Shown: positions 1 through 64,000 of the stretch, piece after piece
Numbering within the stretch: the stretch's first letter is position 1
How the letters are laid out: every line of letters starts with the position of its first letter
Assembly (NCBI GenBank): GCA_030428865.1
Contig: JAUIEK010000008.1
Coordinates: 1 to 64,000 of the forward strand
Reading direction: 5' to 3'
DNA: 64,000 nucleotides
DNA from: Bacteroidia bacterium
GTDB lineage: Bacteria; Bacteroidota; Bacteroidia; Flavobacteriales; Flavobacteriaceae
The notes under the pieces: generated by a model
Told to the model about the DNA's origin: nothing
What the model saw: only the letters and a program-made list of their open reading frames with translations
Databases searched by the model: none
Made by a program: the position numbers and the translations under genes

Positions 1-1570
1 CAGGTGTGGCAGTAGGGGTGATTAGCTTGGCGTAGTTTTTAAGTGCCGATAAAGACAGTTCACTACCGTCTAGCTTTTGTACCACAGGATTCCAAAAGTA
101 TTGACGTACATCGGTACTTGTACTATAGAACAAGTAGTTTCGAAGACGAGTAGTAGTAGCGCCTTCGCGCCAAACAAAATCTCGTCCATTTAATACTTTG
201 TTTCCTTGTGTATCATACACGCCACTAACACCCGTATCGCCTCCTGTATACCCTACTGGATGTACTACGCCTACCATCAAATACCAAGTATCTAGTATTG
301 GAAGATCACCGTACCAGAAATAGGGATTGTTATTTTCTTCTCCCCACAAGAAATTGACATTGGTTGTTCCATGGTAGGTAGTTCCTTCCATACCACCGGT
401 TCGTTTTACCCATACCGAAAAGCGATAGCCTTTACTGGCATCAATACTAAAATAACGACTATCCCAACCACCATCAGCATGGTTATCACCATTAGGAATA
501 CATTCCCATAAAAGGTCTTGATCTCCAAAAGGAGTCACTCCATTGATGATTCTATTTTCTTCTGTAGCACCATTACGGACAAAAAAGCTAGTACCTGATT
601 GACCTAAGCTCCAATCATAGCTAATCGTGTTGTTTTGCACCACGCCGCCTCCTCGAATGGCAATGGATTGTTTGGGTCTGCCCAGTCCATCATAATAGGT
701 AACCGATTCAATCTTTTGGGCGGCTGTTAAGTTGGCTGTATTTGAAACCCCTACCTGAGGTGTGAGCGTATGCACATAGTTCTCCGTTGTGGTTAACCCT
801 GCTGTTACTGGACAGCCATCGTCTGTTCCTTGTCCGTCTAACAGCGGACAGCTATCATTTGCATTGGATACATATCCTACAGGTTGATTACACTCGTTAA
901 GTACAGTAGCAGGATCGCCCAGTCCATCACCATCCTGATCACGGTACCATGTTTGAGGGAGTAAAATAAGATACGAAATTGTTCTAGCTGCGCTCCACAG
1001 TCCACTGCTGTTGTCTCTAGCTCTTAAGTAATAGGTTGTGCCACTAGTACGAGTAACTGAAGATGCACTATTGCTAGTGCTTGTACCGGTAGCTGTCTCT
1101 TGCCAATACCACGTAACACCACTAGGGGGTATTGCTCTAGTGATTACTGCACTACCACAGTTACTGCTAATAATTGGGATGCTGGGAGTCGCTGGTGGTA
1201 AAGGTACATTGACTGTTACGCTAAACGATTCAGAGATTCGACCAGATTCTAATCTTCCTCCTGAGGTATACGTGCCAAAATACCGAACAGTTCCTGGATT
1301 GGAACTCCAACGAACCGTAACAAGATTGTTGTCTTGAGAGATAATTGTACCCCCGGTAACACCCCAACTACCATCATAAAAAAAACTACCTGATACTGAA
1401 AGGATATAGGTTTTCGTTTCTCCTGCTGGAGCCGTGTTATCTCCTGAAATCCGTACACTAGGCCCTTCGCGGGTATCGCCATCGCCATCAATAATGTCTG
1501 TAAACTGCCCTAAAACCGAAGTAACTCCAAAAACACCCAATAAAACCGAAAGAATCAAATACTTTTTCAT
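1..1570 (-). CDS. DUF6443/RHS-type cell-surface protein, N-terminal part (C-terminus beyond the left window edge)
   Basis: Open minus-strand frame from ATG at 1570 (MKKYLILSVLLGVFGVTSVLGQ signal peptide) to the window edge. Contains a TSP3-like DQDGDGLGDP segment, then ENYVHTLTPQ...ITYYDGLGRPKQSIAIRGG typical of DUF6443 proteins. Confidence 0.8.
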   Translation of the reverse strand, partial: MKKYLILSVLLGVFGVTSVLGQFTDIIDGDGDTREGPSVRISGDNTAPAGETKTYILSVSGSFFYDGSWGVTGGTIISQDNNLVTVRWSSNPGTVRYFGTYTSGGRLESGRISESFSVTVNVPLPPATPSIPIISSNCGSAVITRAIPPSGVTWYWQETATGTSTSNSASSVTRTSGTTYYLRARDNSSGLWSAARTISYLILLPQTWYRDQDGDGLGDPATVLNECNQPVGYVSNANDSCPLLDGQGTDDGCPVTAGLTTTENYVHTLTPQVGVSNTANLTAAQKIESVTYYDGLGRPKQSIAIRGGGVVQNNTISYDWSLGQSGTSFFVRNGATEENRIINGVTPFGDQDLLWECIPNGDNHADGGWDSRYFSIDASKGYRFSVWVKRTGGMEGTTYHGTTNVNFLWGEENNNPYFWYGDLPILDTWYLMVGVVHPVGYTGGDTGVSGVYDTQGNKVLNGRDFVWREGATTTRLRNYLFYSTSTDVRQYFWNPVVQKLDGSELSLSALKNYAKLITPTATP

Positions 1571-1575
1571 AGCGC

Positions 1576-4500
1576 TTAGTTGTTGTTTTTGTAGTTATAG
1601 GCATGTTCCGTTACGACATTGCCTTCTTGATCCTTCACCCGAACCAATCGATTGAAATCATCATATTCATAATAAACCGTAGCACCTCGAGCATCGGTGA
1701 TACTCGTCACCCCAATTAACGGATCGTAGGTGTAACTCGTGACCATTGCACTAGGTAAGGCATCTCGTAAACTTTGTAAAGCTTCTCTAAGTTCTCCTTC
1801 TTTGCCTAAATTACCGATCGTCCGATCGTTATCTGCATTGGAGGTTGCAACTACTGCATTGTACAATGCCGTAGGGATCTCATTAAAACGAACGCTTTCT
1901 AGCTTAGCTACAGGCTGGGTGTCTTGATAACCCCAGATATATACCACACGAGTGCCATCAGCTTTGCTTAATTCTAGTGGGTTGCCTTTGTTGTCATAAG
2001 AATGGTAAATTAATCGCGGTTCTAAACGGTTGTTTGCCGTTGCTGCGCCTTTGAGTGTTTGGATTTCTTTTGGTAAAACCAAGCCTTCGCCCCAATCTTT
2101 GTAATTGGTACGTTGGGTAGATTGTAATACATTATTCTTATATATCTCAGTTTGGACAACATCAAAACGATGTTGATTCTTTAATATATTTATAGCAGTT
2201 CGATCGGAATCAGACAATTCTGCTAAATTGGATACATCTGTGGGGTAATAAAAAGTGGTTTCTAACAGATCTTCTTTACTAGTGCTTACTTTTTTTCCTT
2301 TTAACTGGTAATGATTGTTGTAATCATAAAGATACTCTGTTTCAGAAGTAAGCTCATTATCGTCTGCATATACAGTTTCTTTGGTTTTCCATAGATCTAC
2401 TGAGCCTCCAGTGAAATGATAAAAACGATAATAAAAATTAATATTATTTGGGTCAAGATTCCCTCTATTTAATATTCTTGTTATATATAAAGGAAGTTTA
2501 AATGAAGTTCTGTTTTTAAAGTATCTATCTTCACTAGGCAAGGAATCTTCTATAATTAAAGAACGTGACCTTGGTGTAAAAGTAAAATTAGGTGATATTA
2601 ATCCTCCTGAACCAACTATATTCATAACATTATCAGCATACAAATATTTATTGGCAACTTCTTTCTTTAATTTAAAAGTTGTAGCATTAGCATCTGAGCT
2701 ATAAGCTTTTGTAGACAACAATCTCCCTCTTAACCATTCATTGTCAGTTGGGGGATGGTATGGGTAATTATAATAATCTCCTCCAGAATCGGGTATAAAA
2801 GTGTAAGAGAACTCTGTTTTACCAATATTATTTTCTTTCAACCCACTATACTCTGTAACGTGAGAATAGCTGACTGTGTTAGGTTGAAAAGTACTATATG
2901 GACTTGCAGGACCATGAAATTTACCTAAGAAATTCCAACAAGGGTTTAGTAGTTCTATCCCAGTATTATTAACTCCATCAAAATAAGAAGGGATTCCAAT
3001 AATATTTCCACTTGTATTGTTCGTTTCGGGAATTTTATATTCATAACTTTTGGTAACTATTCCTGTTTCATCTTCGTATTCGATTTTATTTATTCGTTTT
3101 CCAGACGCAAATAAAAGATGTTTTTCGTTTGGTAGATCATATGTTATTTTTATTTCAAAATCATACTGATTTAAAGTGTGAAGAGGAATTCCTTCTACAT
3201 TCGTGATATTTTGAGGTCTTACTGTAAACGTATAAGTATCTCCACTTCCTAAATAACAAGGAGTAAGTTCATTCCTTTGATTGATTGGAATTTGAGTAGG
3301 GCCACCAGAAGATTGACCATCCATATAGAAACTAAAAATACAATCTGGAGTTGTAGTATCATTTATATCTCTAAGATGCATGCAATTAGCTTGATAGGTG
3401 ATCTTTGCTCTAGGAAAAGAAATAGGACTATTCACCTCATAAAAACCTGTATTCGAATTGTATGTAAAATCACTTTTAGTAAGTCTAAGCTCTACTCTTT
3501 CATCTGGGTTTATATCAGTTGTAGTTATAATATTCTGGAAATAATCAGGAGGAATACCCCTGTTATGTTCATAGAAAAATCGAGTAATTCCCCCAGAAGG
3601 AAATTTAATCTCTTTAAGCATTCCTGCTTCCGAATTTTCTATATTTACTCTTCTGTCAACTTTGTAATTCGAATAATCCCAAAACAAGAGAAAAGGACCA
3701 TTATTTGCTCCATTGTAATAACCCCAAAAATCTTGAGATGTAGAGAAAATATTAGGCAAATTAGTTGTGTTGTAAGAAAATGTATAAGCAAGTTGTTTCC
3801 CAGAATTATCTTCTTCGTATATGTTTTTTAGGAATAATCTTTTATAAGCTTTTTCTTCATGTCTTAAATACCATAAAACATTTCTATGTTGTGAGTTAGT
3901 TGTATAATAATATGTAAAGTTAAATTTCTTGATAAGTTTTGACTGGTTGTCATACAAGGTTATATCTTTTAAAGTATAACCTCCATAATCTTCTCTTGGG
4001 TTAGATGATTTCGAAAATACCAAACTACCTTTGCTAAAGGTGATTCTTTGTAATTGATATTGTACGCTACTTACTCTTAAAACTCTGCTATATATATTTG
4101 TTCCTGTATTCGTTGTCGAAGGATTTTCATGGTTTCCTAAATCACTAGTATCATAAGCTTTTCTAAAGTAATTAGTTTCTTCAAGCTCATAGTGATAACT
4201 AATCATTTTACCATAAGTTGTTTCAATATCCATCAACTTCCAAGAATTATAAAATAATTCTGACCCGACTGTATTTGAATCTTCAATCACACTACCATTA
4301 AGATATACATTTCGACCATGGGTTTGCTCATACTCCCTTGCATGCCTCGATCCATCTTTTGACTTACCATAGTAGTACTTATTTCCTTTAGAGTCTTGTA
4401 GTATAAAAGAAGTTATTCCTCTAACACTAGGCAAATTACCTTCATTTAACGAGTAAGATAAAATTTTTATGTCATCATAGTTCTGTATTATTGGCTTTAA

Positions 4501-5004
4501 ATCATTATAATCAAAAATAAACTTTCCGCTATTTTGACCTGCTGTAAAAGTAAATTGGTCTGGAAAATAATCATAACTAGGATTTGCTGCTTCCTGCACA
4601 AGAACTGCTCTTCTTGTATCTTCAGATACTGGATAGTTGATAAAATTATTTTTATTTGCAAAGTATCCTCCAATTGGTGATTCATCAGCCTTGCCTCTTA
4701 CTTGTCTGGAAATAGTACCTCCATAGATTAAAGACCAACCCAAACCTGTTCTAGAAGCCATTTCAGATACTTGAATACCTCTCGCATGATAACTTAGGTT
4801 AATAGGAATTGTTATTCCTTTTTCTTCAATTGTGTATATGGGAATTGAAATAGTAGGTAAACCTGTATAGTAACTAACAGGAACTTCAGTAAACTTAGCC
4901 AAAGATGTAGCTTCTGGCGAAGGTGGTACTATATTAGGAAACTCCTGACCTTTTAAAACAAGGCAAAACAACACTGCCCATAGCAGTAACAACAGCTTTT
5001 TCAT
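1576..5004 (-). CDS. RHS/YD-repeat-like Bacteroidota surface protein, 1142 aa
   Basis: Signal peptide; TGLPTISIPIYTIEEKGITIPINLSYHARGIQVSEMASRTGLGWSL motif; C-terminal YD-type repeats (TSYTYDPLIGVTSITDARGATVYYEYDDFNRLVRVKDQEGNVV). Confidence 0.85.
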   Translation of the reverse strand: MKKLLLLLWAVLFCLVLKGQEFPNIVPPSPEATSLAKFTEVPVSYYTGLPTISIPIYTIEEKGITIPINLSYHARGIQVSEMASRTGLGWSLIYGGTISRQVRGKADESPIGGYFANKNNFINYPVSEDTRRAVLVQEAANPSYDYFPDQFTFTAGQNSGKFIFDYNDLKPIIQNYDDIKILSYSLNEGNLPSVRGITSFILQDSKGNKYYYGKSKDGSRHAREYEQTHGRNVYLNGSVIEDSNTVGSELFYNSWKLMDIETTYGKMISYHYELEETNYFRKAYDTSDLGNHENPSTTNTGTNIYSRVLRVSSVQYQLQRITFSKGSLVFSKSSNPREDYGGYTLKDITLYDNQSKLIKKFNFTYYYTTNSQHRNVLWYLRHEEKAYKRLFLKNIYEEDNSGKQLAYTFSYNTTNLPNIFSTSQDFWGYYNGANNGPFLLFWDYSNYKVDRRVNIENSEAGMLKEIKFPSGGITRFFYEHNRGIPPDYFQNIITTTDINPDERVELRLTKSDFTYNSNTGFYEVNSPISFPRAKITYQANCMHLRDINDTTTPDCIFSFYMDGQSSGGPTQIPINQRNELTPCYLGSGDTYTFTVRPQNITNVEGIPLHTLNQYDFEIKITYDLPNEKHLLFASGKRINKIEYEDETGIVTKSYEYKIPETNNTSGNIIGIPSYFDGVNNTGIELLNPCWNFLGKFHGPASPYSTFQPNTVSYSHVTEYSGLKENNIGKTEFSYTFIPDSGGDYYNYPYHPPTDNEWLRGRLLSTKAYSSDANATTFKLKKEVANKYLYADNVMNIVGSGGLISPNFTFTPRSRSLIIEDSLPSEDRYFKNRTSFKLPLYITRILNRGNLDPNNINFYYRFYHFTGGSVDLWKTKETVYADDNELTSETEYLYDYNNHYQLKGKKVSTSKEDLLETTFYYPTDVSNLAELSDSDRTAINILKNQHRFDVVQTEIYKNNVLQSTQRTNYKDWGEGLVLPKEIQTLKGAATANNRLEPRLIYHSYDNKGNPLELSKADGTRVVYIWGYQDTQPVAKLESVRFNEIPTALYNAVVATSNADNDRTIGNLGKEGELREALQSLRDALPSAMVTSYTYDPLIGVTSITDARGATVYYEYDDFNRLVRVKDQEGNVVTEHAYNYKNNN

Positions 5005-5121
5005 AGAGATGTAAATTTTAAGATTGGGGGATTACTAGCAATTTTTTATCAATTGATTTTCAGTGGGCAAATTTAAAAGTTCTTATAAAATAGGAAAGTA
5101 AATTTTCAACTTTTTTAAGAG

Positions 5122-5742
5122 TTAATTTCCTTTGTTTTTGCCACTACTTGCCAATACAGTAATGGCATTACTTCCTTCCATAAAAATCAAATCTAGAATT
5201 GAAAGATTCGCTATAAAACCAAACTTATCATTAAAAACTTGTGAATATGGCTGAAAATTAATGTTTGTTTGTGCTTTGATGTCTCCTAAAAACCGATAAT
5301 CTTTTTCAATAACGTCGGAATAGGAAGTTGTTGTATTAAACTCAGTGTTAAGTTCTAAAAGATATTTGATAAACAAAAAACTATCTATATTTAAATCAAT
5401 CAAAAATTTATAATCTTTTGAGAAAAACTGATGCAAATCGGCTTCTAAAAACTCAAAAAAAGGAGATGAATTGTAGGCTGATCGTAAACTTTTTAAATGC
5501 TGTTGTTGCCAAGAAACGCTATTGTCAACTAATGTATCTTTTGTCTTTTTTCTTGTTGTATTATTTTGATGACCAATAGGGACGGTTAGCAGTTGTTTGC
5601 CATTAGCTCCGTATATATAACATCTATTTCGATAGGATCGCTTTTGATAATTGTCTTCAACTTCAAAGGAAATCTCATCTAGATCCCAAAGTATACTAAA
5701 CTGAGAAATAGGAGAGAAGTATGTGGGCAAAAAAAGAGCCAT
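5122..5742 (-). CDS. WbqC family protein
   Basis: 206 aa; FLPTYFSPISQFSIL, YRNRCYIYGANGKQLLTVPIGH and LKSLRSAYNSSPFFEF motifs. Confidence 0.8.
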   Translation of the reverse strand: MALFLPTYFSPISQFSILWDLDEISFEVEDNYQKRSYRNRCYIYGANGKQLLTVPIGHQNNTTRKKTKDTLVDNSVSWQQQHLKSLRSAYNSSPFFEFLEADLHQFFSKDYKFLIDLNIDSFLFIKYLLELNTEFNTTTSYSDVIEKDYRFLGDIKAQTNINFQPYSQVFNDKFGFIANLSILDLIFMEGSNAITVLASSGKNKGN

Positions 5743-7317
5743 TTATTTTTTTACAAACTTCTTTTTTAAGAAAAAACTATACAAAAGGTACAAACCTAAT
5801 GCTATTAGAAAATAAGTAAGATATGAAACAGGTTCTCCATCTCCTCCAACAGTAGTAAACATTCTATCCCAGCGTAATGATTTTGTGTTTTTATCAATAC
5901 TCAGCCAAATAAAAACAGGTTTTCCTACTACATGATCAAAAGGAACGTATCCCCAAGCTCTGGCATCTAAAGAGTTTTGACGATTGTCTCCCATCATCCA
6001 GTAGTAATCTTGCTTAAAAGTATACGAATCTGCTTTTTCTCCATTGATAAAATAGTTGTTGCCAATAATATCTAATTGATTGTTTTCGTATTCAGAAATG
6101 ATACGTTTATAAAAAGGCATGGAGTTTTCATCTAACTTTACTGTTTCTCCTTTTTTAGGAATGTAAATAGGTCCAAAGTGATCGATATTCCATCCTAAGC
6201 CAGGAATATGAGGAAAAACGCCTCCATCAACTCCTTTTGAAGAAAGCCTTTTAGTAACCGATTTTACTTTAGAATGCGTATTTAATTTTTCGGCTTCTTT
6301 ATCTGTTAGTGTAAAAATATATTTACCATCTCGTGTCGTTCCGCCTTCTCTAACCCCAAAGTTTTTCATTAGGTTATCAATATCCAACCGTTGTCCTCCT
6401 GTGTCAACTATAAAATTATACTGTGGTTTTGCTCTATCTGGTAACACAGTTTGTTTTCCGTTGATAAAAACATAGCCATTTCTAATTTCTAGAGAATCTC
6501 CAGGAATTCCCACACAACGTTTTACTAAATTGGTTTTTTTATCAATAGGTTTGTAATAATTTCTATCAGGATGAAAATCATTCATGTCTAGTAGCGTGTC
6601 TGCAGGCTGATTAAAAACAACAATTTCATTCCGTTTAATTTTTTGAAAACCAGGTATTCTTAGATAAGGAAGTTGAAGCTTATTTTTTATAGAGGTTTCT
6701 TTTTTCGTCCTATCATCATCAAATAAGTATGATTTTTTGTTGATAATAGGAATAGTATCATGAATCATTGGGGCAGCAACTGTGGTCATAGGAACACGAG
6801 CTCCGTAATGAAACTTACTTACAAACAAGTAATCACCTACCAAAAGTGTTTTTTCTAAAGAAGAAGACGGAATCGTATAGGGTTGCATTACATAGGTGTG
6901 AACTAAAGTGGCAGCAATTATCGCAAAGGTGATTGATCCTAACCAATCTTCTACTTTTGTTAATGGTTTTAATTCGCGATCGCCTCTGTAAGGTGTTTCC
7001 GTTGCATAATTAATGTAATACAGGTAAAGACCAAGAGTTAGAACAACTAAAAAAGTATCTTTTTTTGATGTAAAACCAAAACTTCTTGCAGTCTCTATCC
7101 AAATAATCGGAAACATAAATTGATTGATGATTGGAAAAAACAGCAACAAAACCCACCATTTAGGTCTTTTAATAATCTTCATTAATATAACAGCGTTATA
7201 TATAGGGATTGCTGCTTCCCAAGCTTTTCTACTAGCTCTCACATAAAGTTTCCATGTTCCTGCAAAGTGAATAAATTGGATAAATAAAAAGAAAAAGAAC
7301 CATTCAAGTAAGCTCAT
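5743..7317 (-). CDS. lepB: Signal peptidase I (large Bacteroidota type)
   Basis: TYVMQPYTIPSSSLEKTLLVGDYLFVSKFHYG (catalytic Ser box), VKRCVGIPGD, MMGDNRQNSLDARAWGYV box. Confidence 0.95.
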   Translation of the reverse strand: MSLLEWFFFFLFIQFIHFAGTWKLYVRASRKAWEAAIPIYNAVILMKIIKRPKWWVLLLFFPIINQFMFPIIWIETARSFGFTSKKDTFLVVLTLGLYLYYINYATETPYRGDRELKPLTKVEDWLGSITFAIIAATLVHTYVMQPYTIPSSSLEKTLLVGDYLFVSKFHYGARVPMTTVAAPMIHDTIPIINKKSYLFDDDRTKKETSIKNKLQLPYLRIPGFQKIKRNEIVVFNQPADTLLDMNDFHPDRNYYKPIDKKTNLVKRCVGIPGDSLEIRNGYVFINGKQTVLPDRAKPQYNFIVDTGGQRLDIDNLMKNFGVREGGTTRDGKYIFTLTDKEAEKLNTHSKVKSVTKRLSSKGVDGGVFPHIPGLGWNIDHFGPIYIPKKGETVKLDENSMPFYKRIISEYENNQLDIIGNNYFINGEKADSYTFKQDYYWMMGDNRQNSLDARAWGYVPFDHVVGKPVFIWLSIDKNTKSLRWDRMFTTVGGDGEPVSYLTYFLIALGLYLLYSFFLKKKFVKK

Positions 7318-7368
7318 AATATTTTTGTTTCTTAACTAGTTATAATTTTAATAGAAATGTTACAGCCT

Positions 7369-8076
7369 TTAACCAATACTTAACACATCTTTCATTGTAT
7401 AAATTCCTTTTTTGTTAACCAGCCATTCGGCTGCTACTACGGCTCCTAAAGCAAATCCTTTTCTATTATGAGCTGTGTGCTTAATTTCTATTGTATCTTC
7501 TGATGATGTATAGAAAACACTGTGTGTGCCAGGTACATCGGGGATTCTCTTAGCAGTAATTGGGATTATTTCATCAGATTTCTCATAGCCTTCATCTAAT
7601 TTCCAGTATTTCTTTTGAGAGTTTTCTATAATCCCGTCAGCTAATGTTATTGCTGTTCCGCTAGGAGCATCTAATTTTTTTGTATGATGAATTTCTTCAA
7701 TACTTACATTATAAGAATTAACAGATTGCATCAACTTTGCTAAGTTTTTATTCAATTCAAAAAAAAGATTTACCCCTAAACTAAAATTAGAAGCATAAAT
7801 AAAACCTCCATTTTGTTGTTTGCATAAAGCAACTGCATCATCGTATTTATCTAACCAACCTGTTGTTCCAGAGATTACAGGAACGTTATTTTTAAAACAG
7901 TTTGTTATGTTTTGATAAGCGGCATCAGGAATGCTAAAATCAATTGCAACATCTGCAGCAGTGATATCATATGAGTTTTCTCCAGAAGTTTTTATCACGA
8001 TATCATGGCCTCTTTCTAGAGCTATTTTTTCAATCTCTTTTCCCATTCTGCCGTAACCAAGTAATGCAATTTTCAT
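7369..8076 (-). CDS. dapB: 4-hydroxy-tetrahydrodipicolinate reductase
   Basis: MKIALLGYGRMGKEIE, IEEIHHTKKLDAPSGTA motif. Confidence 0.95.
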   Translation of the reverse strand: MKIALLGYGRMGKEIEKIALERGHDIVIKTSGENSYDITAADVAIDFSIPDAAYQNITNCFKNNVPVISGTTGWLDKYDDAVALCKQQNGGFIYASNFSLGVNLFFELNKNLAKLMQSVNSYNVSIEEIHHTKKLDAPSGTAITLADGIIENSQKKYWKLDEGYEKSDEIIPITAKRIPDVPGTHSVFYTSSEDTIEIKHTAHNRKGFALGAVVAAEWLVNKKGIYTMKDVLSIG

Positions 8077-8079
8077 GAG

Positions 8080-8673
8080 TTAAAAAGTATAGGATATTTT
8101 AAAGCCTACAGATGGCGAGTCAAATCGCATCCCATTTCGAATAACAGTAGGTTTAAATGTTAAATTATTATTAGTGTTAAACTGAATTAAATGTGCATTT
8201 ACACTTGCTTCAACAACTTGTAAAACATATAAAAGAACGGTTGTTAACAATGATAAATCTCGATTATTTCTTAAAACTCTTTGTGCATTTACGAGTCCAT
8301 TTCTAGAAATCAAAACAGTTCCATCATCTAAGGTAAACTCATCTTGAAGTCCCGCTTCTCGTTGCTTAAAAGCAGTTCTGTAACGAATATATTCTTTATT
8401 GTTATCTAGGTAAAAATATATGCTTGTGCCGAGCGCACCCCAAACGATTGGAGCTTTCCAGTATTTTTTATTGTAAATCTGTCCTCCGCCAGGAAATACT
8501 GCAGAGTAGAATGCTGCTTTAGAGGGAGAAAGCGGATTATAATCTTGTTGCAATGCTTTATTAAGCCTTCTTTTTTCTTTTTTAGAAAGTGTTGTAATAC
8601 TATCTTTTTGAGCGGTTACTTGAAAAGAAAAAAAGAATAGCAATAAAAAGAAAATACAACCTAACCTCAGCAC
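8080..8673 (-). CDS. DUF5683 domain-containing protein
   Basis: SPSKAAFYSAVFPGGGQIYNKKYWKAPIVWGALG motif; dapB/parB neighbourhood typical of Flavobacteriia. Confidence 0.8.
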   Translation of the reverse strand: MLRLGCIFFLLLFFFSFQVTAQKDSITTLSKKEKRRLNKALQQDYNPLSPSKAAFYSAVFPGGGQIYNKKYWKAPIVWGALGTSIYFYLDNNKEYIRYRTAFKQREAGLQDEFTLDDGTVLISRNGLVNAQRVLRNNRDLSLLTTVLLYVLQVVEASVNAHLIQFNTNNNLTFKPTVIRNGMRFDSPSVGFKISYTF

Positions 8674-8674
8674 C

Positions 8675-9562
8675 TTATTTAAGTAGTTTTTGAATCCTTT
8701 CTAAATCTTCTTTTGAATGAAAAGGAATCGATATTTTACCTTTTCCCTTAGTACTTACAGTAATATCTACTTTACTGCCAAAAAAGCTGGAAAAATTTTT
8801 GATATGATCTTTAACAAACTTAGGAACAGACTTTTTCTTTGGTTTTACCAGAAGACCTTCTTTCAGTTTTTTTACGAGTGTTTCTGTTTGCCTTACAGAT
8901 AGTTTATCTCGTAAAATTTTTTCATACATAGTAAGTTGATCTTCTGTACTGTCTATATTAATAAGAGCTCTTCCATGTCCCATAGAAATGAATCCGTCTC
9001 TCATTCCTGTTTGAATAATAGGATCCAATTTAAGAAGTCGTAAGTAATTGGTTACTGTAGATCGTTTTTTACCTACACGAGCACTTAATTCTTCTTGCGT
9101 TAGTTGAATTTCTTCAATTAAACGTTGGTATGACAAAGCAACCTCTATTGGGTCTAAGTTTTTTCGTTGAATATTTTCAACCAAGGCCATTTCTAGCATT
9201 TCTTGGTCGTTGGCAATTCTGATGTAAGCTGGAATTGTTTGCGCGCCAATTAGTTTAGAAGCTCTGAACCTACGCTCACCAGATACTAACTGAAATTTAT
9301 TCCCTGATAATTTTCTAACGGTAATAGGTTGAATCACACCAAGTTCTCTGATGGAACTAGCTAGTTCTCTTAAGGCTTCCTCATCAAAATACGTTCGTGG
9401 TTGAAAGGGATTTACTTCTATTGCATCAAGTTCAATTTCAATAATACTTCCAACAACTTTTTCTGCATTTTTATCACTTACAGAGTTAATGTCTTGACCA
9501 TCATCTTTAAGTAATGCAGAAAGACCTCTTCCTAAAGCTTGTTTTCTAGTGGCTTTTGCCAT
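8675..9562 (-). CDS. parB: Chromosome partitioning protein ParB
   Basis: RGLSALL, NPFQPRTYFDEEALRELASSI, LVSGERRFRAS, VENIQRKNLDPIE motifs; adjacent to ParA. Confidence 0.95.
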   Translation of the reverse strand: MAKATRKQALGRGLSALLKDDGQDINSVSDKNAEKVVGSIIEIELDAIEVNPFQPRTYFDEEALRELASSIRELGVIQPITVRKLSGNKFQLVSGERRFRASKLIGAQTIPAYIRIANDQEMLEMALVENIQRKNLDPIEVALSYQRLIEEIQLTQEELSARVGKKRSTVTNYLRLLKLDPIIQTGMRDGFISMGHGRALINIDSTEDQLTMYEKILRDKLSVRQTETLVKKLKEGLLVKPKKKSVPKFVKDHIKNFSSFFGSKVDITVSTKGKGKISIPFHSKEDLERIQKLLK

Positions 9563-10328
9563 AATCTCGGTTCTTTTTAAGAAGTTCGTTCGCCAAATTT
9601 AAGTAATTTACAGCACCTTTACTGGTTGCATCATAAGCAATGATACTTTCTCCATAGCTAGGTGCTTCTCCTAAACGCGTATTTCTTCTTATAATTGTGT
9701 TAAAAACCATACTGCTAAAGTGCTTTTTTACTTCATCTACTACCTGATTGGAAAGACGTAAGCGAGAGTCAAACATGGTTAACAACAAACCTTCTATATC
9801 TAGATTTGGATTATGTATTTTTTGCACACTTTTAATAGTGTTTAAAAGTTTGCCTAATCCTTCTAATGCAAAATACTCACATTGAATAGGGATAATAACG
9901 GAATTTGCAGCAACAAGAGAGTTAAGTGTAATTAAACCTAAAGAAGGAGCACAGTCTATTAAGATAAAATCATAATCATTTTTGATTTCCTGAATAGCTG
10001 ATTGCAACATGTACTCTCGCTTCTCTTTATCAACTAGTTCAATCTCAATAGCAACTAAGTCAATATGTGCAGGAATAATATCTACATTGGGTGAATTTGT
10101 TTTCTGAATAGCATTTTTTGCATCAGTAGTATGTTCTAAAACCTGATAAGTTCCTAAATCAATACTGTCAACGTCCAATCCTAAACCAGAAGAGGCATTT
10201 GCTTGCGGATCTGCATCAATCAACAAAACTTTTTTCTCCAAAACCCCCAAAGCAGCCGCTAAATTAACAGAGGTTGTTGTTTTGCCAACACCTCCTTTTT
10301 GATTTGCAATAGCAATAATTTTACCCAT
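9546..10328 (-). CDS. parA: Chromosome partitioning ATPase ParA (start moved to MGKIIAIANQKGG; track ORF extends to 10397)
   Basis: KGGVGKTTTSVNLAAAL Walker A, LIDCAPSLGLITLNSL, overlaps parB start. Confidence 0.95.
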   Translation of the reverse strand: MGKIIAIANQKGGVGKTTTSVNLAAALGVLEKKVLLIDADPQANASSGLGLDVDSIDLGTYQVLEHTTDAKNAIQKTNSPNVDIIPAHIDLVAIEIELVDKEKREYMLQSAIQEIKNDYDFILIDCAPSLGLITLNSLVAANSVIIPIQCEYFALEGLGKLLNTIKSVQKIHNPNLDIEGLLLTMFDSRLRLSNQVVDEVKKHFSSMVFNTIIRRNTRLGEAPSYGESIIAYDATSKGAVNYLNLANELLKKNRDYGKSH

Positions 10329-10438
10329 TAAAGTAATAGATTTAACCAAGTAAAAGTACAATTTCTTCGGGTTAAAAGAAATCAAAGATGTTAACAAAAA
10401 ACTAACAATCTAAATAGATGTCTAATTTGAATAAAAAG

Positions 10439-11902
10439 TTAATTTTTTGAAGGTACATTCTTTAGGATTTCGAGTAAGAACTTCCAAAATTTTTGAACAG
10501 AAGTAATACTCACTCGTTCATCTGGAGAGTGTGCGCCTTTGATAGTTGGTCCAAAAGAAATCATGTCTATTTTAGGATAATTTGTGCCTAAAATTCCACA
10601 CTCTAAACCAGCATGACAGGCAACTACTCTAGGACGTTCTTTAAATAAATTTTGATATACTTTTTTAAGAATAGATAATATCTCAGAATTAGTATTGGGT
10701 TGCCAACCAGGATAAGAACCTGTTAACTCAACTTCAAAACCAGCAAGTTCAAAACAAGATTGAATTGAATTAGCTAAATCGTACTTAGACGAATCAACAG
10801 ACGAACGAGTTAGGCATTGAATATCTATATTTCCATCTTTGACCAAGACTTTTGCTAGATTATTGGAAGTTTCAACTAAATCATCCATATCAGCACTCAT
10901 TTTGTTAACTCCGTTTTGAACAGTGTAAATAGATTTAATTAGACCTTCTTGGACACCTAAATTCACTATAGAATCTGGTTTTTTTGCAGGTTCAATTTCA
11001 ATAAAAAGATTCGGTTCAGTTGACTTTAGTTCGTTTTTTATTGATAGAATTAACTCTTTCATTCCATAATTGAAAGGTTCTTCAGAAACTTTATCAATAA
11101 CGATCCATGCTTTACTTTCTCTCGGAATAGCATTGCGTAAACCACCTCCATTTATTTCACTTACTCGCAATCCAAATAGTTCAAACCCATTGTATAAAAG
11201 ACGATTTAAAATTTTATTAGCATTGCCTAATCCTTTGTGTATATCCATTCCTGAATGCCCTCCTTGTAAACCGTTTACAGAAATTGTATAAGCTACTGTG
11301 TCAGCAGGCACAGCTTCTTGCTGATACGCTCTTCTAGCAGTGATATCAATGCCTCCTGCGCAACCAATATTGATTTCATCATCATCTTCTGTATCTAAAT
11401 TCAGAAGAATTTCTCCTTGTAGCAAATTGGCTTCAAGTCCCATTGCGCCAGTCATACCGGTTTCTTCATCAATAGTAAAAAGAGCTTCTAAAGAAGGATG
11501 ATCAACATCTTTAGAAGATAAAACAGCCATGATGGCTGCAACGCCTAAACCATTATCTGCTCCAAGAGTAGTGTCTTTTGCAGTAACCCAATCTTTATCA
11601 ATCAACATTTCTATTCCTTGATTATCAAAATCAAAAACGGTATCCGAATTTTTTTGATGAACCATGTCTAAATGGCTTTGGAGTACAACTGTTTTTCGAT
11701 TCTCCATGCCAACGGTTGCTGGTTTTTTGATAATCACATTTCCAACTTTATCAACAAAAGTTTCTAGGTTTAATGAGTTACCAAAGTTTACCATAAATTG
11801 GATAACTTTTTCTTCTTTTTTAGAAGGTCTTGGAACTGCATTTAAATCACAAAAGTGATTCCATAAAGAATTAGGTTGTAGTTGTCTGATTTCGGCACTC
11901 AT
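10439..11902 (-). CDS. pepD: Aminoacyl-histidine dipeptidase (PepD, M20 family)
   Basis: LQSHLDMVHQKN, DWVTAKDTTLGADNGLGVAAIMA, TIDEETGMTGAMGL motifs. Confidence 0.9.
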   Translation of the reverse strand: MSAEIRQLQPNSLWNHFCDLNAVPRPSKKEEKVIQFMVNFGNSLNLETFVDKVGNVIIKKPATVGMENRKTVVLQSHLDMVHQKNSDTVFDFDNQGIEMLIDKDWVTAKDTTLGADNGLGVAAIMAVLSSKDVDHPSLEALFTIDEETGMTGAMGLEANLLQGEILLNLDTEDDDEINIGCAGGIDITARRAYQQEAVPADTVAYTISVNGLQGGHSGMDIHKGLGNANKILNRLLYNGFELFGLRVSEINGGGLRNAIPRESKAWIVIDKVSEEPFNYGMKELILSIKNELKSTEPNLFIEIEPAKKPDSIVNLGVQEGLIKSIYTVQNGVNKMSADMDDLVETSNNLAKVLVKDGNIDIQCLTRSSVDSSKYDLANSIQSCFELAGFEVELTGSYPGWQPNTNSEILSILKKVYQNLFKERPRVVACHAGLECGILGTNYPKIDMISFGPTIKGAHSPDERVSITSVQKFWKFLLEILKNVPSKN

Positions 11903-11954
11903 TTCATACTTTTTAGTATTCAGTTCAAAAGTAAGAAAACAGATTCCTAAATAG

Positions 11955-12587
11955 TTAGGAAATTTCTAAAATGGATTCTTCTAGTGGTTTTCGTACTTTT
12001 TTTAGGTCTTTCATATAATCATCTTCTGCACGATATCCTACAGGAAGAACCAAAACTGCACTTAAATTCTTTTCTTTTAAATTCAGAATCTCATCGTATT
12101 TGTCTGGAGTAAATCCTTCCATGGGGCAAGAATCAATTTTTTCAATAGCGCAAACTGTTAGTAAGTTACCCATTGCTATATAAGCCTGATTTTTTGCCCA
12201 CGACTGTAGTTCTTCTTTTGTTTTATCTTTCAAATTTCCCAAAAGATACTCTTTAAATGGGTTTAGAATTTCATCAGGAGTGTTTCTTATTTCTTTAATT
12301 CTTTTAAAGTAAGTAACAACATCTGCTTCATCTAAATTTGTGTCAATACATAATACTAAAACATGAGAAGCTTGTGCTACTTGTGGCTGATTCCAACTAT
12401 GTTCAACTAATTTTTGTTGAAGCTCTTTATTTTGAATAACTAATAACTTTATAGGTTGTAAGCCGTAGGAGCTAGGGGTTAAGTTAAACGCTTCTTTTAT
12501 TAAATCTATTTTCTCTTGAGGTAAGATTCTATTTTCGTCAAATTTTTTTACAGCATAACGCCATTTTAAACTTTCGATACTATCCAT
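11955..12587 (-). CDS. NAD(P)H-dependent oxidoreductase, nitroreductase family
   Basis: WRYAVKKFDENRILPQEKIDLIKEAFNLTPSSYGLQPIKLLVI; LPVGYRAEDD. Confidence 0.88.
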   Translation of the reverse strand: MDSIESLKWRYAVKKFDENRILPQEKIDLIKEAFNLTPSSYGLQPIKLLVIQNKELQQKLVEHSWNQPQVAQASHVLVLCIDTNLDEADVVTYFKRIKEIRNTPDEILNPFKEYLLGNLKDKTKEELQSWAKNQAYIAMGNLLTVCAIEKIDSCPMEGFTPDKYDEILNLKEKNLSAVLVLPVGYRAEDDYMKDLKKVRKPLEESILEIS

Positions 12588-12700
12588 TTACATAAATTTT
12601 AAAGCAAAAATATTGCTATTTGAGTATACTCTTAGTTTGAAAATGATAATAAAAATTGATTCTATGATAATTTAATTAGATTTGGTAACTTACCTACGCT

Positions 12701-13969
12701 ATGAAAGAAGATTTCTTGCATTACATATGGAAATTTCAACGGTTTTCTAACCCACTCGTAACTACAAAGGGAGAGTGTGTAGAAGTTGCGTCAGTAGGAA
12801 TGCAGAATCAACTTTCTGGTCCTGATTTTCTGAATGCGAAACTAACTATAGGAAATCAACTATGGATTGGAAACATAGAAATTCACATTCGTGCTTCTGA
12901 TTGGTTTTTACACAAGCACGAAACAGATACCAATTATGATGCTGTTATCTTACATGTTGTTTGGGAAGAAGATGTAGAGGTTTATGGAAGAGACAACAAT
13001 CCGCTTCCGACTGTAGAATTAAGTAAAATTATTTCTGAGGAATTACTGATTCAATATCAGCGTTTTGAATTTTCTGAAAATAGCTGGATACCTTGTGAAA
13101 AAATAGTTGATTTGCCAAAACCAGTTTTGTTGAGTAACTGGTTAGAACGATTGTTTGTTCAACGTCTGGAAAACAAAAGTTTATTAATAGAACAGTTATT
13201 GAAAAAATCGAATAATGATTGGGAAGCAGTGTTGTTTCAGTTATTGGCTAAAGGCTTTGGATTGAATAACAATGGCGATGCTTTTCTTCATTGGGCGCAA
13301 TCTTTCCCTTTCTCAATATTGAGAAAATTATGGCATGATAGTCAAGATGTGGCTGCTTTGTTTTTTGGTCAGGCAGGAATGCTAGAAGATGATATTGAAG
13401 AAGGCTTTTATCAATCGCTTAAAGCAAAGTATACTTATATAAAACATAAGTATCAACTAAATTTAGGCTCTAAAAATCAATTTCAGTTTTATGGACTACG
13501 ACCTCATAACTTTCCTACAATTCGTTTGGCTCAATTAACAGCTTTATACTCAGCTCATAAAACTATTTTTTCAATGTTAACAGGATCAATTTCTTTAAAA
13601 GAAGTTTATGATGTTTTTGATGTTGAAGTTGACAGCTTCTGGAATGAGCATTATACATTTTCAAAAGCATCTAAAAAAAGAACAAAACGGCTAACACAAA
13701 ATTTTGTTGACTTGTTACTAATCAATGTAATTATTCCTATAAAATTTACTCTTTATAAAGCAAAAAATGAAGATAAAAATGATGAATTATTCCAGTTAAT
13801 TACGGGAGTTTCGCCAGAAAAAAATACAATAGTAAACAAGTTTAAAGAAATTGGATTGAAATCGAAAAACGCTCTAGAAACACAGGCATTAATAGAATTA
13901 AAAAATAACTATTGCGCAAAGAAACGATGTTTGCAATGCGCAATAGGACATAAAGTTTTAAATAACTAA
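12701..13969 (+). CDS. DUF2851 family protein
   Basis: MKEDFLHYIWKFQRF...GPDFLNAKLTIGNQLWIGNIEIHIRASDWFLHKH; C-terminal Cys-rich KRCLQCAIG. Confidence 0.85.
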   Translation: MKEDFLHYIWKFQRFSNPLVTTKGECVEVASVGMQNQLSGPDFLNAKLTIGNQLWIGNIEIHIRASDWFLHKHETDTNYDAVILHVVWEEDVEVYGRDNNPLPTVELSKIISEELLIQYQRFEFSENSWIPCEKIVDLPKPVLLSNWLERLFVQRLENKSLLIEQLLKKSNNDWEAVLFQLLAKGFGLNNNGDAFLHWAQSFPFSILRKLWHDSQDVAALFFGQAGMLEDDIEEGFYQSLKAKYTYIKHKYQLNLGSKNQFQFYGLRPHNFPTIRLAQLTALYSAHKTIFSMLTGSISLKEVYDVFDVEVDSFWNEHYTFSKASKKRTKRLTQNFVDLLLINVIIPIKFTLYKAKNEDKNDELFQLITGVSPEKNTIVNKFKEIGLKSKNALETQALIELKNNYCAKKRCLQCAIGHKVLNN

Positions 13970-13971
13970 AC

Positions 13972-16449
13972 TTACTTTTTGGGATATAGAATATCATCAA
14001 TTCTAGAGATACAATCTCTGTAATGATATTTTGTTATTGTATTAACAGATCTTAAACTGGCTGTTTTTAATTGTTTTTTTAAAGCAGATAATTCTCCTTT
14101 AATAATGGAGACCAAATCTGAATTAGAAATCTCTTTTTCATTTAATAAGGTTCGCATTCGCTCAATAAACGATTTTTGTAAACCTCTTCTAAAAACATCT
14201 ACATTTTTTGTATATCTAGTTTCTGAAAAAATTCCATTTTTCAAATCATTAATCATATCAATAGGAGCATAGAAATCTTTTTGAGTCACTTCTGCATTTA
14301 TCATTCGTAATAATCTAGAAGAAGATAAAATAGAAAATAAATGTCTATTCTGTAATCTAGATATTTTTTCTACGTAACCTGCGTGATCAATGTTTTTTAC
14401 AACATCATTAGGGATAAGCCATTGTTGGGTTGAAAAAGTATTCTTTAATAGCCAGTCTATTGACTCTTTTTGTTTTGCTTTTGAAATCACGGTATAAACA
14501 CTTCCTGATTGCTCGGGTTTCTTATTTATTTCATAAACGCCACCAATATTATTGACTACATGTCCTACATAGCGACTCCATACGCTTAGTAACTCGCCAT
14601 GTAATTCTTTTAAATCATCATAATTGTTGGTTTTATCAGATGTCCACTTGGGTAGATTTTTAGCAACAAACCTTAAATTCTTTATGCCATATGTGCTTGC
14701 TTTAACAGGATCATCTCCTATTCCTTCTGTTTGAGATGCTGGGTCAAATCCATTCCATCTTTGAAAACCGAAAACAAATCTTCTATCTCCTTCTTTTTCT
14801 TTAATCCATTTATCAAGGGTTTTGACTTCTTCTTCGGGAGTTTTTACATTCGGAATAACACGATAACCCCAATTGATAGAGTAATGATCGTAAGGACCCA
14901 ACTGACGAATAAAACGAATGTTTTTATCTCCAGGTTGTGCAACATAGTTGTAGCGAGCATAATCCATAATACTAGCTGCAATCCCGTACTTTTGAGTAAA
15001 ATTTCCTGATCGAAGCGAGTCTACAGGGTATGAAAAACTAGCAGCCATATTATGTGGTAAGCCTAAAGCATGTCCTACTTCATGCGCAATTACCATTCGC
15101 ATCATTTCACCGATTTCTTCGTCTGGAGTATTCAAAGTTCTCGCAGAAGGATTTGCGGCGCCTGTTTCTAATAAATATCGATTTCTGTATGAACGCAAAT
15201 GATTATGATACCAAATAATATCGCTTTCTATAATTTCTCCCGAACGCGGATCGGAAACACTAGGTCCTGTTGCATTTCTGGTAGTACTAGCAACATATCG
15301 AATTGTTGAATAACGAATGTCTTCTGGACTAAACTCAGGATCTTCCTCTTTTGTTGGAGGATATTTTGCTATAATGGCATTTTTAAAACCTGCCGTTTCA
15401 AATACTTTTTGCCAATCTTCTACTCCTTGCTTAATATACTTTCTTAGTTTTTTTGGAGTTGCAGGATCTAAATAATATACAATAGGTTTTACAGGCTCGA
15501 CTAATTCACCTCTTTTATACGCTTGTGGATCTTTTGGTTCCAATCTCCAACGCCTTATAAACCGTTTACTGTCCGCTTTTAGTTCTTCTGAATTGTAATC
15601 AACCGTGCTAACAGTAAAGTAGCCTACTCGCTTGTCATACAATCTAGGCATCATAGGTTTTTCGGGCAAAAGAATCATTGATTGGTTTACACGAACAGTT
15701 ATTGTATTTGTGCTAGAATTACTAGGAGCATTATCAGCATCAAATGTAAAATCTTGAATAACCTCTACATTTTTTGGAAAACTTTTAATGTGATTGATAA
15801 AACTACGACTAGGATCTAGACGCTTTACTCTATAGTTTTTTCTAAACGTGCCTGGAATACCTGATATTGCCTTTATATCTGAGGTGAAAAACTTAGTTAC
15901 TTCTACTAAGTTTGCAGTAGAGTCAGGATTAATGGTTTTAATGTCAAAAGCATAAATAATGGGTTCTAAATTATTTGCTTTAACCGATTTAAAAATAGGC
16001 AGACTATCGTTTGCAATGGCACTATATGAGCGGGCTTTTAACAGAATTTTGTTTTTGAATTTCTCCCAAACAACAACTTGAGTATTTACTTTGGTTCCAG
16101 CATTTACATAACCACCTCCTAATCCTGATGGAATATCTTTTAAGCGAGTTACCCAAAGCATTTCTTTTCCTAATAAAGAATTGGGGATTTCGTAAAAAAA
16201 CTTGTTGTCTTTTTCGTGAACATGAAATAATCCTTGATCTGATTTTGTGCTTTTGTTCACAAAATCAGAGTACTTAGCTTCTTTCTTTTTAGCGTTTGAT
16301 ATTGGTTGATTTGTAGTATTTTTTTTGTTCTTTTTTGATTTTCTCCTTTGTGAAAAAACATCAGAAGAACTAGCAATACTAAGTATCGCAATGAGAAATA
16401 GTAAACGTTTCATTGTAGTTTTTAATTTGACTGATAGATAATCAACCAA
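13972..16449 (-). CDS. Zinc-dependent metalloprotease (DUF5117/DUF5118-type zincin)
   Basis: VIAHEVGHALGLPHNMAAS zincin motif; N-terminal signal sequence. The true start may be the internal MKRLLFLIAILSIASS. Confidence 0.9.
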   Translation of the reverse strand: MVDYLSVKLKTTMKRLLFLIAILSIASSSDVFSQRRKSKKNKKNTTNQPISNAKKKEAKYSDFVNKSTKSDQGLFHVHEKDNKFFYEIPNSLLGKEMLWVTRLKDIPSGLGGGYVNAGTKVNTQVVVWEKFKNKILLKARSYSAIANDSLPIFKSVKANNLEPIIYAFDIKTINPDSTANLVEVTKFFTSDIKAISGIPGTFRKNYRVKRLDPSRSFINHIKSFPKNVEVIQDFTFDADNAPSNSSTNTITVRVNQSMILLPEKPMMPRLYDKRVGYFTVSTVDYNSEELKADSKRFIRRWRLEPKDPQAYKRGELVEPVKPIVYYLDPATPKKLRKYIKQGVEDWQKVFETAGFKNAIIAKYPPTKEEDPEFSPEDIRYSTIRYVASTTRNATGPSVSDPRSGEIIESDIIWYHNHLRSYRNRYLLETGAANPSARTLNTPDEEIGEMMRMVIAHEVGHALGLPHNMAASFSYPVDSLRSGNFTQKYGIAASIMDYARYNYVAQPGDKNIRFIRQLGPYDHYSINWGYRVIPNVKTPEEEVKTLDKWIKEKEGDRRFVFGFQRWNGFDPASQTEGIGDDPVKASTYGIKNLRFVAKNLPKWTSDKTNNYDDLKELHGELLSVWSRYVGHVVNNIGGVYEINKKPEQSGSVYTVISKAKQKESIDWLLKNTFSTQQWLIPNDVVKNIDHAGYVEKISRLQNRHLFSILSSSRLLRMINAEVTQKDFYAPIDMINDLKNGIFSETRYTKNVDVFRRGLQKSFIERMRTLLNEKEISNSDLVSIIKGELSALKKQLKTASLRSVNTITKYHYRDCISRIDDILYPKK

Positions 16450-16525
16450 ATTTATAAGTAGAGAAACTGATTTTCTCTAGAGAAATGTTAAAAAAATCCC
16501 AAATGTACATTTGGGGTTTACAATA

Positions 16526-18973
16526 TTAGTATAAGGCTTTGAATTTTTCTGGATTCGCCTCGTGCATTATTTCATACACTTTTTCAAACACATCTTCTGC
16601 AGAAGGTTTTGAGAAATAATCACCATCTGTTCCGTAGGCAGGCCTGTGCGCCTTAGCTGTAAGTGTTGATGGTTTGCTGTCTAAATACTGATATCCGTTT
16701 TGCTTTTCTATAACTTCTTGAAGTAGATAAGCAGAAGCGCCACCTGGTACATCTTCATCAACTACCAATAAACGATTGGTCTTTGCTAATGATTTTACAG
16801 TATCTTGATTAAGGTCAAATGGGAGCAGGCTTTGCGCATCAATAATTTCAATATCAATTCCTGCTTGTAGCAAATCATTCGCTGCTTCTTCTACAACTCT
16901 TAATGTGGAGCCATATGATAAGACTGTTATATCAGTTCCTTCTTTGATGGTTTCAACCACTCCAATGGGAGTTGTGAATTCTCCTAAATTAGAAGGTAAG
17001 TTTTCTTTTAATCGGTAGCCATTTAGACACTCAACAATTAAAGCCGGTTCATCACTTTTTAATAACGTGTTGTAAAAACCTGCCGCTTTTGTCATATTTC
17101 TAGGAACGAGAACGTGAATTCCTCTCACATTATGTATAATACCGCCCATGGGCGATCCTGAGTGCCAAATACCTTCTAAACGATGCCCTCTTGTTCTAAT
17201 AATTAACGGTGCTTTTTGCTTTCCAAAAGTTCGGTAACGAAGCGTAGCTAAATCATCACTGATAATTTGAAGTGCATACAGTAAATAATCCAAGTATTGA
17301 ATTTCTGCAATAGGACGCAAGCCTCTCATTGCCATTCCAATTCCTTGCCCTAAAATAGTAGCTTCTCTAATACCAGTATCAGCAATTCTTACAGCTCCGT
17401 GTTTTTCTTGTAATCCCTCTAGTCCTTGATTAACATCACCAATTTTCCCTGCATCTTCACCAAAAATTAATACTTCAGGGTGTTTTGATAAAATTGCATC
17501 AAAGTTGTCTCTAAGAATAATTCTGCTATCAACCGATTTTGTTTCTGTATAAGTAGGCTTTATTTCTGAAACATTGATAGCGCTTTCCTCTGTTTCACTC
17601 ATTAAATGAGCTGAATATTTAGTGGTTGCTTTTTCAAATGAACTTTTAATAAATTCTTTGATTTCTTGCTTTTCAGGCAGATTTTCGTCTTTTATATAGC
17701 GTAAGACTTTTCGAGCTGTAGAGAGAATATCTTTTCTTATGGGCTCGTTAATAGATTGCAAGTCAGTATTTAGTTTCTGAATAAAAGAGCTATTACTGCT
17801 TTTTTGCGTGATCTTATCAATTATAGTAACTAAAGAGTTTGCTTCTTCTTTTATTTCTTTAATGAAGTCATCCCAAGCAGTTCGTTTGGCAGCACTAACT
17901 TCTTTTTTAGCATCTTTTTCAATAGCTAACAATTCATCTTCTGTATCAATGAACTTTAAAGTTGTTCCGTTGCTATCTTCTAATTCAAAATCTAATATCC
18001 ATTGACGCATTTTTTCAATACAATCAAATTCTTGCTCCCATTCTAAACGTTCTTTGTTTTTATACCGCTCGTGAGACCCAGATGTAGAATGTCCTTGTGG
18101 TTGTGTAAGCTCTTTCACATGGATAAAAACAGGAGTGTGTTGTTCTCTAGCAATTTTAGAAGCTTTGTTGTATACATCAGTTAATTGAACATAATCCCAA
18201 CCATTAACAACAAAAATTTCATAACCGTTGGTGTCTTTTTCTTTTTGAAATCCTTTAAGAATCTCTGAGATATTTTCTTTAGTCGTTTGGTGTTTAGCAT
18301 GAACAGAAATACCATATTCATCATCCCAAACACTAATAATCATAGGGACTTGCATCACGCCTGCAGCATTGATGGTTTCAAAGAATAAACCTTCGCTAGT
18401 ACTTGCGTTTCCAATAGTTCCCCAAGCTACTTCGTTACCGTTATTAGAAAACTGTGTGTAATTGTGTAACTCATTTACATTTCTATATACTTTAGAGGCT
18501 TGGGCAAGACCTAGCAAACGTGGCATTTGCCCTGCTGTGGGAGAGATATCTGCACTTGAGTTTTTTTGTTGCGTCAGGTTTTTCCATTGACCATTTTCAT
18601 CTAAAGAATGCGTAGCAAAATGTCCGCCCATTTGACGTCCTGCAGACATTGGTTCTTTTTCAATATCGGTGTGAGCATACAATCCTGCAAAGAATTGCTG
18701 GGCATTTAGCTGCCCAATAGCCATCATAAAAGTTTGATCTCTATAATAACCCGAGCGGAAATCACCATTCTTAAAAGCTTTAGCCATTGCTAGTTGAGGC
18801 ACTTCTTTCCCATCACCAAAAATTCCAAACTTGGCTTTACCAGTTAAAACTTCACGCCTTCCTAATAAGCTGCACTCTCTACTTATCCTTGCAATTTTAT
18901 AATCAGATAGAACCTCTTTCTTAAAATCTTCAAAGGAAATTTCAGGCGCTTGTAAAGTAACGGGATTTGACAT
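16526..18973 (-). CDS. Alpha-ketoacid dehydrogenase E1, fused alpha and beta subunits
   Basis: Alpha-type TPP domain followed by beta-type FGEDAGKIGDVNQGLEGLQEKHG...DTGIREATILGQGIGMAMRGLRPIAEIQYLDYL. Confidence 0.92.
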   Translation of the reverse strand: MSNPVTLQAPEISFEDFKKEVLSDYKIARISRECSLLGRREVLTGKAKFGIFGDGKEVPQLAMAKAFKNGDFRSGYYRDQTFMMAIGQLNAQQFFAGLYAHTDIEKEPMSAGRQMGGHFATHSLDENGQWKNLTQQKNSSADISPTAGQMPRLLGLAQASKVYRNVNELHNYTQFSNNGNEVAWGTIGNASTSEGLFFETINAAGVMQVPMIISVWDDEYGISVHAKHQTTKENISEILKGFQKEKDTNGYEIFVVNGWDYVQLTDVYNKASKIAREQHTPVFIHVKELTQPQGHSTSGSHERYKNKERLEWEQEFDCIEKMRQWILDFELEDSNGTTLKFIDTEDELLAIEKDAKKEVSAAKRTAWDDFIKEIKEEANSLVTIIDKITQKSSNSSFIQKLNTDLQSINEPIRKDILSTARKVLRYIKDENLPEKQEIKEFIKSSFEKATTKYSAHLMSETEESAINVSEIKPTYTETKSVDSRIILRDNFDAILSKHPEVLIFGEDAGKIGDVNQGLEGLQEKHGAVRIADTGIREATILGQGIGMAMRGLRPIAEIQYLDYLLYALQIISDDLATLRYRTFGKQKAPLIIRTRGHRLEGIWHSGSPMGGIIHNVRGIHVLVPRNMTKAAGFYNTLLKSDEPALIVECLNGYRLKENLPSNLGEFTTPIGVVETIKEGTDITVLSYGSTLRVVEEAANDLLQAGIDIEIIDAQSLLPFDLNQDTVKSLAKTNRLLVVDEDVPGGASAYLLQEVIEKQNGYQYLDSKPSTLTAKAHRPAYGTDGDYFSKPSAEDVFEKVYEIMHEANPEKFKALY

Positions 18974-19090
18974 ATAACTAGCTTTTTGGATTCTTGCAAA
19001 GGTAGTTTTTTTAAGTGAAATTTAAAAATATCCTTTTTCGTTATGAATTATTCAATGATATGGCTAAATAATAATGGTTTGGTGTGAAAT

Positions 19091-21895
19091 CTACAAAAAC
19101 CCGCGTCTAAAAAAATTAAAAATAGCAGCAGGCTGAAAATTGAAGACAAAACGAATTTTACTTGGATAAGCTTCTTGCCCTATTTCCCATCCGTTATTTG
19201 AATAAAAGGGAAAGTAAAATTCTAAAATATTATGGACAAAGTTTAAGCGAATTCCACTTTCATAACCAAAAAAGATAGGTTGGTTTCTGTTCTTTAAAAA
19301 AGCAACATCATTATACATTTCTAGCCATCTCCAAAGTCCAACACTGGAATTGAAAGAAACCATATATTCATTGGCAAAACGAGTAGGTAAAACAGATTTA
19401 AAACCTCCTTCTGCTAAGATAAATTGCTGACTAAATAAACCAGCACTTTCTGATCTACCTAGATAATTAAGTTGAAACAGGTAGTCGTTTGCCCTATCTA
19501 AGCCATAACTGAAATAATCGCCTCTAGTGTTGTTATGTAAAAAAAAACCAGAGAAAACCCTAAAATCTAATTGTCTATTTGCATCTGTTAGACTTCTGTA
19601 TCTAAAATCTGCAGATAGTTTGGAAAATTTGCTGCCTAATTCAGAACTTATTTCGTATTGAAATTCCTTAATAATATTGGGCTTTGTGTGGAAAAAACGA
19701 ACATTAAAAACACTGTATTCATCTTGATCTGTTTTAACAGTTCCTAAAGGAACATCTTTGTCTATGTTTAAAAGCTGGGCAGATAAAAAACTTGTGCCTA
19801 CATCTCGCAAACTTTTTCTCCTGAATTGCATAGTAATACGCTGGTTAAATGTCTTATAGCGAAGACTAGGAGCAAAGCTTTGACTACTACCTAGCAATTC
19901 GTATTGCACCCTATATACATTAGAATTATTAAAGAATTGATTATACCGAGTATAAAAAGAACCTGTTAATGATCCGCTTTTTATTCCGTAAGAAGGAGTA
20001 ACACTAAACTGAAAATAACGGCTAATTATAGGTTTATTATGAAGCCTCAATCCTACTATTAAACCATCGTAAAAGTTATAATCTATATTAGGCATGTAGT
20101 AAAGTTGATGATAATAAGGATCATCAATATCTTTTAAGAATCTTAATTTTAAAGGTTTAGAAAAAAAATTGTTTGTTAGGCTTTTATAGTTATTGAGTGA
20201 GTTGATTTCAGGATAACTGTTTTCGTAATTTAATGCAACTCTATCAAAATCTCCTTTCGGTATAGAAACGGTTTTTGTATCACTTATGCTGTCAATCCAC
20301 CGTTTGTATTTGATTTTTTTATTCTTTACGCCATATAAAGATACAGGCGTAGTGATGTTCCTTTTATTTTTGATAGTAATAAATACGGAGTCCTTTTGAG
20401 TAGTAACATGTGTGATTTTATAATCGATTTTTTTATTTGTGGTTAGGTAATCGCCAAAAAACCACGATACGTCTTTTGAGGTTTTTGTTTTTAAAATAGA
20501 ACTAAAGTCAGTAGAAGTTGTAGGGAGCAACTTAAATTTTTTGTAGTAATCTCTAAAAGTTTCTTGTAAAATACTATCTCCTACGTAATCTGACAAGTAT
20601 TTAAGACTTAATCCTGCCTTGTACTTGTTAGCAATTTTCCTATTAAAGTTAGACAATGAATCTAGCGGAGTGTCCAAGGACTGATCTAAAAATCGTCGAG
20701 CGGTAAACTGGTAGATAAAATGGTATTTATCGTTAAAATTTAGTTTAGAGAAATTGAAATTTCTGATTCCCCAAATTTTAGAAACGTTTCCAATTAGTTT
20801 TACCTCAGGGTAATAAGTGTCTACATACTTCATTAATAAGTATGTTTGAATACCATCTGATAGCCAATAGTCTTCTCGTTTGTTGAGTAGTAAAGTTTGC
20901 TCAACATATTTTTGACAGACAGCTTTAAACATGGTTAAATCCCATATAAATACATCTGAAAAAGGTCTTAAAAAATTAGGAAGTTGATTGAGTCCGTATA
21001 TAGGATTTTTCTGCTGTGTTACTTTGTCTATAAACAATTCTTTATGAGGATATGATCCTAAATGCTTTTCAATAAAAAGGATTTCTCGATTTAAAATATC
21101 TCTTGTTAATGTTTGGTTTAATTTATTTGTGATGTCTGTTCTTATTTGTAGTCGTTCAGCATCATAGAGTTTAAATTTGTCTTTTTTAGTGGAGATATTT
21201 ACTATAATATCTGTTTTGTTTTTACCTGAAAGAATGTATTCTTTAAGTGAACTAGTTGTGGTATAAGATTGAGATAGATTTGAATTTACATAGTAATTAT
21301 CAGGAACTTTTAGATTTATTTGATAGCTTGTTGGATTAACTAATAAATCATTTAAGTTTAAATTACTCATCAGACTCCATTCATTTTTGTGCGAAGCAGG
21401 AATTAAATACCAATAACGAAGATGATAACCTTCTGTTATTTTTCCATAACCTGTAAATTGAGCACTAGGTATTTTTACATTGTATGTTGCTACAATAGAA
21501 ACAGAATCTTTGGGAAGTAGAGGCTTTTTTAAAAAAACTTCTAAAATATCTGGATGTTCTTCGGTTTGACTATATTCAACAGTTTCAAAATTTGCTACTA
21601 GATTTTCTATTCGAGTATGACCTCTTTTTTTCTCTTTGGCAAAGTAAAGTGATTTGTTGTAGTCTTCAATCAATCTTTTTGTAAGCGGTGTTTTTCGATC
21701 TTTAAAAGAGTTAGGCCAATTATGAAAAAAGATGCTAGTTAACGTAGAATCAGAAGTGTTATAAAAAACAGTTGTTTGTTGTATGCTTAGAATATCTTTT
21801 TTTTCTTGAAGGGACATAGAAATCTCTATTGAATTTTGCTGCCCAAATACAGCAATACTCAGTAAATAAAAACCTATAAGAATTTTTTTTTTCAA
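19091..21895 (-). CDS. M1/gluzincin-like peptidase homologue without recognisable HExxH, fused to a C-terminal outer-membrane beta-barrel-like domain
   Basis: N-terminal M1-like fold features (WLSDGIQTYLLMKYVD at the usual W-x-x-E-G-x-A-x-Y position); long C-terminus of alternating aromatic/polar segments. Confidence 0.7.
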   Translation of the reverse strand: MKKKILIGFYLLSIAVFGQQNSIEISMSLQEKKDILSIQQTTVFYNTSDSTLTSIFFHNWPNSFKDRKTPLTKRLIEDYNKSLYFAKEKKRGHTRIENLVANFETVEYSQTEEHPDILEVFLKKPLLPKDSVSIVATYNVKIPSAQFTGYGKITEGYHLRYWYLIPASHKNEWSLMSNLNLNDLLVNPTSYQINLKVPDNYYVNSNLSQSYTTTSSLKEYILSGKNKTDIIVNISTKKDKFKLYDAERLQIRTDITNKLNQTLTRDILNREILFIEKHLGSYPHKELFIDKVTQQKNPIYGLNQLPNFLRPFSDVFIWDLTMFKAVCQKYVEQTLLLNKREDYWLSDGIQTYLLMKYVDTYYPEVKLIGNVSKIWGIRNFNFSKLNFNDKYHFIYQFTARRFLDQSLDTPLDSLSNFNRKIANKYKAGLSLKYLSDYVGDSILQETFRDYYKKFKLLPTTSTDFSSILKTKTSKDVSWFFGDYLTTNKKIDYKITHVTTQKDSVFITIKNKRNITTPVSLYGVKNKKIKYKRWIDSISDTKTVSIPKGDFDRVALNYENSYPEINSLNNYKSLTNNFFSKPLKLRFLKDIDDPYYHQLYYMPNIDYNFYDGLIVGLRLHNKPIISRYFQFSVTPSYGIKSGSLTGSFYTRYNQFFNNSNVYRVQYELLGSSQSFAPSLRYKTFNQRITMQFRRKSLRDVGTSFLSAQLLNIDKDVPLGTVKTDQDEYSVFNVRFFHTKPNIIKEFQYEISSELGSKFSKLSADFRYRSLTDANRQLDFRVFSGFFLHNNTRGDYFSYGLDRANDYLFQLNYLGRSESAGLFSQQFILAEGGFKSVLPTRFANEYMVSFNSSVGLWRWLEMYNDVAFLKNRNQPIFFGYESGIRLNFVHNILEFYFPFYSNNGWEIGQEAYPSKIRFVFNFQPAAIFNFFRRGFL

Positions 21896-23194
21896 TTATA
21901 ACTTGATAAATCGTAAAGGAATGGTGTCATTGTCTACTTTTAGATAGTAAATTCCTTTAGATAGATTTTGCACAGAGATACTAATTTTTCTTTGATTATC
22001 AATGTCTTTTATTGAAATAGATTGTATTCTTTGTCCTAAAGAATTGTAGATAACTGCTTCTTTTACATGAGTTTGAGTAAACTCTAATTCTAAATAATCA
22101 GTTATTGTGTTAGAGCCTATGATGGTTGCAGGAATTGAATAACCAGTTGTTGATAAAGTGCTTTGTGGAGCTTCTAACTGCATAATAATAGGCAGATGAT
22201 CACTAAATTGAAATAATGCTTCTCTTACAGTTTGGGAGTAAAAACCAGAACAACTAATGTCATTTACAGAACCGTTGTAACAGTTTCCATTGTTTCCGTA
22301 AGTTTCATAGGAATTTTCAATGTAAAATAGATCAGAACTTGTGTTGAAATTTTGTGATATCATGATGAAATCAAAACGATCATCCATGCCGCCAAAACTG
22401 CCTCTTGTGGCTTGCGAATGAATATCAGAAAAACTACTACTTCTCCAAAAATAATTATTTGAATTGCTTGGAGAATAAATTTCAAATGGGTCATTCCCAG
22501 TACTATTTGGAAACGGATCACAAGGTCTATTGATTGGATCAATCATAACAATTGGGTTTTGTTCTGTAATTAACCTGAAATAACCTTCTTCATTACTACT
22601 ATAAAAATTAAAATCACCCGCAAATAGAACAAAACTATCCACTGGAATATCTTCTAAGGCAATAACAAAATCTTCTGCAGAAGCTAATCTTCTCTGTCTG
22701 TTTGTAGAACCCTGAGATGCTTTTAAATGTGTTACAAAAACTTCTAGACGAATAGGGCTTTCGCTAGAATTTTCTGTATTAATTTTAAAGGTATAATGAT
22801 TTATATCTCTTGTGTTAGTAGGGATTACTCTTTGAGTTTCTAATGTAAGTTTTTGGGTATTGTAATACACCATTTGGTTTAGACTAATACTAGAATTACT
22901 TTGTTGAAACGTGGCTTTTTCAAAACTGTTATTATGGAGTTGTATTGCATTGGTAAAAAGATAATTAGATGCAATTTCATTTTCTAGTTCGCATACCATA
23001 AATAAATCAGGATTAATTTCATCTAGAATAGTTTTTAATTCTGGTGTTTTGTCTCTAGATTCTGTGTCGTTTGAGTAGAATAAGAGATTATAGAACATGG
23101 CCTTTATTCTAATTTGACCATAAGTATAGTTACAAATGGTTAATAGAAATATCCAGATTAAAAGAAAATCCCTGATAGATTTAATTAAAACCAT
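21896..23194 (-). CDS. Endonuclease/exonuclease/phosphatase family protein with T9SS type A C-terminal sorting domain
   Basis: MFYNLLFYSN, MVCELENE, FAGDFNFYSSNEEG, SDHLPIIMQLE; C-terminal VIYNSLGQRIQSISI...ISVQNLSKGIYYLKVDN. Confidence 0.88.
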   Translation of the reverse strand: MVLIKSIRDFLLIWIFLLTICNYTYGQIRIKAMFYNLLFYSNDTESRDKTPELKTILDEINPDLFMVCELENEIASNYLFTNAIQLHNNSFEKATFQQSNSSISLNQMVYYNTQKLTLETQRVIPTNTRDINHYTFKINTENSSESPIRLEVFVTHLKASQGSTNRQRRLASAEDFVIALEDIPVDSFVLFAGDFNFYSSNEEGYFRLITEQNPIVMIDPINRPCDPFPNSTGNDPFEIYSPSNSNNYFWRSSSFSDIHSQATRGSFGGMDDRFDFIMISQNFNTSSDLFYIENSYETYGNNGNCYNGSVNDISCSGFYSQTVREALFQFSDHLPIIMQLEAPQSTLSTTGYSIPATIIGSNTITDYLELEFTQTHVKEAVIYNSLGQRIQSISIKDIDNQRKISISVQNLSKGIYYLKVDNDTIPLRFIKL

Positions 23195-23196
23195 TT

Positions 23197-23904
23197 TTAG
23201 AAGTTAGGTTTCAATTTGTATTTTGCGTAGAACTTATTAAGATGTTCCATTGCTTCCTCAGCCGTGTCTACAATTCTAAACAATTTTAAATCGTTTTCGC
23301 TAATGTTTCCTTCAGTAAGCAATGTGTTTTTTATCCAGTCTAATAAGCCACTCCAGAAATGAGATCCAACTAAAATAATTGGAAACCGACCAATTTTATT
23401 AGTTTGAATTAATGTGATTGCTTCAAATAATTCATCCATAGTACCAAAACCACCAGGCATTACTATAAATCCTTGCGAGTATTTTACAAACATTACTTTT
23501 CGAACGAAGAAATAATCAAATTCTAAGTTTTTATCTGCATCAATCCATGGGTTATCGTGTTGTTCAAAAGGCAATTCAATATTTAACCCAACAGAAGTTC
23601 CTTTTCCTCTATGCGCACCTTTGTTTCCTGCTTCCATAATTCCTGGTCCGCCACCAGTGATAACTCCAAAACCGTTTTGAGTGAGTTGATAGGCGATTTC
23701 TTCTGCCAACTCATAATGCTGATCACCCGGTTTTGTTCTTGCAGAGCCGAAGATGGAAACACACGGACCTATTTTGCTTAAAGATTCATATCCTTCTACA
23801 AATTCAGACATGATTTTAAAAATAGCCCAAGAGTCGTTTGTTTTAATTTCATTCCAGGTTTTTTGAGCTAATTTCTCACGTATTTTTCTATCGTCACTAG
23901 TCAT
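23197..23904 (-). CDS. LOG family (TIGR00730-type Rossmann fold) protein
   Basis: SIFGSARTKPG, VITGGGPGIMEAGNKGAHRGKG, VMPGGFGTMDELFEAITLIQT. Confidence 0.93.
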   Translation of the reverse strand: MTSDDRKIREKLAQKTWNEIKTNDSWAIFKIMSEFVEGYESLSKIGPCVSIFGSARTKPGDQHYELAEEIAYQLTQNGFGVITGGGPGIMEAGNKGAHRGKGTSVGLNIELPFEQHDNPWIDADKNLEFDYFFVRKVMFVKYSQGFIVMPGGFGTMDELFEAITLIQTNKIGRFPIILVGSHFWSGLLDWIKNTLLTEGNISENDLKLFRIVDTAEEAMEHLNKFYAKYKLKPNF

Positions 23905-23930
23905 TTTTCTAAGTATTTATGTCTGCAAAT

Positions 23931-26753
23931 TTAAACCAATTCTTTTTTCAAGAACTTGGCCGTGTAGCTTTTTTTATTCTTAATGATTTCCTCAGGAGTT
24001 CCTGTACAGAGAACTTTCCCTCCTTTTTTTCCTCCTTCCATGCCAATGTCAATAATATGATCTGCAAGTTTAATTACGTCTAAATTATGTTCTATAATTA
24101 ATACTGTATTTCCCTTGTTAACTAATTTATTTAATACGTCCATTAGTACTCTAATATCTTCAAAATGAAGTCCAGTAGTAGGTTCATCTAAGATATAAAA
24201 AGTGTTTCCTGTGTCTCTTTTAGATAATTCAGAAGCGAGTTTGATTCGTTGTGCTTCTCCACCTGATAAGGTTGTAGATTGCTGACCAAGAGTGATGTAG
24301 CCAAGCCCAACATCTTTGATGGTTTTTAGTTTTTTATAGATTTTAGGAATATGCTTAAAAAAATCAACAGCATCATTGATAGTCATTTCTAAAATGTCGG
24401 AAATGGATTTCCCTTTATATCGAATCTCTAGTGTTTCTCTATTAAATCGTTTTCCTTGGCAGGTTTCGCACTCAACATGAACGTCTGGTAAAAAATTCAT
24501 TTCAATTACGCGAACACCACCTCCTTGACAAGTTTCACATCTTCCTCCTTTTACATTGAAAGAAAAACGTCCGGGTTTATAACCCCTAATTGCTGCTTCT
24601 GGAGTTTTGGTAAAGAGTGTTCTTATTTCGCTAAACACTCCTGTGTATGTTGCTGGGTTAGATCGTGGCGTTCTTCCAATAGGAGATTGATCAATGTCGA
24701 TTACCTTATCAACATGCTTCAATCCTTCAATCTTTTTATAGGGCATCGGTTTTTTAACCGCTCTGTATATCTCTTCGTTTAAGATAGGATAGAGAGTCTC
24801 ATTAATTAAAGTTGACTTTCCACTACCTGAAACGCCTGTTACACAAATCATTTTTCCTAAAGGAAATTCTACATCAACATCTTTGAGGTTATTTCCTGAA
24901 GCGCCCAACAGCTTGATGCTTTTGCCATTTCCTTCCCTACGTTTTTTAGGGACAATAATATTTCTTTTGTTAGTAAGATAATCCGCTGTTAATGTATCGT
25001 GTTTCTTAAGATCTTCAAAACTTCCTTCGCTTACAATTCTTCCTCCATGCCTTCCTGCACCTGGACCAATATCAAGCACAAAATCAGCATGTTCAATCAT
25101 GTCTTTATCGTGCTCAACAACTAATACAGAGTTTCCAATATCTCTAAGTTTAACTAGTGAATCAATTAATTTTTGATTATCTCGTTGATGCAAACCGATG
25201 CTGGGCTCATCCAAGATATAGAGAACTCCTACTAATTGAGATCCGATTTGAGTAGCTAATCGAATTCGCTGCGCTTCTCCACCAGATAGTGATTTAGAAG
25301 TTCTGTCTAGCGTTAGATAATCTAATCCTACGTCAAGTAAAAATTGGATTCGGGTTCTAATTTCCTTTAAGATTTCAGAAGCAATTATTTGTTGTTTTTC
25401 TGTTAGCTTTTTCTCAATTTTTGAAAACCAATTAGCAAGTTCTGTAATATCCATTTTAGCTAGATCGCTAATACTTCTATTATTTAATTTAAAATGAAGA
25501 CTTTCTTTTTTGAGACGATTTCCTTTACAGATTCCACAACAGACTTCGTCCATAAAATCTTTAGCCCATCGTTTAATAGAAGAGCTTTCACTGTTATTAA
25601 ACTGGTTTTCTATAAATGCTGTAATTCCTTCAAAATCAATCTGATAATTTCTGGTAATTCCCATCGATTTAGAAGCTATAGAAAACTTTTCATTTCCGCC
25701 GTTTAAAATTATTTCAAGAGCTTGTTTAGGGATGTCTTTAATCGCGTCAGTCAATTTAAATTCGTATCGTTCTGCGATGAGTTGAAGTTGTTTAAAAATC
25801 CAACTATTTTTTTGTTCGCCTAGTGGAGCAATTCCACCTTTCTTTATTGATATTCGATCATCAGGAATTACCTTCTTAAAGTTGATTTCATACGTAGTTC
25901 CTAGGCCATTACAATTGGGGCAAGCTCCTTTGGGAGAATTAAATGAAAACGTGTTGGGCTCTGGATTTGGGTATGCAATTCCTGTAGTAGGACACATGAG
26001 TTCTCTACTAAAATAGCGTGGTTTTTCATCATCTAAACTTAAAACCATCATCACATTATTTCCTGTATACAAGGCTGTTTTTATGCTTTCTTCTAATCGT
26101 TTTTCTGATGATTGATTTACAACTAATCGATCTATAACAACTTCAATATCATGTGTTTTGTATCGATCTAAGCGCATTCCTTTTTCAATTTCCTTAACTT
26201 CACCATCTACACGGACACGTAAAAAACCTTGTTTTGAGATTTGTTCAAACAACTCTCTATAGTGACCTTTTCTAGATTTTATAAGTGGCGCCAGTACAAT
26301 AATTTTTTTGTCTTTAAAGTCACGAAAAATTAGTTCTTTAATTTGATCATCACTGTAACTTACCATTTTTTCTCCTGTATTGTAAGAAAATGTGTCAGCA
26401 GTTCTAGCATATAAAAGTCTCAGGAAATCATAGATTTCTGTAATAGTACCAACAGTGGATCGTGGACTTTTGTTGGTGGTTTTTTGCTCTATTGAAATTA
26501 CAGGGGATAATCCTTCTATTTTATCTACGTCAGGTCGTTCAAGTCCTCCAAGAAATTGTCTAGCATAAGCAGAGAATGTTTCGATATAGCGTCTTTGTCC
26601 TTCTGCATAAATAGTGTCAAAAGCTAAAGAAGATTTTCCGCTTCCACTTAAGCCAGTTACCACAACTAGCTTTTCTCTAGGAATTTTAACATCAATATTT
26701 TTTAGATTATGCTCTCTTGCGCCGTAAATTTCTATGTAATCTTGCTCTTTCAA
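23931..26753 (-). CDS. uvrA: Excinuclease ABC subunit UvrA
   Basis: [38 protein letters not shown], two ABC modules, zinc-finger CPNCNGLG and CETCQGGG. Confidence 0.98.
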
Positions 26754-26865
26754 TTTTGGTAAAAAAATCAGGAAAACGCAAAGTTACACATTCAACTTGA
26801 TTTTTAATCTAATCACTTATTTTAATTAGCATAAAATAGTATCTTGCAATCAAAGTAAAATTTGT

Positions 26866-27093
26866 ATGAAAGTTATCCATTCAGTGCGACATTACTTTGA
26901 AAGAAATGGTTTCCATGTGTCCTCTAGATTGGCAGATAGGCTAGGAATGCGTACGCTGAATGTTCGCCTGTTTTTTATTTATATATCATTCGTTACAGTT
27001 GGTTTATCTTTTGGACTCTATTTAACGCTGGCTTTTTTGTTAAAATTAAAAGATATGATCTACACCAAAAGAACATCGGTTTTTGATTTATAA
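26866..27093 (+). CDS. PspC domain-like small membrane protein
   Basis: 75 aa; FHVSSRLADRLGMRTLNVRLFFIYISFVTVGLSFGLYLTLAFLLKLKD. Confidence 0.75.
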   Translation: MKVIHSVRHYFERNGFHVSSRLADRLGMRTLNVRLFFIYISFVTVGLSFGLYLTLAFLLKLKDMIYTKRTSVFDL

Positions 27094-28088
27094 TGATTTT
27101 TAAAAAAAGGTTTAATAGAGCAATATTTTTTATTGTATTCTTGCTTGCTACAGGCGTTTTAGGATACATGATTATTGGCGGTTATACTTTTTTAGATGCG
27201 CTTTACATGACCGTTATTACCATCACTACTGTTGGTTTTGGAGAAGTGCAACCAATGAATGTTGAAGGTAAAATCTTTACAATTTTCCTTATTTTAACAA
27301 GCATTACCATTTTTGGATATACAATTTCTGTATTTACAGAGTACTTGGCAAGTGGTCAACTTTTTGAACGATTAAAACACAAGAAAGTGGAAAAAAAGAT
27401 ACAATCTATGCAAAACCATACTATTGTGTGTGGTTATGGTAGGAATGGAAGCAAAGCTATTGCAAAGCTAACTAATTACAATAAAGAAGTAATAGTAATT
27501 GATAAAGATAAAGACCGAATAGACGAACTAGATAGAGATAGGATTTTAAACATAGAAGGAGATGCCACAGTTGATGACACTCTTATTACAGCAGGAATAA
27601 AAAGAGCTCAAAACTTAATAACTGCATTGCCTTCTGATGCAGATAATTTGTATGTAGTTTTAACAGCGAGACAGTTAAATGCAACGATTCGAATCATTAG
27701 TAGAGCGTCAAACGAAACCTCATACCAAAAACTGAAAATTGCAGGAGCGGATAATGTAATTATGCCAGATAAGTTAGGAGGAGAGCATATGGCTTCTTTG
27801 GTTGTTACTCCAGATGTTATCGAATTTGTAGATCGACTAACAATTGAGTTAGAAACCACAGCTAATTTGGAAGAGATAGCAGTGAATGACCTTCCTGAGA
27901 AGTACTTGAATAAAACAATTTTAGATTTAGACTTGAGAAAGCAAACAGGATGTACTGTAATCGGTTTTAAAACTTCAAATAGTGATTATATTATCAATCC
28001 AGAATCGGATATAAAGCTAGAGAAAGGCGCTAGCTTAATTGTTTTAGGAAGACCTGAGCAAATTGTAAAACTAAGACAGCTTTTTTAA
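27093..28088 (+). CDS. Two-TM potassium channel with RCK/TrkA-N domain
   Basis: Pore TITTVGFGEVQP; HTIVCGYGRNGSKAIAKL Rossmann motif. Confidence 0.92.
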   Translation: MIFKKRFNRAIFFIVFLLATGVLGYMIIGGYTFLDALYMTVITITTVGFGEVQPMNVEGKIFTIFLILTSITIFGYTISVFTEYLASGQLFERLKHKKVEKKIQSMQNHTIVCGYGRNGSKAIAKLTNYNKEVIVIDKDKDRIDELDRDRILNIEGDATVDDTLITAGIKRAQNLITALPSDADNLYVVLTARQLNATIRIISRASNETSYQKLKIAGADNVIMPDKLGGEHMASLVVTPDVIEFVDRLTIELETTANLEEIAVNDLPEKYLNKTILDLDLRKQTGCTVIGFKTSNSDYIINPESDIKLEKGASLIVLGRPEQIVKLRQLF

Positions 28089-28987
28089 TGAAATCAATTC
28101 TTATAACAGGGTGTAATGGGCTTTTGGGCCAGACTCTTTTACGCTTGCTTTCGAATGCTGATAAAGATTACAACATCATTGGGGTTTCTAGAGGAAAAAA
28201 TAGAACAGGTCGAGTTGATTTTATATATGAGAACGTAGATATAACAGACAAAGTGAGTTTGATAAAAGTAGTTGAAAAGCATAAGCCTGATGTTATTATT
28301 AATACAGCGGCAATGACTAATGTTGATGTTTGTGAAGACGAAAAAGAAGGATGTTTTGAGATAAATGTTAACGCTGTAAAGTATTTGGTTAATTTGTGTA
28401 AGCAATATGATAGCTACTTTATTCATATTTCTACCGATTTTATTTTTGATGGAAAGAAAGGATATTATTCAGAAGAAGACAAACCCAATCCCTTAAGTTA
28501 TTATGGTTGGTCTAAGCTACAGGCAGAAAAAATTATTGTAGAATCTGGTATTAAATCCGCAATATTGCGAACTATTCTGGTTTACGGTAAAGTTCATAAC
28601 ATGGCTAGAAATAACATTGTTCTCTGGATCAAAGATAGGTTAGAAAATCAACAGGAAATTACTGTAGTAGATGATCAATACAGAATGCCTACATATGTAG
28701 AAGATTTGGCAAATGCTTGTTTGATCTGTATAGATCAAAAAGTAAACGGAATTTATAATGTTTCTAGCAATCAGTTGTTGAGTATTTATGAAATCGCAAA
28801 GACGATAGCAAGTGTTTTTAACTTAGATGATTCACTAATAAAACCGATCTCTACTCAAGAACTTGGTCAAAAGGCAAAGAGACCACCTAAAACAGGTTTT
28901 GATTTATCAAGAACAAGTAAAGTGCTTCAAATTGAGCCGTATACCTTTGAAGAAGATTTACGCAGATTTAAACAATTCCTAACATAA
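28088..28987 (+). CDS. SDR family sugar-nucleotide reductase (dTDP-4-dehydrorhamnose reductase-like)
   Basis: ILITGCNGLLGQTLLRLL, NTAAMTNVDVCE, HISTDFIFDGKKGYY, NPLSYYGWSKLQAE. Confidence 0.88.
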   Translation: MKSILITGCNGLLGQTLLRLLSNADKDYNIIGVSRGKNRTGRVDFIYENVDITDKVSLIKVVEKHKPDVIINTAAMTNVDVCEDEKEGCFEINVNAVKYLVNLCKQYDSYFIHISTDFIFDGKKGYYSEEDKPNPLSYYGWSKLQAEKIIVESGIKSAILRTILVYGKVHNMARNNIVLWIKDRLENQQEITVVDDQYRMPTYVEDLANACLICIDQKVNGIYNVSSNQLLSIYEIAKTIASVFNLDDSLIKPISTQELGQKAKRPPKTGFDLSRTSKVLQIEPYTFEEDLRRFKQFLT

Positions 28988-29072
28988 AAAATACTTTTTA
29001 ACGTCCAAAACTGGGCTTAGTTCATTTTTTTTATGATATTAGCGCACGCTAAACATAAAATGACTGATATTT

Positions 29073-30743
29073 ATGAAGAAACAGCTTCTAACATTATTGC
29101 TAGTAATGAGTCCTTTCTTAATATTTGCTGACGGTAAAGGAATAGATGAAAAAATTAACGATTGGTTTATGCCAATTGCTTCGGCTTGGGAAAGTTTAGT
29201 TTTGTACCCAATACCAATTGCAGGAAAGCAAGTTCCTATTGTTGTAATTCTTTTGGTTTTAGGGGCAACATTTTTTACTTTATACTTCAAATTTCCAAGT
29301 ATAAGTAGATTTCCGTTAGCGATTAATACGGTTCGAGGTAAATATGTGGATATTGAAAAGCATGGAGCGGACAAATTATACAATAACGAAGAGGCATTAG
29401 CAGAAGAAGATATTAAAGATACTATTAGAGATGAAAGTGCTCATGGAGAAGTATCCCATTTTCAAGCTCTGGCAACGGCGGTTTCTGGTACAGTAGGACT
29501 AGGTAACATTGCGGGAGTTGCTGTAGCAATTGCTTTAGGAGGTCCTGGAGCTACTTTCTGGATGATTGTTTGCGGTTTGATAGGAATGGCTACCAAATTT
29601 GTAGAGTGTACACTAGGAGTAAAATATAGAGATGTAGGAAAAGACGGTACTATCTATGGCGGACCTATGTATTATCTTTCAAAAGGATTAAAAGAGAGAG
29701 GCTTTGGAGGATTAGGAAAAATATTGGCAGGCTTGTTTGCTGTATTATGTGTGGGGGCTTCTTTTGGAGGAGGTAATGCATTTCAATCGAATCAAGCTAC
29801 AGTTCAGTTGTCTTCTTTGTTAGGATTAAAAGGTGGTGCTACAGGTTTCATAATAGGAATTATTTTAGCTGTTCTAGTAGGAATTGTCATTATAGGAGGA
29901 ATTAAGCGTATTGCAAAAATTACAGAAAAGGTAGTGCCTTTTATGGCAGGAATTTATGTTGTAGCATCCTTAATTATCATTTTTGCGAATTTTTCTTATA
30001 TAGATGATGCCTTTGGACTAATCTTTAGTGGAGCATTTACTCCAATGGCAGGATTAGGAGGTCTTGTAGGAGTTTTAATTGTTGGTTTTCAAAGAGCAGC
30101 ATTTTCTAATGAAGCTGGTGCAGGTTCTGCAGCCATAGCTCACTCAGCAGTAAAAACAAAATATCCAGCTTCAGAAGGAGTTGTTGCATTATTAGAGCCT
30201 TTTATTGATACTGTTGTAATTTGTACAATGACGGCTTTAGTTATTATCTTTTTCAATATTGATGGAACAAACTTGCAAAGCGTTTTTGAATATGGATCTG
30301 TGCAAAGCAGTAACGTTATCTTAAATGCGACAGGAGCTCAGGTTGGAGGTGTAGATTTAACATCAATGGCTTTTGATTCTGTAATTCCAGGTTTTTCGTA
30401 TGTTCTTACAATTGCGATTGTATTATTTGCTTTTTCAACCATGATCTCATGGTCTTACTATGGTTTGCAATCATGGAAGTTTTTATTTGGAAAAGGAAAA
30501 ACAGCCGATATTGTTTATAAGATACTATTCTTGCTTTTTGTTGTTATAGGTGCAGCTGCTACTTTAGATGCAGTTATCAAATTTTCGGACGCAATGATTT
30601 TAGCGCTTGTATTCCCTAATATGCTTGGTCTTTTACTTCTTTTTCCTAAGGTTCGTGAGGAAATGGTTAGGTATTTACGAGCAATTAAAATAAAGAAAGA
30701 AGCTATTGAAGATGGAGCTGTCGATGTTACAGAGCACATGTAG
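29073..30743 (+). CDS. Alanine/glycine:cation symporter (AGCS family)
   Basis: FQALATAVSGTVGLGNIAGVAVAIALGGPGATFWM; FSNEAGAGSAAIAHSAVKT. Confidence 0.95.
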   Translation: MKKQLLTLLLVMSPFLIFADGKGIDEKINDWFMPIASAWESLVLYPIPIAGKQVPIVVILLVLGATFFTLYFKFPSISRFPLAINTVRGKYVDIEKHGADKLYNNEEALAEEDIKDTIRDESAHGEVSHFQALATAVSGTVGLGNIAGVAVAIALGGPGATFWMIVCGLIGMATKFVECTLGVKYRDVGKDGTIYGGPMYYLSKGLKERGFGGLGKILAGLFAVLCVGASFGGGNAFQSNQATVQLSSLLGLKGGATGFIIGIILAVLVGIVIIGGIKRIAKITEKVVPFMAGIYVVASLIIIFANFSYIDDAFGLIFSGAFTPMAGLGGLVGVLIVGFQRAAFSNEAGAGSAAIAHSAVKTKYPASEGVVALLEPFIDTVVICTMTALVIIFFNIDGTNLQSVFEYGSVQSSNVILNATGAQVGGVDLTSMAFDSVIPGFSYVLTIAIVLFAFSTMISWSYYGLQSWKFLFGKGKTADIVYKILFLLFVVIGAAATLDAVIKFSDAMILALVFPNMLGLLLLFPKVREEMVRYLRAIKIKKEAIEDGAVDVTEHM

Positions 30744-30751
30744 AAAGAATA

Positions 30752-31633
30752 ATGAATAAGTTTACATCCCATTTCAGGTACTCTAAAAGTCAAAGAAATG
30801 GGATTTTTCTTTTAATTGCAGTTATTGTAGTTATCCAATGTGTTTATTTTTTAATTGATTTTTCTGATAATGAAAAGGTTAAAAACCCTGAAGAGTTTGC
30901 TATTCGGAAAAAGATAGATAGCTTATATCAGCTTAAAGAAGAAAAACCAAAAGCTAGAATATTTCGATTTAACCCTAATTTTATTACAGATTATAAAGGA
31001 TATACTTTAGGTATGTCAATTAATGAAATTGATCGATTACATCAATTTAGGGCAAGAGGTAAATATGTAAACTCAGTAAGAGAGTTTCAGCAAGTAACGC
31101 AAGTTTCAGATAGTTTATTAAAAAAAATATCTCCATATTTTAAATTTCCAGATTGGGTTAACAAGAGAACCACAAATCAGAAAAAGGACCAGTATTATAC
31201 GCCTGATAAAGCAAAAGATATTTCAGGAATTAAAACAAACGACTTAAACCAGGCAACAATATCTGACTTTACAATAATTAAAAATGTTGATGAAGCTTTA
31301 GCAGCACGAATAGTTAGGTATAGAGAAAAACTACAAGGATATTCCTATCAAAATCAGCTAAATGAGGTTTGGGGTATAACCTCAAACCAAGTGAAACAAA
31401 TTCTGAAGATATTTTCGATTACAAAGAAACCCGAAATTGTAAGGGTAAATATAAATACGGCTACATTTAAAGAAGTGTTGGCTGCTCCGTATATAGATTA
31501 TGAATTATGCAAGAAGATTTTTCAGTATAGAGATGAAGTTGCTGAATTACAAACCATCGAAGAGCTTAAAAATATAGAAGGGTTTCCGCTCAATAAATAC
31601 GATAGAATAGTTTTATATTTGTCAGTTAAATAA
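30752..31633 (+). CDS. ComEA-type helix-hairpin-helix domain protein
   Basis: N-terminal TM; repeated HhH segments (VRVNINTATFKEVLAAPYIDYELCKKIFQYR; LKNIEGFPLNKYDRI). Confidence 0.85.
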   Translation: MNKFTSHFRYSKSQRNGIFLLIAVIVVIQCVYFLIDFSDNEKVKNPEEFAIRKKIDSLYQLKEEKPKARIFRFNPNFITDYKGYTLGMSINEIDRLHQFRARGKYVNSVREFQQVTQVSDSLLKKISPYFKFPDWVNKRTTNQKKDQYYTPDKAKDISGIKTNDLNQATISDFTIIKNVDEALAARIVRYREKLQGYSYQNQLNEVWGITSNQVKQILKIFSITKKPEIVRVNINTATFKEVLAAPYIDYELCKKIFQYRDEVAELQTIEELKNIEGFPLNKYDRIVLYLSVK

Positions 31634-31640
31634 CAGAAAG

Positions 31641-32804
31641 ATGAACATGTACTTTACAGAAGAGCATGAAGCTTTTAGAGAGAGTTTTAAAGATTTTCTT
31701 CAAAAAGAGGTAGTTCCTCATATAGAAAAATGGGAAAAAACAGGAACGATTGATCGCTTTATTTGGGAGAAGTTTGGAGAAATGGGATATTTCGGAATTA
31801 GTTATCCCGAACAATATGGCGGATTGGCACTTGATATATTTTACATGGTAATTTTTTTAGAAGAATTACAAAAAATCAATTCAGGAGGTTTTGCTGCAGC
31901 TATGTGGGCTCATACTTATCTAGCTATGACGCACTTATACAAAGAAGGAGATGAACGTATAAAGAGAGAATATTTAACACCTAGCATAGAAGGAAAAAAA
32001 ATAGGATGTTTGTGTATAACAGAACCTTTTGGAGGGTCTGATGTTGCAGGAATGAGAACTACGGCTGTAAAAGAAGGAGATTACTACTTAATTAATGGAT
32101 CCAAAACATTTATTACAAATGGAGTTTACTCTGATTATTTAATTGTTGCGGCGAAAACAAATTCACAAGCAAATCACCAAGGAATTAGTATTTTTTTAAT
32201 TGATAGAGAAACTCCTGGTATTACAGCAACTAAACTAGATAAATTAGGATGGAAGGCCTCTGATACAGGAGAAATTGCTTTTGACAACGTAAAAATTCCT
32301 GCTCAAAATTTAATGGGACAAGAAGGAAAAGGGTTTGGTTATATTATGCAGCATTTTGCATTGGAAAGATTAGTTATGGGTATCAATGCACACGCTAGAG
32401 CAGAATACGCTGTTGATTATGCAGTTCAGTATATGTCAGAAAGAAAAGCATTTGGTAAAACGTTAGATCAATTTCAGGCTCTGCGTCATAAAGTAGCAGA
32501 AATGGCAAGTGAAGTAGAAATGTGTAAAGAATTTAACTATAGTATAGCCAAAAGGTTGGATGAAGGAACTTATGTAGTAAAGGAAGCTAGCATGTCTAAA
32601 TTACTTTCTACAAAAATAGCAGATCAGGTAATTTATGATGCACTACAATTACTTGGAGGATATGGTTATATGGAGGAATATCCTATGGCTAGATTATTAA
32701 GAGATAGTCGTTTAGGTCCAATTGGAGGAGGTACATCTGAAATACTCAAAGAGATTATTGCTAAAATAGTAATCGATAAGAAAGAGTATAAAACGGCTAC
32801 TTAA
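31641..32804 (+). CDS. Acyl-CoA dehydrogenase
   Basis: CITEPFGGSDVAGMRTTAVKEGDYYLINGSKTFITNG; LLGGYGYMEEYPMARLLRDSRLGPIGGGTSEI. Confidence 0.96.
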   Translation: MNMYFTEEHEAFRESFKDFLQKEVVPHIEKWEKTGTIDRFIWEKFGEMGYFGISYPEQYGGLALDIFYMVIFLEELQKINSGGFAAAMWAHTYLAMTHLYKEGDERIKREYLTPSIEGKKIGCLCITEPFGGSDVAGMRTTAVKEGDYYLINGSKTFITNGVYSDYLIVAAKTNSQANHQGISIFLIDRETPGITATKLDKLGWKASDTGEIAFDNVKIPAQNLMGQEGKGFGYIMQHFALERLVMGINAHARAEYAVDYAVQYMSERKAFGKTLDQFQALRHKVAEMASEVEMCKEFNYSIAKRLDEGTYVVKEASMSKLLSTKIADQVIYDALQLLGGYGYMEEYPMARLLRDSRLGPIGGGTSEILKEIIAKIVIDKKEYKTAT

Positions 32805-32892
32805 AATCAAAAATGTTTATTGAGGTTCTGTAACTTGTCTTTACAGATAATAATCCAGTTCTTATCATTCAAGCACAGTAAATTAAGTAAAT

Positions 32893-33948
32893 ATGAAAGA
32901 ATTTTTCGCAAAAGAGTTTTATCATAATACTCTATATGACTGGAGTATTAGCCTTTTAATAATATTAGGCTCAATAATTCTGGGTAAAATCATTTACTGG
33001 TTTTTTGGTAAAGTTGTAAAGAAGTTTACATCAAAAACCAAAACAAAAATAGATGATATCATTGTAGATATGGTTGAAGAGCCTTTGGTTTTTGCTATAG
33101 GAGTTATAGGTTTCTGGTACGGTGTTGAATCTTTAAGTTTCCCTGCAGAAGTAGAGAAAGTTATAGGCAATATATATCACATGCTTATAGCTATAAATGT
33201 TACATGGCTAATTGCTAGGTTGCTAGATGCATTAATAGAAGAGTATGTTGTGCCATTAACTGAAAAGACAGAAAGTGATTTCGATGATCAGATTCTCCCT
33301 ATTTTTAGAAAAGGACTTCGTTCGGTAATTTGGGCTTTAGGTGTTATTGTAGGACTTAACAATGCAGGGTACGATGTTACGGCCATGATTGCTGGACTTG
33401 GAATAGGAGGTTTAGCATTAGCTATGGCTGCCAAAGACTCTCTGTCTAATATTTTTGGAGGAGTTACTGTTTTTACAGATAAACCTTTTAAAGTTAATGA
33501 TAGAATCAAGATTGATGGGTTTGATGGAACAATCACTGAAATAGGAATAAGAACAAGTAGATTAAAAACCTTAGAAGGAAGAGTAGTCACTATACCCAAT
33601 TCGAAATTTACGGGAAACATGGTGGAGAACATAAGCGAAGAACCTTCTCGTAAAGTCGTAGTTAAAATAGGACTTACTTATGATATGAGTGCTGATCAAA
33701 TTGAAAACTCGATGAAAATTTTAAAATCTATAGCGGAAAAAAACAAAAACATTGAGTCAGCCCCTACAGTAGGATTCAATGATTTTGGAGACTTTTCTCT
33801 TGGGATTATTTTTATTTATTACATTAAAAAAGGTGCAGATATTATAAACACACAAACAGAAGTTAATTTGGCAATATTAAGAGAGTTTGAAGAAAATAAA
33901 TTAGAAATGGCTTTTCCAACGCAAACTATTTATACAAAATCTATTTAA
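32893..33948 (+). CDS. MscS family mechanosensitive ion channel
   Basis: GLGIGGLALAMAAKDSLSNIFGGVTVFTDKPFKVNDRIKIDGFDGTITEIGIRTSRLKTLEGRVVTIPNS. Confidence 0.95.
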   Translation: MKEFFAKEFYHNTLYDWSISLLIILGSIILGKIIYWFFGKVVKKFTSKTKTKIDDIIVDMVEEPLVFAIGVIGFWYGVESLSFPAEVEKVIGNIYHMLIAINVTWLIARLLDALIEEYVVPLTEKTESDFDDQILPIFRKGLRSVIWALGVIVGLNNAGYDVTAMIAGLGIGGLALAMAAKDSLSNIFGGVTVFTDKPFKVNDRIKIDGFDGTITEIGIRTSRLKTLEGRVVTIPNSKFTGNMVENISEEPSRKVVVKIGLTYDMSADQIENSMKILKSIAEKNKNIESAPTVGFNDFGDFSLGIIFIYYIKKGADIINTQTEVNLAILREFEENKLEMAFPTQTIYTKSI

Positions 33949-33966
33949 GATTTAGAATAAAAGTTG

Positions 33967-33974
33967 TAAATTTG
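33967..33974 (+). promoter_or_regulatory. Bacteroidota -7 promoter element upstream of rpsU
   Basis: TAAATTTG followed by GCAG; matches the TAnnTTTG consensus of Bacteroidota sigma-ABfr. Confidence 0.6.
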
Positions 33975-34001
33975 CAGTCCAAAATTAAAAAGACGACATT
34001 G

Positions 34002-34010
34002 AAAGGAGGT
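34002..34010 (+). promoter_or_regulatory. Strong Shine-Dalgarno sequence of rpsU
   Basis: AAAGGAGGT lies 8 nt before the ATG at 34019. Confidence 0.85.
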
Positions 34011-34018
34011 GCCAACAT

Positions 34019-34216
34019 ATGTTAATTATTCCTGTAAAAGAAGGAGAGAATATAGATAGAGCTCTTAAACGTTATAAGAGAAAGTTTGACCGAACAAAAA
34101 CAATGAAAACGTTACGAGATAGAAAGCAGTTTACAAAGCCATCTGTAGCAAAAAGAGCTCAAAAGATCAAAGCATCTTACGTTCAGAGATTAAGAACTCA
34201 AGAAGAAGCTGGTTAA
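34019..34216 (+). CDS. rpsU: 30S ribosomal protein bS21
   Basis: MLIIPVKEGENIDRALKRYKRKFDRTKTMKTLRDRKQFTKPS. Confidence 0.97.
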   Translation: MLIIPVKEGENIDRALKRYKRKFDRTKTMKTLRDRKQFTKPSVAKRAQKIKASYVQRLRTQEEAG

Positions 34217-34240
34217 TAAGCTTCCCTTTAGATAAATATA

Positions 34241-34268
34241 AAGCCATAGCTAAATGCTATGGCTTTTT
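34241..34268 (+). terminator. Rho-independent terminator after rpsU
   Basis: AAGCCATAGC-taaat-GCTATGGCTT followed by TTTTATT. Confidence 0.85.
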
Positions 34269-34314
34269 TATTAGTTCAATTTCATAAATTTGAGTCAAAT
34301 TAAGAACGAGAAAA

Positions 34315-35211
34315 TTGATGCTCATAAATGCATTTTTTGATTATTTATCACTAGAGAAAAAATACTCTAAGCATACTGTAAGCGCTTATAAAAATGATTT
34401 GATGGTTTTTAAATCATTTTTAGATTCAGAGTATGGAGTGGTAGATATGAGAGAAGTGGAATACAATCAAATCCGTTTTTGGATTGTTGATTTAGTGAAT
34501 AGAGAAATTTCAAATCGATCTATCAATAGAAAAATCAGCACATTAAAGACCTTTTACAAGTTTTTGCAAAAAATTGACGAGATTAAAACAAATCCTCTGG
34601 CAAATCATAAATCATTAAAAGTTGATAAAAAAGTACAGATTCCGTTTTCTTCGGAAGAAGTATATAATGTAATAGCATTAGTCACAGAAAATACATTTGC
34701 GGGCTTAAGAGACAAACTATTAATAGAGTTGTTGTATTCTACAGGAATGAGAAGAATAGAGCTTATTAATTTGAAAGAAAGCGATATTAACTTAGCTGGG
34801 AAAAGTTTGAAAGTCTTAGGTAAAAGGAATAAAGAACGATTTTTGCCTATTTTACAATCTGTTTTTGATACACTAACAGCTTACTTAAAGATAAAAAAAA
34901 GTACAGGCTTTGAAAATGAATATTTATTGCTTACAGATAAAGGAGAGAAACTGTACGAAACACTTGTTTATCGTCTTGTAAATTTGTACTTTAGTAGGGT
35001 TTCTTCAAAAACAAAAAAAAGCCCTCATATATTGAGGCATTCTTTTGCAACGCATTTGTTAAATGAAGGAGCAGATTTTAATTCCGTAAAGGAATTATTA
35101 GGTCATGCTAGCTTGGCCTCAACCCAAGTCTATACGCATAATAGTTTGGATCAATTAAAAAAAGTATTTAACCAAGCTCACCCAAGGAGCTCTAAAAACA
35201 AGAATCTATGA
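34315..35211 (+). CDS. xerC: Tyrosine recombinase XerC/XerD family
   Basis: LLIELLYSTGMRRIEL, SPHILRHSFATHLLNEGADFNSVKELLGHASLASTQVYTH (RHRHY set). Confidence 0.92.
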   Translation: MMLINAFFDYLSLEKKYSKHTVSAYKNDLMVFKSFLDSEYGVVDMREVEYNQIRFWIVDLVNREISNRSINRKISTLKTFYKFLQKIDEIKTNPLANHKSLKVDKKVQIPFSSEEVYNVIALVTENTFAGLRDKLLIELLYSTGMRRIELINLKESDINLAGKSLKVLGKRNKERFLPILQSVFDTLTAYLKIKKSTGFENEYLLLTDKGEKLYETLVYRLVNLYFSRVSSKTKKSPHILRHSFATHLLNEGADFNSVKELLGHASLASTQVYTHNSLDQLKKVFNQAHPRSSKNKNL

Positions 35212-35516
35212 AAGTTTACACACAATCAATCGATTTTCATGCTTCATCAGAATTATTGGCATTCACTCAGAAAAAAGTAGAGTCGTTAACCAAATTTCAT
35301 GACAAAATAGTTGACGCAGAGGTTTTTTTTAAATTGATTAATACGAGTGATAAAGAGAATAAGATCACAGAGATAAAAATTAATGTGCCAGGTAATGAAA
35401 TTATGGTTAAGAAAACTCATAAAACCTTTGAGGAAGGAGTGAGTAGTTGTGTAGAATCTTTAAAAAGATCGTTAAAGAAATCAAAAGAGAAACATCGCCA
35501 ATCTTTAGTCTTGTAA
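35208..35516 (+). CDS. Ribosome hibernation promoting factor/RaiA family
   Basis: 102 aa; IDFHASSELLAFTQKKVESLTKFHDKIVDAEVFFKL; NEIMVKKTHKTFEEGVSSCVESLKRSLKKSKEK. Overlaps the xerC stop. Confidence 0.9.
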   Translation: MKVYTQSIDFHASSELLAFTQKKVESLTKFHDKIVDAEVFFKLINTSDKENKITEIKINVPGNEIMVKKTHKTFEEGVSSCVESLKRSLKKSKEKHRQSLVL

Positions 35517-35564
35517 AAACATAAAAAATAAATTCAAAAAGTTTTAGAAATAAAAAAAAACTTA

Positions 35565-35572
35565 TACATTTG
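35565..35572 (+). promoter_or_regulatory. -7 promoter element of the tRNA-tuf operon
   Basis: TACATTTG followed by GCAGTCC, upstream of tRNA-Thr. Confidence 0.65.
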
Positions 35573-35611
35573 CAGTCCGTTAGAAATAACGGATTGTTTT
35601 TTGTGTAAAAA

Positions 35612-35685
35612 GCCGATATAGCTCAGCTGGCTAGAGCAGCTGATTTGTAATCAGCAGGTCGTGGGTTCGAGTCCCTCTATCGGCT
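35612..35685 (+). tRNA. tRNA-Thr(TGT)
   Basis: Cloverleaf GCCGATA...TATCGGC, anticodon tgt in ATTTGTAAT, GGTTCGAGTCC T-loop. Confidence 0.95.
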
Positions 35686-35713
35686 CAAGTTCATTAAAAT
35701 AAATTAAGTTTTT

Positions 35714-35796
35714 GGGGAGATTCCAGAGCGGCCAAATGGGACGGACTGTAACTCCGTTGTCTTTCGACTTCGCAGGTTCGAATCCTGCTCTCCCCA
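35714..35796 (+). tRNA. tRNA-Tyr(GTA)
   Basis: GGGGAGA...TCTCCCC acceptor, anticodon gta in CTGTAAC, long variable arm. Confidence 0.95.
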
Positions 35797-35877
35797 CAAA
35801 AACTTTGAATTATGATTTTAGGATTACGAATTAGTTTCATTTAATAGCTTTCGTAATTTAAAATTCATAATAGATTT

Positions 35878-35950
35878 GCGGGAGTAGCTCAGTTGGTAGA
35901 GCGTCAGCCTTCCAAGCTGAATGTCGCCGGTTCGAACCCGGTCTCCCGCT
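35878..35950 (+). tRNA. tRNA-Gly(TCC)
   Basis: GCGGGAG...CTCCCGC acceptor, anticodon tcc in CTTCCAA. Confidence 0.95.
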
Positions 35951-35969
35951 CTAAAATAAATCCAACAAA

Positions 35970-36042
35970 GCCGATGTAGCTCAGTTGGTAGAGCGCATCC
36001 TTGGTAGGGATGAGGTCACGGGTTCAAATCCCGTCATTGGCT
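35970..36042 (+). tRNA. tRNA-Thr(GGT)
   Basis: GCCGATG...CATTGGC acceptor, anticodon ggt in TTGGTAG. Confidence 0.95.
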
Positions 36043-36104
36043 CTTGATGTGAAATTTTATTAGACACTAAATATATTTAAAGAAGAACTTAAAATTAATT
36101 AATC

Positions 36105-37292
36105 ATGGCAAAGGAAACTTTTGATCGTTCGAAACCACACTTAAACATTGGTACAATCGGGCACGTAGATCACGGTAAAACTACTTTGACAGCTGCAATA
36201 ACTAAAGTATTAGCTGAAAAAGGTCTTTCTGAAATTAGAGACTTCGATCAAATCGATAACGCTCCAGAGGAGAAAGAAAGAGGAATTACTATTAATACTT
36301 CTCACGTAGAGTATCAAACAGCTAATCGTCACTATGCACACGTAGATTGTCCTGGTCACGCGGATTACGTTAAAAACATGGTAACGGGTGCTGCGCAAAT
36401 GGATGGTGCTATTTTAGTAGTTGCTGCTACAGATGGTCCTATGCCACAAACTCGTGAGCACATCTTATTAGGTCGTCAGGTAGGTATTCCACGTATTGTT
36501 GTTTTCTTAAACAAGGTGGATATGGTTGATGATGAAGAATTGTTAGAGTTGGTTGAAATGGAAGTTAGAGAATTACTTTCGTTCTACGAGTATGATGGGG
36601 ATAATGGTCCTGTAATTCAAGGTTCTGCATTAGGAGCTTTAAACGGAGAAGCTAAATGGGTTGATACTGTTATGGAGCTTATGGAGGCTGTTGATTCTTG
36701 GATTGAAGAGCCTTTAAGAGAGGTTGATAAAGATTTCTTAATGCCAATTGAAGATGTATTCTCTATTACTGGTCGTGGTACTGTTGCGACTGGACGTATT
36801 GAAACTGGTGTAGCTAATTCTGGAGATGCTGTTGATATTATTGGTATGGGAGCTGAAAAATTAGCTTCTACTATTACGGGAGTTGAGATGTTCCGTAAAA
36901 TCTTAAATAGAGGTGAGGCTGGAGATAACGTAGGTTTATTATTAAGAGGTATTGAAAAAACAGATATTAAAAGAGGTATGGTAATCTGTAAGCCAGGTTC
37001 TGTAACTCCACACGCTAAATTCAAAGCTGAGGTTTATATCCTTAAGAAAGAAGAAGGTGGTCGTCACACTCCTTTCCATAATAACTACCGTCCACAGTTC
37101 TACGTGCGTACAACTGATGTTACTGGTAATATTAATTTACCTGATGGAGTAGAAATGGTAATGCCTGGTGATAACTTAACAATTACAGTTGATTTAATTC
37201 AGCCAATTGCATTAAACTTAGGTTTACGTTTCGCTATCCGTGAAGGAGGTAGAACAGTAGGAGCTGGTCAGGTAACTGAAATTTTAGACTAA
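36105..37292 (+). CDS. tuf: Elongation factor Tu
   Basis: [33 protein letters not shown]; 395 aa. Confidence 0.99.
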
Positions 37293-37325
37293 TTAAAGTC
37301 TATATATAAAGGTATTCAACTATAA

Positions 37326-37351
37326 GGTGTCCTAATTTTATTAGGACGCCT
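37326..37351 (+). terminator. Stem-loop after tuf (terminator or processing site)
   Basis: GGTGTCCTAA-tttta-TTAGGACGCC followed by TTTA. Confidence 0.6.
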
Positions 37352-37370
37352 TTATGAATAAAATAGAGAG

Positions 37371-37443
37371 ACGGGTTTAGCTCAGTTGGTAGAGCACTGG
37401 TCTCCAAAACCAGGTGTCGGGAGTTCGAGTCTCTCAACCCGTG
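37371..37443 (+). tRNA. tRNA-Trp(CCA)
   Basis: ACGGGTT...AACCCGT acceptor, anticodon cca in CTCCAAA; located between tuf and secE. Confidence 0.95.
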
Positions 37444-37459
37444 CAAATTAACTAACAGA

Positions 37460-37657
37460 ATGAAATTCATACAATATATCAAAGACGCTTTTGAAGAGTT
37501 AAATAATCACATGACCTGGGTGTCTAGAAGTGAAGCTCAAAAAACAACAGTTACTGTTGCTGCATTTACAATTTTATTTGCTTTAGGTGTTGCAGGAGTT
37601 GATTATGTTTTTCAATTAGGGCTTGATAATTTTTTTGGATTGTTTAAATCAAACTAA
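37460..37657 (+). CDS. secE: Preprotein translocase subunit SecE
   Basis: 65 aa single-TM; ELNNHMTWVSRSEAQKTTVTVAAFTI; precedes nusG. Confidence 0.93.
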   Translation: MKFIQYIKDAFEELNNHMTWVSRSEAQKTTVTVAAFTILFALGVAGVDYVFQLGLDNFFGLFKSN

Positions 37658-37659
37658 AG

Positions 37660-38208
37660 ATGGGTGATTCTGTAATGAAGTGGTATGTTGTTAGAGCAAT
37701 TGGAGGGCAAGAAAATAAAGTAAAGTCTTATATAGAGACAGAAATAGCTCGTTTAGGTTTGTCTGATTATGTGAGTCAGGTTTTAGTTCCTAAAGAGAAG
37801 GTAATTCAGATAAGAAGCGGAAAAAAGATTAATAAAGAAAAAGTATATTTTCCAGGTTATATAATGATTGAGGCAAATCTTGCAGGAGAGGTTCCTCACG
37901 TGATTAAATCCATTACAGGAGTAATCGGATTTTTAGGAGAGACAAAAGGAGGAGATCCTGTTCCTATGCGTAAATCTGAAGTAAACAGGATGTTAGGTAA
38001 AGTTGATGAATTATCTGTTCAGGATGAAAATATTGCGATACCATATACTTTAGGAGAAACGGTAAAAGTAATTGACGGACCGTTTAATGGATTTGACGGA
38101 ACCATTGAAAAAGTAAACGAAGAGAAAAGAAAGCTTGAGGTGATGGTTAAGATTTTTGGTCGTAAAACGCCACTGGAACTTAGCTATATGCAAGTAGAAA
38201 AAATATAA
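37660..38208 (+). CDS. nusG: Transcription termination/antitermination protein NusG (likely start at 37675)
   Basis: MKWYVVRAIGGQENKVKSYIETEI; KVIDGPFNGFDGTIEKVNEEKRKLEVMVKIFGRKTPLEL. Confidence 0.96.
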   Translation: MGDSVMKWYVVRAIGGQENKVKSYIETEIARLGLSDYVSQVLVPKEKVIQIRSGKKINKEKVYFPGYIMIEANLAGEVPHVIKSITGVIGFLGETKGGDPVPMRKSEVNRMLGKVDELSVQDENIAIPYTLGETVKVIDGPFNGFDGTIEKVNEEKRKLEVMVKIFGRKTPLELSYMQVEKI

Positions 38209-38278
38209 TTGTTACACAAAACTGATGTGTTTTTTTGCTTCCAAATTAAAAAAGTACATCAATTAAACATTTATTAAA

Positions 38279-38716
38279 ATGGCAAAAGAGTTAAGTAAAG
38301 TAGTTAAATTACAAGTTAGGGGAGGTGCCGCGAATCCTTCGCCACCGGTTGGACCCGCTCTTGGTGCTGCTGGTGTTAACATTATGGAGTTCTGTAAGCA
38401 GTTTAATGCAAGAACTCAAGATAAGCCAGGTAAGGTATTACCTGTTGTTATTAATGTTTACTCAGATAAGTCGTTTGACTTTGTTGTAAAAACACCACCT
38501 GCTGCAGTACAATTAATGGAAGCGGCAAAAATCAAGAAGGGTTCTGGAGAGCCTAACAGAAAAAAAGTGGCGTCTGTAACTTGGGATCAGATCAAAACAA
38601 TTGCAGAAGATAAAATGGCAGATTTAAATGCCTTTACAATAGAATCTGCAATGAAGATGGTTGCCGGCACAGCACGTTCAATGGGAATAACAGTTAAAGG
38701 TAATGCACCTGCATAA
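38279..38716 (+). CDS. rplK: 50S ribosomal protein L11
   Basis: [36 protein letters not shown]. Confidence 0.98.
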
Positions 38717-38735
38717 ACTTTAAATAGTTAGTAAA

Positions 38736-39428
38736 ATGGGAAGATTAACAAGAAAACAAAAGGAAGCGCAAGCTAAGTTAGATCATACAAAATCGTATGA
38801 TATAAAAGAGGCTTCTGCTTTAATCAAAGAAATTACTAATGTAAAGTTTGATGCATCTGTAGATATTGCTGTTCGTTTGGGTGTAGATCCACGTAAAGCT
38901 AATCAAATGGTTAGAGGAGTGGTAACATTACCTCATGGAACAGGTAAAGATGTTAAGGTGCTTGCATTGGTTACTCCAGACAAGGAAGCTGAAGCTAAAG
39001 AAGCAGGAGCTGACTATGTTGGTTTAGATGAATACCTTCAAAAAATTAAAGGAGGTTGGACAGACGTTGATGTAATTATTACAATGCCTAGTGTAATGGG
39101 TAAATTAGGTCCTTTAGGAAGAGTTTTAGGTCCTAGAGGTTTAATGCCTAATCCAAAGACAGGTACGGTAACAATGGATGTTAGTAAAGCTGTAAAAGAA
39201 GTAAAAGCAGGTAAAATTGATTTTAAAGTTGATAAAACAGGAATCGTTCATGCAGCAATAGGTAAAGCTTCTTTTGAATCAGATAAGATCGCAGAGAATG
39301 CAAATGAATTGGTGCAAACTTTAATTAAGTTAAAACCTACAGCAGCTAAAGGAACATACATTAAGAGCATTTTTATGTCTAGTACAATGAGTCCAAGTGT
39401 AGAAGTAGATGTGAAATCTGTTTCATAG
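38736..39428 (+). CDS. rplA: 50S ribosomal protein L1
   Basis: [39 protein letters not shown]. Confidence 0.98.
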
Positions 39429-39447
39429 CAGTTAAAAAACGTATATC

Positions 39448-39963
39448 ATGACTAGAGAAGAAAAATCACAAGTAATACAAAATTTAACAGCCCAATTAGC
39501 AGATACAAATACCATCTATTTAGCAGATATTTCTGGATTAGATGCTGTTTCTACTTCTAACTTACGTAGGGCTTGTTTTAAGGCTAATATAAAATTAGCT
39601 GTTGTTAAAAATACATTGCTTTTTAAGGCGATGGAAGCTTCTGATAAAGATTTTGGAGAGCTTAAAGATATCTTAAAAGGGAATACTTCACTTATGCTTT
39701 CTGAAGCAGGTAATGCACCTGCTAAAGTGATTAAGGAGTTTAGAAAAAAATCGGATAAGCCTATTTTAAAAGGAGCCTATGTAGAGGAAGCTGTTTATGT
39801 TGGAGATAACCAATTAGATGCTTTAGTAAACATCAAATCAAGAGAAGAGCTTATTGGAGATATTATTACCTTATTACAATCACCAGCTAAGAATGTTATT
39901 TCTGCATTACAATCTGGAGGAGGTAAACTATCAGGTATTTTACAAACTTTATCAGAAAAATAA
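39448..39963 (+). CDS. rplJ: 50S ribosomal protein L10
   Basis: MTREEKSQVIQNLTAQLADTNTIYLADISGL; position between rplA and rplL. Confidence 0.97.
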   Translation: MTREEKSQVIQNLTAQLADTNTIYLADISGLDAVSTSNLRRACFKANIKLAVVKNTLLFKAMEASDKDFGELKDILKGNTSLMLSEAGNAPAKVIKEFRKKSDKPILKGAYVEEAVYVGDNQLDALVNIKSREELIGDIITLLQSPAKNVISALQSGGGKLSGILQTLSEK

Positions 39964-40013
39964 ATTAAGCGCACTAATAAACTAAATAATACAAAATTTT
40001 AAAAACAATTGAA

Positions 40014-40391
40014 ATGGCAGATTTAAAAGATTTCGCAGAACAATTAGTTAACTTAACAGTAAAAGAAGTTAACGAATTAGCTGATATTTTAAAGAACGAA
40101 TATGGAATTGAGCCTGCAGCAGCAGCTGTAGCAGTTGCTGGTCCAGCAGCTGGTGGAGAAGCTGGTGGTGCTGAGGAGCAAACAGAATTCGACGTAATTT
40201 TAAAAGCAGCTGGAGCATCTAAATTAGCTGTAGTTAAATTAGTTAAAGAATTAACTGGTTTAGGGCTAAAAGAAGCTAAAGGTATTGTAGATAGCGCACC
40301 AGCACCAGTAAAAGAAGGTGTTTCTAAAGATGAGGCAGAAGGTCTTAAAAAATCTTTAGAAGAAGCTGGAGCTGAAGTTGAGCTTAAATAA
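40014..40391 (+). CDS. rplL: 50S ribosomal protein L7/L12
   Basis: [72 protein letters not shown]. Confidence 0.98.
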
Positions 40392-40415
40392 GCTCTAAAT
40401 CAGCAAACAAATTAA

Positions 40416-40457
40416 GGTTTAGGAGCTAAAAGTCAAAAAGACTTTTAGCCCTAGACC
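40416..40457 (+). promoter_or_regulatory. rplL-rpoB intergenic stem-loop (attenuator or RNase III-type processing element)
   Basis: GGTTTAGGAGCTAAAAGT-caaaaag-ACTTTTAGCCCTAGACC, about 17 paired positions with one bulge, no U-tract. Confidence 0.65.
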
Positions 40458-40515
40458 ATTTTGCGTATACATTCGTTCTTTTATAATTCAGACTTAATTA
40501 AAAACACATTCTCTT

Positions 40516-43500
40516 TTGGCAACGATAAACACCACTGAAAGAATTAATTTCGCATCTTCACCACTAGGCTCAGACTATCCTGATTTCCTAGACATTCAAA
40601 TAAAGTCTTTTCAAGACTTTTTTCAGCTTCAAACAAAAGCAGAAGAGCGCGGAGAAGAAGGTTTGTACAAGACCTTCATGGATAATTTCCCAATTACAGA
40701 CACACGCAACAACTTTGTATTAGAGTTTTTAGATTATTTTGTTGATCCACCTAGATATAGTATTCAAGAATGTATTGAAAGAGGACTAACTTATAGTGTT
40801 CCTCTAAAAGCTCGCTTAAAGTTATACTGTACAGATCCAGAACATGAAGATTTTGAAACTATTGTACAAGATGTTTATTTGGGGACTATTCCTTACATGA
40901 CAAATTCAGGTACGTTTGTTATTAATGGAGCAGAGAGAGTTGTTGTTTCTCAACTTCACAGATCGCCGGGAGTATTCTTTGGACAATCATTCCATGCAAA
41001 CGGCACAAAATTATACTCAGCAAGAGTTATTCCTTTTAAAGGTTCTTGGATTGAGTTTGCTACTGATATCAATAGCGTAATGTATGCTTATATTGATAGA
41101 AAGAAAAAATTACCTGTAACAACACTTTTTAGGGCTATTGGGTTTGAGAGAGATAAAGATATTCTAGAAATCTTTGATCTTGCAGAAGAGGTTAAAGTTT
41201 CTAAAGCCGGACTCAAAAAAGTATTAGGAAGAAAACTTGCCGCTAGAGTTTTAAAAACTTGGTTTGAAGATTTCGTAGATGAAGATACAGGAGAGGTAGT
41301 ATCTATTGAGAGAAATGAAATTATTTTTGATCGTGATACTATTTTAGAAAAAGAACACATTGATGAGATTATAGAATCTGGAGCTAAAACTATTTTACTC
41401 CATAAAGAAGATAATCAACAAGCAGATTATGCAATTATTCATAACACGCTTCAAAAAGACCCTACAAACTCAGAAAAAGAGGCGGTAGAACATATTTATA
41501 GACAATTACGTAATGCTGAGCCGCCAGATGAAGAAACGGCAAGAGGAATTATTGATAAGTTATTCTTTTCAGAGCAACGTTATAGCTTAGGAGAAGTAGG
41601 TCGTTTCCGAATGAATACGAAACTTGGTTTAGATATAGACATTGATCAAAAAGTATTAACCAAGGAAGATATCATAACAATTATTAAATACCTTATAGAG
41701 TTGATTAACTCCAAAGCAGAGGTAGATGATATCGATCACTTATCAAACAGACGTGTAAGAACAGTTGGAGAGCAATTAGCAGGACAATTTGGAGTAGGTT
41801 TAGCTCGTATGGCAAGAACTATTCGTGAGCGAATGAATGTTCGTGACAATGAGGTTTTTACACCAATTGACTTAATTAATGCAAAGACACTTTCATCTGT
41901 AATCAATTCATTCTTTGGGACTAATCAGCTTTCTCAATTTATGGATCAAACCAATCCATTAGCAGAAATTACACATAAAAGAAGGTTATCTGCTTTAGGA
42001 CCTGGAGGATTATCGAGAGAAAGAGCAGGTTTTGAGGTTCGAGATGTTCACTATACACACTATGGTCGTCTATGTCCAATTGAAACACCAGAAGGACCAA
42101 ATATTGGATTAATTTCATCCCTTTCTGTATTTGCTAAAGTAAATAACTTAGGCTTTATAGAAACACCGTATAGAAAAGTAGAGAATGGTCAAGTAGCTGT
42201 TAAAGAGGAGCATGTCTATTTAAGTGCTGAGGAAGAAGAAGGAAAGAAAATAGCACAATCAAACCTTAAGCTAAATAAAGATGGAAGCTTTGCTGATGAG
42301 AGAGTGATTGCACGAGAAGAAGGAGATTTCCCTGTTGTTACTCCAGAAGATATTAACTATATGGATGTAGCACCAAATCAGATAGCTTCTATTTCAGCAT
42401 CTCTAATTCCTTTCTTGGAGCATGATGATGCAAACCGTGCTTTAATGGGATCAAACATGATGCGTCAAGCAGTTCCATTACTACGTCCAGAATCTCCTGT
42501 TGTTGGTACAGGCTTAGAGAGAAGAGTTGCAAAAGACTCTAGAATTTTAATCAACGCAGAAGGAAATGGAGAAGTTGTGTATGTTGATGCCAATAAAATT
42601 ACCATTAAATACAGTCAGTCTGAGGTTGAAAAAATGGTAAGTTTTGATTCTGATGAAAAAACATACGACTTAATTAAATTTAGAAAAACGAATCAAGGAA
42701 CTTGCATCAACTTAAAGCCTATTGTAAAGAGAGGTGATAAAGTGTCTGAAGGACAGGTTTTATGTGAAGGATATGCAACGCAAAGTGGAGAATTAGCCCT
42801 AGGTAGAAATATGAAAGTGGCATTTATGCCATGGAAAGGATATAACTTTGAGGACGCAATTGTAATATCAGAAAAAGTTGTTCGAGAAGATATTTTTACC
42901 TCTATTCATATAGATGAATATTCACTAGATGTACGTGATACAAAGTTAGGATCAGAAGAACTAACAAATGATATTCCAAACGTTTCAGAAGAAGCTACAA
43001 GAGAATTAGATGAAAACGGAATGATCCGTATTGGAGCTGAAGTAAAACCAGGTGATATATTAATAGGTAAGATTACTCCAAAAGGAGAATCAGATCCTAC
43101 ACCAGAAGAAAAATTATTAAGAGCAATCTTTGGTGATAAAGCCGGAGATGTAAAAGACGCATCATTAAAAGCTTCTCCATCATTAAATGGAGTTGTAATT
43201 GATAAGAAACTATTTAAACGAGCTGTAAAAGACAAGAACAAAAGAACAAAAGATAAAGAAGCTATTGCAGAGTTAGAGTCATCTTTTGTTTCTAAGTTTG
43301 ATGATTTAAAAGCAAATTTAATAGAAAAATTATTTGCCTTAGTAAATGGAAAAACTTCTCAAGGAGTCCAAAATGATTTAGGAGAAGAAGTATTGCCAAA
43401 GGGTAAAAAATATACATTAAAAATGTTAAATGCTGTTGAAGATTACTTGCATTTAACAGGTGGTAATTGGACTACTGATAAAGAATTAAATTCATTAGTT

Positions 43501-44331
43501 GGTGAGTTAATTCATAATTATAAGATTAAAGTAAATGACTTACAAGGTGTATTACGTCGTGAGAAGTTTACCATTTCTGTAGGAGACGAGTTGCCAGCAG
43601 GTATTTTAAAACTAGCTAAGGTTTACATTGCCAAAAAACGAAAATTAAAAGTAGGAGATAAGATGGCTGGGCGTCACGGAAATAAAGGTATTGTGGCGCG
43701 TATCGTACGTCAAGAAGATATGCCATTTTTAGAAGATGGAACACCAGTAGATATTGTTTTAAATCCGCTTGGAGTACCTTCTCGTATGAATATTGGTCAG
43801 ATATACGAAACTGTTTTAGGATGGGCAGGTCAAAGATTAGATAGAAAATTTGCAACCCCTATTTTTGACGGAGCTTCATTAGATGAGATCAATAAATATA
43901 CAGATGAAGCAAACGTTCCGCGATTTGGTCATACATATTTATATGATGGTGGAACAGGTAAACGTTTTGATCAACCAGCTACTGTTGGAGTAATTTATAT
44001 GATTAAACTAGGCCACATGATTGAAGATAAAATGCATGCGCGTTCTATTGGTCCTTATTCATTAATTACGCAACAACCTTTAGGAGGTAAAGCTCAGTTT
44101 GGAGGTCAACGTTTTGGAGAGATGGAGGTATGGGCACTTGAAGCGTATGGAGCATCAAGTATCTTACGAGAAATCTTAACAGTTAAATCTGATGATGTAA
44201 TGGGTAGAGCAAAAACATACGAAAGTATTGTAAAAGGAGAACCCATGCCAGAACCTGGTTTGCCTGAGTCATTTAACGTATTAATGCACGAACTAAAAGG
44301 TTTAGGGCTAGACGTTAAATTAGAAGAATAA
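40516..44331 (+). CDS. rpoB: DNA-directed RNA polymerase subunit beta (TTG start)
   Basis: [37 protein letters not shown]; start codon TTG at 40516-40518. Confidence 0.98.
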
Positions 44332-44336
44332 AAAAC

Positions 44337-44369
44337 AACCTAGGAATGTTATTAAAACATTCCTAGGTT
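44337..44369 (+). promoter_or_regulatory. rpoB-rpoC intergenic perfect stem-loop
   Basis: AACCTAGGAATGTT-attaa-AACATTCCTAGGTT, 14 bp perfect stem, 5 nt loop, no U-tract. Confidence 0.7.
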
Positions 44370-44423
44370 ACAATATTTGTCTGTTAATCAGACCATTTAC
44401 AACTTTAATTCGAATCCATTATC

Positions 44424-47400
44424 ATGGCAAGAAAAAACGAGAAATACACTGTAAAAAAGTTTAATAAAATCTCTATAGGTTTGGCTTCTCCAGAGTCTAT
44501 TTTAGAGGCTTCTAGAGGAGAGGTTTTAAAGCCAGAAACAATTAACTACCGTACCCATAAACCAGAAAGAGATGGTTTGTTTTGTGAGCGCATTTTTGGT
44601 CCTGTAAAAGATTATGAATGTGCTTGTGGTAAATACAAAAGAATTCGCTATAAAGGAATTGTTTGTGATAGATGTGGTGTAGAAGTAACAGAAAAAAAAG
44701 TACGAAGAGATCGAGTAGGACACATCAATTTAGTGGTTCCTGTGGCGCATATTTGGTATTTTAGATCGCTCCCAAATAAGATGGGCTATCTGTTAGGATT
44801 ACCATCTAAGAAGTTGGATATGATTATCTATTATGAAAGATATGTAGTAATTCAACCAGGTATTGCTAAAAATGCAGAAGGAGAAACCTTACAAAAAATG
44901 GATTTCTTAACGGAAGAGGAATATTTAGATATTTTAGATTCACTTCCACAAGAAAATATGTATTTAGAAGATTCAGATCCAAATAAGTTTATTGCTAAAA
45001 TGGGTGCTGAATGTTTAGTAGAGCTATTATCTCGTATTGATTTAGACGAATTGTCTTATGAGTTGAGACACAAGGCCAATACAGAAACATCAAAACAACG
45101 TAAAGCAGAAGCATTAAAACGATTAAATGTTGTTGAGGCATTTAGAGATGCTAGTAAAAATAGGGAGAACAAGCCAGAGTGGATGATAATGAAGGTAGTT
45201 CCGGTTATTCCACCAGAGTTACGCCCATTAGTTCCATTAGATGGAGGTCGTTTTGCTACTTCTGATTTGAACGATTTATATCGTAGAGTAATTATCCGTA
45301 ATAATCGTTTAAAGCGATTAATGGAAATCAAGGCTCCTGAAGTGATCTTACGTAATGAAAAACGTATGCTACAAGAATCTGTAGATTCATTATTTGATAA
45401 TACGCGTAAATCGTCAGCAGTTAAAACAGAATCTAATAGACCTTTAAAATCTCTTTCTGATTCTTTAAAAGGTAAACAAGGACGTTTCCGTCAGAACTTA
45501 TTAGGAAAACGTGTAGACTACTCTGCTCGTTCTGTAATTGTTGTAGGACCTGAGCTAAAATTATACGAATGTGGATTGCCAAAAGACATGGCAGCTGAGT
45601 TATACAAACCTTTTATTATCCGTAAGTTGATTGAAAGAGGAATTGTAAAAACAGTAAAATCTGCAAAGAAAATTATTGATAGAAAAGAGCCTGTTGTTTG
45701 GGATATTTTAGAAAATGTAATCAAAGGACATCCTGTTCTGCTGAACCGTGCTCCTACATTACACCGTTTAGGAATTCAGGCATTTCAACCTAAATTAATT
45801 GAAGGAAAAGCAATTCAGTTACACCCATTAGTATGTACTGCATTTAACGCTGACTTTGATGGAGATCAAATGGCAGTGCATTTACCGTTAGGTCCAGAGG
45901 CTATTTTAGAAGCTCAATTATTAATGTTGGCTTCTCATAATATCTTAAACCCTGCAAACGGAGCACCAATTACCGTACCTTCTCAAGATATGGTATTAGG
46001 TCTTTATTATATGACCAAAGAGCGTAAATCTACCAAAGAAGTTCCTGTTAAAGGAGAAGGACTTACCTTCTATTCTCCAGAGGAAGTTACAATTGCGTTT
46101 AATGAAGAAAGAGTAGAACTAAATGCGGGAATTAAAGTTAGAACTAAAGATTTTAATGATAAAGGAGAACTTGTTACTCAAATAGTAGAAACAACAGTTG
46201 GTCGAGTTTTATTTAATGAAGTAGTTCCAGAACAAGCAGGTTACATAAACGAAGTGTTAACTAAAAAGTCGCTTAGAGATGTTATTGGTAAGATTTTAAA
46301 AGTGACAGATATTCCTACTGTTGGTAGATTCTTAGATGAAATTAAAAACATGGGATACAAATTTGCTTTCCAAGGAGGATTGTCATTTAGTTTGGGAGAT
46401 ATTATTATTCCAAACGAGAAATATGATATGATTGCCAAAGCAAATGAAGAAGTAGATGCTATTGTTATGAATTATAACATGGGTATGCTAACGCAGAAAG
46501 AGCGTTACAACCAAGTTATTGACGTATGGGGATCTACAAATAATAGGCTTACAGAACTGTCGATGAAGCGTCTTAGAGAAGACCAGCAAGGGTTTAATTC
46601 TGTATACATGATGTTAGATTCGGGAGCAAGAGGATCTAAAGAGCAAATTCGTCAGTTAACAGGTATGCGTGGATTGATGGCGAAGCCTAAAAAATCTACT
46701 GCTGGAGGAGGAGAAATTATTGAAAACCCAATTCTTTCAAACTTTAAAGAAGGTCTTTCAATTTTAGAGTATTTTATCTCTACACACGGAGCTCGTAAAG
46801 GTCTTGCAGATACGGCATTAAAAACTGCAGATGCAGGATACTTAACACGTAGGCTAGTAGATGTTTCTCAAGATGTAATTATTAATGAAAGAGATTGTGG
46901 TACGTTAAGAGGACTTGAGGTAAGCGCTTTAAAACAAAGTGATGAGATAATAGAATCATTATCAGAGAGAATTGAAGGAAGAGTAACATTGCAAGATGTA
47001 TATCATCCAGTAACAGAAGAGAAATTGATTTCTGCAGGAGAAACAATTTCTCCAGAAATGGCAATAAAAATTGATAATACAGGGCTTGATAAATTAGAAG
47101 TACGTTCACCACTTACATGTGAGTCAAATCAAGGTATTTGTGCTAAATGTTATGGACAAAGCTTGTCTACTAGAAAACCTGTTCAAATTGGAGAAGCTGT
47201 AGGAGTAATTGCGGCACAATCTATTGGTGAACCAGGTACACAGTTAACACTAAGAACATTCCACGTTGGTGGAGTTGCTGGAAATATTTCTGAAGAGAAT
47301 AAGTTAATAGCTAAGTTTGATGGAGATGTTACCATTGAAGATTTAAGGACTGTTAAAGGAAAAGATAACGAAGGAAAAGAAGTAGATATTGTTATTTCAA

Positions 47401-48698
47401 GAACTGCGGAAATCAAGATTATTGATAAAAAGACAGGTCTTACATTAAGTTCTAACATTATTCCTTATGGTTCAGTAATCTTTAATAAGAGCAAAAAAAC
47501 TATTAAGAAAGGAGAAGCTGTTTGTCAGTGGGATCCATTTAATGGAGTAATTGTCTCTGAATTTGCAGGGAATGTAAAGTTTGATAATTTAGAGCAAGGA
47601 ATCAACTATCAAGTAGAAATTGATGAACAAACAGGATTCCAAGAAAAAGTAATTACTGATTCTAAGAATAAAAAGATAATTCCTTCTTTAATTATTGAAG
47701 ATGATAAGGGAGAAGTTCTTCGCTCATATAGTTTACCTGTTGGAGCTCACCTAATGGTAAACGATGGAGACAAAGTAGAAAGCGGAAAAACATTAGTTAA
47801 AATTCCAAGAAAATCAGCCAAAGCGGGCGATATCACAGGAGGTTTACCACGTGTAACAGAATTATTTGAAGCGAGAAATCCGTCAAACCCTGCTGTAGTG
47901 TCAGAAGTAGATGGTGTAGTAAGTTTTGGTAAGATTAAGAGAGGAAATAGAGAAGTTATTGTAGAAACTAAAACAGGAGATATTAAGAAGTACTTAATAA
48001 AACTCTCAAACCAGATTTTAGTACAAGAGAATGACTTTATTAAAGCAGGAATGCCTCTATCTGACGGAGCAATAACACCTTCTGATATTCTTCGAATTCA
48101 AGGACCATCTGCGGTACAAGAGTACTTAGTAAATGAAATACAAGATGTGTACCGTTTACAAGGTGTGAAAATTAACGATAAGCACTTTGAAGTAGTTGTT
48201 CGTCAGATGATGCGTAAAGTAAGAATTATTGATTCTGGAGACACATTGTTCTTAGAGAATCAATTAATACACAAGAATGACTTTATCGAGGTAAATGATA
48301 AGATTTACGGAATGAAAGTAGTAGAAGATGCTGGAGATTCTGAAAAGTTAAAAGCAGGTCAAATCATTACACCACGTCAATTAAGAGATGAAAACTCAAT
48401 ATTGCGTAGAAATGACAAAAACCTAGTTGTAGCTAGAGACGCACAACCTGCAACTGCAGAGCAAGAGCTTCAAGGTATTACAAGGGCATCTCTTCAAACT
48501 AAGTCGTTCATCTCTGCTGCATCATTCCAAGAAACTACAAAAGTATTAAACGAAGCTGCTGTAAGCGGTAAAGTAGATACCTTAGAAGGATTGAAAGAGA
48601 ATGTTATTGTAGGTAAGAAGATTCCTGCAGGTACAGGTATGAGAGAGTATGATAACATTATTGTAGGACCAAAAGAAGAAATAGAACAAAGTTTGTAA
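44424..48698 (+). CDS. rpoC: DNA-directed RNA polymerase subunit beta'
   Basis: [51 protein letters not shown]. Confidence 0.99.
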
Positions 48699-48708
48699 TT
48701 AATAGTTC

Positions 48709-49020
48709 ATGAGTGAGCAATCAAAAAAAGAAGGGCAAATTAATATTGAGCTAGATGAAAATGTAGCAGAAGGAACATATTCTAACCTTGCTATTATTAA
48801 TCATTCAGTTTCAGAATTTATTGTTGATTTTATCAATATAATGCCAGGAGTGCCGAAAGCAAAAGTGAAGTCTAGAATTATCTTGACTCCACAACATGCT
48901 AAAAGACTCACAAAAGCATTAGCAGATAATGTAGCCAAGTTTGAGCAAGTTCATGGAGAAATAAAAGATTATGAACAACCACCTATTCCTTTAAATTTTG
49001 GACCAACAGGTGAAGCATAA
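48709..49020 (+). CDS. DUF3467 domain-containing protein
   Basis: INIELDENVAEGTYSNLAIINHSVSEFIVDFINIMPGVPKAKVKSRIILTPQHAKRL; immediately after rpoC. Confidence 0.9.
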   Translation: MSEQSKKEGQINIELDENVAEGTYSNLAIINHSVSEFIVDFINIMPGVPKAKVKSRIILTPQHAKRLTKALADNVAKFEQVHGEIKDYEQPPIPLNFGPTGEA

Positions 49021-49027
49021 AAGTAAA

Positions 49028-49060
49028 AGCCGAAACAATTTGTTTCGGCTTTTTTATTTT
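49028..49060 (+). terminator. Terminator of the rpoBC-DUF3467 operon
   Basis: AGCCGAAACA-att-TGTTTCGGCT followed by TTTTTATTTT. Confidence 0.92.
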
Positions 49061-49064
49061 TTTA

Positions 49065-49193
49065 GCTAACGTGTTTGTGTATGATTAGTTGCGTGTGTAA
49101 GCAACTAATTTAGCAAATAAAAACCGAATAGAAAATCCGCGAGAATTTTCAAAAGTAGGCGAGAACAAGCAATTACTTATAGCCATTGTTGGC
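49065..49193. repeat. attC-like imperfect inverted-repeat site A (129 bp)
   Basis: Outer arms GCTAACGTGTTTGTGTATGATTAGTTGC (49065-49092) and GCAATTACTTATAGCCATTGTTGGC (49169-49193) are imperfectly complementary. Internal hairpin ATTAGTTGC-gtgtgtaa-GCAACTAAT (49084-49109). Confidence 0.65.
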
Positions 49194-49198
49194 AATAG

Positions 49199-49408
49199 TT
49201 ATTTTTTGGTTAGTCCAGCTTCTGGATATTTCGTTTGTAACTTTTTTAAAGCATTTTCTCGAATAGCTTCCAATTCTGCATTCGACAGTACGCTTTGTCC
49301 GCCCATCTTGTTGATTAATTTCTCAACTAATTCTTCCAATATAAGTATTCTGTATTCAGAATCTAATGCTGATTGAGCTATGTCAATTCCTCCAATACTA
49401 ATTCCCAT
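49199..49408 (-). CDS. Small hypothetical protein, cassette 1 distal gene
   Basis: 69 aa ORF; overlaps the preceding ORF end by 11 nt, implying translational coupling; no recognised family. Confidence 0.55.
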   Translation of the reverse strand: MGISIGGIDIAQSALDSEYRILILEELVEKLINKMGGQSVLSNAELEAIRENALKKLQTKYPEAGLTKK

Positions 49409-49742
49409 TTTCGTTTATGTTTTTGTCGGACGATGATTTATCCGTATTATGTAATTCAGTTTTTTCTGTTTCAAAGATTTTATTCACTATGTAGGTGCTA
49501 ACAAATCCAATTATTAAAGCGCCAATTAAAGAAAAGATAAAATTTTTGGTTTTAGCCCACCAAGGTGGATTGTAATCAGGTCGCCAGGTTACATTCTTAC
49601 ACTTTTTGCATTCTATGTGAGTATTCGACTTAATGTCGGTTACATCAATTTCAGAGCTACATTTTGGGCAAGTTAACAAGTAACTTAACTTCTTTTTTAT
49701 TTCAATTCCCGTGTTACCGGTCAAATTTGGTATTTCACTCAT
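49398..49742 (-). CDS. Zinc-ribbon single-TM hypothetical protein, cassette 1
   Basis: CPKCSSEIDVTDIKSNTHIECKKC zinc-ribbon pairs, then a TM segment (FIFSLIGALIIGFVSTYIV). Confidence 0.65.
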   Translation of the reverse strand: MSEIPNLTGNTGIEIKKKLSYLLTCPKCSSEIDVTDIKSNTHIECKKCKNVTWRPDYNPPWWAKTKNFIFSLIGALIIGFVSTYIVNKIFETEKTELHNTDKSSSDKNINENGN

Positions 49743-49773
49743 TCTTGGTTTTGGTTAGTTACTCATAATTATT

Positions 49774-49901
49774 GCCGACGTTTTGCACATGGCTTGTGGC
49801 AGTTTCGAAACACTTTCCTGTCCACCAAAACCAAAGCTGGCTTAGGAGCGAAAACCTTGCTGGCAGACGTTCACCCGCCATAAGCTATATGCATTGTTGG
49901 C
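49774..49901. repeat. attC-like imperfect inverted-repeat site B (128 bp)
   Basis: Outer arms GCCGACGTTTTGCACATGGCTTGTGGC (49774-49800) and GCCATAAGCTATATGCATTGTTGGC (49877-49901). A 16-position inner stem has 13 Watson-Crick pairs, 2 G-T pairs and 1 mismatch. Confidence 0.7.
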
Positions 49902-49911
49902 ACACGTGTTT

Positions 49912-50496
49912 TTATTTTTTATATCGATAATGTCCGATTATTTTAAAGTCGAACAACATATCTTCCAATACTTGTCCTCTTCCAATATTGTGAATTATGA
50001 GAGGTCTTTCACCATTTTCTGCTTTTTTATTCGAAACGATTCCAATATGGGTTATTCCACCACCTAAGTTCCAGCAAACAATGTCTCCTGGTTTGTAGTC
50101 AGCTGGGGTCTGTGTAATTGAAAGGGTGGTTCCGTGTATCTCAAAAAATGTCATGAGATTTGGAACCCGTCTGTGGTCAATATTCTTGTCTGGTTGTGAT
50201 AAGCCCCAATTTTTTGGATACTTACCAAAGTTAGCCTTCATGTCTTCGTGAACTTCCTTTTGCAAGTCGATTCCGAGTTTACGATATGCTCTTATAATTA
50301 CATCGGTACAAACACCTTTATTTGATGGCACGTCTCCGTTAGGATAGTCAAGTCGAAAATATGATGGATCATACTCAACATGCTGTTCTGTCAGAGTCAA
50401 AGTTGAATCCGCTAGTTCTTTATAGAAGTCGCTTTGTCCAAAGACTGAACTTGCTGTCAGAAGAAAGATGAATATGTCTAATAGTTTCTGTTTCAT
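49912..50496 (-). CDS. DUF1287 domain-containing secreted protein, cassette 2
   Basis: Signal peptide; YFRLDYPNGDVPSNKGVCTDVIIRAYRKLGIDLQKEVHEDM; YKPGDIVCWNLGGGITHIGIVSN. Confidence 0.85.
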   Translation of the reverse strand: MKQKLLDIFIFLLTASSVFGQSDFYKELADSTLTLTEQHVEYDPSYFRLDYPNGDVPSNKGVCTDVIIRAYRKLGIDLQKEVHEDMKANFGKYPKNWGLSQPDKNIDHRRVPNLMTFFEIHGTTLSITQTPADYKPGDIVCWNLGGGITHIGIVSNKKAENGERPLIIHNIGRGQVLEDMLFDFKIIGHYRYKK

Positions 50497-50505
50497 TACA
50501 CGTGT

Positions 50506-50556
50506 GCCAACAACCCAAATACACTTTCGTTTTAATGAAGTATATTCAAAGTTAGC
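50506..50556. repeat. Short attC-like stem-loop site C (51 bp)
   Basis: GCCAAC...AATACACTT-tcgttttaatg-AAGTATATT...GTTAGC; weaker than sites A and B. Confidence 0.45.
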
Positions 50557-50567
50557 GAAAGTTAGTA

Positions 50568-50602
50568 GAATTCAATTTTAGAAGCAAAAATCTTCCAATT
50601 TT
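50568..50602 (+). repeat. Direct repeat copy 1 flanking the HTH module
   Basis: GAATTCAATTTTAGAAGCAAAAATCTTCCAATTTT, near-identical to 51219-51253. Confidence 0.7.
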
Positions 50603-50613
50603 TATCTAAAAAA

Positions 50614-50847
50614 TCAAATGCTATTTTTTAAATCACAAATCTCAGACAATGGAACTTCTAAAGCCTGGCTAATCCTAAACAAAGTATGAATTGTTGCATT
50701 TGTTCTTCCTTTCTCAATTCTTGAAATATTAGTTGTATCAATTTGAGCTTTTATTTTCCCAACTAAATCAACTTGTGTTAAACCTTTTTCAAGCCTAATT
50801 CTTTTTACGTTTTGACCAATTATTTTTAAGATATCTGATTTTTCCAT
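50614..50847 (-). CDS. XRE-family HTH transcriptional regulator (start at ATG 50847; the track's TTG start at 50865 lies in an operator)
   Basis: NVKRIRLEKGLTQVDLVGKIKAQIDTTNISRIEKGRTNATIHTLFRISQALEVPLSEI. Confidence 0.9.
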   Translation of the reverse strand: MEKSDILKIIGQNVKRIRLEKGLTQVDLVGKIKAQIDTTNISRIEKGRTNATIHTLFRISQALEVPLSEICDLKNSI

Positions 50848-50850
50848 TAT

Positions 50851-50864
50851 TGTCATATTTGACA
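50851..50864. promoter_or_regulatory. Palindromic operator 1 (TGTCATATTTGACA)
   Basis: Near-palindrome just 5' of the HTH gene start; same core as operator 2. Confidence 0.7.
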
Positions 50865-50897
50865 AGTCAAGAAAAGATTTATGTTTGCATAAATTAA

Positions 50898-50911
50898 TGT
50901 CATATATGACA
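50898..50911. promoter_or_regulatory. Palindromic operator 2 (TGTCATATATGACA)
   Basis: Perfect 14 bp palindrome in the divergent intergenic region. Confidence 0.75.
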
Positions 50912-50933
50912 GGTTTAAATATGAAATATTATT

Positions 50934-51158
50934 ATGAAAAAGAAATACGTAGAATTAACGCCAGCTCAAATTGAACTGATTGAGTTAATAAAACATAGTG
51001 AAGTTAAATACTATTATACCTCTCTTGAAAAAGTACATTATTCTGGAACTTATTTGGTAAACTCAGAATTAGCCGATCTTTCAGCATCTGCTTATGTTCA
51101 TCAATTGATAGATGTTTTTCAAAAAATAGTGGTTGAAAATTTAGATTATGGTAATTGA
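50934..51158 (+). CDS. Small hypothetical protein divergent from the HTH regulator
   Basis: 74 aa ORF with ATG, shares a two-operator intergenic region with the HTH gene; no recognised family. Confidence 0.6.
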   Translation: MKKKYVELTPAQIELIELIKHSEVKYYYTSLEKVHYSGTYLVNSELADLSASAYVHQLIDVFQKIVVENLDYGN

Positions 51159-51218
51159 TTTAATATCGTTGTTTTTTAGAATCTCAATTTCTTAATGCCT
51201 CTTAGATTTGTTTTGCTT

Positions 51219-51253
51219 GAATTCATTTTAGAAGCAACAATCTGCCAAATGTT
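51219..51253 (+). repeat. Direct repeat copy 2 flanking the HTH module
   Basis: GAATTCATTTTAGAAGCAACAATCTGCCAAATGTT. Confidence 0.7.
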
Positions 51254-51269
51254 AAATTCTTGTTGCTTC
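51231..51269. repeat. Inverted repeat between convergent genes
   Basis: GAAGCAACAA...TTGTTGCTTC, 10 bp perfect arms, 19 nt loop. Confidence 0.6.
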
Positions 51270-51287
51270 AAGCGATATAATGTTTTT

Positions 51288-52058
51288 TTAACTATCATGT
51301 TTGGCAATTATAATAATTTGCCCGTCGTTTTTTTCCTCTTCATATGTAGCTTTATCGTAGTTAGAGAACTCGTTTACAATCTTAAACCCAGTTCTTTTCA
51401 TTAAACTTCTAACTTCATCAATTGTATCACAGCTACATAAAAAACGTTCGTAACATGAATCATCTTGAATTCCATTAGTAGCAATTTCAAAAGTCCATTC
51501 TACCGAGAAAATATTATTATCTTCATGGTTTTCAATCTTATATTCGGTGTATTGTTTGTAATGTCTTTCTCCAATATACTGTTCGCCTGTCAGTTTTTTT
51601 TCTTTGTTGGCATACATATTTTTTGAAAAAAAAGTACAAATAAATATTCCTTTAGGGTTTAAGTTTCTTTTTGCTGCCAAAAGTATTTCCAATCTTTGGT
51701 CTTCTTCTGGAATTAAAGGAAACAGGTTTGGTGCAATCACCAAATCAAATTGATTAATGGTCTTAATTTTTTGAGCAAAGTATGGAAGAATGGTAACTCT
51801 TTCTTTTAAAAGTGGATTTTGAATTACTTTAGTAAGTAATATATTATAAACTGTTTCTGAAGGTTCTACACAAGTTACATTACAGTTTTGAAGGGCTATA
51901 GGAAGCGCAATGTTTCCTGTTCCTGATCCAAACTCAAGAACATTTTCACAATCTTTTGAATATTCTAAAAAGAATTGTTGTTTTTTCTCCAAGCTTTCTG
52001 ATTTTAAACTAAATAAATCATAAAAAGCAGGGTTGTGCATGTATTTATAATTTTCCAT
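51288..52058 (-). CDS. Class I SAM-dependent methyltransferase
   Basis: CENVLEFGSGTGNIALPIALQNCNVTCVEPSETVYNILL. Confidence 0.88.
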   Translation of the reverse strand: MENYKYMHNPAFYDLFSLKSESLEKKQQFFLEYSKDCENVLEFGSGTGNIALPIALQNCNVTCVEPSETVYNILLTKVIQNPLLKERVTILPYFAQKIKTINQFDLVIAPNLFPLIPEEDQRLEILLAAKRNLNPKGIFICTFFSKNMYANKEKKLTGEQYIGERHYKQYTEYKIENHEDNNIFSVEWTFEIATNGIQDDSCYERFLCSCDTIDEVRSLMKRTGFKIVNEFSNYDKATYEEEKNDGQIIIIAKHDS

Positions 52059-52073
52059 GAATTGATTTTGAAG

Positions 52074-53138
52074 CTAAAATAGACTAATCTGGTTAGTTTG
52101 ATGTTTGTCAAATAAAGTAAAGTTCAATGGAAGATATTTTACGTTATTCAAGTATCGTTTTTTAGCTAGTTTAAACTGTAGCGCAATTTGCTCAGCAAAT
52201 TTTCCTTCGCCTTTCATGCGTTTTCCATATTGACTGTTATTTAAACTTCCGTTATGGCAATCTTCAATTTGATGTAAAATTTTGTCGGCTCTTTCAGGAT
52301 AGGTTTTTTTTACCCAATCTGTAAAAATTTGTCCAATTGCTCCATTCAATCGTACAATGGTATAAGCTACAGATTTGGCACCTAGCTCAGCCACCTTTTT
52401 CACTAAAGGTAAAATCTCATGGTTATTAATAGCCGGAATAATAGGAGCCATCATCACATTAACAGGAATCCCATTTTCAGATAAAATTTGAACAGTTTCT
52501 AGTCGTTTTTGTATGGTAGCCGTTCGAGGTTCTAAAACACGCCGAGTTTCTTCTGATAAAGAAGTAATAGATATGTTTACATGAATTAAATTCATAGAAG
52601 CCATTTCTTGTAAAATATCTAAATCGCGTAAAATCAATGCATTTTTGGTAATCATACTAATAGGGTGTTTTAGTCTTAGAAGAACTTCTAACATTTTGCG
52701 AGTAATTTGTAATTTTTTCTCAATAGGTTGATAGCAATCGGTATTACCAGAAAACATAATTGGTTGCGGTGTCCAATTTTTACTTTTTAGTTTTGCCTCT
52801 AACAATTCAGGAGCGTTTGCTTTGTAAAGAATTTTTCGTTCAAAATCTAATCCAGCAGAATATCCCCAATATTCATGAGAATTACGAGCATAGCAATAAA
52901 TACAACCATGTTCACATCCTTGATAAGGATTCATGGAATAAGCCAAACCAATGTCGGGGCTGGTTACTTTATTAATAATCGTTTTAGGAAATATTTCCAG
53001 ATACGATGTTTTGTTATTATCTGATTTTTCATTTTCAGTATGACAATAATTTAAAAAATCATCTCGCACAATATGCTCATGCTGAAAGAAACGATTATGG
53101 GTATTCACTTGCGCACCACGTCCTTTAATGTAGTCCAT
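52074..53138 (-). CDS. PA0069 family radical SAM protein
   Basis: MNPYQGCEHGCIYCYARNSHEYWGYSAGLDFERKI (CxxxCxxC), FSGNTDCYQPIEKKL. Confidence 0.95.
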   Translation of the reverse strand: MDYIKGRGAQVNTHNRFFQHEHIVRDDFLNYCHTENEKSDNNKTSYLEIFPKTIINKVTSPDIGLAYSMNPYQGCEHGCIYCYARNSHEYWGYSAGLDFERKILYKANAPELLEAKLKSKNWTPQPIMFSGNTDCYQPIEKKLQITRKMLEVLLRLKHPISMITKNALILRDLDILQEMASMNLIHVNISITSLSEETRRVLEPRTATIQKRLETVQILSENGIPVNVMMAPIIPAINNHEILPLVKKVAELGAKSVAYTIVRLNGAIGQIFTDWVKKTYPERADKILHQIEDCHNGSLNNSQYGKRMKGEGKFAEQIALQFKLAKKRYLNNVKYLPLNFTLFDKHQTNQISLF

Positions 53139-53261
53139 TATATTTTGTTTTAACAGTAAATAAAAAGGTTAATAATCTCTGATTTGCTGTTTTAAAGGTA
53201 CGGTAGAGACTTTAAAAAAGAGAATGGTGTTAATAAGTTTAAGGTGTAACTTGTTAACAAT

Positions 53262-54326
53262 CTATATTTTACGAACTTTATTTAATAAGTAGAAATCCGC
53301 TAATACCCAAGCAGTTAGTGCCTCAACAATTGGTACAGCTCTTGGAACTACGCAAGGATCATGACGTCCTTTTCCTTGCATTTCTGTTTTCTTTCCTTCT
53401 GAATCAATTGTAGTTTGCTTTTGCATAATTGTAGCTACAGGTTTAAAAGCTACACGAAAATAAATATCCATTCCGTTACTAATGCCTCCTTGAATTCCGC
53501 CAGATAAGTTGGTTTTGGTACTTCCGTCTTCATTAAAGATATCATTATGTTCGCTTCCTTTCATTCTGCTTCCTGCAAAACCGCTACCAAATTCAAAACC
53601 CTTTACAGCATTTAAAGAGAGCATGGCTTTTCCTAGCTCAGCATGTAGTTTATGGAATATAGGTTCTCCCAATCCTACAGGAACATTTTGAACCACACAA
53701 GTAATTGTTCCTCCAATAGTGTCTCCTTCTTTTCTAATCGCTTTTATTTTATCAATCATTTTTTGAGCTACTTGTTCATCAGGGCAACGAACAATATTGT
53801 TTTCGGTTTTAGAAAAATCTAAATTTGAATAATTAATATCCATTTCGATCTCTCCAACGGAAGATGTATAGGCATTTATAGAAATTTGAGAAATCAATTG
53901 CTTAGCCAACGCACCAGCAACCACCCAATTAGCCGTTTCTCTCGCAGAAGAACGACCGCCACCTCTATGATCTCTTAGTCCATATTTTTTATCATACGTG
54001 TAATCTGCATGCGAAGGCCTGTACACATTGGTATTGTGATTGTAATCTTTAGATTTTTGATTTTGATTTTTGATAATGAATCCAATAGATGTTCCCGTAG
54101 TTTTTCTTTCAAAAATACCAGAAAGGAATTCGACTGTATCTGGTTCTTTTCGTTGCGTAACAATAGCAGATTGTCCAGGTTTTCGTCTATTTAATTCAGC
54201 TTGAATGGCATCTGTGTCAATCTTTAATCCTGCAGGAAAACCATCAATAATTCCGCCAATAGCTTTGCCGTGAGATTCACCAAAAGTGGTAAGTTTTAAA
54301 AGGTTTCCAATAGAATTAAATGACAT
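53262..54326 (-). CDS. aroC: Chorismate synthase
   Basis: [46 protein letters not shown]. Confidence 0.98.
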
Positions 54327-54363
54327 AAATTTTTGTATTTGCGTTCAAAGATACGTTACACTA

Positions 54364-55113
54364 TTAGAAAAACCACAGTTTTATAGCCATAAGAATAATC
54401 ATTACAACTAAGAAAATCCGAATAAAATGATCTCCTTTTTTTACAGACCATCTGCTTACAAACCAACCTCCAAGAGCATTTCCTATCGCTAACGTGAATC
54501 CATAAACCCAATTAATACTATCATTATAGGCAAAAACGGCTACTGCAGATAACGAATAAATTAAGGCAACAAATACTTTTATAGCATTACTTTTTACTAA
54601 TGAAAGTTTATTAACGCTAGAAAGAATTAAAAGAATGATAAAACCAGTACCTGCTTGTATAAAACCACCATAAATACCAACAAAAAAGAATAAGATAACA
54701 CCAAACCATAAATGTTTTCCTGTGGTTTGTTCTGTTATATTTTTAAGCTTTGTATTGGGTTTAAAAATCATATAAGCAACAACTAGCAGCATGATAACAG
54801 CAAGAATCCTGTTAAAAAGTTCACCTTTAATATCTACAGCTAAAGAAGCACCAACAACGGCACCTATTAATGCAGAAACAGCCAGGTAAATACTAAACGG
54901 AAAGGAAGAAACTCCTTTGGATTGAAATCCTTTAACAGCAAAAATATTTTGAATAATTATGGCAATTCTGTTTGTGCCATTTGCAATATTAGAAGGCAGA
55001 CCTAAAAAAATAAGAATAGGGAGCGTTAAGAGAGAGCCTCCGCCAGCAATTACATTGATGCTCCCTGCTATAAAGCCAATAAAAATGAGTAATATAAAAT
55101 CTAAAATTTCCAT
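54364..55113 (-). CDS. Sulfite exporter TauE/SafE family protein
   Basis: GFIAGSINVIAGGGSLLTLPILIFLGLPSNIANGTNRIAI; multi-TM. Confidence 0.92.
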   Translation of the reverse strand: MEILDFILLIFIGFIAGSINVIAGGGSLLTLPILIFLGLPSNIANGTNRIAIIIQNIFAVKGFQSKGVSSFPFSIYLAVSALIGAVVGASLAVDIKGELFNRILAVIMLLVVAYMIFKPNTKLKNITEQTTGKHLWFGVILFFFVGIYGGFIQAGTGFIILLILSSVNKLSLVKSNAIKVFVALIYSLSAVAVFAYNDSINWVYGFTLAIGNALGGWFVSRWSVKKGDHFIRIFLVVMIILMAIKLWFF

Positions 55114-55199
55114 TTAATGTAGCTAAAAGTACTATAAATTATCAGAATTGAAATTGACTAAAAAAAGTAAAAATACTTTTACAAAAAGAAAAAGCTTTC

Positions 55200-55207
55200 T
55201 ATATTTG
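55200..55207 (+). promoter_or_regulatory. -7 promoter element of tRNA-Ser
   Basis: TATATTTG followed by GCACCC. Confidence 0.6.
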
Positions 55208-55219
55208 CACCCGCCTTTA

Positions 55220-55304
55220 GGAGAAATGGCAGAGTGGTCGAATGCGGCAGTCTTGAAAACTGTTGACTGTAACAGGTCCGGGGGTTCGAATCCCTCTTTC
55301 TCCG
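55220..55304 (+). tRNA. tRNA-Ser(TGA)
   Basis: GGAGAAA...TTTCTCC acceptor, anticodon tga in CTTGAAA, long variable arm. Confidence 0.95.
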
Positions 55305-55305
55305 C

Positions 55306-55337
55306 AAACCTTTACTAGAAATGGTAAAGGTTTTTTT
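55306..55337 (+). terminator. Terminator after tRNA-Ser
   Basis: AAACCTTTAC-tagaaatg-GTAAAGGTTT followed by TTTT. Confidence 0.8.
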
Positions 55338-55500
55338 ATGTCCGTATATTTTAATTCAAAAACTTTTACAATTCTACTGTTATCGATTTCTTTTACTAAG
55401 AATGAAATTGACGAACAATCAGATGTATTAGTATCTCACGAATTATTTTAGTATTTTTAATGGTGTTAGTTTGGTAGCATCAAAATTATCTCTATCTAAA

Positions 55501-56613
55501 ATGGGTAAAATCATTTCCATTTGTAATCAAAAAGGAGGAGTAGGCAAAACCACTACATGTGTTAATTTGTCTGCAGCTTTAGGTATTTTAGAAAATAAGG
55601 TTTTAGTTATTGATACCGATCCTCAAGCAAATGCTTCTGTATCATTTGGGTTTTCTTCAAGGAGAATAAATAACCCCGCGTTGCAGTTTATGGATTTTGT
55701 AGCTGTTATTAAAAATAATGTGATTAAGACTAATTCACCTAATGTAGATTTATTACCTTTTTTTGAAGATTTGAATTTTTTTAAGCGGACATCAGAGGAA
55801 TCAAAATTCAAACAAGCTTTAGAAACGATCAGTAAATTATATGATTTTATCATTATTGATTGTGTACCTTTTTTTAAAACCAAAAATCTTGACATACTTA
55901 TAAGTTCAGATTCAGTAATTATTCCGGTACAATGTGACTATTATGCCTTAGAAGGACTTCACACATTTTTAAAAACTATACGTTATGTGCAAAAAAACTT
56001 AAACCGCAATTTAGAGATTGAGGGGTTTTTACTAACAATGTTTGATAGAAGGCTGAATTTATCTAAACAGGTGGTTAGTTATGTGCGCAGTTATTTTAAA
56101 GAACTTGTTTTTAATGCTGTTATACATCGAAATTCTAAAATCACCCAAGCTCCGAGTTTTGGAAAAAGTATTATGGAATATGATATTAGTAGTAGCGGAG
56201 CAAGATATTATTTACAACTTGCCAGCGAAATTCTAGTAAGAAATGCTAAAGCAGAAGGACTGAAGGAAGTTTCTGTAATTCCAGAACAAAAAGAAAGTAT
56301 CTTTAATACTAGAAGATTTTTTAAAACATTAGACCCTGAAGAAAGAAATAATACGTTACTTGAAAAATTTTTAAAGAAATCGGAGGCAAATTATGAGAAT
56401 GAAAAATCTCCTTTCATTAAAAATTTTGACGCCTTAATTGATTTAACCAAGCCTTATGTAGAGCAAATAATGGGGATTTGTTACAAAAATCATTTTGGTA
56501 ACATATGGATATACAAAATTAACAAATCCAAAATATTCAAAAAAAAATACTTATACATCTATTTTAAAGACGACATAGTATCGCATTATGCTACAAAGTG
56601 GTTTATGAATTAA
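55501..56613 (+). CDS. Orphan ParA-family ATPase with a C-terminal extension (track ORF starts at 55471)
   Basis: MGKIISICNQKGGVGKTTTCVNLSAALGILENKVLVIDTDPQANAS; clear paralogue of parA at 9546-10328; about 110-120 extra C-terminal residues; no parB nearby. Confidence 0.9.
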   Translation: MGKIISICNQKGGVGKTTTCVNLSAALGILENKVLVIDTDPQANASVSFGFSSRRINNPALQFMDFVAVIKNNVIKTNSPNVDLLPFFEDLNFFKRTSEESKFKQALETISKLYDFIIIDCVPFFKTKNLDILISSDSVIIPVQCDYYALEGLHTFLKTIRYVQKNLNRNLEIEGFLLTMFDRRLNLSKQVVSYVRSYFKELVFNAVIHRNSKITQAPSFGKSIMEYDISSSGARYYLQLASEILVRNAKAEGLKEVSVIPEQKESIFNTRRFFKTLDPEERNNTLLEKFLKKSEANYENEKSPFIKNFDALIDLTKPYVEQIMGICYKNHFGNIWIYKINKSKIFKKKYLYIYFKDDIVSHYATKWFMN

Positions 56614-56677
56614 ATATATGGAGGCTGCTTTTTTAAGATGTGTCTCTATTTCCTATATATTTATTTAAGCTCTTACG

Positions 56678-56854
56678 CTAACTCCCAAATGCAGTTATTA
56701 CAGATATTAATATTGAAAGAATAAATGTCCAAGCCATTATTTTTACATTTGTTTGAATAGATTTGATTCGCGCATTATTTCCTTTTGAAACCATGATAAG
56801 TTTTTCTAATAATTCTTTTTCATTTTTATTGATAATGTTTTTTTCGTTGCTCAT
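56678..56854 (-). CDS. Small membrane protein (hypothetical)
   Basis: MSNEKNIINKNEKELLEKLIMVSKGNNARIKSIQTNVKIMAWTFILSILISVITAFGS with a C-terminal TM. Confidence 0.5.
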   Translation of the reverse strand: MSNEKNIINKNEKELLEKLIMVSKGNNARIKSIQTNVKIMAWTFILSILISVITAFGS

Positions 56855-56920
56855 AATTTTTGTTTTTATTAGTAAATATATTATTGAGACAAACATAAAC
56901 AGATAATAGATTACGAGTCA

Positions 56921-56963
56921 ATCCCCGAAAACCGTGAAATTTATGTATCCCTGAAAACCGTGA
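56921..56963 (+). repeat. Two-copy direct repeat ATCCCYGAAAACCGTGA
   Basis: Copies at 56921-56937 and 56947-56963, 16 of 17 identical, 26 bp periodicity. Confidence 0.75.
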
Positions 56964-57089
56964 GTTTAACTATTTTTTGGAATAAAATTGCTCAGAAAAA
57001 CCGTATTTGTTAGTAAGTAATTTGTGTGATGTGAAAATAAAAAACCCTTAAATCACTAATTTTCATGTGTTTAAGGGTTTTTTTAATGG

Positions 57090-57162
57090 TGGTGCCTCCA
57101 GGAATCGAACCAGGGACACAAGGATTTTCAGTCCTTTGCTCTACCAACTGAGCTAAGGCACC
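57090..57162 (-). tRNA. tRNA-Phe(GAA)
   Basis: Reverse complement GGTGCCTTAGCTCAGTTGGTAGAGCAAAGGACTGAAAATCC...AGGCACCA. Confidence 0.95.
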
Positions 57163-57248
57163 ATCGCTTTAGCGGACGCAAATATAAAACGAGTTTTTTA
57201 AAACTTCCAAAAAAATACTTAAAAATCTATTGTATTTTTACAAGTAAA

Positions 57249-57986
57249 ATGCAAAATAGTAGTATGAACTTAGTTATTGATGTTGGAAACTCTCGAGTGA
57301 AAGTAGCTCTTTTTGAAAAAGATAGCATTCAAGAAGTTGTGGTTGTGGAAAAGGAAAATCTTATTGAAAAATTATCCAGATTGATAACTAAATATCCAGT
57401 TGAAAAAGGAATTTTATCTTCTGTTGTTATGCTAAATAATCAGTTTTTGGAGCAAATTAAAAAACTAACACCCATATTTATACTTTCTCATACTGCAAAA
57501 TTGCCTTTTTTCAATAGATATGCTACGCCAATTACTCTAGGATTGGATCGAATTGCATTAGTCAGTGCTGCAGTGAGCAATTTCCCTAAAAAAAACACAC
57601 TAATTATTGATGCAGGAACTTGTATTACCTATGATTTTGTGAATCAACAGAAAGAATATCTAGGAGGAGCAATTTCTCCAGGAATTGTAATGCGATATAA
57701 GTCGTTACATGCATTTACATCAAAGTTGCCGAATCTTATAGCAACAAATCCGAATCACTACATAGGCAATAGTACCGAGCAAAGTATTCATTCTGGAGTT
57801 ATAAACGGAATTATAAGAGAAATTAACGGAACAATAGAGCAATATAAACAAGAATATGAAGATTTAACAGTTGTTTTAACAGGAGGAGACATAAATTTTT
57901 TGTGCAAACAATTAAAAAATAGCATATTTGCCAATCAAAATTTTCTCCTTATCGGATTAAATACAATTTTGAATTTTAATAATTAG
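57249..57986 (+). CDS. coaX: Type III pantothenate kinase (possible start at 57264)
   Basis: MNLVIDVGNSRVKVALFE; TLGLDRIALVSAA; LIIDAGTCITYDFV; GGAISPGIVMRYKSLHAFTSKLP. Confidence 0.95.
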   Translation: MQNSSMNLVIDVGNSRVKVALFEKDSIQEVVVVEKENLIEKLSRLITKYPVEKGILSSVVMLNNQFLEQIKKLTPIFILSHTAKLPFFNRYATPITLGLDRIALVSAAVSNFPKKNTLIIDAGTCITYDFVNQQKEYLGGAISPGIVMRYKSLHAFTSKLPNLIATNPNHYIGNSTEQSIHSGVINGIIREINGTIEQYKQEYEDLTVVLTGGDINFLCKQLKNSIFANQNFLLIGLNTILNFNN

Positions 57987-57989
57987 TGA

Positions 57990-59261
57990 ATGATTAGAAA
58001 ACTTTCTCTTGTTTTCTTGGCTTTATCGGCGTTGGGGATGTCCGCTCAAAGAACCAATTCTTCTCCTTACTCTTTTTTTGGTGTAGGTGAAGAGTTTGAA
58101 TCGAGAACCGTAGAACAGAATACAATGGGTGGAATAAGTGCTGCTTATTCAAGTCCGTATATGCTTAACCTTTCCAATCCTGCAGCAAATGCAGATCTCA
58201 GGTTATCTACCTATGCATTTGGAATGTTAAGTAATGATTTGACAATCAAAAACCAAACAGAATCTCAATCTTCTAATTCAATAAGCTTATCATATTTTGC
58301 TTTAGGTTTTCCTATTGGTAAGAAAGCCGGAGCTGTATTTGGTATGCAACCTGTTTCAACAGTTGGGTATTCATTACTGAACTCAATTGAAGACGATGAA
58401 GGTGTTGTGGAGATTACTCGATTTACAGGAAATGGAGGTACAAACAGAATTCATGGAGGATTAGGAGTCATTCTTTTTGATGGATTTTCTTTAGGAATTG
58501 AAGGAAGTTTTGTGTTTGGTAGAGTTACAAATAATGTAACCAATCAAAGAAGAGATGTTTTGCTTTTGACAAGAAATGAAGAAGTGACAAACATAAGAGG
58601 AGGAATTTTAAAACTAGGTGCTCAATACAAAAAAGAGCTTAAGAATAAGCTAACTATAGATGCTGGAGCGATATTTAAATTTAGCAACAATTTTAACGTA
58701 ACAGGTACAGAATCTTTGTTTTCTATAACAGAATCAGGGCAATTAGTAGATGTATTAAGTGATGAAGCTATAAGAGGTAAATTGGTAAATCCTTTCCAAA
58801 CAACGTTAGGTTTAGGAATTGGCAAAAAAGAAAAATGGTATGTAGGTGCAGATTACTCATTTAAAAATGCATTATCTCCAGAAGGTTATTTAAGCGGATC
58901 AAGCTTAGGATATTCTTATGAAAACGAAAGTAGATTTTCTTTGGGAGGATTCTATACGCCTAATGTAAATTCAATCAGAAGCTATTGGCAGCGTATTACT
59001 TGGAGAGGAGGATTACGCATTGAAAAAACAGGGTTATTGGTTTCTGCAAATCAAAATCCAGGTAATTTTACATCAATAAACGACTTTGGCATATCTTTTG
59101 GTTTTGGATTACCAATTGGGAAACCATCTAGTTTAAATGTTGGTTTTGAACTAGGAAAAAGAGGAACTACTAACAATAGTTTAATACAAGAGAATTATTT
59201 TAACACTAGAGTCAGCTTATCTTTATCAGCGCTCTGGTTTCAAAAAAGAAAAATAAACTAG
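57990..59261 (+). CDS. Outer membrane beta-barrel protein (hypothetical)
   Basis: Signal peptide; NSSPYSFFGVGEEFESRTVEQNTMGGISAAYSSPYMLNLSNPAA; barrel-like alternation. Confidence 0.8.
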   Translation: MIRKLSLVFLALSALGMSAQRTNSSPYSFFGVGEEFESRTVEQNTMGGISAAYSSPYMLNLSNPAANADLRLSTYAFGMLSNDLTIKNQTESQSSNSISLSYFALGFPIGKKAGAVFGMQPVSTVGYSLLNSIEDDEGVVEITRFTGNGGTNRIHGGLGVILFDGFSLGIEGSFVFGRVTNNVTNQRRDVLLLTRNEEVTNIRGGILKLGAQYKKELKNKLTIDAGAIFKFSNNFNVTGTESLFSITESGQLVDVLSDEAIRGKLVNPFQTTLGLGIGKKEKWYVGADYSFKNALSPEGYLSGSSLGYSYENESRFSLGGFYTPNVNSIRSYWQRITWRGGLRIEKTGLLVSANQNPGNFTSINDFGISFGFGLPIGKPSSLNVGFELGKRGTTNNSLIQENYFNTRVSLSLSALWFQKRKIN

Positions 59262-59281
59262 TAGAACATTAAAAACGATAG

Positions 59282-60649
59282 ATGATGAAAAAAATTATGT
59301 ACTTGATAGCAACTGTTGTCTTTTTTACTGCTACTACTTCGATAAAGGCGCAAGCCGGTCAGCAAGAATGTACAATTAAGTATAACTTGTTTAAGGGGGA
59401 TTATCAGTCAAAAAAGTATGATGAAGCTTATAAGAACTGGATATGGTTATTAGATAACTGTCCAGATTTATCAATCAACATATATAAGTTGGGTGATAAA
59501 ATTGCAGAAGTTAGGTATGAAAAAGCTACAGACAAGGATGCTGCTTATCAATTGGTAAAAAGAGTTTATGAACAACGATTAAAGTATTATCCAAAAGATA
59601 ATCCAGCAAAAGCACATAGTGATTACGCTGCTTTTTTAATAGAAAATAAAATAGGAACGGATGATGAGCATTTTACTATTCTTCAAAAAGCATATGAGTT
59701 AGATCCTGTTCAAATGGGAGTTAAAAATATTTATAGATATTTTCAAGGAGTAGTTGATAGAAATAAAGATTCTAACCCTCAACTTGTTTTTGATACGTAT
59801 GATAATGTATTGGAATCTGTAGACAAAACGTTGGCTTACTACGCAAAGAAGCTAAAGCCTCTTTTAGACAAGCAAGAGAATGGTCAAGAATTAGATAAAA
59901 AAGAAAAAAGATACTTAAATGCATACACAGTTAATTCAAAAGCATTAGGTTTGGTAGAAGATGGATTGGACGCAAAAATAGCTGAGTTATCTACATGTGA
60001 GCGTTTAGTACCCTTGTATACTAGAGATTTTGAAGAAAGTAAGTCAGATGCTAAATGGTTAACTAGAGCAGTTTCTAGAATGTATAATAAAGATTGTACA
60101 GATGATCCTTTGTATGAAAAATTAGTAGGAGCCTTGGTAAAAGCAAGTCCTTCTCCAGAAACGTCAGTTTTTTATGCGGGTGTTTTGTATAAGAAAGGGA
60201 AAATTAACGAAGCAATGGAATACTACAAGCAAGCTGTAGACCAAGAACCAGATAATTTAAAGAAAGCTAAAAACTTATTAAAGATAGCGCAGTTATTTTC
60301 TAAAAAAGGACAAAAATCACAAGCAAGAAACTATGCAAATCAAGCTTTAAAATTCAATCCAAATTTAGGAAGTGCTTATCTTTTAATAAGTAGTTTGTAT
60401 GCTTCTTCTGCAAATTCTTGTGGTAGTAATGTTTTTGAGAAAAGAATGGTATATGTGGCAGCTTTAAACAAAGCGAGAAGAGCAGCATCAGTAGATCCAT
60501 CAATTGAATCTAGAGCAGGTAAATTTATTGCTTCGTACAGAAGTAATATTCCTACTAAAAAAGATGTATTTACAGCAGGAGTAACTCCAGGAAGTTCATA
60601 TACTGTTAGATGTTGGATTGGAGAAACAGTTCGTGTCCCAAGTAATTAA
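59282..60649 (+). CDS. Tetratricopeptide repeat protein
   Basis: Signal peptide; EAMEYYKQAVDQEPDNLKKAKNLLKIAQLFSKKGQKSQARNYANQALKFNPNLGSAYLLI. Confidence 0.85.
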   Translation: MMKKIMYLIATVVFFTATTSIKAQAGQQECTIKYNLFKGDYQSKKYDEAYKNWIWLLDNCPDLSINIYKLGDKIAEVRYEKATDKDAAYQLVKRVYEQRLKYYPKDNPAKAHSDYAAFLIENKIGTDDEHFTILQKAYELDPVQMGVKNIYRYFQGVVDRNKDSNPQLVFDTYDNVLESVDKTLAYYAKKLKPLLDKQENGQELDKKEKRYLNAYTVNSKALGLVEDGLDAKIAELSTCERLVPLYTRDFEESKSDAKWLTRAVSRMYNKDCTDDPLYEKLVGALVKASPSPETSVFYAGVLYKKGKINEAMEYYKQAVDQEPDNLKKAKNLLKIAQLFSKKGQKSQARNYANQALKFNPNLGSAYLLISSLYASSANSCGSNVFEKRMVYVAALNKARRAASVDPSIESRAGKFIASYRSNIPTKKDVFTAGVTPGSSYTVRCWIGETVRVPSN

Positions 60650-60654
60650 TTTTT

Positions 60655-61227
60655 TTGATGTATAAACATCAATATATTACTAATAAAAATATTGCTGTCA
60701 CTATTGTGATGGCAATATTTTTTTCGTGTACTAACAGTACTAAAGCAGTTAGAGATTTTTTAGCAGAAAAAAATCTTCCTATTGGTATTGCCAAAAATGC
60801 ATACCACGTATATAAGGATTCAGGAATTGTTGTATCAAAACTAGCTACTCCTCTTATGCACGATTTTAGTAACAGAGAAGAGCACCCATATAATGAATTT
60901 CCAATCGGACTTAAAATTGTAAATTTTGATAAGAATGGAAAAGATTCAGTTACCATTATTGGAGACTATGCTTTATCATATAATAAAACATCTGTTGCAG
61001 AAATAAGAGGGAATGTGGTTGTGAAAAACCACACGGATAAAGCAACGTTGATGACAGACCAATTGTACTGGGATCAAAAAGAAGCTTATTTTTTTTCAGA
61101 AAAAAAGTTTGTGTTAACTAAACTAAATGATACCGTTAGAGGAGTTGGTTTCGAATCAAAAGAAAACCTAAAAAAAGTAGTATTTAAAAATGTGGGAGGT
61201 AATTTAGAAGCAAACGAAAACGAATGA
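60655..61227 (+). CDS. lptC: LPS export ABC transporter periplasmic protein LptC
   Basis: Lipoprotein-like N-terminus; SVAEIRGNVVVKNHTDKATLMTDQLYWDQKEAYFFSEKKFVL. Confidence 0.85.
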   Translation: MMYKHQYITNKNIAVTIVMAIFFSCTNSTKAVRDFLAEKNLPIGIAKNAYHVYKDSGIVVSKLATPLMHDFSNREEHPYNEFPIGLKIVNFDKNGKDSVTIIGDYALSYNKTSVAEIRGNVVVKNHTDKATLMTDQLYWDQKEAYFFSEKKFVLTKLNDTVRGVGFESKENLKKVVFKNVGGNLEANENE

Positions 61228-61421
61228 ATACGATTTGGAAATACTTACAGTACGGCTACCTTGTTGTAGGTGCTATCTTCCTGATAGAAGCAATTCTTGT
61301 GTTTAAAGAAAACACAGAGCGTTCTGTGTTTATGGGATGTTTTGCTATCTTTATAACACTTATTTTCTTTTTTAAAAGAAGGTTTAGAAAGAAAATAGAA
61401 CAGAAGAACAACCAAAAGTAA
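61224..61421 (+). CDS. Small two-TM hypothetical protein
   Basis: 65 aa ORF overlapping the lptC stop and 1 nt before the next gene; two hydrophobic segments. Confidence 0.65.
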   Translation: MNTIWKYLQYGYLVVGAIFLIEAILVFKENTERSVFMGCFAIFITLIFFFKRRFRKKIEQKNNQK

Positions 61422-61422
61422 C

Positions 61423-62685
61423 ATGGAGCTAGAAATAGCGATTATACTCATTTCAATTATACTTTCTGCTTTTTTCTCAGGAATGGAGATTGCTTTTGTA
61501 TCAGCCAATAAACTTCAAATTGAATTAGAAAAAAAGAAAGAAGGAGTTATTGGTTATGTTATTTCTGTTTTTTCTAAAAGTCCGTCAAAATTTATAACCA
61601 CTATGTTGGTAGGTAACAATATAGCTTTGGTAGTTTATAGCTATTTTATGGGCGGATTTTTAATGCAGCTTTTACCTATTGAAAATTGGAATAGCTTCTC
61701 TGTGTTACTTGTACAAACAGCTATTTCTACAATAATTATCTTAGTAACGGCAGAGTTTTTGCCTAAGGCTATTTTCCGAATTTATGCAGGAGAAGTACTC
61801 AGAATATTCTCTATTCCTGCGTATTTTTTCTATATTTTACTTTATGCTTTCTCTGGGGTTATCAATAAGATAAGTGACTTCTTTTTAAGAATATTTTTTA
61901 AAACTACTTCAGATGATGAGTATACAGTTTTTGGCAGAGAAGAACTAGGATATTATATAAATGAACAATTAGAAACACAACAAGAAGATGTAGAAATAGA
62001 TTCTGAAATTCAGATATTTCAAAACGCATTAGATTTTCAAAGCGTAAAGGTTAGGGAAATTATGGTGCCAAGAACAGATATTTGTGCGTTAGAAATTCAT
62101 GAGTCGGTAGAACAGTTAAAGGAAAAATTTGTAAAAACAGGCTATTCTAAAATACTCATTTATAAAAATTCTTTGGATGAAATATTGGGTTACGTAAACG
62201 CTTTTGAGTTGTTTAAAAAACCAACCACTATAAAATCTATTTTGCTTCCTGTAGAAGTTGTGCCAGAATCGATGATGATTAATGATGTGCTGAATCTTTT
62301 AATGAAAAAGAGGAAAAGTATTGCTGTGGTAATTGACGAGTATGGAGGAACATCAGGAATTGTTACTGTAGAAGACGTTGTAGAAGAACTATTCGGTGAA
62401 ATTGAAGACGAACATGATTCAAAAGAACTACTTCATTTAAAAATAAGTGAAGATGAATATACGTTTTCAGCTCGTTTAGAAATAGATTTTTTGAATGAAG
62501 AGTATGACTTGAAAATACCTAAGGATGAATCGTATGAAACACTAGGAGGATTCATTATTTCACATACCGAAAGTATTCCAGAAAAAGATGAGATCATAGA
62601 AATAGACAACTACAAGATTAAAATTTTAAAGGTGGGCTCTTCTAAAATTGAAGAAGTTTATTTTAAAGTTCTAGAATCAGAATAA
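61423..62685 (+). CDS. Hemolysin/CNNM (DUF21-CBS-CorC) family protein
   Basis: LSAFFSGMEIAFVSANKLQIELEKKK; VREIMVPRTDICAL; IAVVIDEYGGTSGIVTVEDVVEELFGEIEDEHD. Confidence 0.95.
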   Translation: MELEIAIILISIILSAFFSGMEIAFVSANKLQIELEKKKEGVIGYVISVFSKSPSKFITTMLVGNNIALVVYSYFMGGFLMQLLPIENWNSFSVLLVQTAISTIIILVTAEFLPKAIFRIYAGEVLRIFSIPAYFFYILLYAFSGVINKISDFFLRIFFKTTSDDEYTVFGREELGYYINEQLETQQEDVEIDSEIQIFQNALDFQSVKVREIMVPRTDICALEIHESVEQLKEKFVKTGYSKILIYKNSLDEILGYVNAFELFKKPTTIKSILLPVEVVPESMMINDVLNLLMKKRKSIAVVIDEYGGTSGIVTVEDVVEELFGEIEDEHDSKELLHLKISEDEYTFSARLEIDFLNEEYDLKIPKDESYETLGGFIISHTESIPEKDEIIEIDNYKIKILKVGSSKIEEVYFKVLESE

Positions 62686-62798
62686 AAAAAGCAACTTTCT
62701 AGTCATTTTGTATTTTTTGTCTTTAATTATAAACCCTTAGGTTGCATTATTAAAAGCCAAATTGTATCTTCGCCCCTCGAAAATAAATAATTGATTTT

Positions 62799-64000
62799 AT
62801 GGCAATTTTATCAAAAATTAGAGATCGTTCTATTGCAATGATAGCGGTTATTGGTTTAGCATTGTTTGCGTTTGTGATAGATCCCTCTAAGCTGTCAGAT
62901 TTTTTTAGCTCTAGCAAAGTAAATGCTGTTGGAGAAGTAAATGGAGAAACGATTACGCGTCAAGAATTTGCTGAGGCGCTAAAGGAGTACACTACTAGGT
63001 CAAATGGTCGTGTAACCGAAATGCAGGCAGCAAAAGTTGTTTGGGACAACTTAGTTCGTCAAAAAATATATAAGGCACAGCTAGAAAATGCAGGAATTAA
63101 AGTTGGAGATGAAGACGTTTGGTTTGAAGTGATAAATTCGCCATCAATTCTTCAAAACCCAAGCTTTAAAAACGAAGCAGGACTATTTGATGAAAATAAG
63201 CTTAAACAGTTCTTAGTAGATATTAAAGAAAATGATCAAGCGCTTTACAATTCTTGGCAATTATACTTAAATCAAATAAAAGAGAATTTAGAAAATACTA
63301 CTTATAATGATTTAATTGCTGCAGGTATAGGTGCTTCTTTAGCTGAAGGAAAATTTCAGTATTATTCAGATAACACTAAGATCAATGCAGATTATGTGTA
63401 CTTACCTTATTCTTCAATTCCAGATAGCTTAGTAACAGTTACAAAATCAGAAATTGAAACCTATATTAAAGAACATGCTTCCCAATATGAAACAGAAGCA
63501 ACACGAAGCATATCTTACGTGAAATTTGAAGTAGAGCCATCTGCTAAAGATGAAGAAGCTTTAAAGCAAGAAGTTGAAGGATTGTTACAAGACAGAAAAG
63601 TTTTCAATAACGTAACAAAACGTGAGGAAACATTAATAGGTTTTAAAAACACTTCCGATTACGATACATTTTTTGAAGAAAATGAATCTGCTATACAAGC
63701 AAACAATAGCTTTTTATTTAAAAACTCAATTCCTGCCCCAATATCTAATGATATTGTAGAAGGAAAAGAGGGAGATGTTTTTGGACCATACAAAGAAGGT
63801 AATTACTTTAAACTTGCTAAAATTAGAGAGATTAAGCGTTTGCCAGATTCCGCAAAAGCAAGTCATATATTAATTCCTTTTGTAGGCGCATTAAGAGCAG
63901 GAGCAGATATTGAAAGAACGGAAGCAGAAGCAAAGCAATTTGTGGATAGTTTATATACAGTTTTAAAAAGAAACAGAAGTAACTTTTCGAATTTTGCTAA
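62799..64000 (+). CDS. Peptidylprolyl isomerase, SurA/PpiD-like, partial (runs off the right edge)
   Basis: MAILSKIRDRSIAMIAVIGLALFAFVIDPSKLSDFF; VGEVNGETITRQEFAEALKEY; ASHILIPF parvulin start. Confidence 0.9.
   Translation, partial: MAILSKIRDRSIAMIAVIGLALFAFVIDPSKLSDFFSSSKVNAVGEVNGETITRQEFAEALKEYTTRSNGRVTEMQAAKVVWDNLVRQKIYKAQLENAGIKVGDEDVWFEVINSPSILQNPSFKNEAGLFDENKLKQFLVDIKENDQALYNSWQLYLNQIKENLENTTYNDLIAAGIGASLAEGKFQYYSDNTKINADYVYLPYSSIPDSLVTVTKSEIETYIKEHASQYETEATRSISYVKFEVEPSAKDEEALKQEVEGLLQDRKVFNNVTKREETLIGFKNTSDYDTFFEENESAIQANNSFLFKNSIPAPISNDIVEGKEGDVFGPYKEGNYFKLAKIREIKRLPDSAKASHILIPFVGALRAGADIERTEAEAKQFVDSLYTVLKRNRSNFSNFA

Follow-up and report, generated by a model that had tools for sequence, protein, structure and literature searches.

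An integron-like pair of gene cassettes in a Flavobacteriaceae genome and a candidate Bacteroidota capture system with a non-IntI tyrosine recombinase

In integrons based on the integrase IntI, an attI site lies beside the integrase gene and cassettes carry a 3' attC site, an imperfect palindrome conserved in structure. The attC site has R'' (RYYYAAC) and R' (GTTRRRY) boxes, with crossover between G and TT of R'. The enzyme, which contains an additional domain between catalytic boxes I and II, recombines the folded bottom strand with its extrahelical bases, and the Pc promoter drives the first cassette. Surveys relying on IntI and canonical attC sites have recorded almost no integrons in Bacteroidetes, with a single complete one listed, in Salinibacter ruber (PMC9024848). 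In Acinetobacter, the recombinase gene before tet(X3) was named xerD in the literature (PMC7758954), and a similar xerD adjoins tetX and catB11 (PMC11194056). In Riemerella, a PCR fragment comprising aph(3')-IVb with 27 bp of 5' and 140 bp of 3' sequence integrates in the absence of homology. The 140 bp adopt an attC-like fold, and the authors left the recombinase unnamed (PMC13148043).

Here, we analysed a 64,000-nucleotide stretch of a Flavobacteriaceae genome (hereafter the window; positions 1 to 64,000 of contig JAUIEK010000008.1), in which a preliminary description had reported an integron-like array of three stem-loop sites, A, B and C, with no integrase beside it. Our main reading, to which we assign a probability of roughly 0.88, is that A and B are attC-like sites of two mobile cassettes belonging to an integron-like capture system, common across Bacteroidota, that employs a tyrosine recombinase other than IntI. 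The cassettes, the site design, the strand bias and the missing integrase of the earlier account were retained, whereas site C proved to be a boundary and the system differs from an IntI integron.

Sites and cassettes in the window

Site A (49065..49193, plus strand, the letters being those of the presumed folded strand) has the ends GCTAAC...GTTGGC, and site B (49774..49901, plus strand) the ends GCCGAC...GTTGGC, both as originally reported. The window was scanned with R1, a covariance model trained on 60 divergent sites from elsewhere, to the exclusion of A and B, all of them taken from other genomes. R1 matched A at 49067-49191 (66.3 bits, E 7.7e-12) and B at 49776-49899 (61.2 bits, E 9.9e-11), with nothing further in the window. 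On these matches and on similar copies in a plasmid described below, A and B were assigned as the attC-like sites of cassettes 1 and 2, respectively; both are genuine sites, beyond chance. An Rfam scan of the window returned tRNAs only. Folding energies relative to shuffled sequences gave z values of -1.86 (plus strand) and -2.82 (minus strand) for A, and were no better than shuffles on either strand for B (z 0.53 and -0.09); since neither site was clearly better than its shuffles, folding energy constitutes weak evidence and no useful test here.

Both sites lie on the strand opposite to that of the genes preceding them, and the genes between sites are all on the minus strand. Cassette 1 (49070..49778, minus strand; 709 bp) is taken to be bounded by AA|C cuts at A and B, their exact position being deduced from duplicated cassettes in the plasmid. 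Between A and B, it holds a 114-aa gene (49398..49742, minus strand) with a weak zinc-ribbon match, every Pfam match being below cut-off, and a second ORF of 69 aa (49199..49408, minus strand), for which no family scored above cut-off. Cassette 2 (49779..50510, minus strand; 732 bp) carries, beyond B, the gene for a 194-aa DUF1287 protein (49912..50496, minus strand; PF06940, E 1.2e-71). No second occurrence of these cassette genes was found in the other loci examined.

The two ends of cassette 1 share a tag (GGCAATAgTTAT / GGCAATAaTTAT), which reads GGCAATAGTTAT to the right of A and, reversed, GGCAATAATTAT to the left of B. For cassette 2, the tag to the right of B and the reversed tag to the left of C are both GGCACACGTGT. 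Since the tag at the left edge of C (50498..50511, plus strand; tag and AAC) equals, as a reverse complement, the sequence flanking site B on the right, this edge is the 5' end of cassette 2. Beyond it, the stretch 50512-50556 of the presumed third imperfect inverted repeat found no support as a site, and R1 gave no match to C even with filters off. With the model negative and the left edge accounted for by the tag of cassette 2, C was dropped as a third full site.

Directly left of the insertion, a DUF3467 gene with its terminator (48709..49058, plus strand) provides a chromosomal anchor. A locus free of the array had been anticipated in relatives, and was indeed encountered: the DUF3467 gene is present in 16 congeners, with neither adjoining sites nor the cassette genes, and in five of the 16 aroC follows directly after the terminator. 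The array is thus most simply explained as an insertion in the lineage of the window.

The window contains no attI. The absence of an integrase, already remarked upon in the preliminary description, extends to the whole genome, which has no match to the recombinase family introduced below at E 1e-60; the six tyrosine recombinases that it does encode were discarded as the enzyme, as none belongs to that family. The genome thus has sites and no such recombinase, and three congeners in the phylum sample analysed below have both. Elsewhere in the genome, the R1 scan located a second small cluster of three sites (contig C9, 248.1-251.6 kb), whose genes include a 285-aa ORF and a group encoding a Crp-like regulator, a peroxiredoxin and a short-chain dehydrogenase. 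On contig C1, at 5.9-7.3 kb, tandem tyrosine recombinase genes (322 and 313 aa) lie near a replication-type gene, and this pair is probably a plasmid or transposon module.

The site family and the cassette tag

Plasmid pPP2 of Persicobacter psychrovividus (NZ_AP025294.1; Cytophagales), identified by blastn, carries 117 sites on a single strand, from ~302.6 kb to the end of the record, in an array of ~100 kb. When at least 14 of 16 pairs were required, no sites were found on the reverse strand or in 246 kb of shuffled sequence. Short genes, most of them hypothetical and almost all encoded on the opposite strand, alternate with the pPP2 sites, and the proposal that hits to a site model would alternate with unrelated genes was thereby borne out. 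Site A has 14 copies in this plasmid, about 75-87% identical over most of its length, and site B has 10 copies, 85-90% identical.

When a degenerate site pattern was employed, more than 115 contigs were matched, almost all of them from Bacteroidota. On the presumed folded strand, the layout reads YAAC, then 5-6 nt of spacer and an arm of 16 nt; past a variable centre, the second arm is separated by 3 nt from GTTR. Across the 60 divergent sites, pairing was observed in 95.3% of the paired cells versus 70.7% after shuffling, the absolute percentage being inflated since this covariation set was chosen partly by pairing and its sites were found by a pairing rule. Compensatory changes occurred at 16 of 20 pairs, and fixed G.T was observed at one pair in 58 of the 60 sites and at another in 43; neither these fixed G.T positions nor the variety of pair types follows from the pairing rule. 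A separate count of G.T pairs was performed under rules that treated G.T and A.C alike, and likewise the two spacer sides, with the sites oriented by their long spacer, and a site search under these symmetric rules in 368 kb of shuffled sequence yielded none. This count gave 1024 G.T versus 29 A.C in 412 sites, of which 403 leaned one way and 4 the other, so that the G-T bias originally noticed on the plus strand of A and B is real and general. The canonical RYYYAAC/GTTRRRY boxes fitted 33 of 543 sites (6%), only AAC/GTTR being constant.

A cassette that was once circular and bears a palindromic site should have matching ends of its own, and the two sides of one array site should not match. 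The corresponding tag test compares letters outside the site, which the site finder ignores save for one Y/R position. Over R plus 4 nt (five bases), the cassette's own ends matched inverted in 243 of 326 cassettes, versus 10 cases for the two sides of one site and ~10 for shuffled or random pairs. Position by position, agreement was 0.81-0.96 over six letters, then dropped to about half at the seventh letter and to 0.01 at the eighth. The tag thus spans ~7 nt between conserved triplets, as AAT-N7-AAC ... GTT-N7-GTT on the presumed folded strand of all sites, and the two cassettes of the window satisfy this end-tag rule. Furthermore, several gene-plus-site units are present twice in pPP2 with different neighbours, the copies being identical through AAC and divergent past it. 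The boundary of these duplicated cassettes falls at GTT/R, and the cut position, which is approximate, is compatible with a G|TT crossover. As judged from its ends, the cassette with its own tag on both sides is the mobile unit.

The recombinase, its attI and their distribution

Nearly every site-bearing genome searched with the integron-integrase profile encodes a tyrosine recombinase, mostly of 366-437 aa, that is distinct from XerC/XerD and scores below the IntI cut-off of this profile. In pPP2, the gene for the enzyme (379 aa; 635 to 404088) runs over the origin of the record. It stands at the 5' end of the array, with ~0.56 kb separating it from the first site, and no feature table retrieved lists it. 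In a first set of 20 loci, same-orientation sites were found downstream of the recombinase gene in 19, totalling 80, with 1 site opposite and 1 upstream. A second set of 19 loci, taken from an independent phylum sample and picked by the recombinase alone, contained 49 downstream sites versus 3 elsewhere; four of these loci had no downstream site in view, in three cases because the contig ended. Both sets together (39 loci besides pPP2) thus comprise 129 same-orientation downstream sites, with 2 downstream sites in the opposite orientation and 3 sites upstream. The tag carried by the first cassette recurs, with at least 6 of 7 letters, at a GTTR 27-205 nt past the recombinase stop in 25 of 34 loci, which identifies this entry point as attI. 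In front of it, either an inverted repeat (for example GGATATA...TATATCC) or TATATAACNA is frequently present.

Related arrangements were observed in other replicons. A Rufibacter plasmid (L197, 11737-16448) carries a recombinase of the family and hairpin sites of ~60 bp between genes, which are a short form of the same site. Phage contigs (L132, L240, L241, L244, L246 and L254) bear arrays of the same sites. In L132, the gene direction is reversed relative to the site; in others, a short recombinase relative (268-277 aa) lies near the sites, with a YAACTATTATATA-like sequence upstream of it in some.

Over its catalytic part, the top-scoring family for the enzyme is usually XerA, i.e. the archaeal Xer-like recombinases (NF040815; PDB 5hxy, 4a8e), which also provide the best fold match; with scores of 209-236 bits, members straddle the curated cut-off (220 bits). 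Unlike XerA, the new enzyme possesses an extra N-terminal domain and keeps the company of attI and cassette arrays. This domain (~90 aa) is predicted with good confidence to adopt a small beta-beta-alpha-beta-beta-alpha fold. In one member, it is weakly similar to the HARP domain of SMARCAL1 (PF07443; 23.6 bits, E 3.8e-5), below the Pfam cut-off of 25 bits, whereas the remaining members gave no match. A fold search with the domain returned XPB and SMARCAL1 HARP among the first hits, none of them significant. By way of suggestion only, the domain might recognize single-strand/double-strand junctions in a HARP-like manner.

In a sample of 395 genomes of the phylum, in which the recombinase was called at E 1e-70 or better, sites were present in 175, the recombinase in 114 and both in 95 (odds ratio 12.6, Fisher P 6e-24, a statistic that ignores shared descent). 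The sites and a recombinase had been expected to co-occur, and this held both for the arrays and loci and across the phylum sample. At the same threshold, ~80 of the 175 site-bearing genomes were without such an integrase, so that action in trans, loss or another enzyme must be invoked for them. The frequent absence of the integrase would suit real cassettes whose mobility comes from double-strand exchange through host Xer or some other recombinase, rather than from the adjacent enzyme acting on folded single strands, as would the scores of the enzyme near XerA/XerD and the ~7-nt variable tag between conserved triplets, which resembles the overlap region of a tyrosine recombinase. However, double-strand exchange leaves the asymmetry of 1024 G.T versus 29 A.C without a reason, the tags of neighbouring cassettes differ and thus offer no overlap homology, and the arrays begin at the new recombinase. 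We therefore consider such exchange improbable.

IntI was found above the curated cut-off in 105 of the 395 genomes, almost only outside the window's class. Within that class, it occurs in 1 genome, which has no sites, whereas sites are present in 61 genomes and the new recombinase in 52. Outside the class, sites were found in 79% of the genomes with only the new recombinase versus 19% of those with only IntI. The spacing between boxes I and II in the new family is 91-96 aa, compared with mostly 133 aa in IntI and 94-98 aa in the XerC/XerD of the window genome, which means that the ~42-aa additional domain of IntI is missing; the profile TIGR02249 yields ~200 bits with a gap, against a cut-off of 265. 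In the tree, IntI forms a 100/100 clade on a long branch with none of the new enzymes inside, other relations being poorly resolved. On the grounds of box spacing, tree and distribution relative to the sites, known IntI was rejected as the responsible enzyme.

The system shares with IntI integrons, including sedentary chromosomal integrons, class 1 integrons and CALIN, a tyrosine recombinase, an adjoining attI, one-directional arrays, one-gene cassettes, a probable G|TT joint and the strand asymmetry. Of the features that define IntI integrons, attI beside the integrase gene and cassettes with a 3' imperfect palindrome kept in structure were both found, but the additional domain and the canonical R boxes were not. 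The new recombinase instead has its extra N-terminal domain and is encoded in the direction of the cassettes, the R boxes are reduced to AAC/GTTR plus a cassette-specific tag of ~7 nt, and the unpaired spacers measure 5-6 and 3 nt. The system would thus work in an integron-like manner, yet, with the additional domain missing and the R boxes unfit, it stands outside membership of the IntI integrons.

An ordinary CALIN, i.e. a cluster of cassettes derived from a canonical integron that has lost its IntI or has it elsewhere, would have the same general design of cassettes, attC-like stem-loops and a probable G|TT boundary, and IntI does exist elsewhere in the phylum in the 105 genomes mentioned. 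This explanation is nevertheless very unlikely in view of the near absence of IntI from the window's class (one genome, devoid of sites, versus 61 site-bearing ones), of an array-adjoining recombinase that has no additional domain (91-96 versus mostly 133 aa) and falls outside the 100/100 IntI clade, and of canonical boxes that fit only 33 of 543 sites. Finally, dispersed REP- or MITE-like repeats or intergenic terminators devoid of cassette mobility would produce stem-loops 3' of genes, a terminator touched by site A and single occurrences of some sites, but merit hardly any credence, as dispersed hairpins cannot yield end-tag concordance, the arrays are strictly one-directional and start at the recombinase, and duplicated units share their start and stop letter.

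In the capture system that we favour, each cassette would consist of one transcription unit with one site at its 3' end, and the recombinase of ~380 aa would comprise the ~90-aa N-terminal domain, perhaps HARP-like, followed by SAM-like and catalytic domains. Its gene would be oriented as the array, with attI no more than about 30-210 nt past the stop codon, where new cassettes would enter and be joined between G and TT of GTTR. Cutting would be performed by the new recombinase, the recombining form would be the hairpin-folded single strand complementary to the genes, and the conserved G.T pairs would help to choose the recombining strand. The window would then represent a cluster of two cassettes whose host genome either no longer has the integrase or never acquired it. 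The point of entry was probably a secondary GTTAGC target at the rpoC-DUF3467 terminator, used by an enzyme that worked in trans or has disappeared since. As far as sequence comparison can establish them, the array structure, the tagged mobile cassette, the position of attI and the co-occurrence with the new recombinase rather than with IntI are demonstrated.

Resistance cassettes and implications

Several resistance genes are flanked by sites or tags of this family. On an Empedobacter plasmid, the 5' end of tet(X2) bears the tag GTT-ATGTGCC, whose exact reverse complement stands before a full 3' site of 126-127 nt; the same site follows a tet(X) of Riemerella. With all 7 tag letters agreeing between its two ends, tet(X2) qualifies as a complete cassette of the system. 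In Acinetobacter, the tag is found again at the start of tet(X3). It is immediately preceded by an attI-like sequence and, ahead of that, a truncated recombinase, which falls inside the new family (100/96 with the Algoriphagus enzyme); a full site after tet(X3) was sought and none was found (tet(X2)/tet(X3) loci: L319 4996-6330, L320 2295-2420 and L193 6717-6907). The xerD-tet(X3)-res-ISCR2 module of Acinetobacter thus resembles the system in that its 'xerD' is a truncated family member followed by an attI-like sequence and the start of a tet(X) cassette, but it is a broken, ISCR2-borne remnant. Matching ends, with 6 of 7 letters, were also found for estT and for a DHFR-type gene that adjoins erm(F) on a Flagellimonas plasmid, both of which thereby resemble cassettes of this system, and arr has a matching 3' site and an unmatched 5' end (loci of the three genes: L323 11711-12771, L322 9111-10028 and L009 8015-8823).

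The insertion of aph(3')-IVb, lnu(H) and a bla gene in Riemerella anatipestifer is likewise similar, as a gene with short 5' and 140-bp attC-like 3' sequence is inserted precisely and independently of homology, although recombinase and family were not identified in that work (PMC13148043). By analogy, this insertion lends independent experimental support to such a reaction.

No earlier description of the system was found in the literature searched, the scope of which left out preprints and most subscription journals. We lean towards regarding it as a Bacteroidota integron class of its own, with a non-IntI recombinase whose N-terminal domain would aid in reading sites on folded single-stranded DNA, and as a native source of tet(X) and several other resistance cassettes now found in Weeksellaceae and, via ISCR2, in Acinetobacter. 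In contrast to the surveys, 175 of the 395 phylum genomes sampled have sites and 114 have the recombinase. The system would represent a second lineage of integrons and rank among the large gene-shuffling systems of Bacteroidota from marine, soil and host-associated habitats. Its cassettes include tet(X), which confers resistance to a last-resort antibiotic, and the puzzle of the identity of the 'xerD' before tet(X) would receive a concrete answer. The system also offers a candidate answer for the homology-independent insertion of single resistance genes in Riemerella. Moreover, two integrase families, possibly both using folded single strands, become directly comparable.
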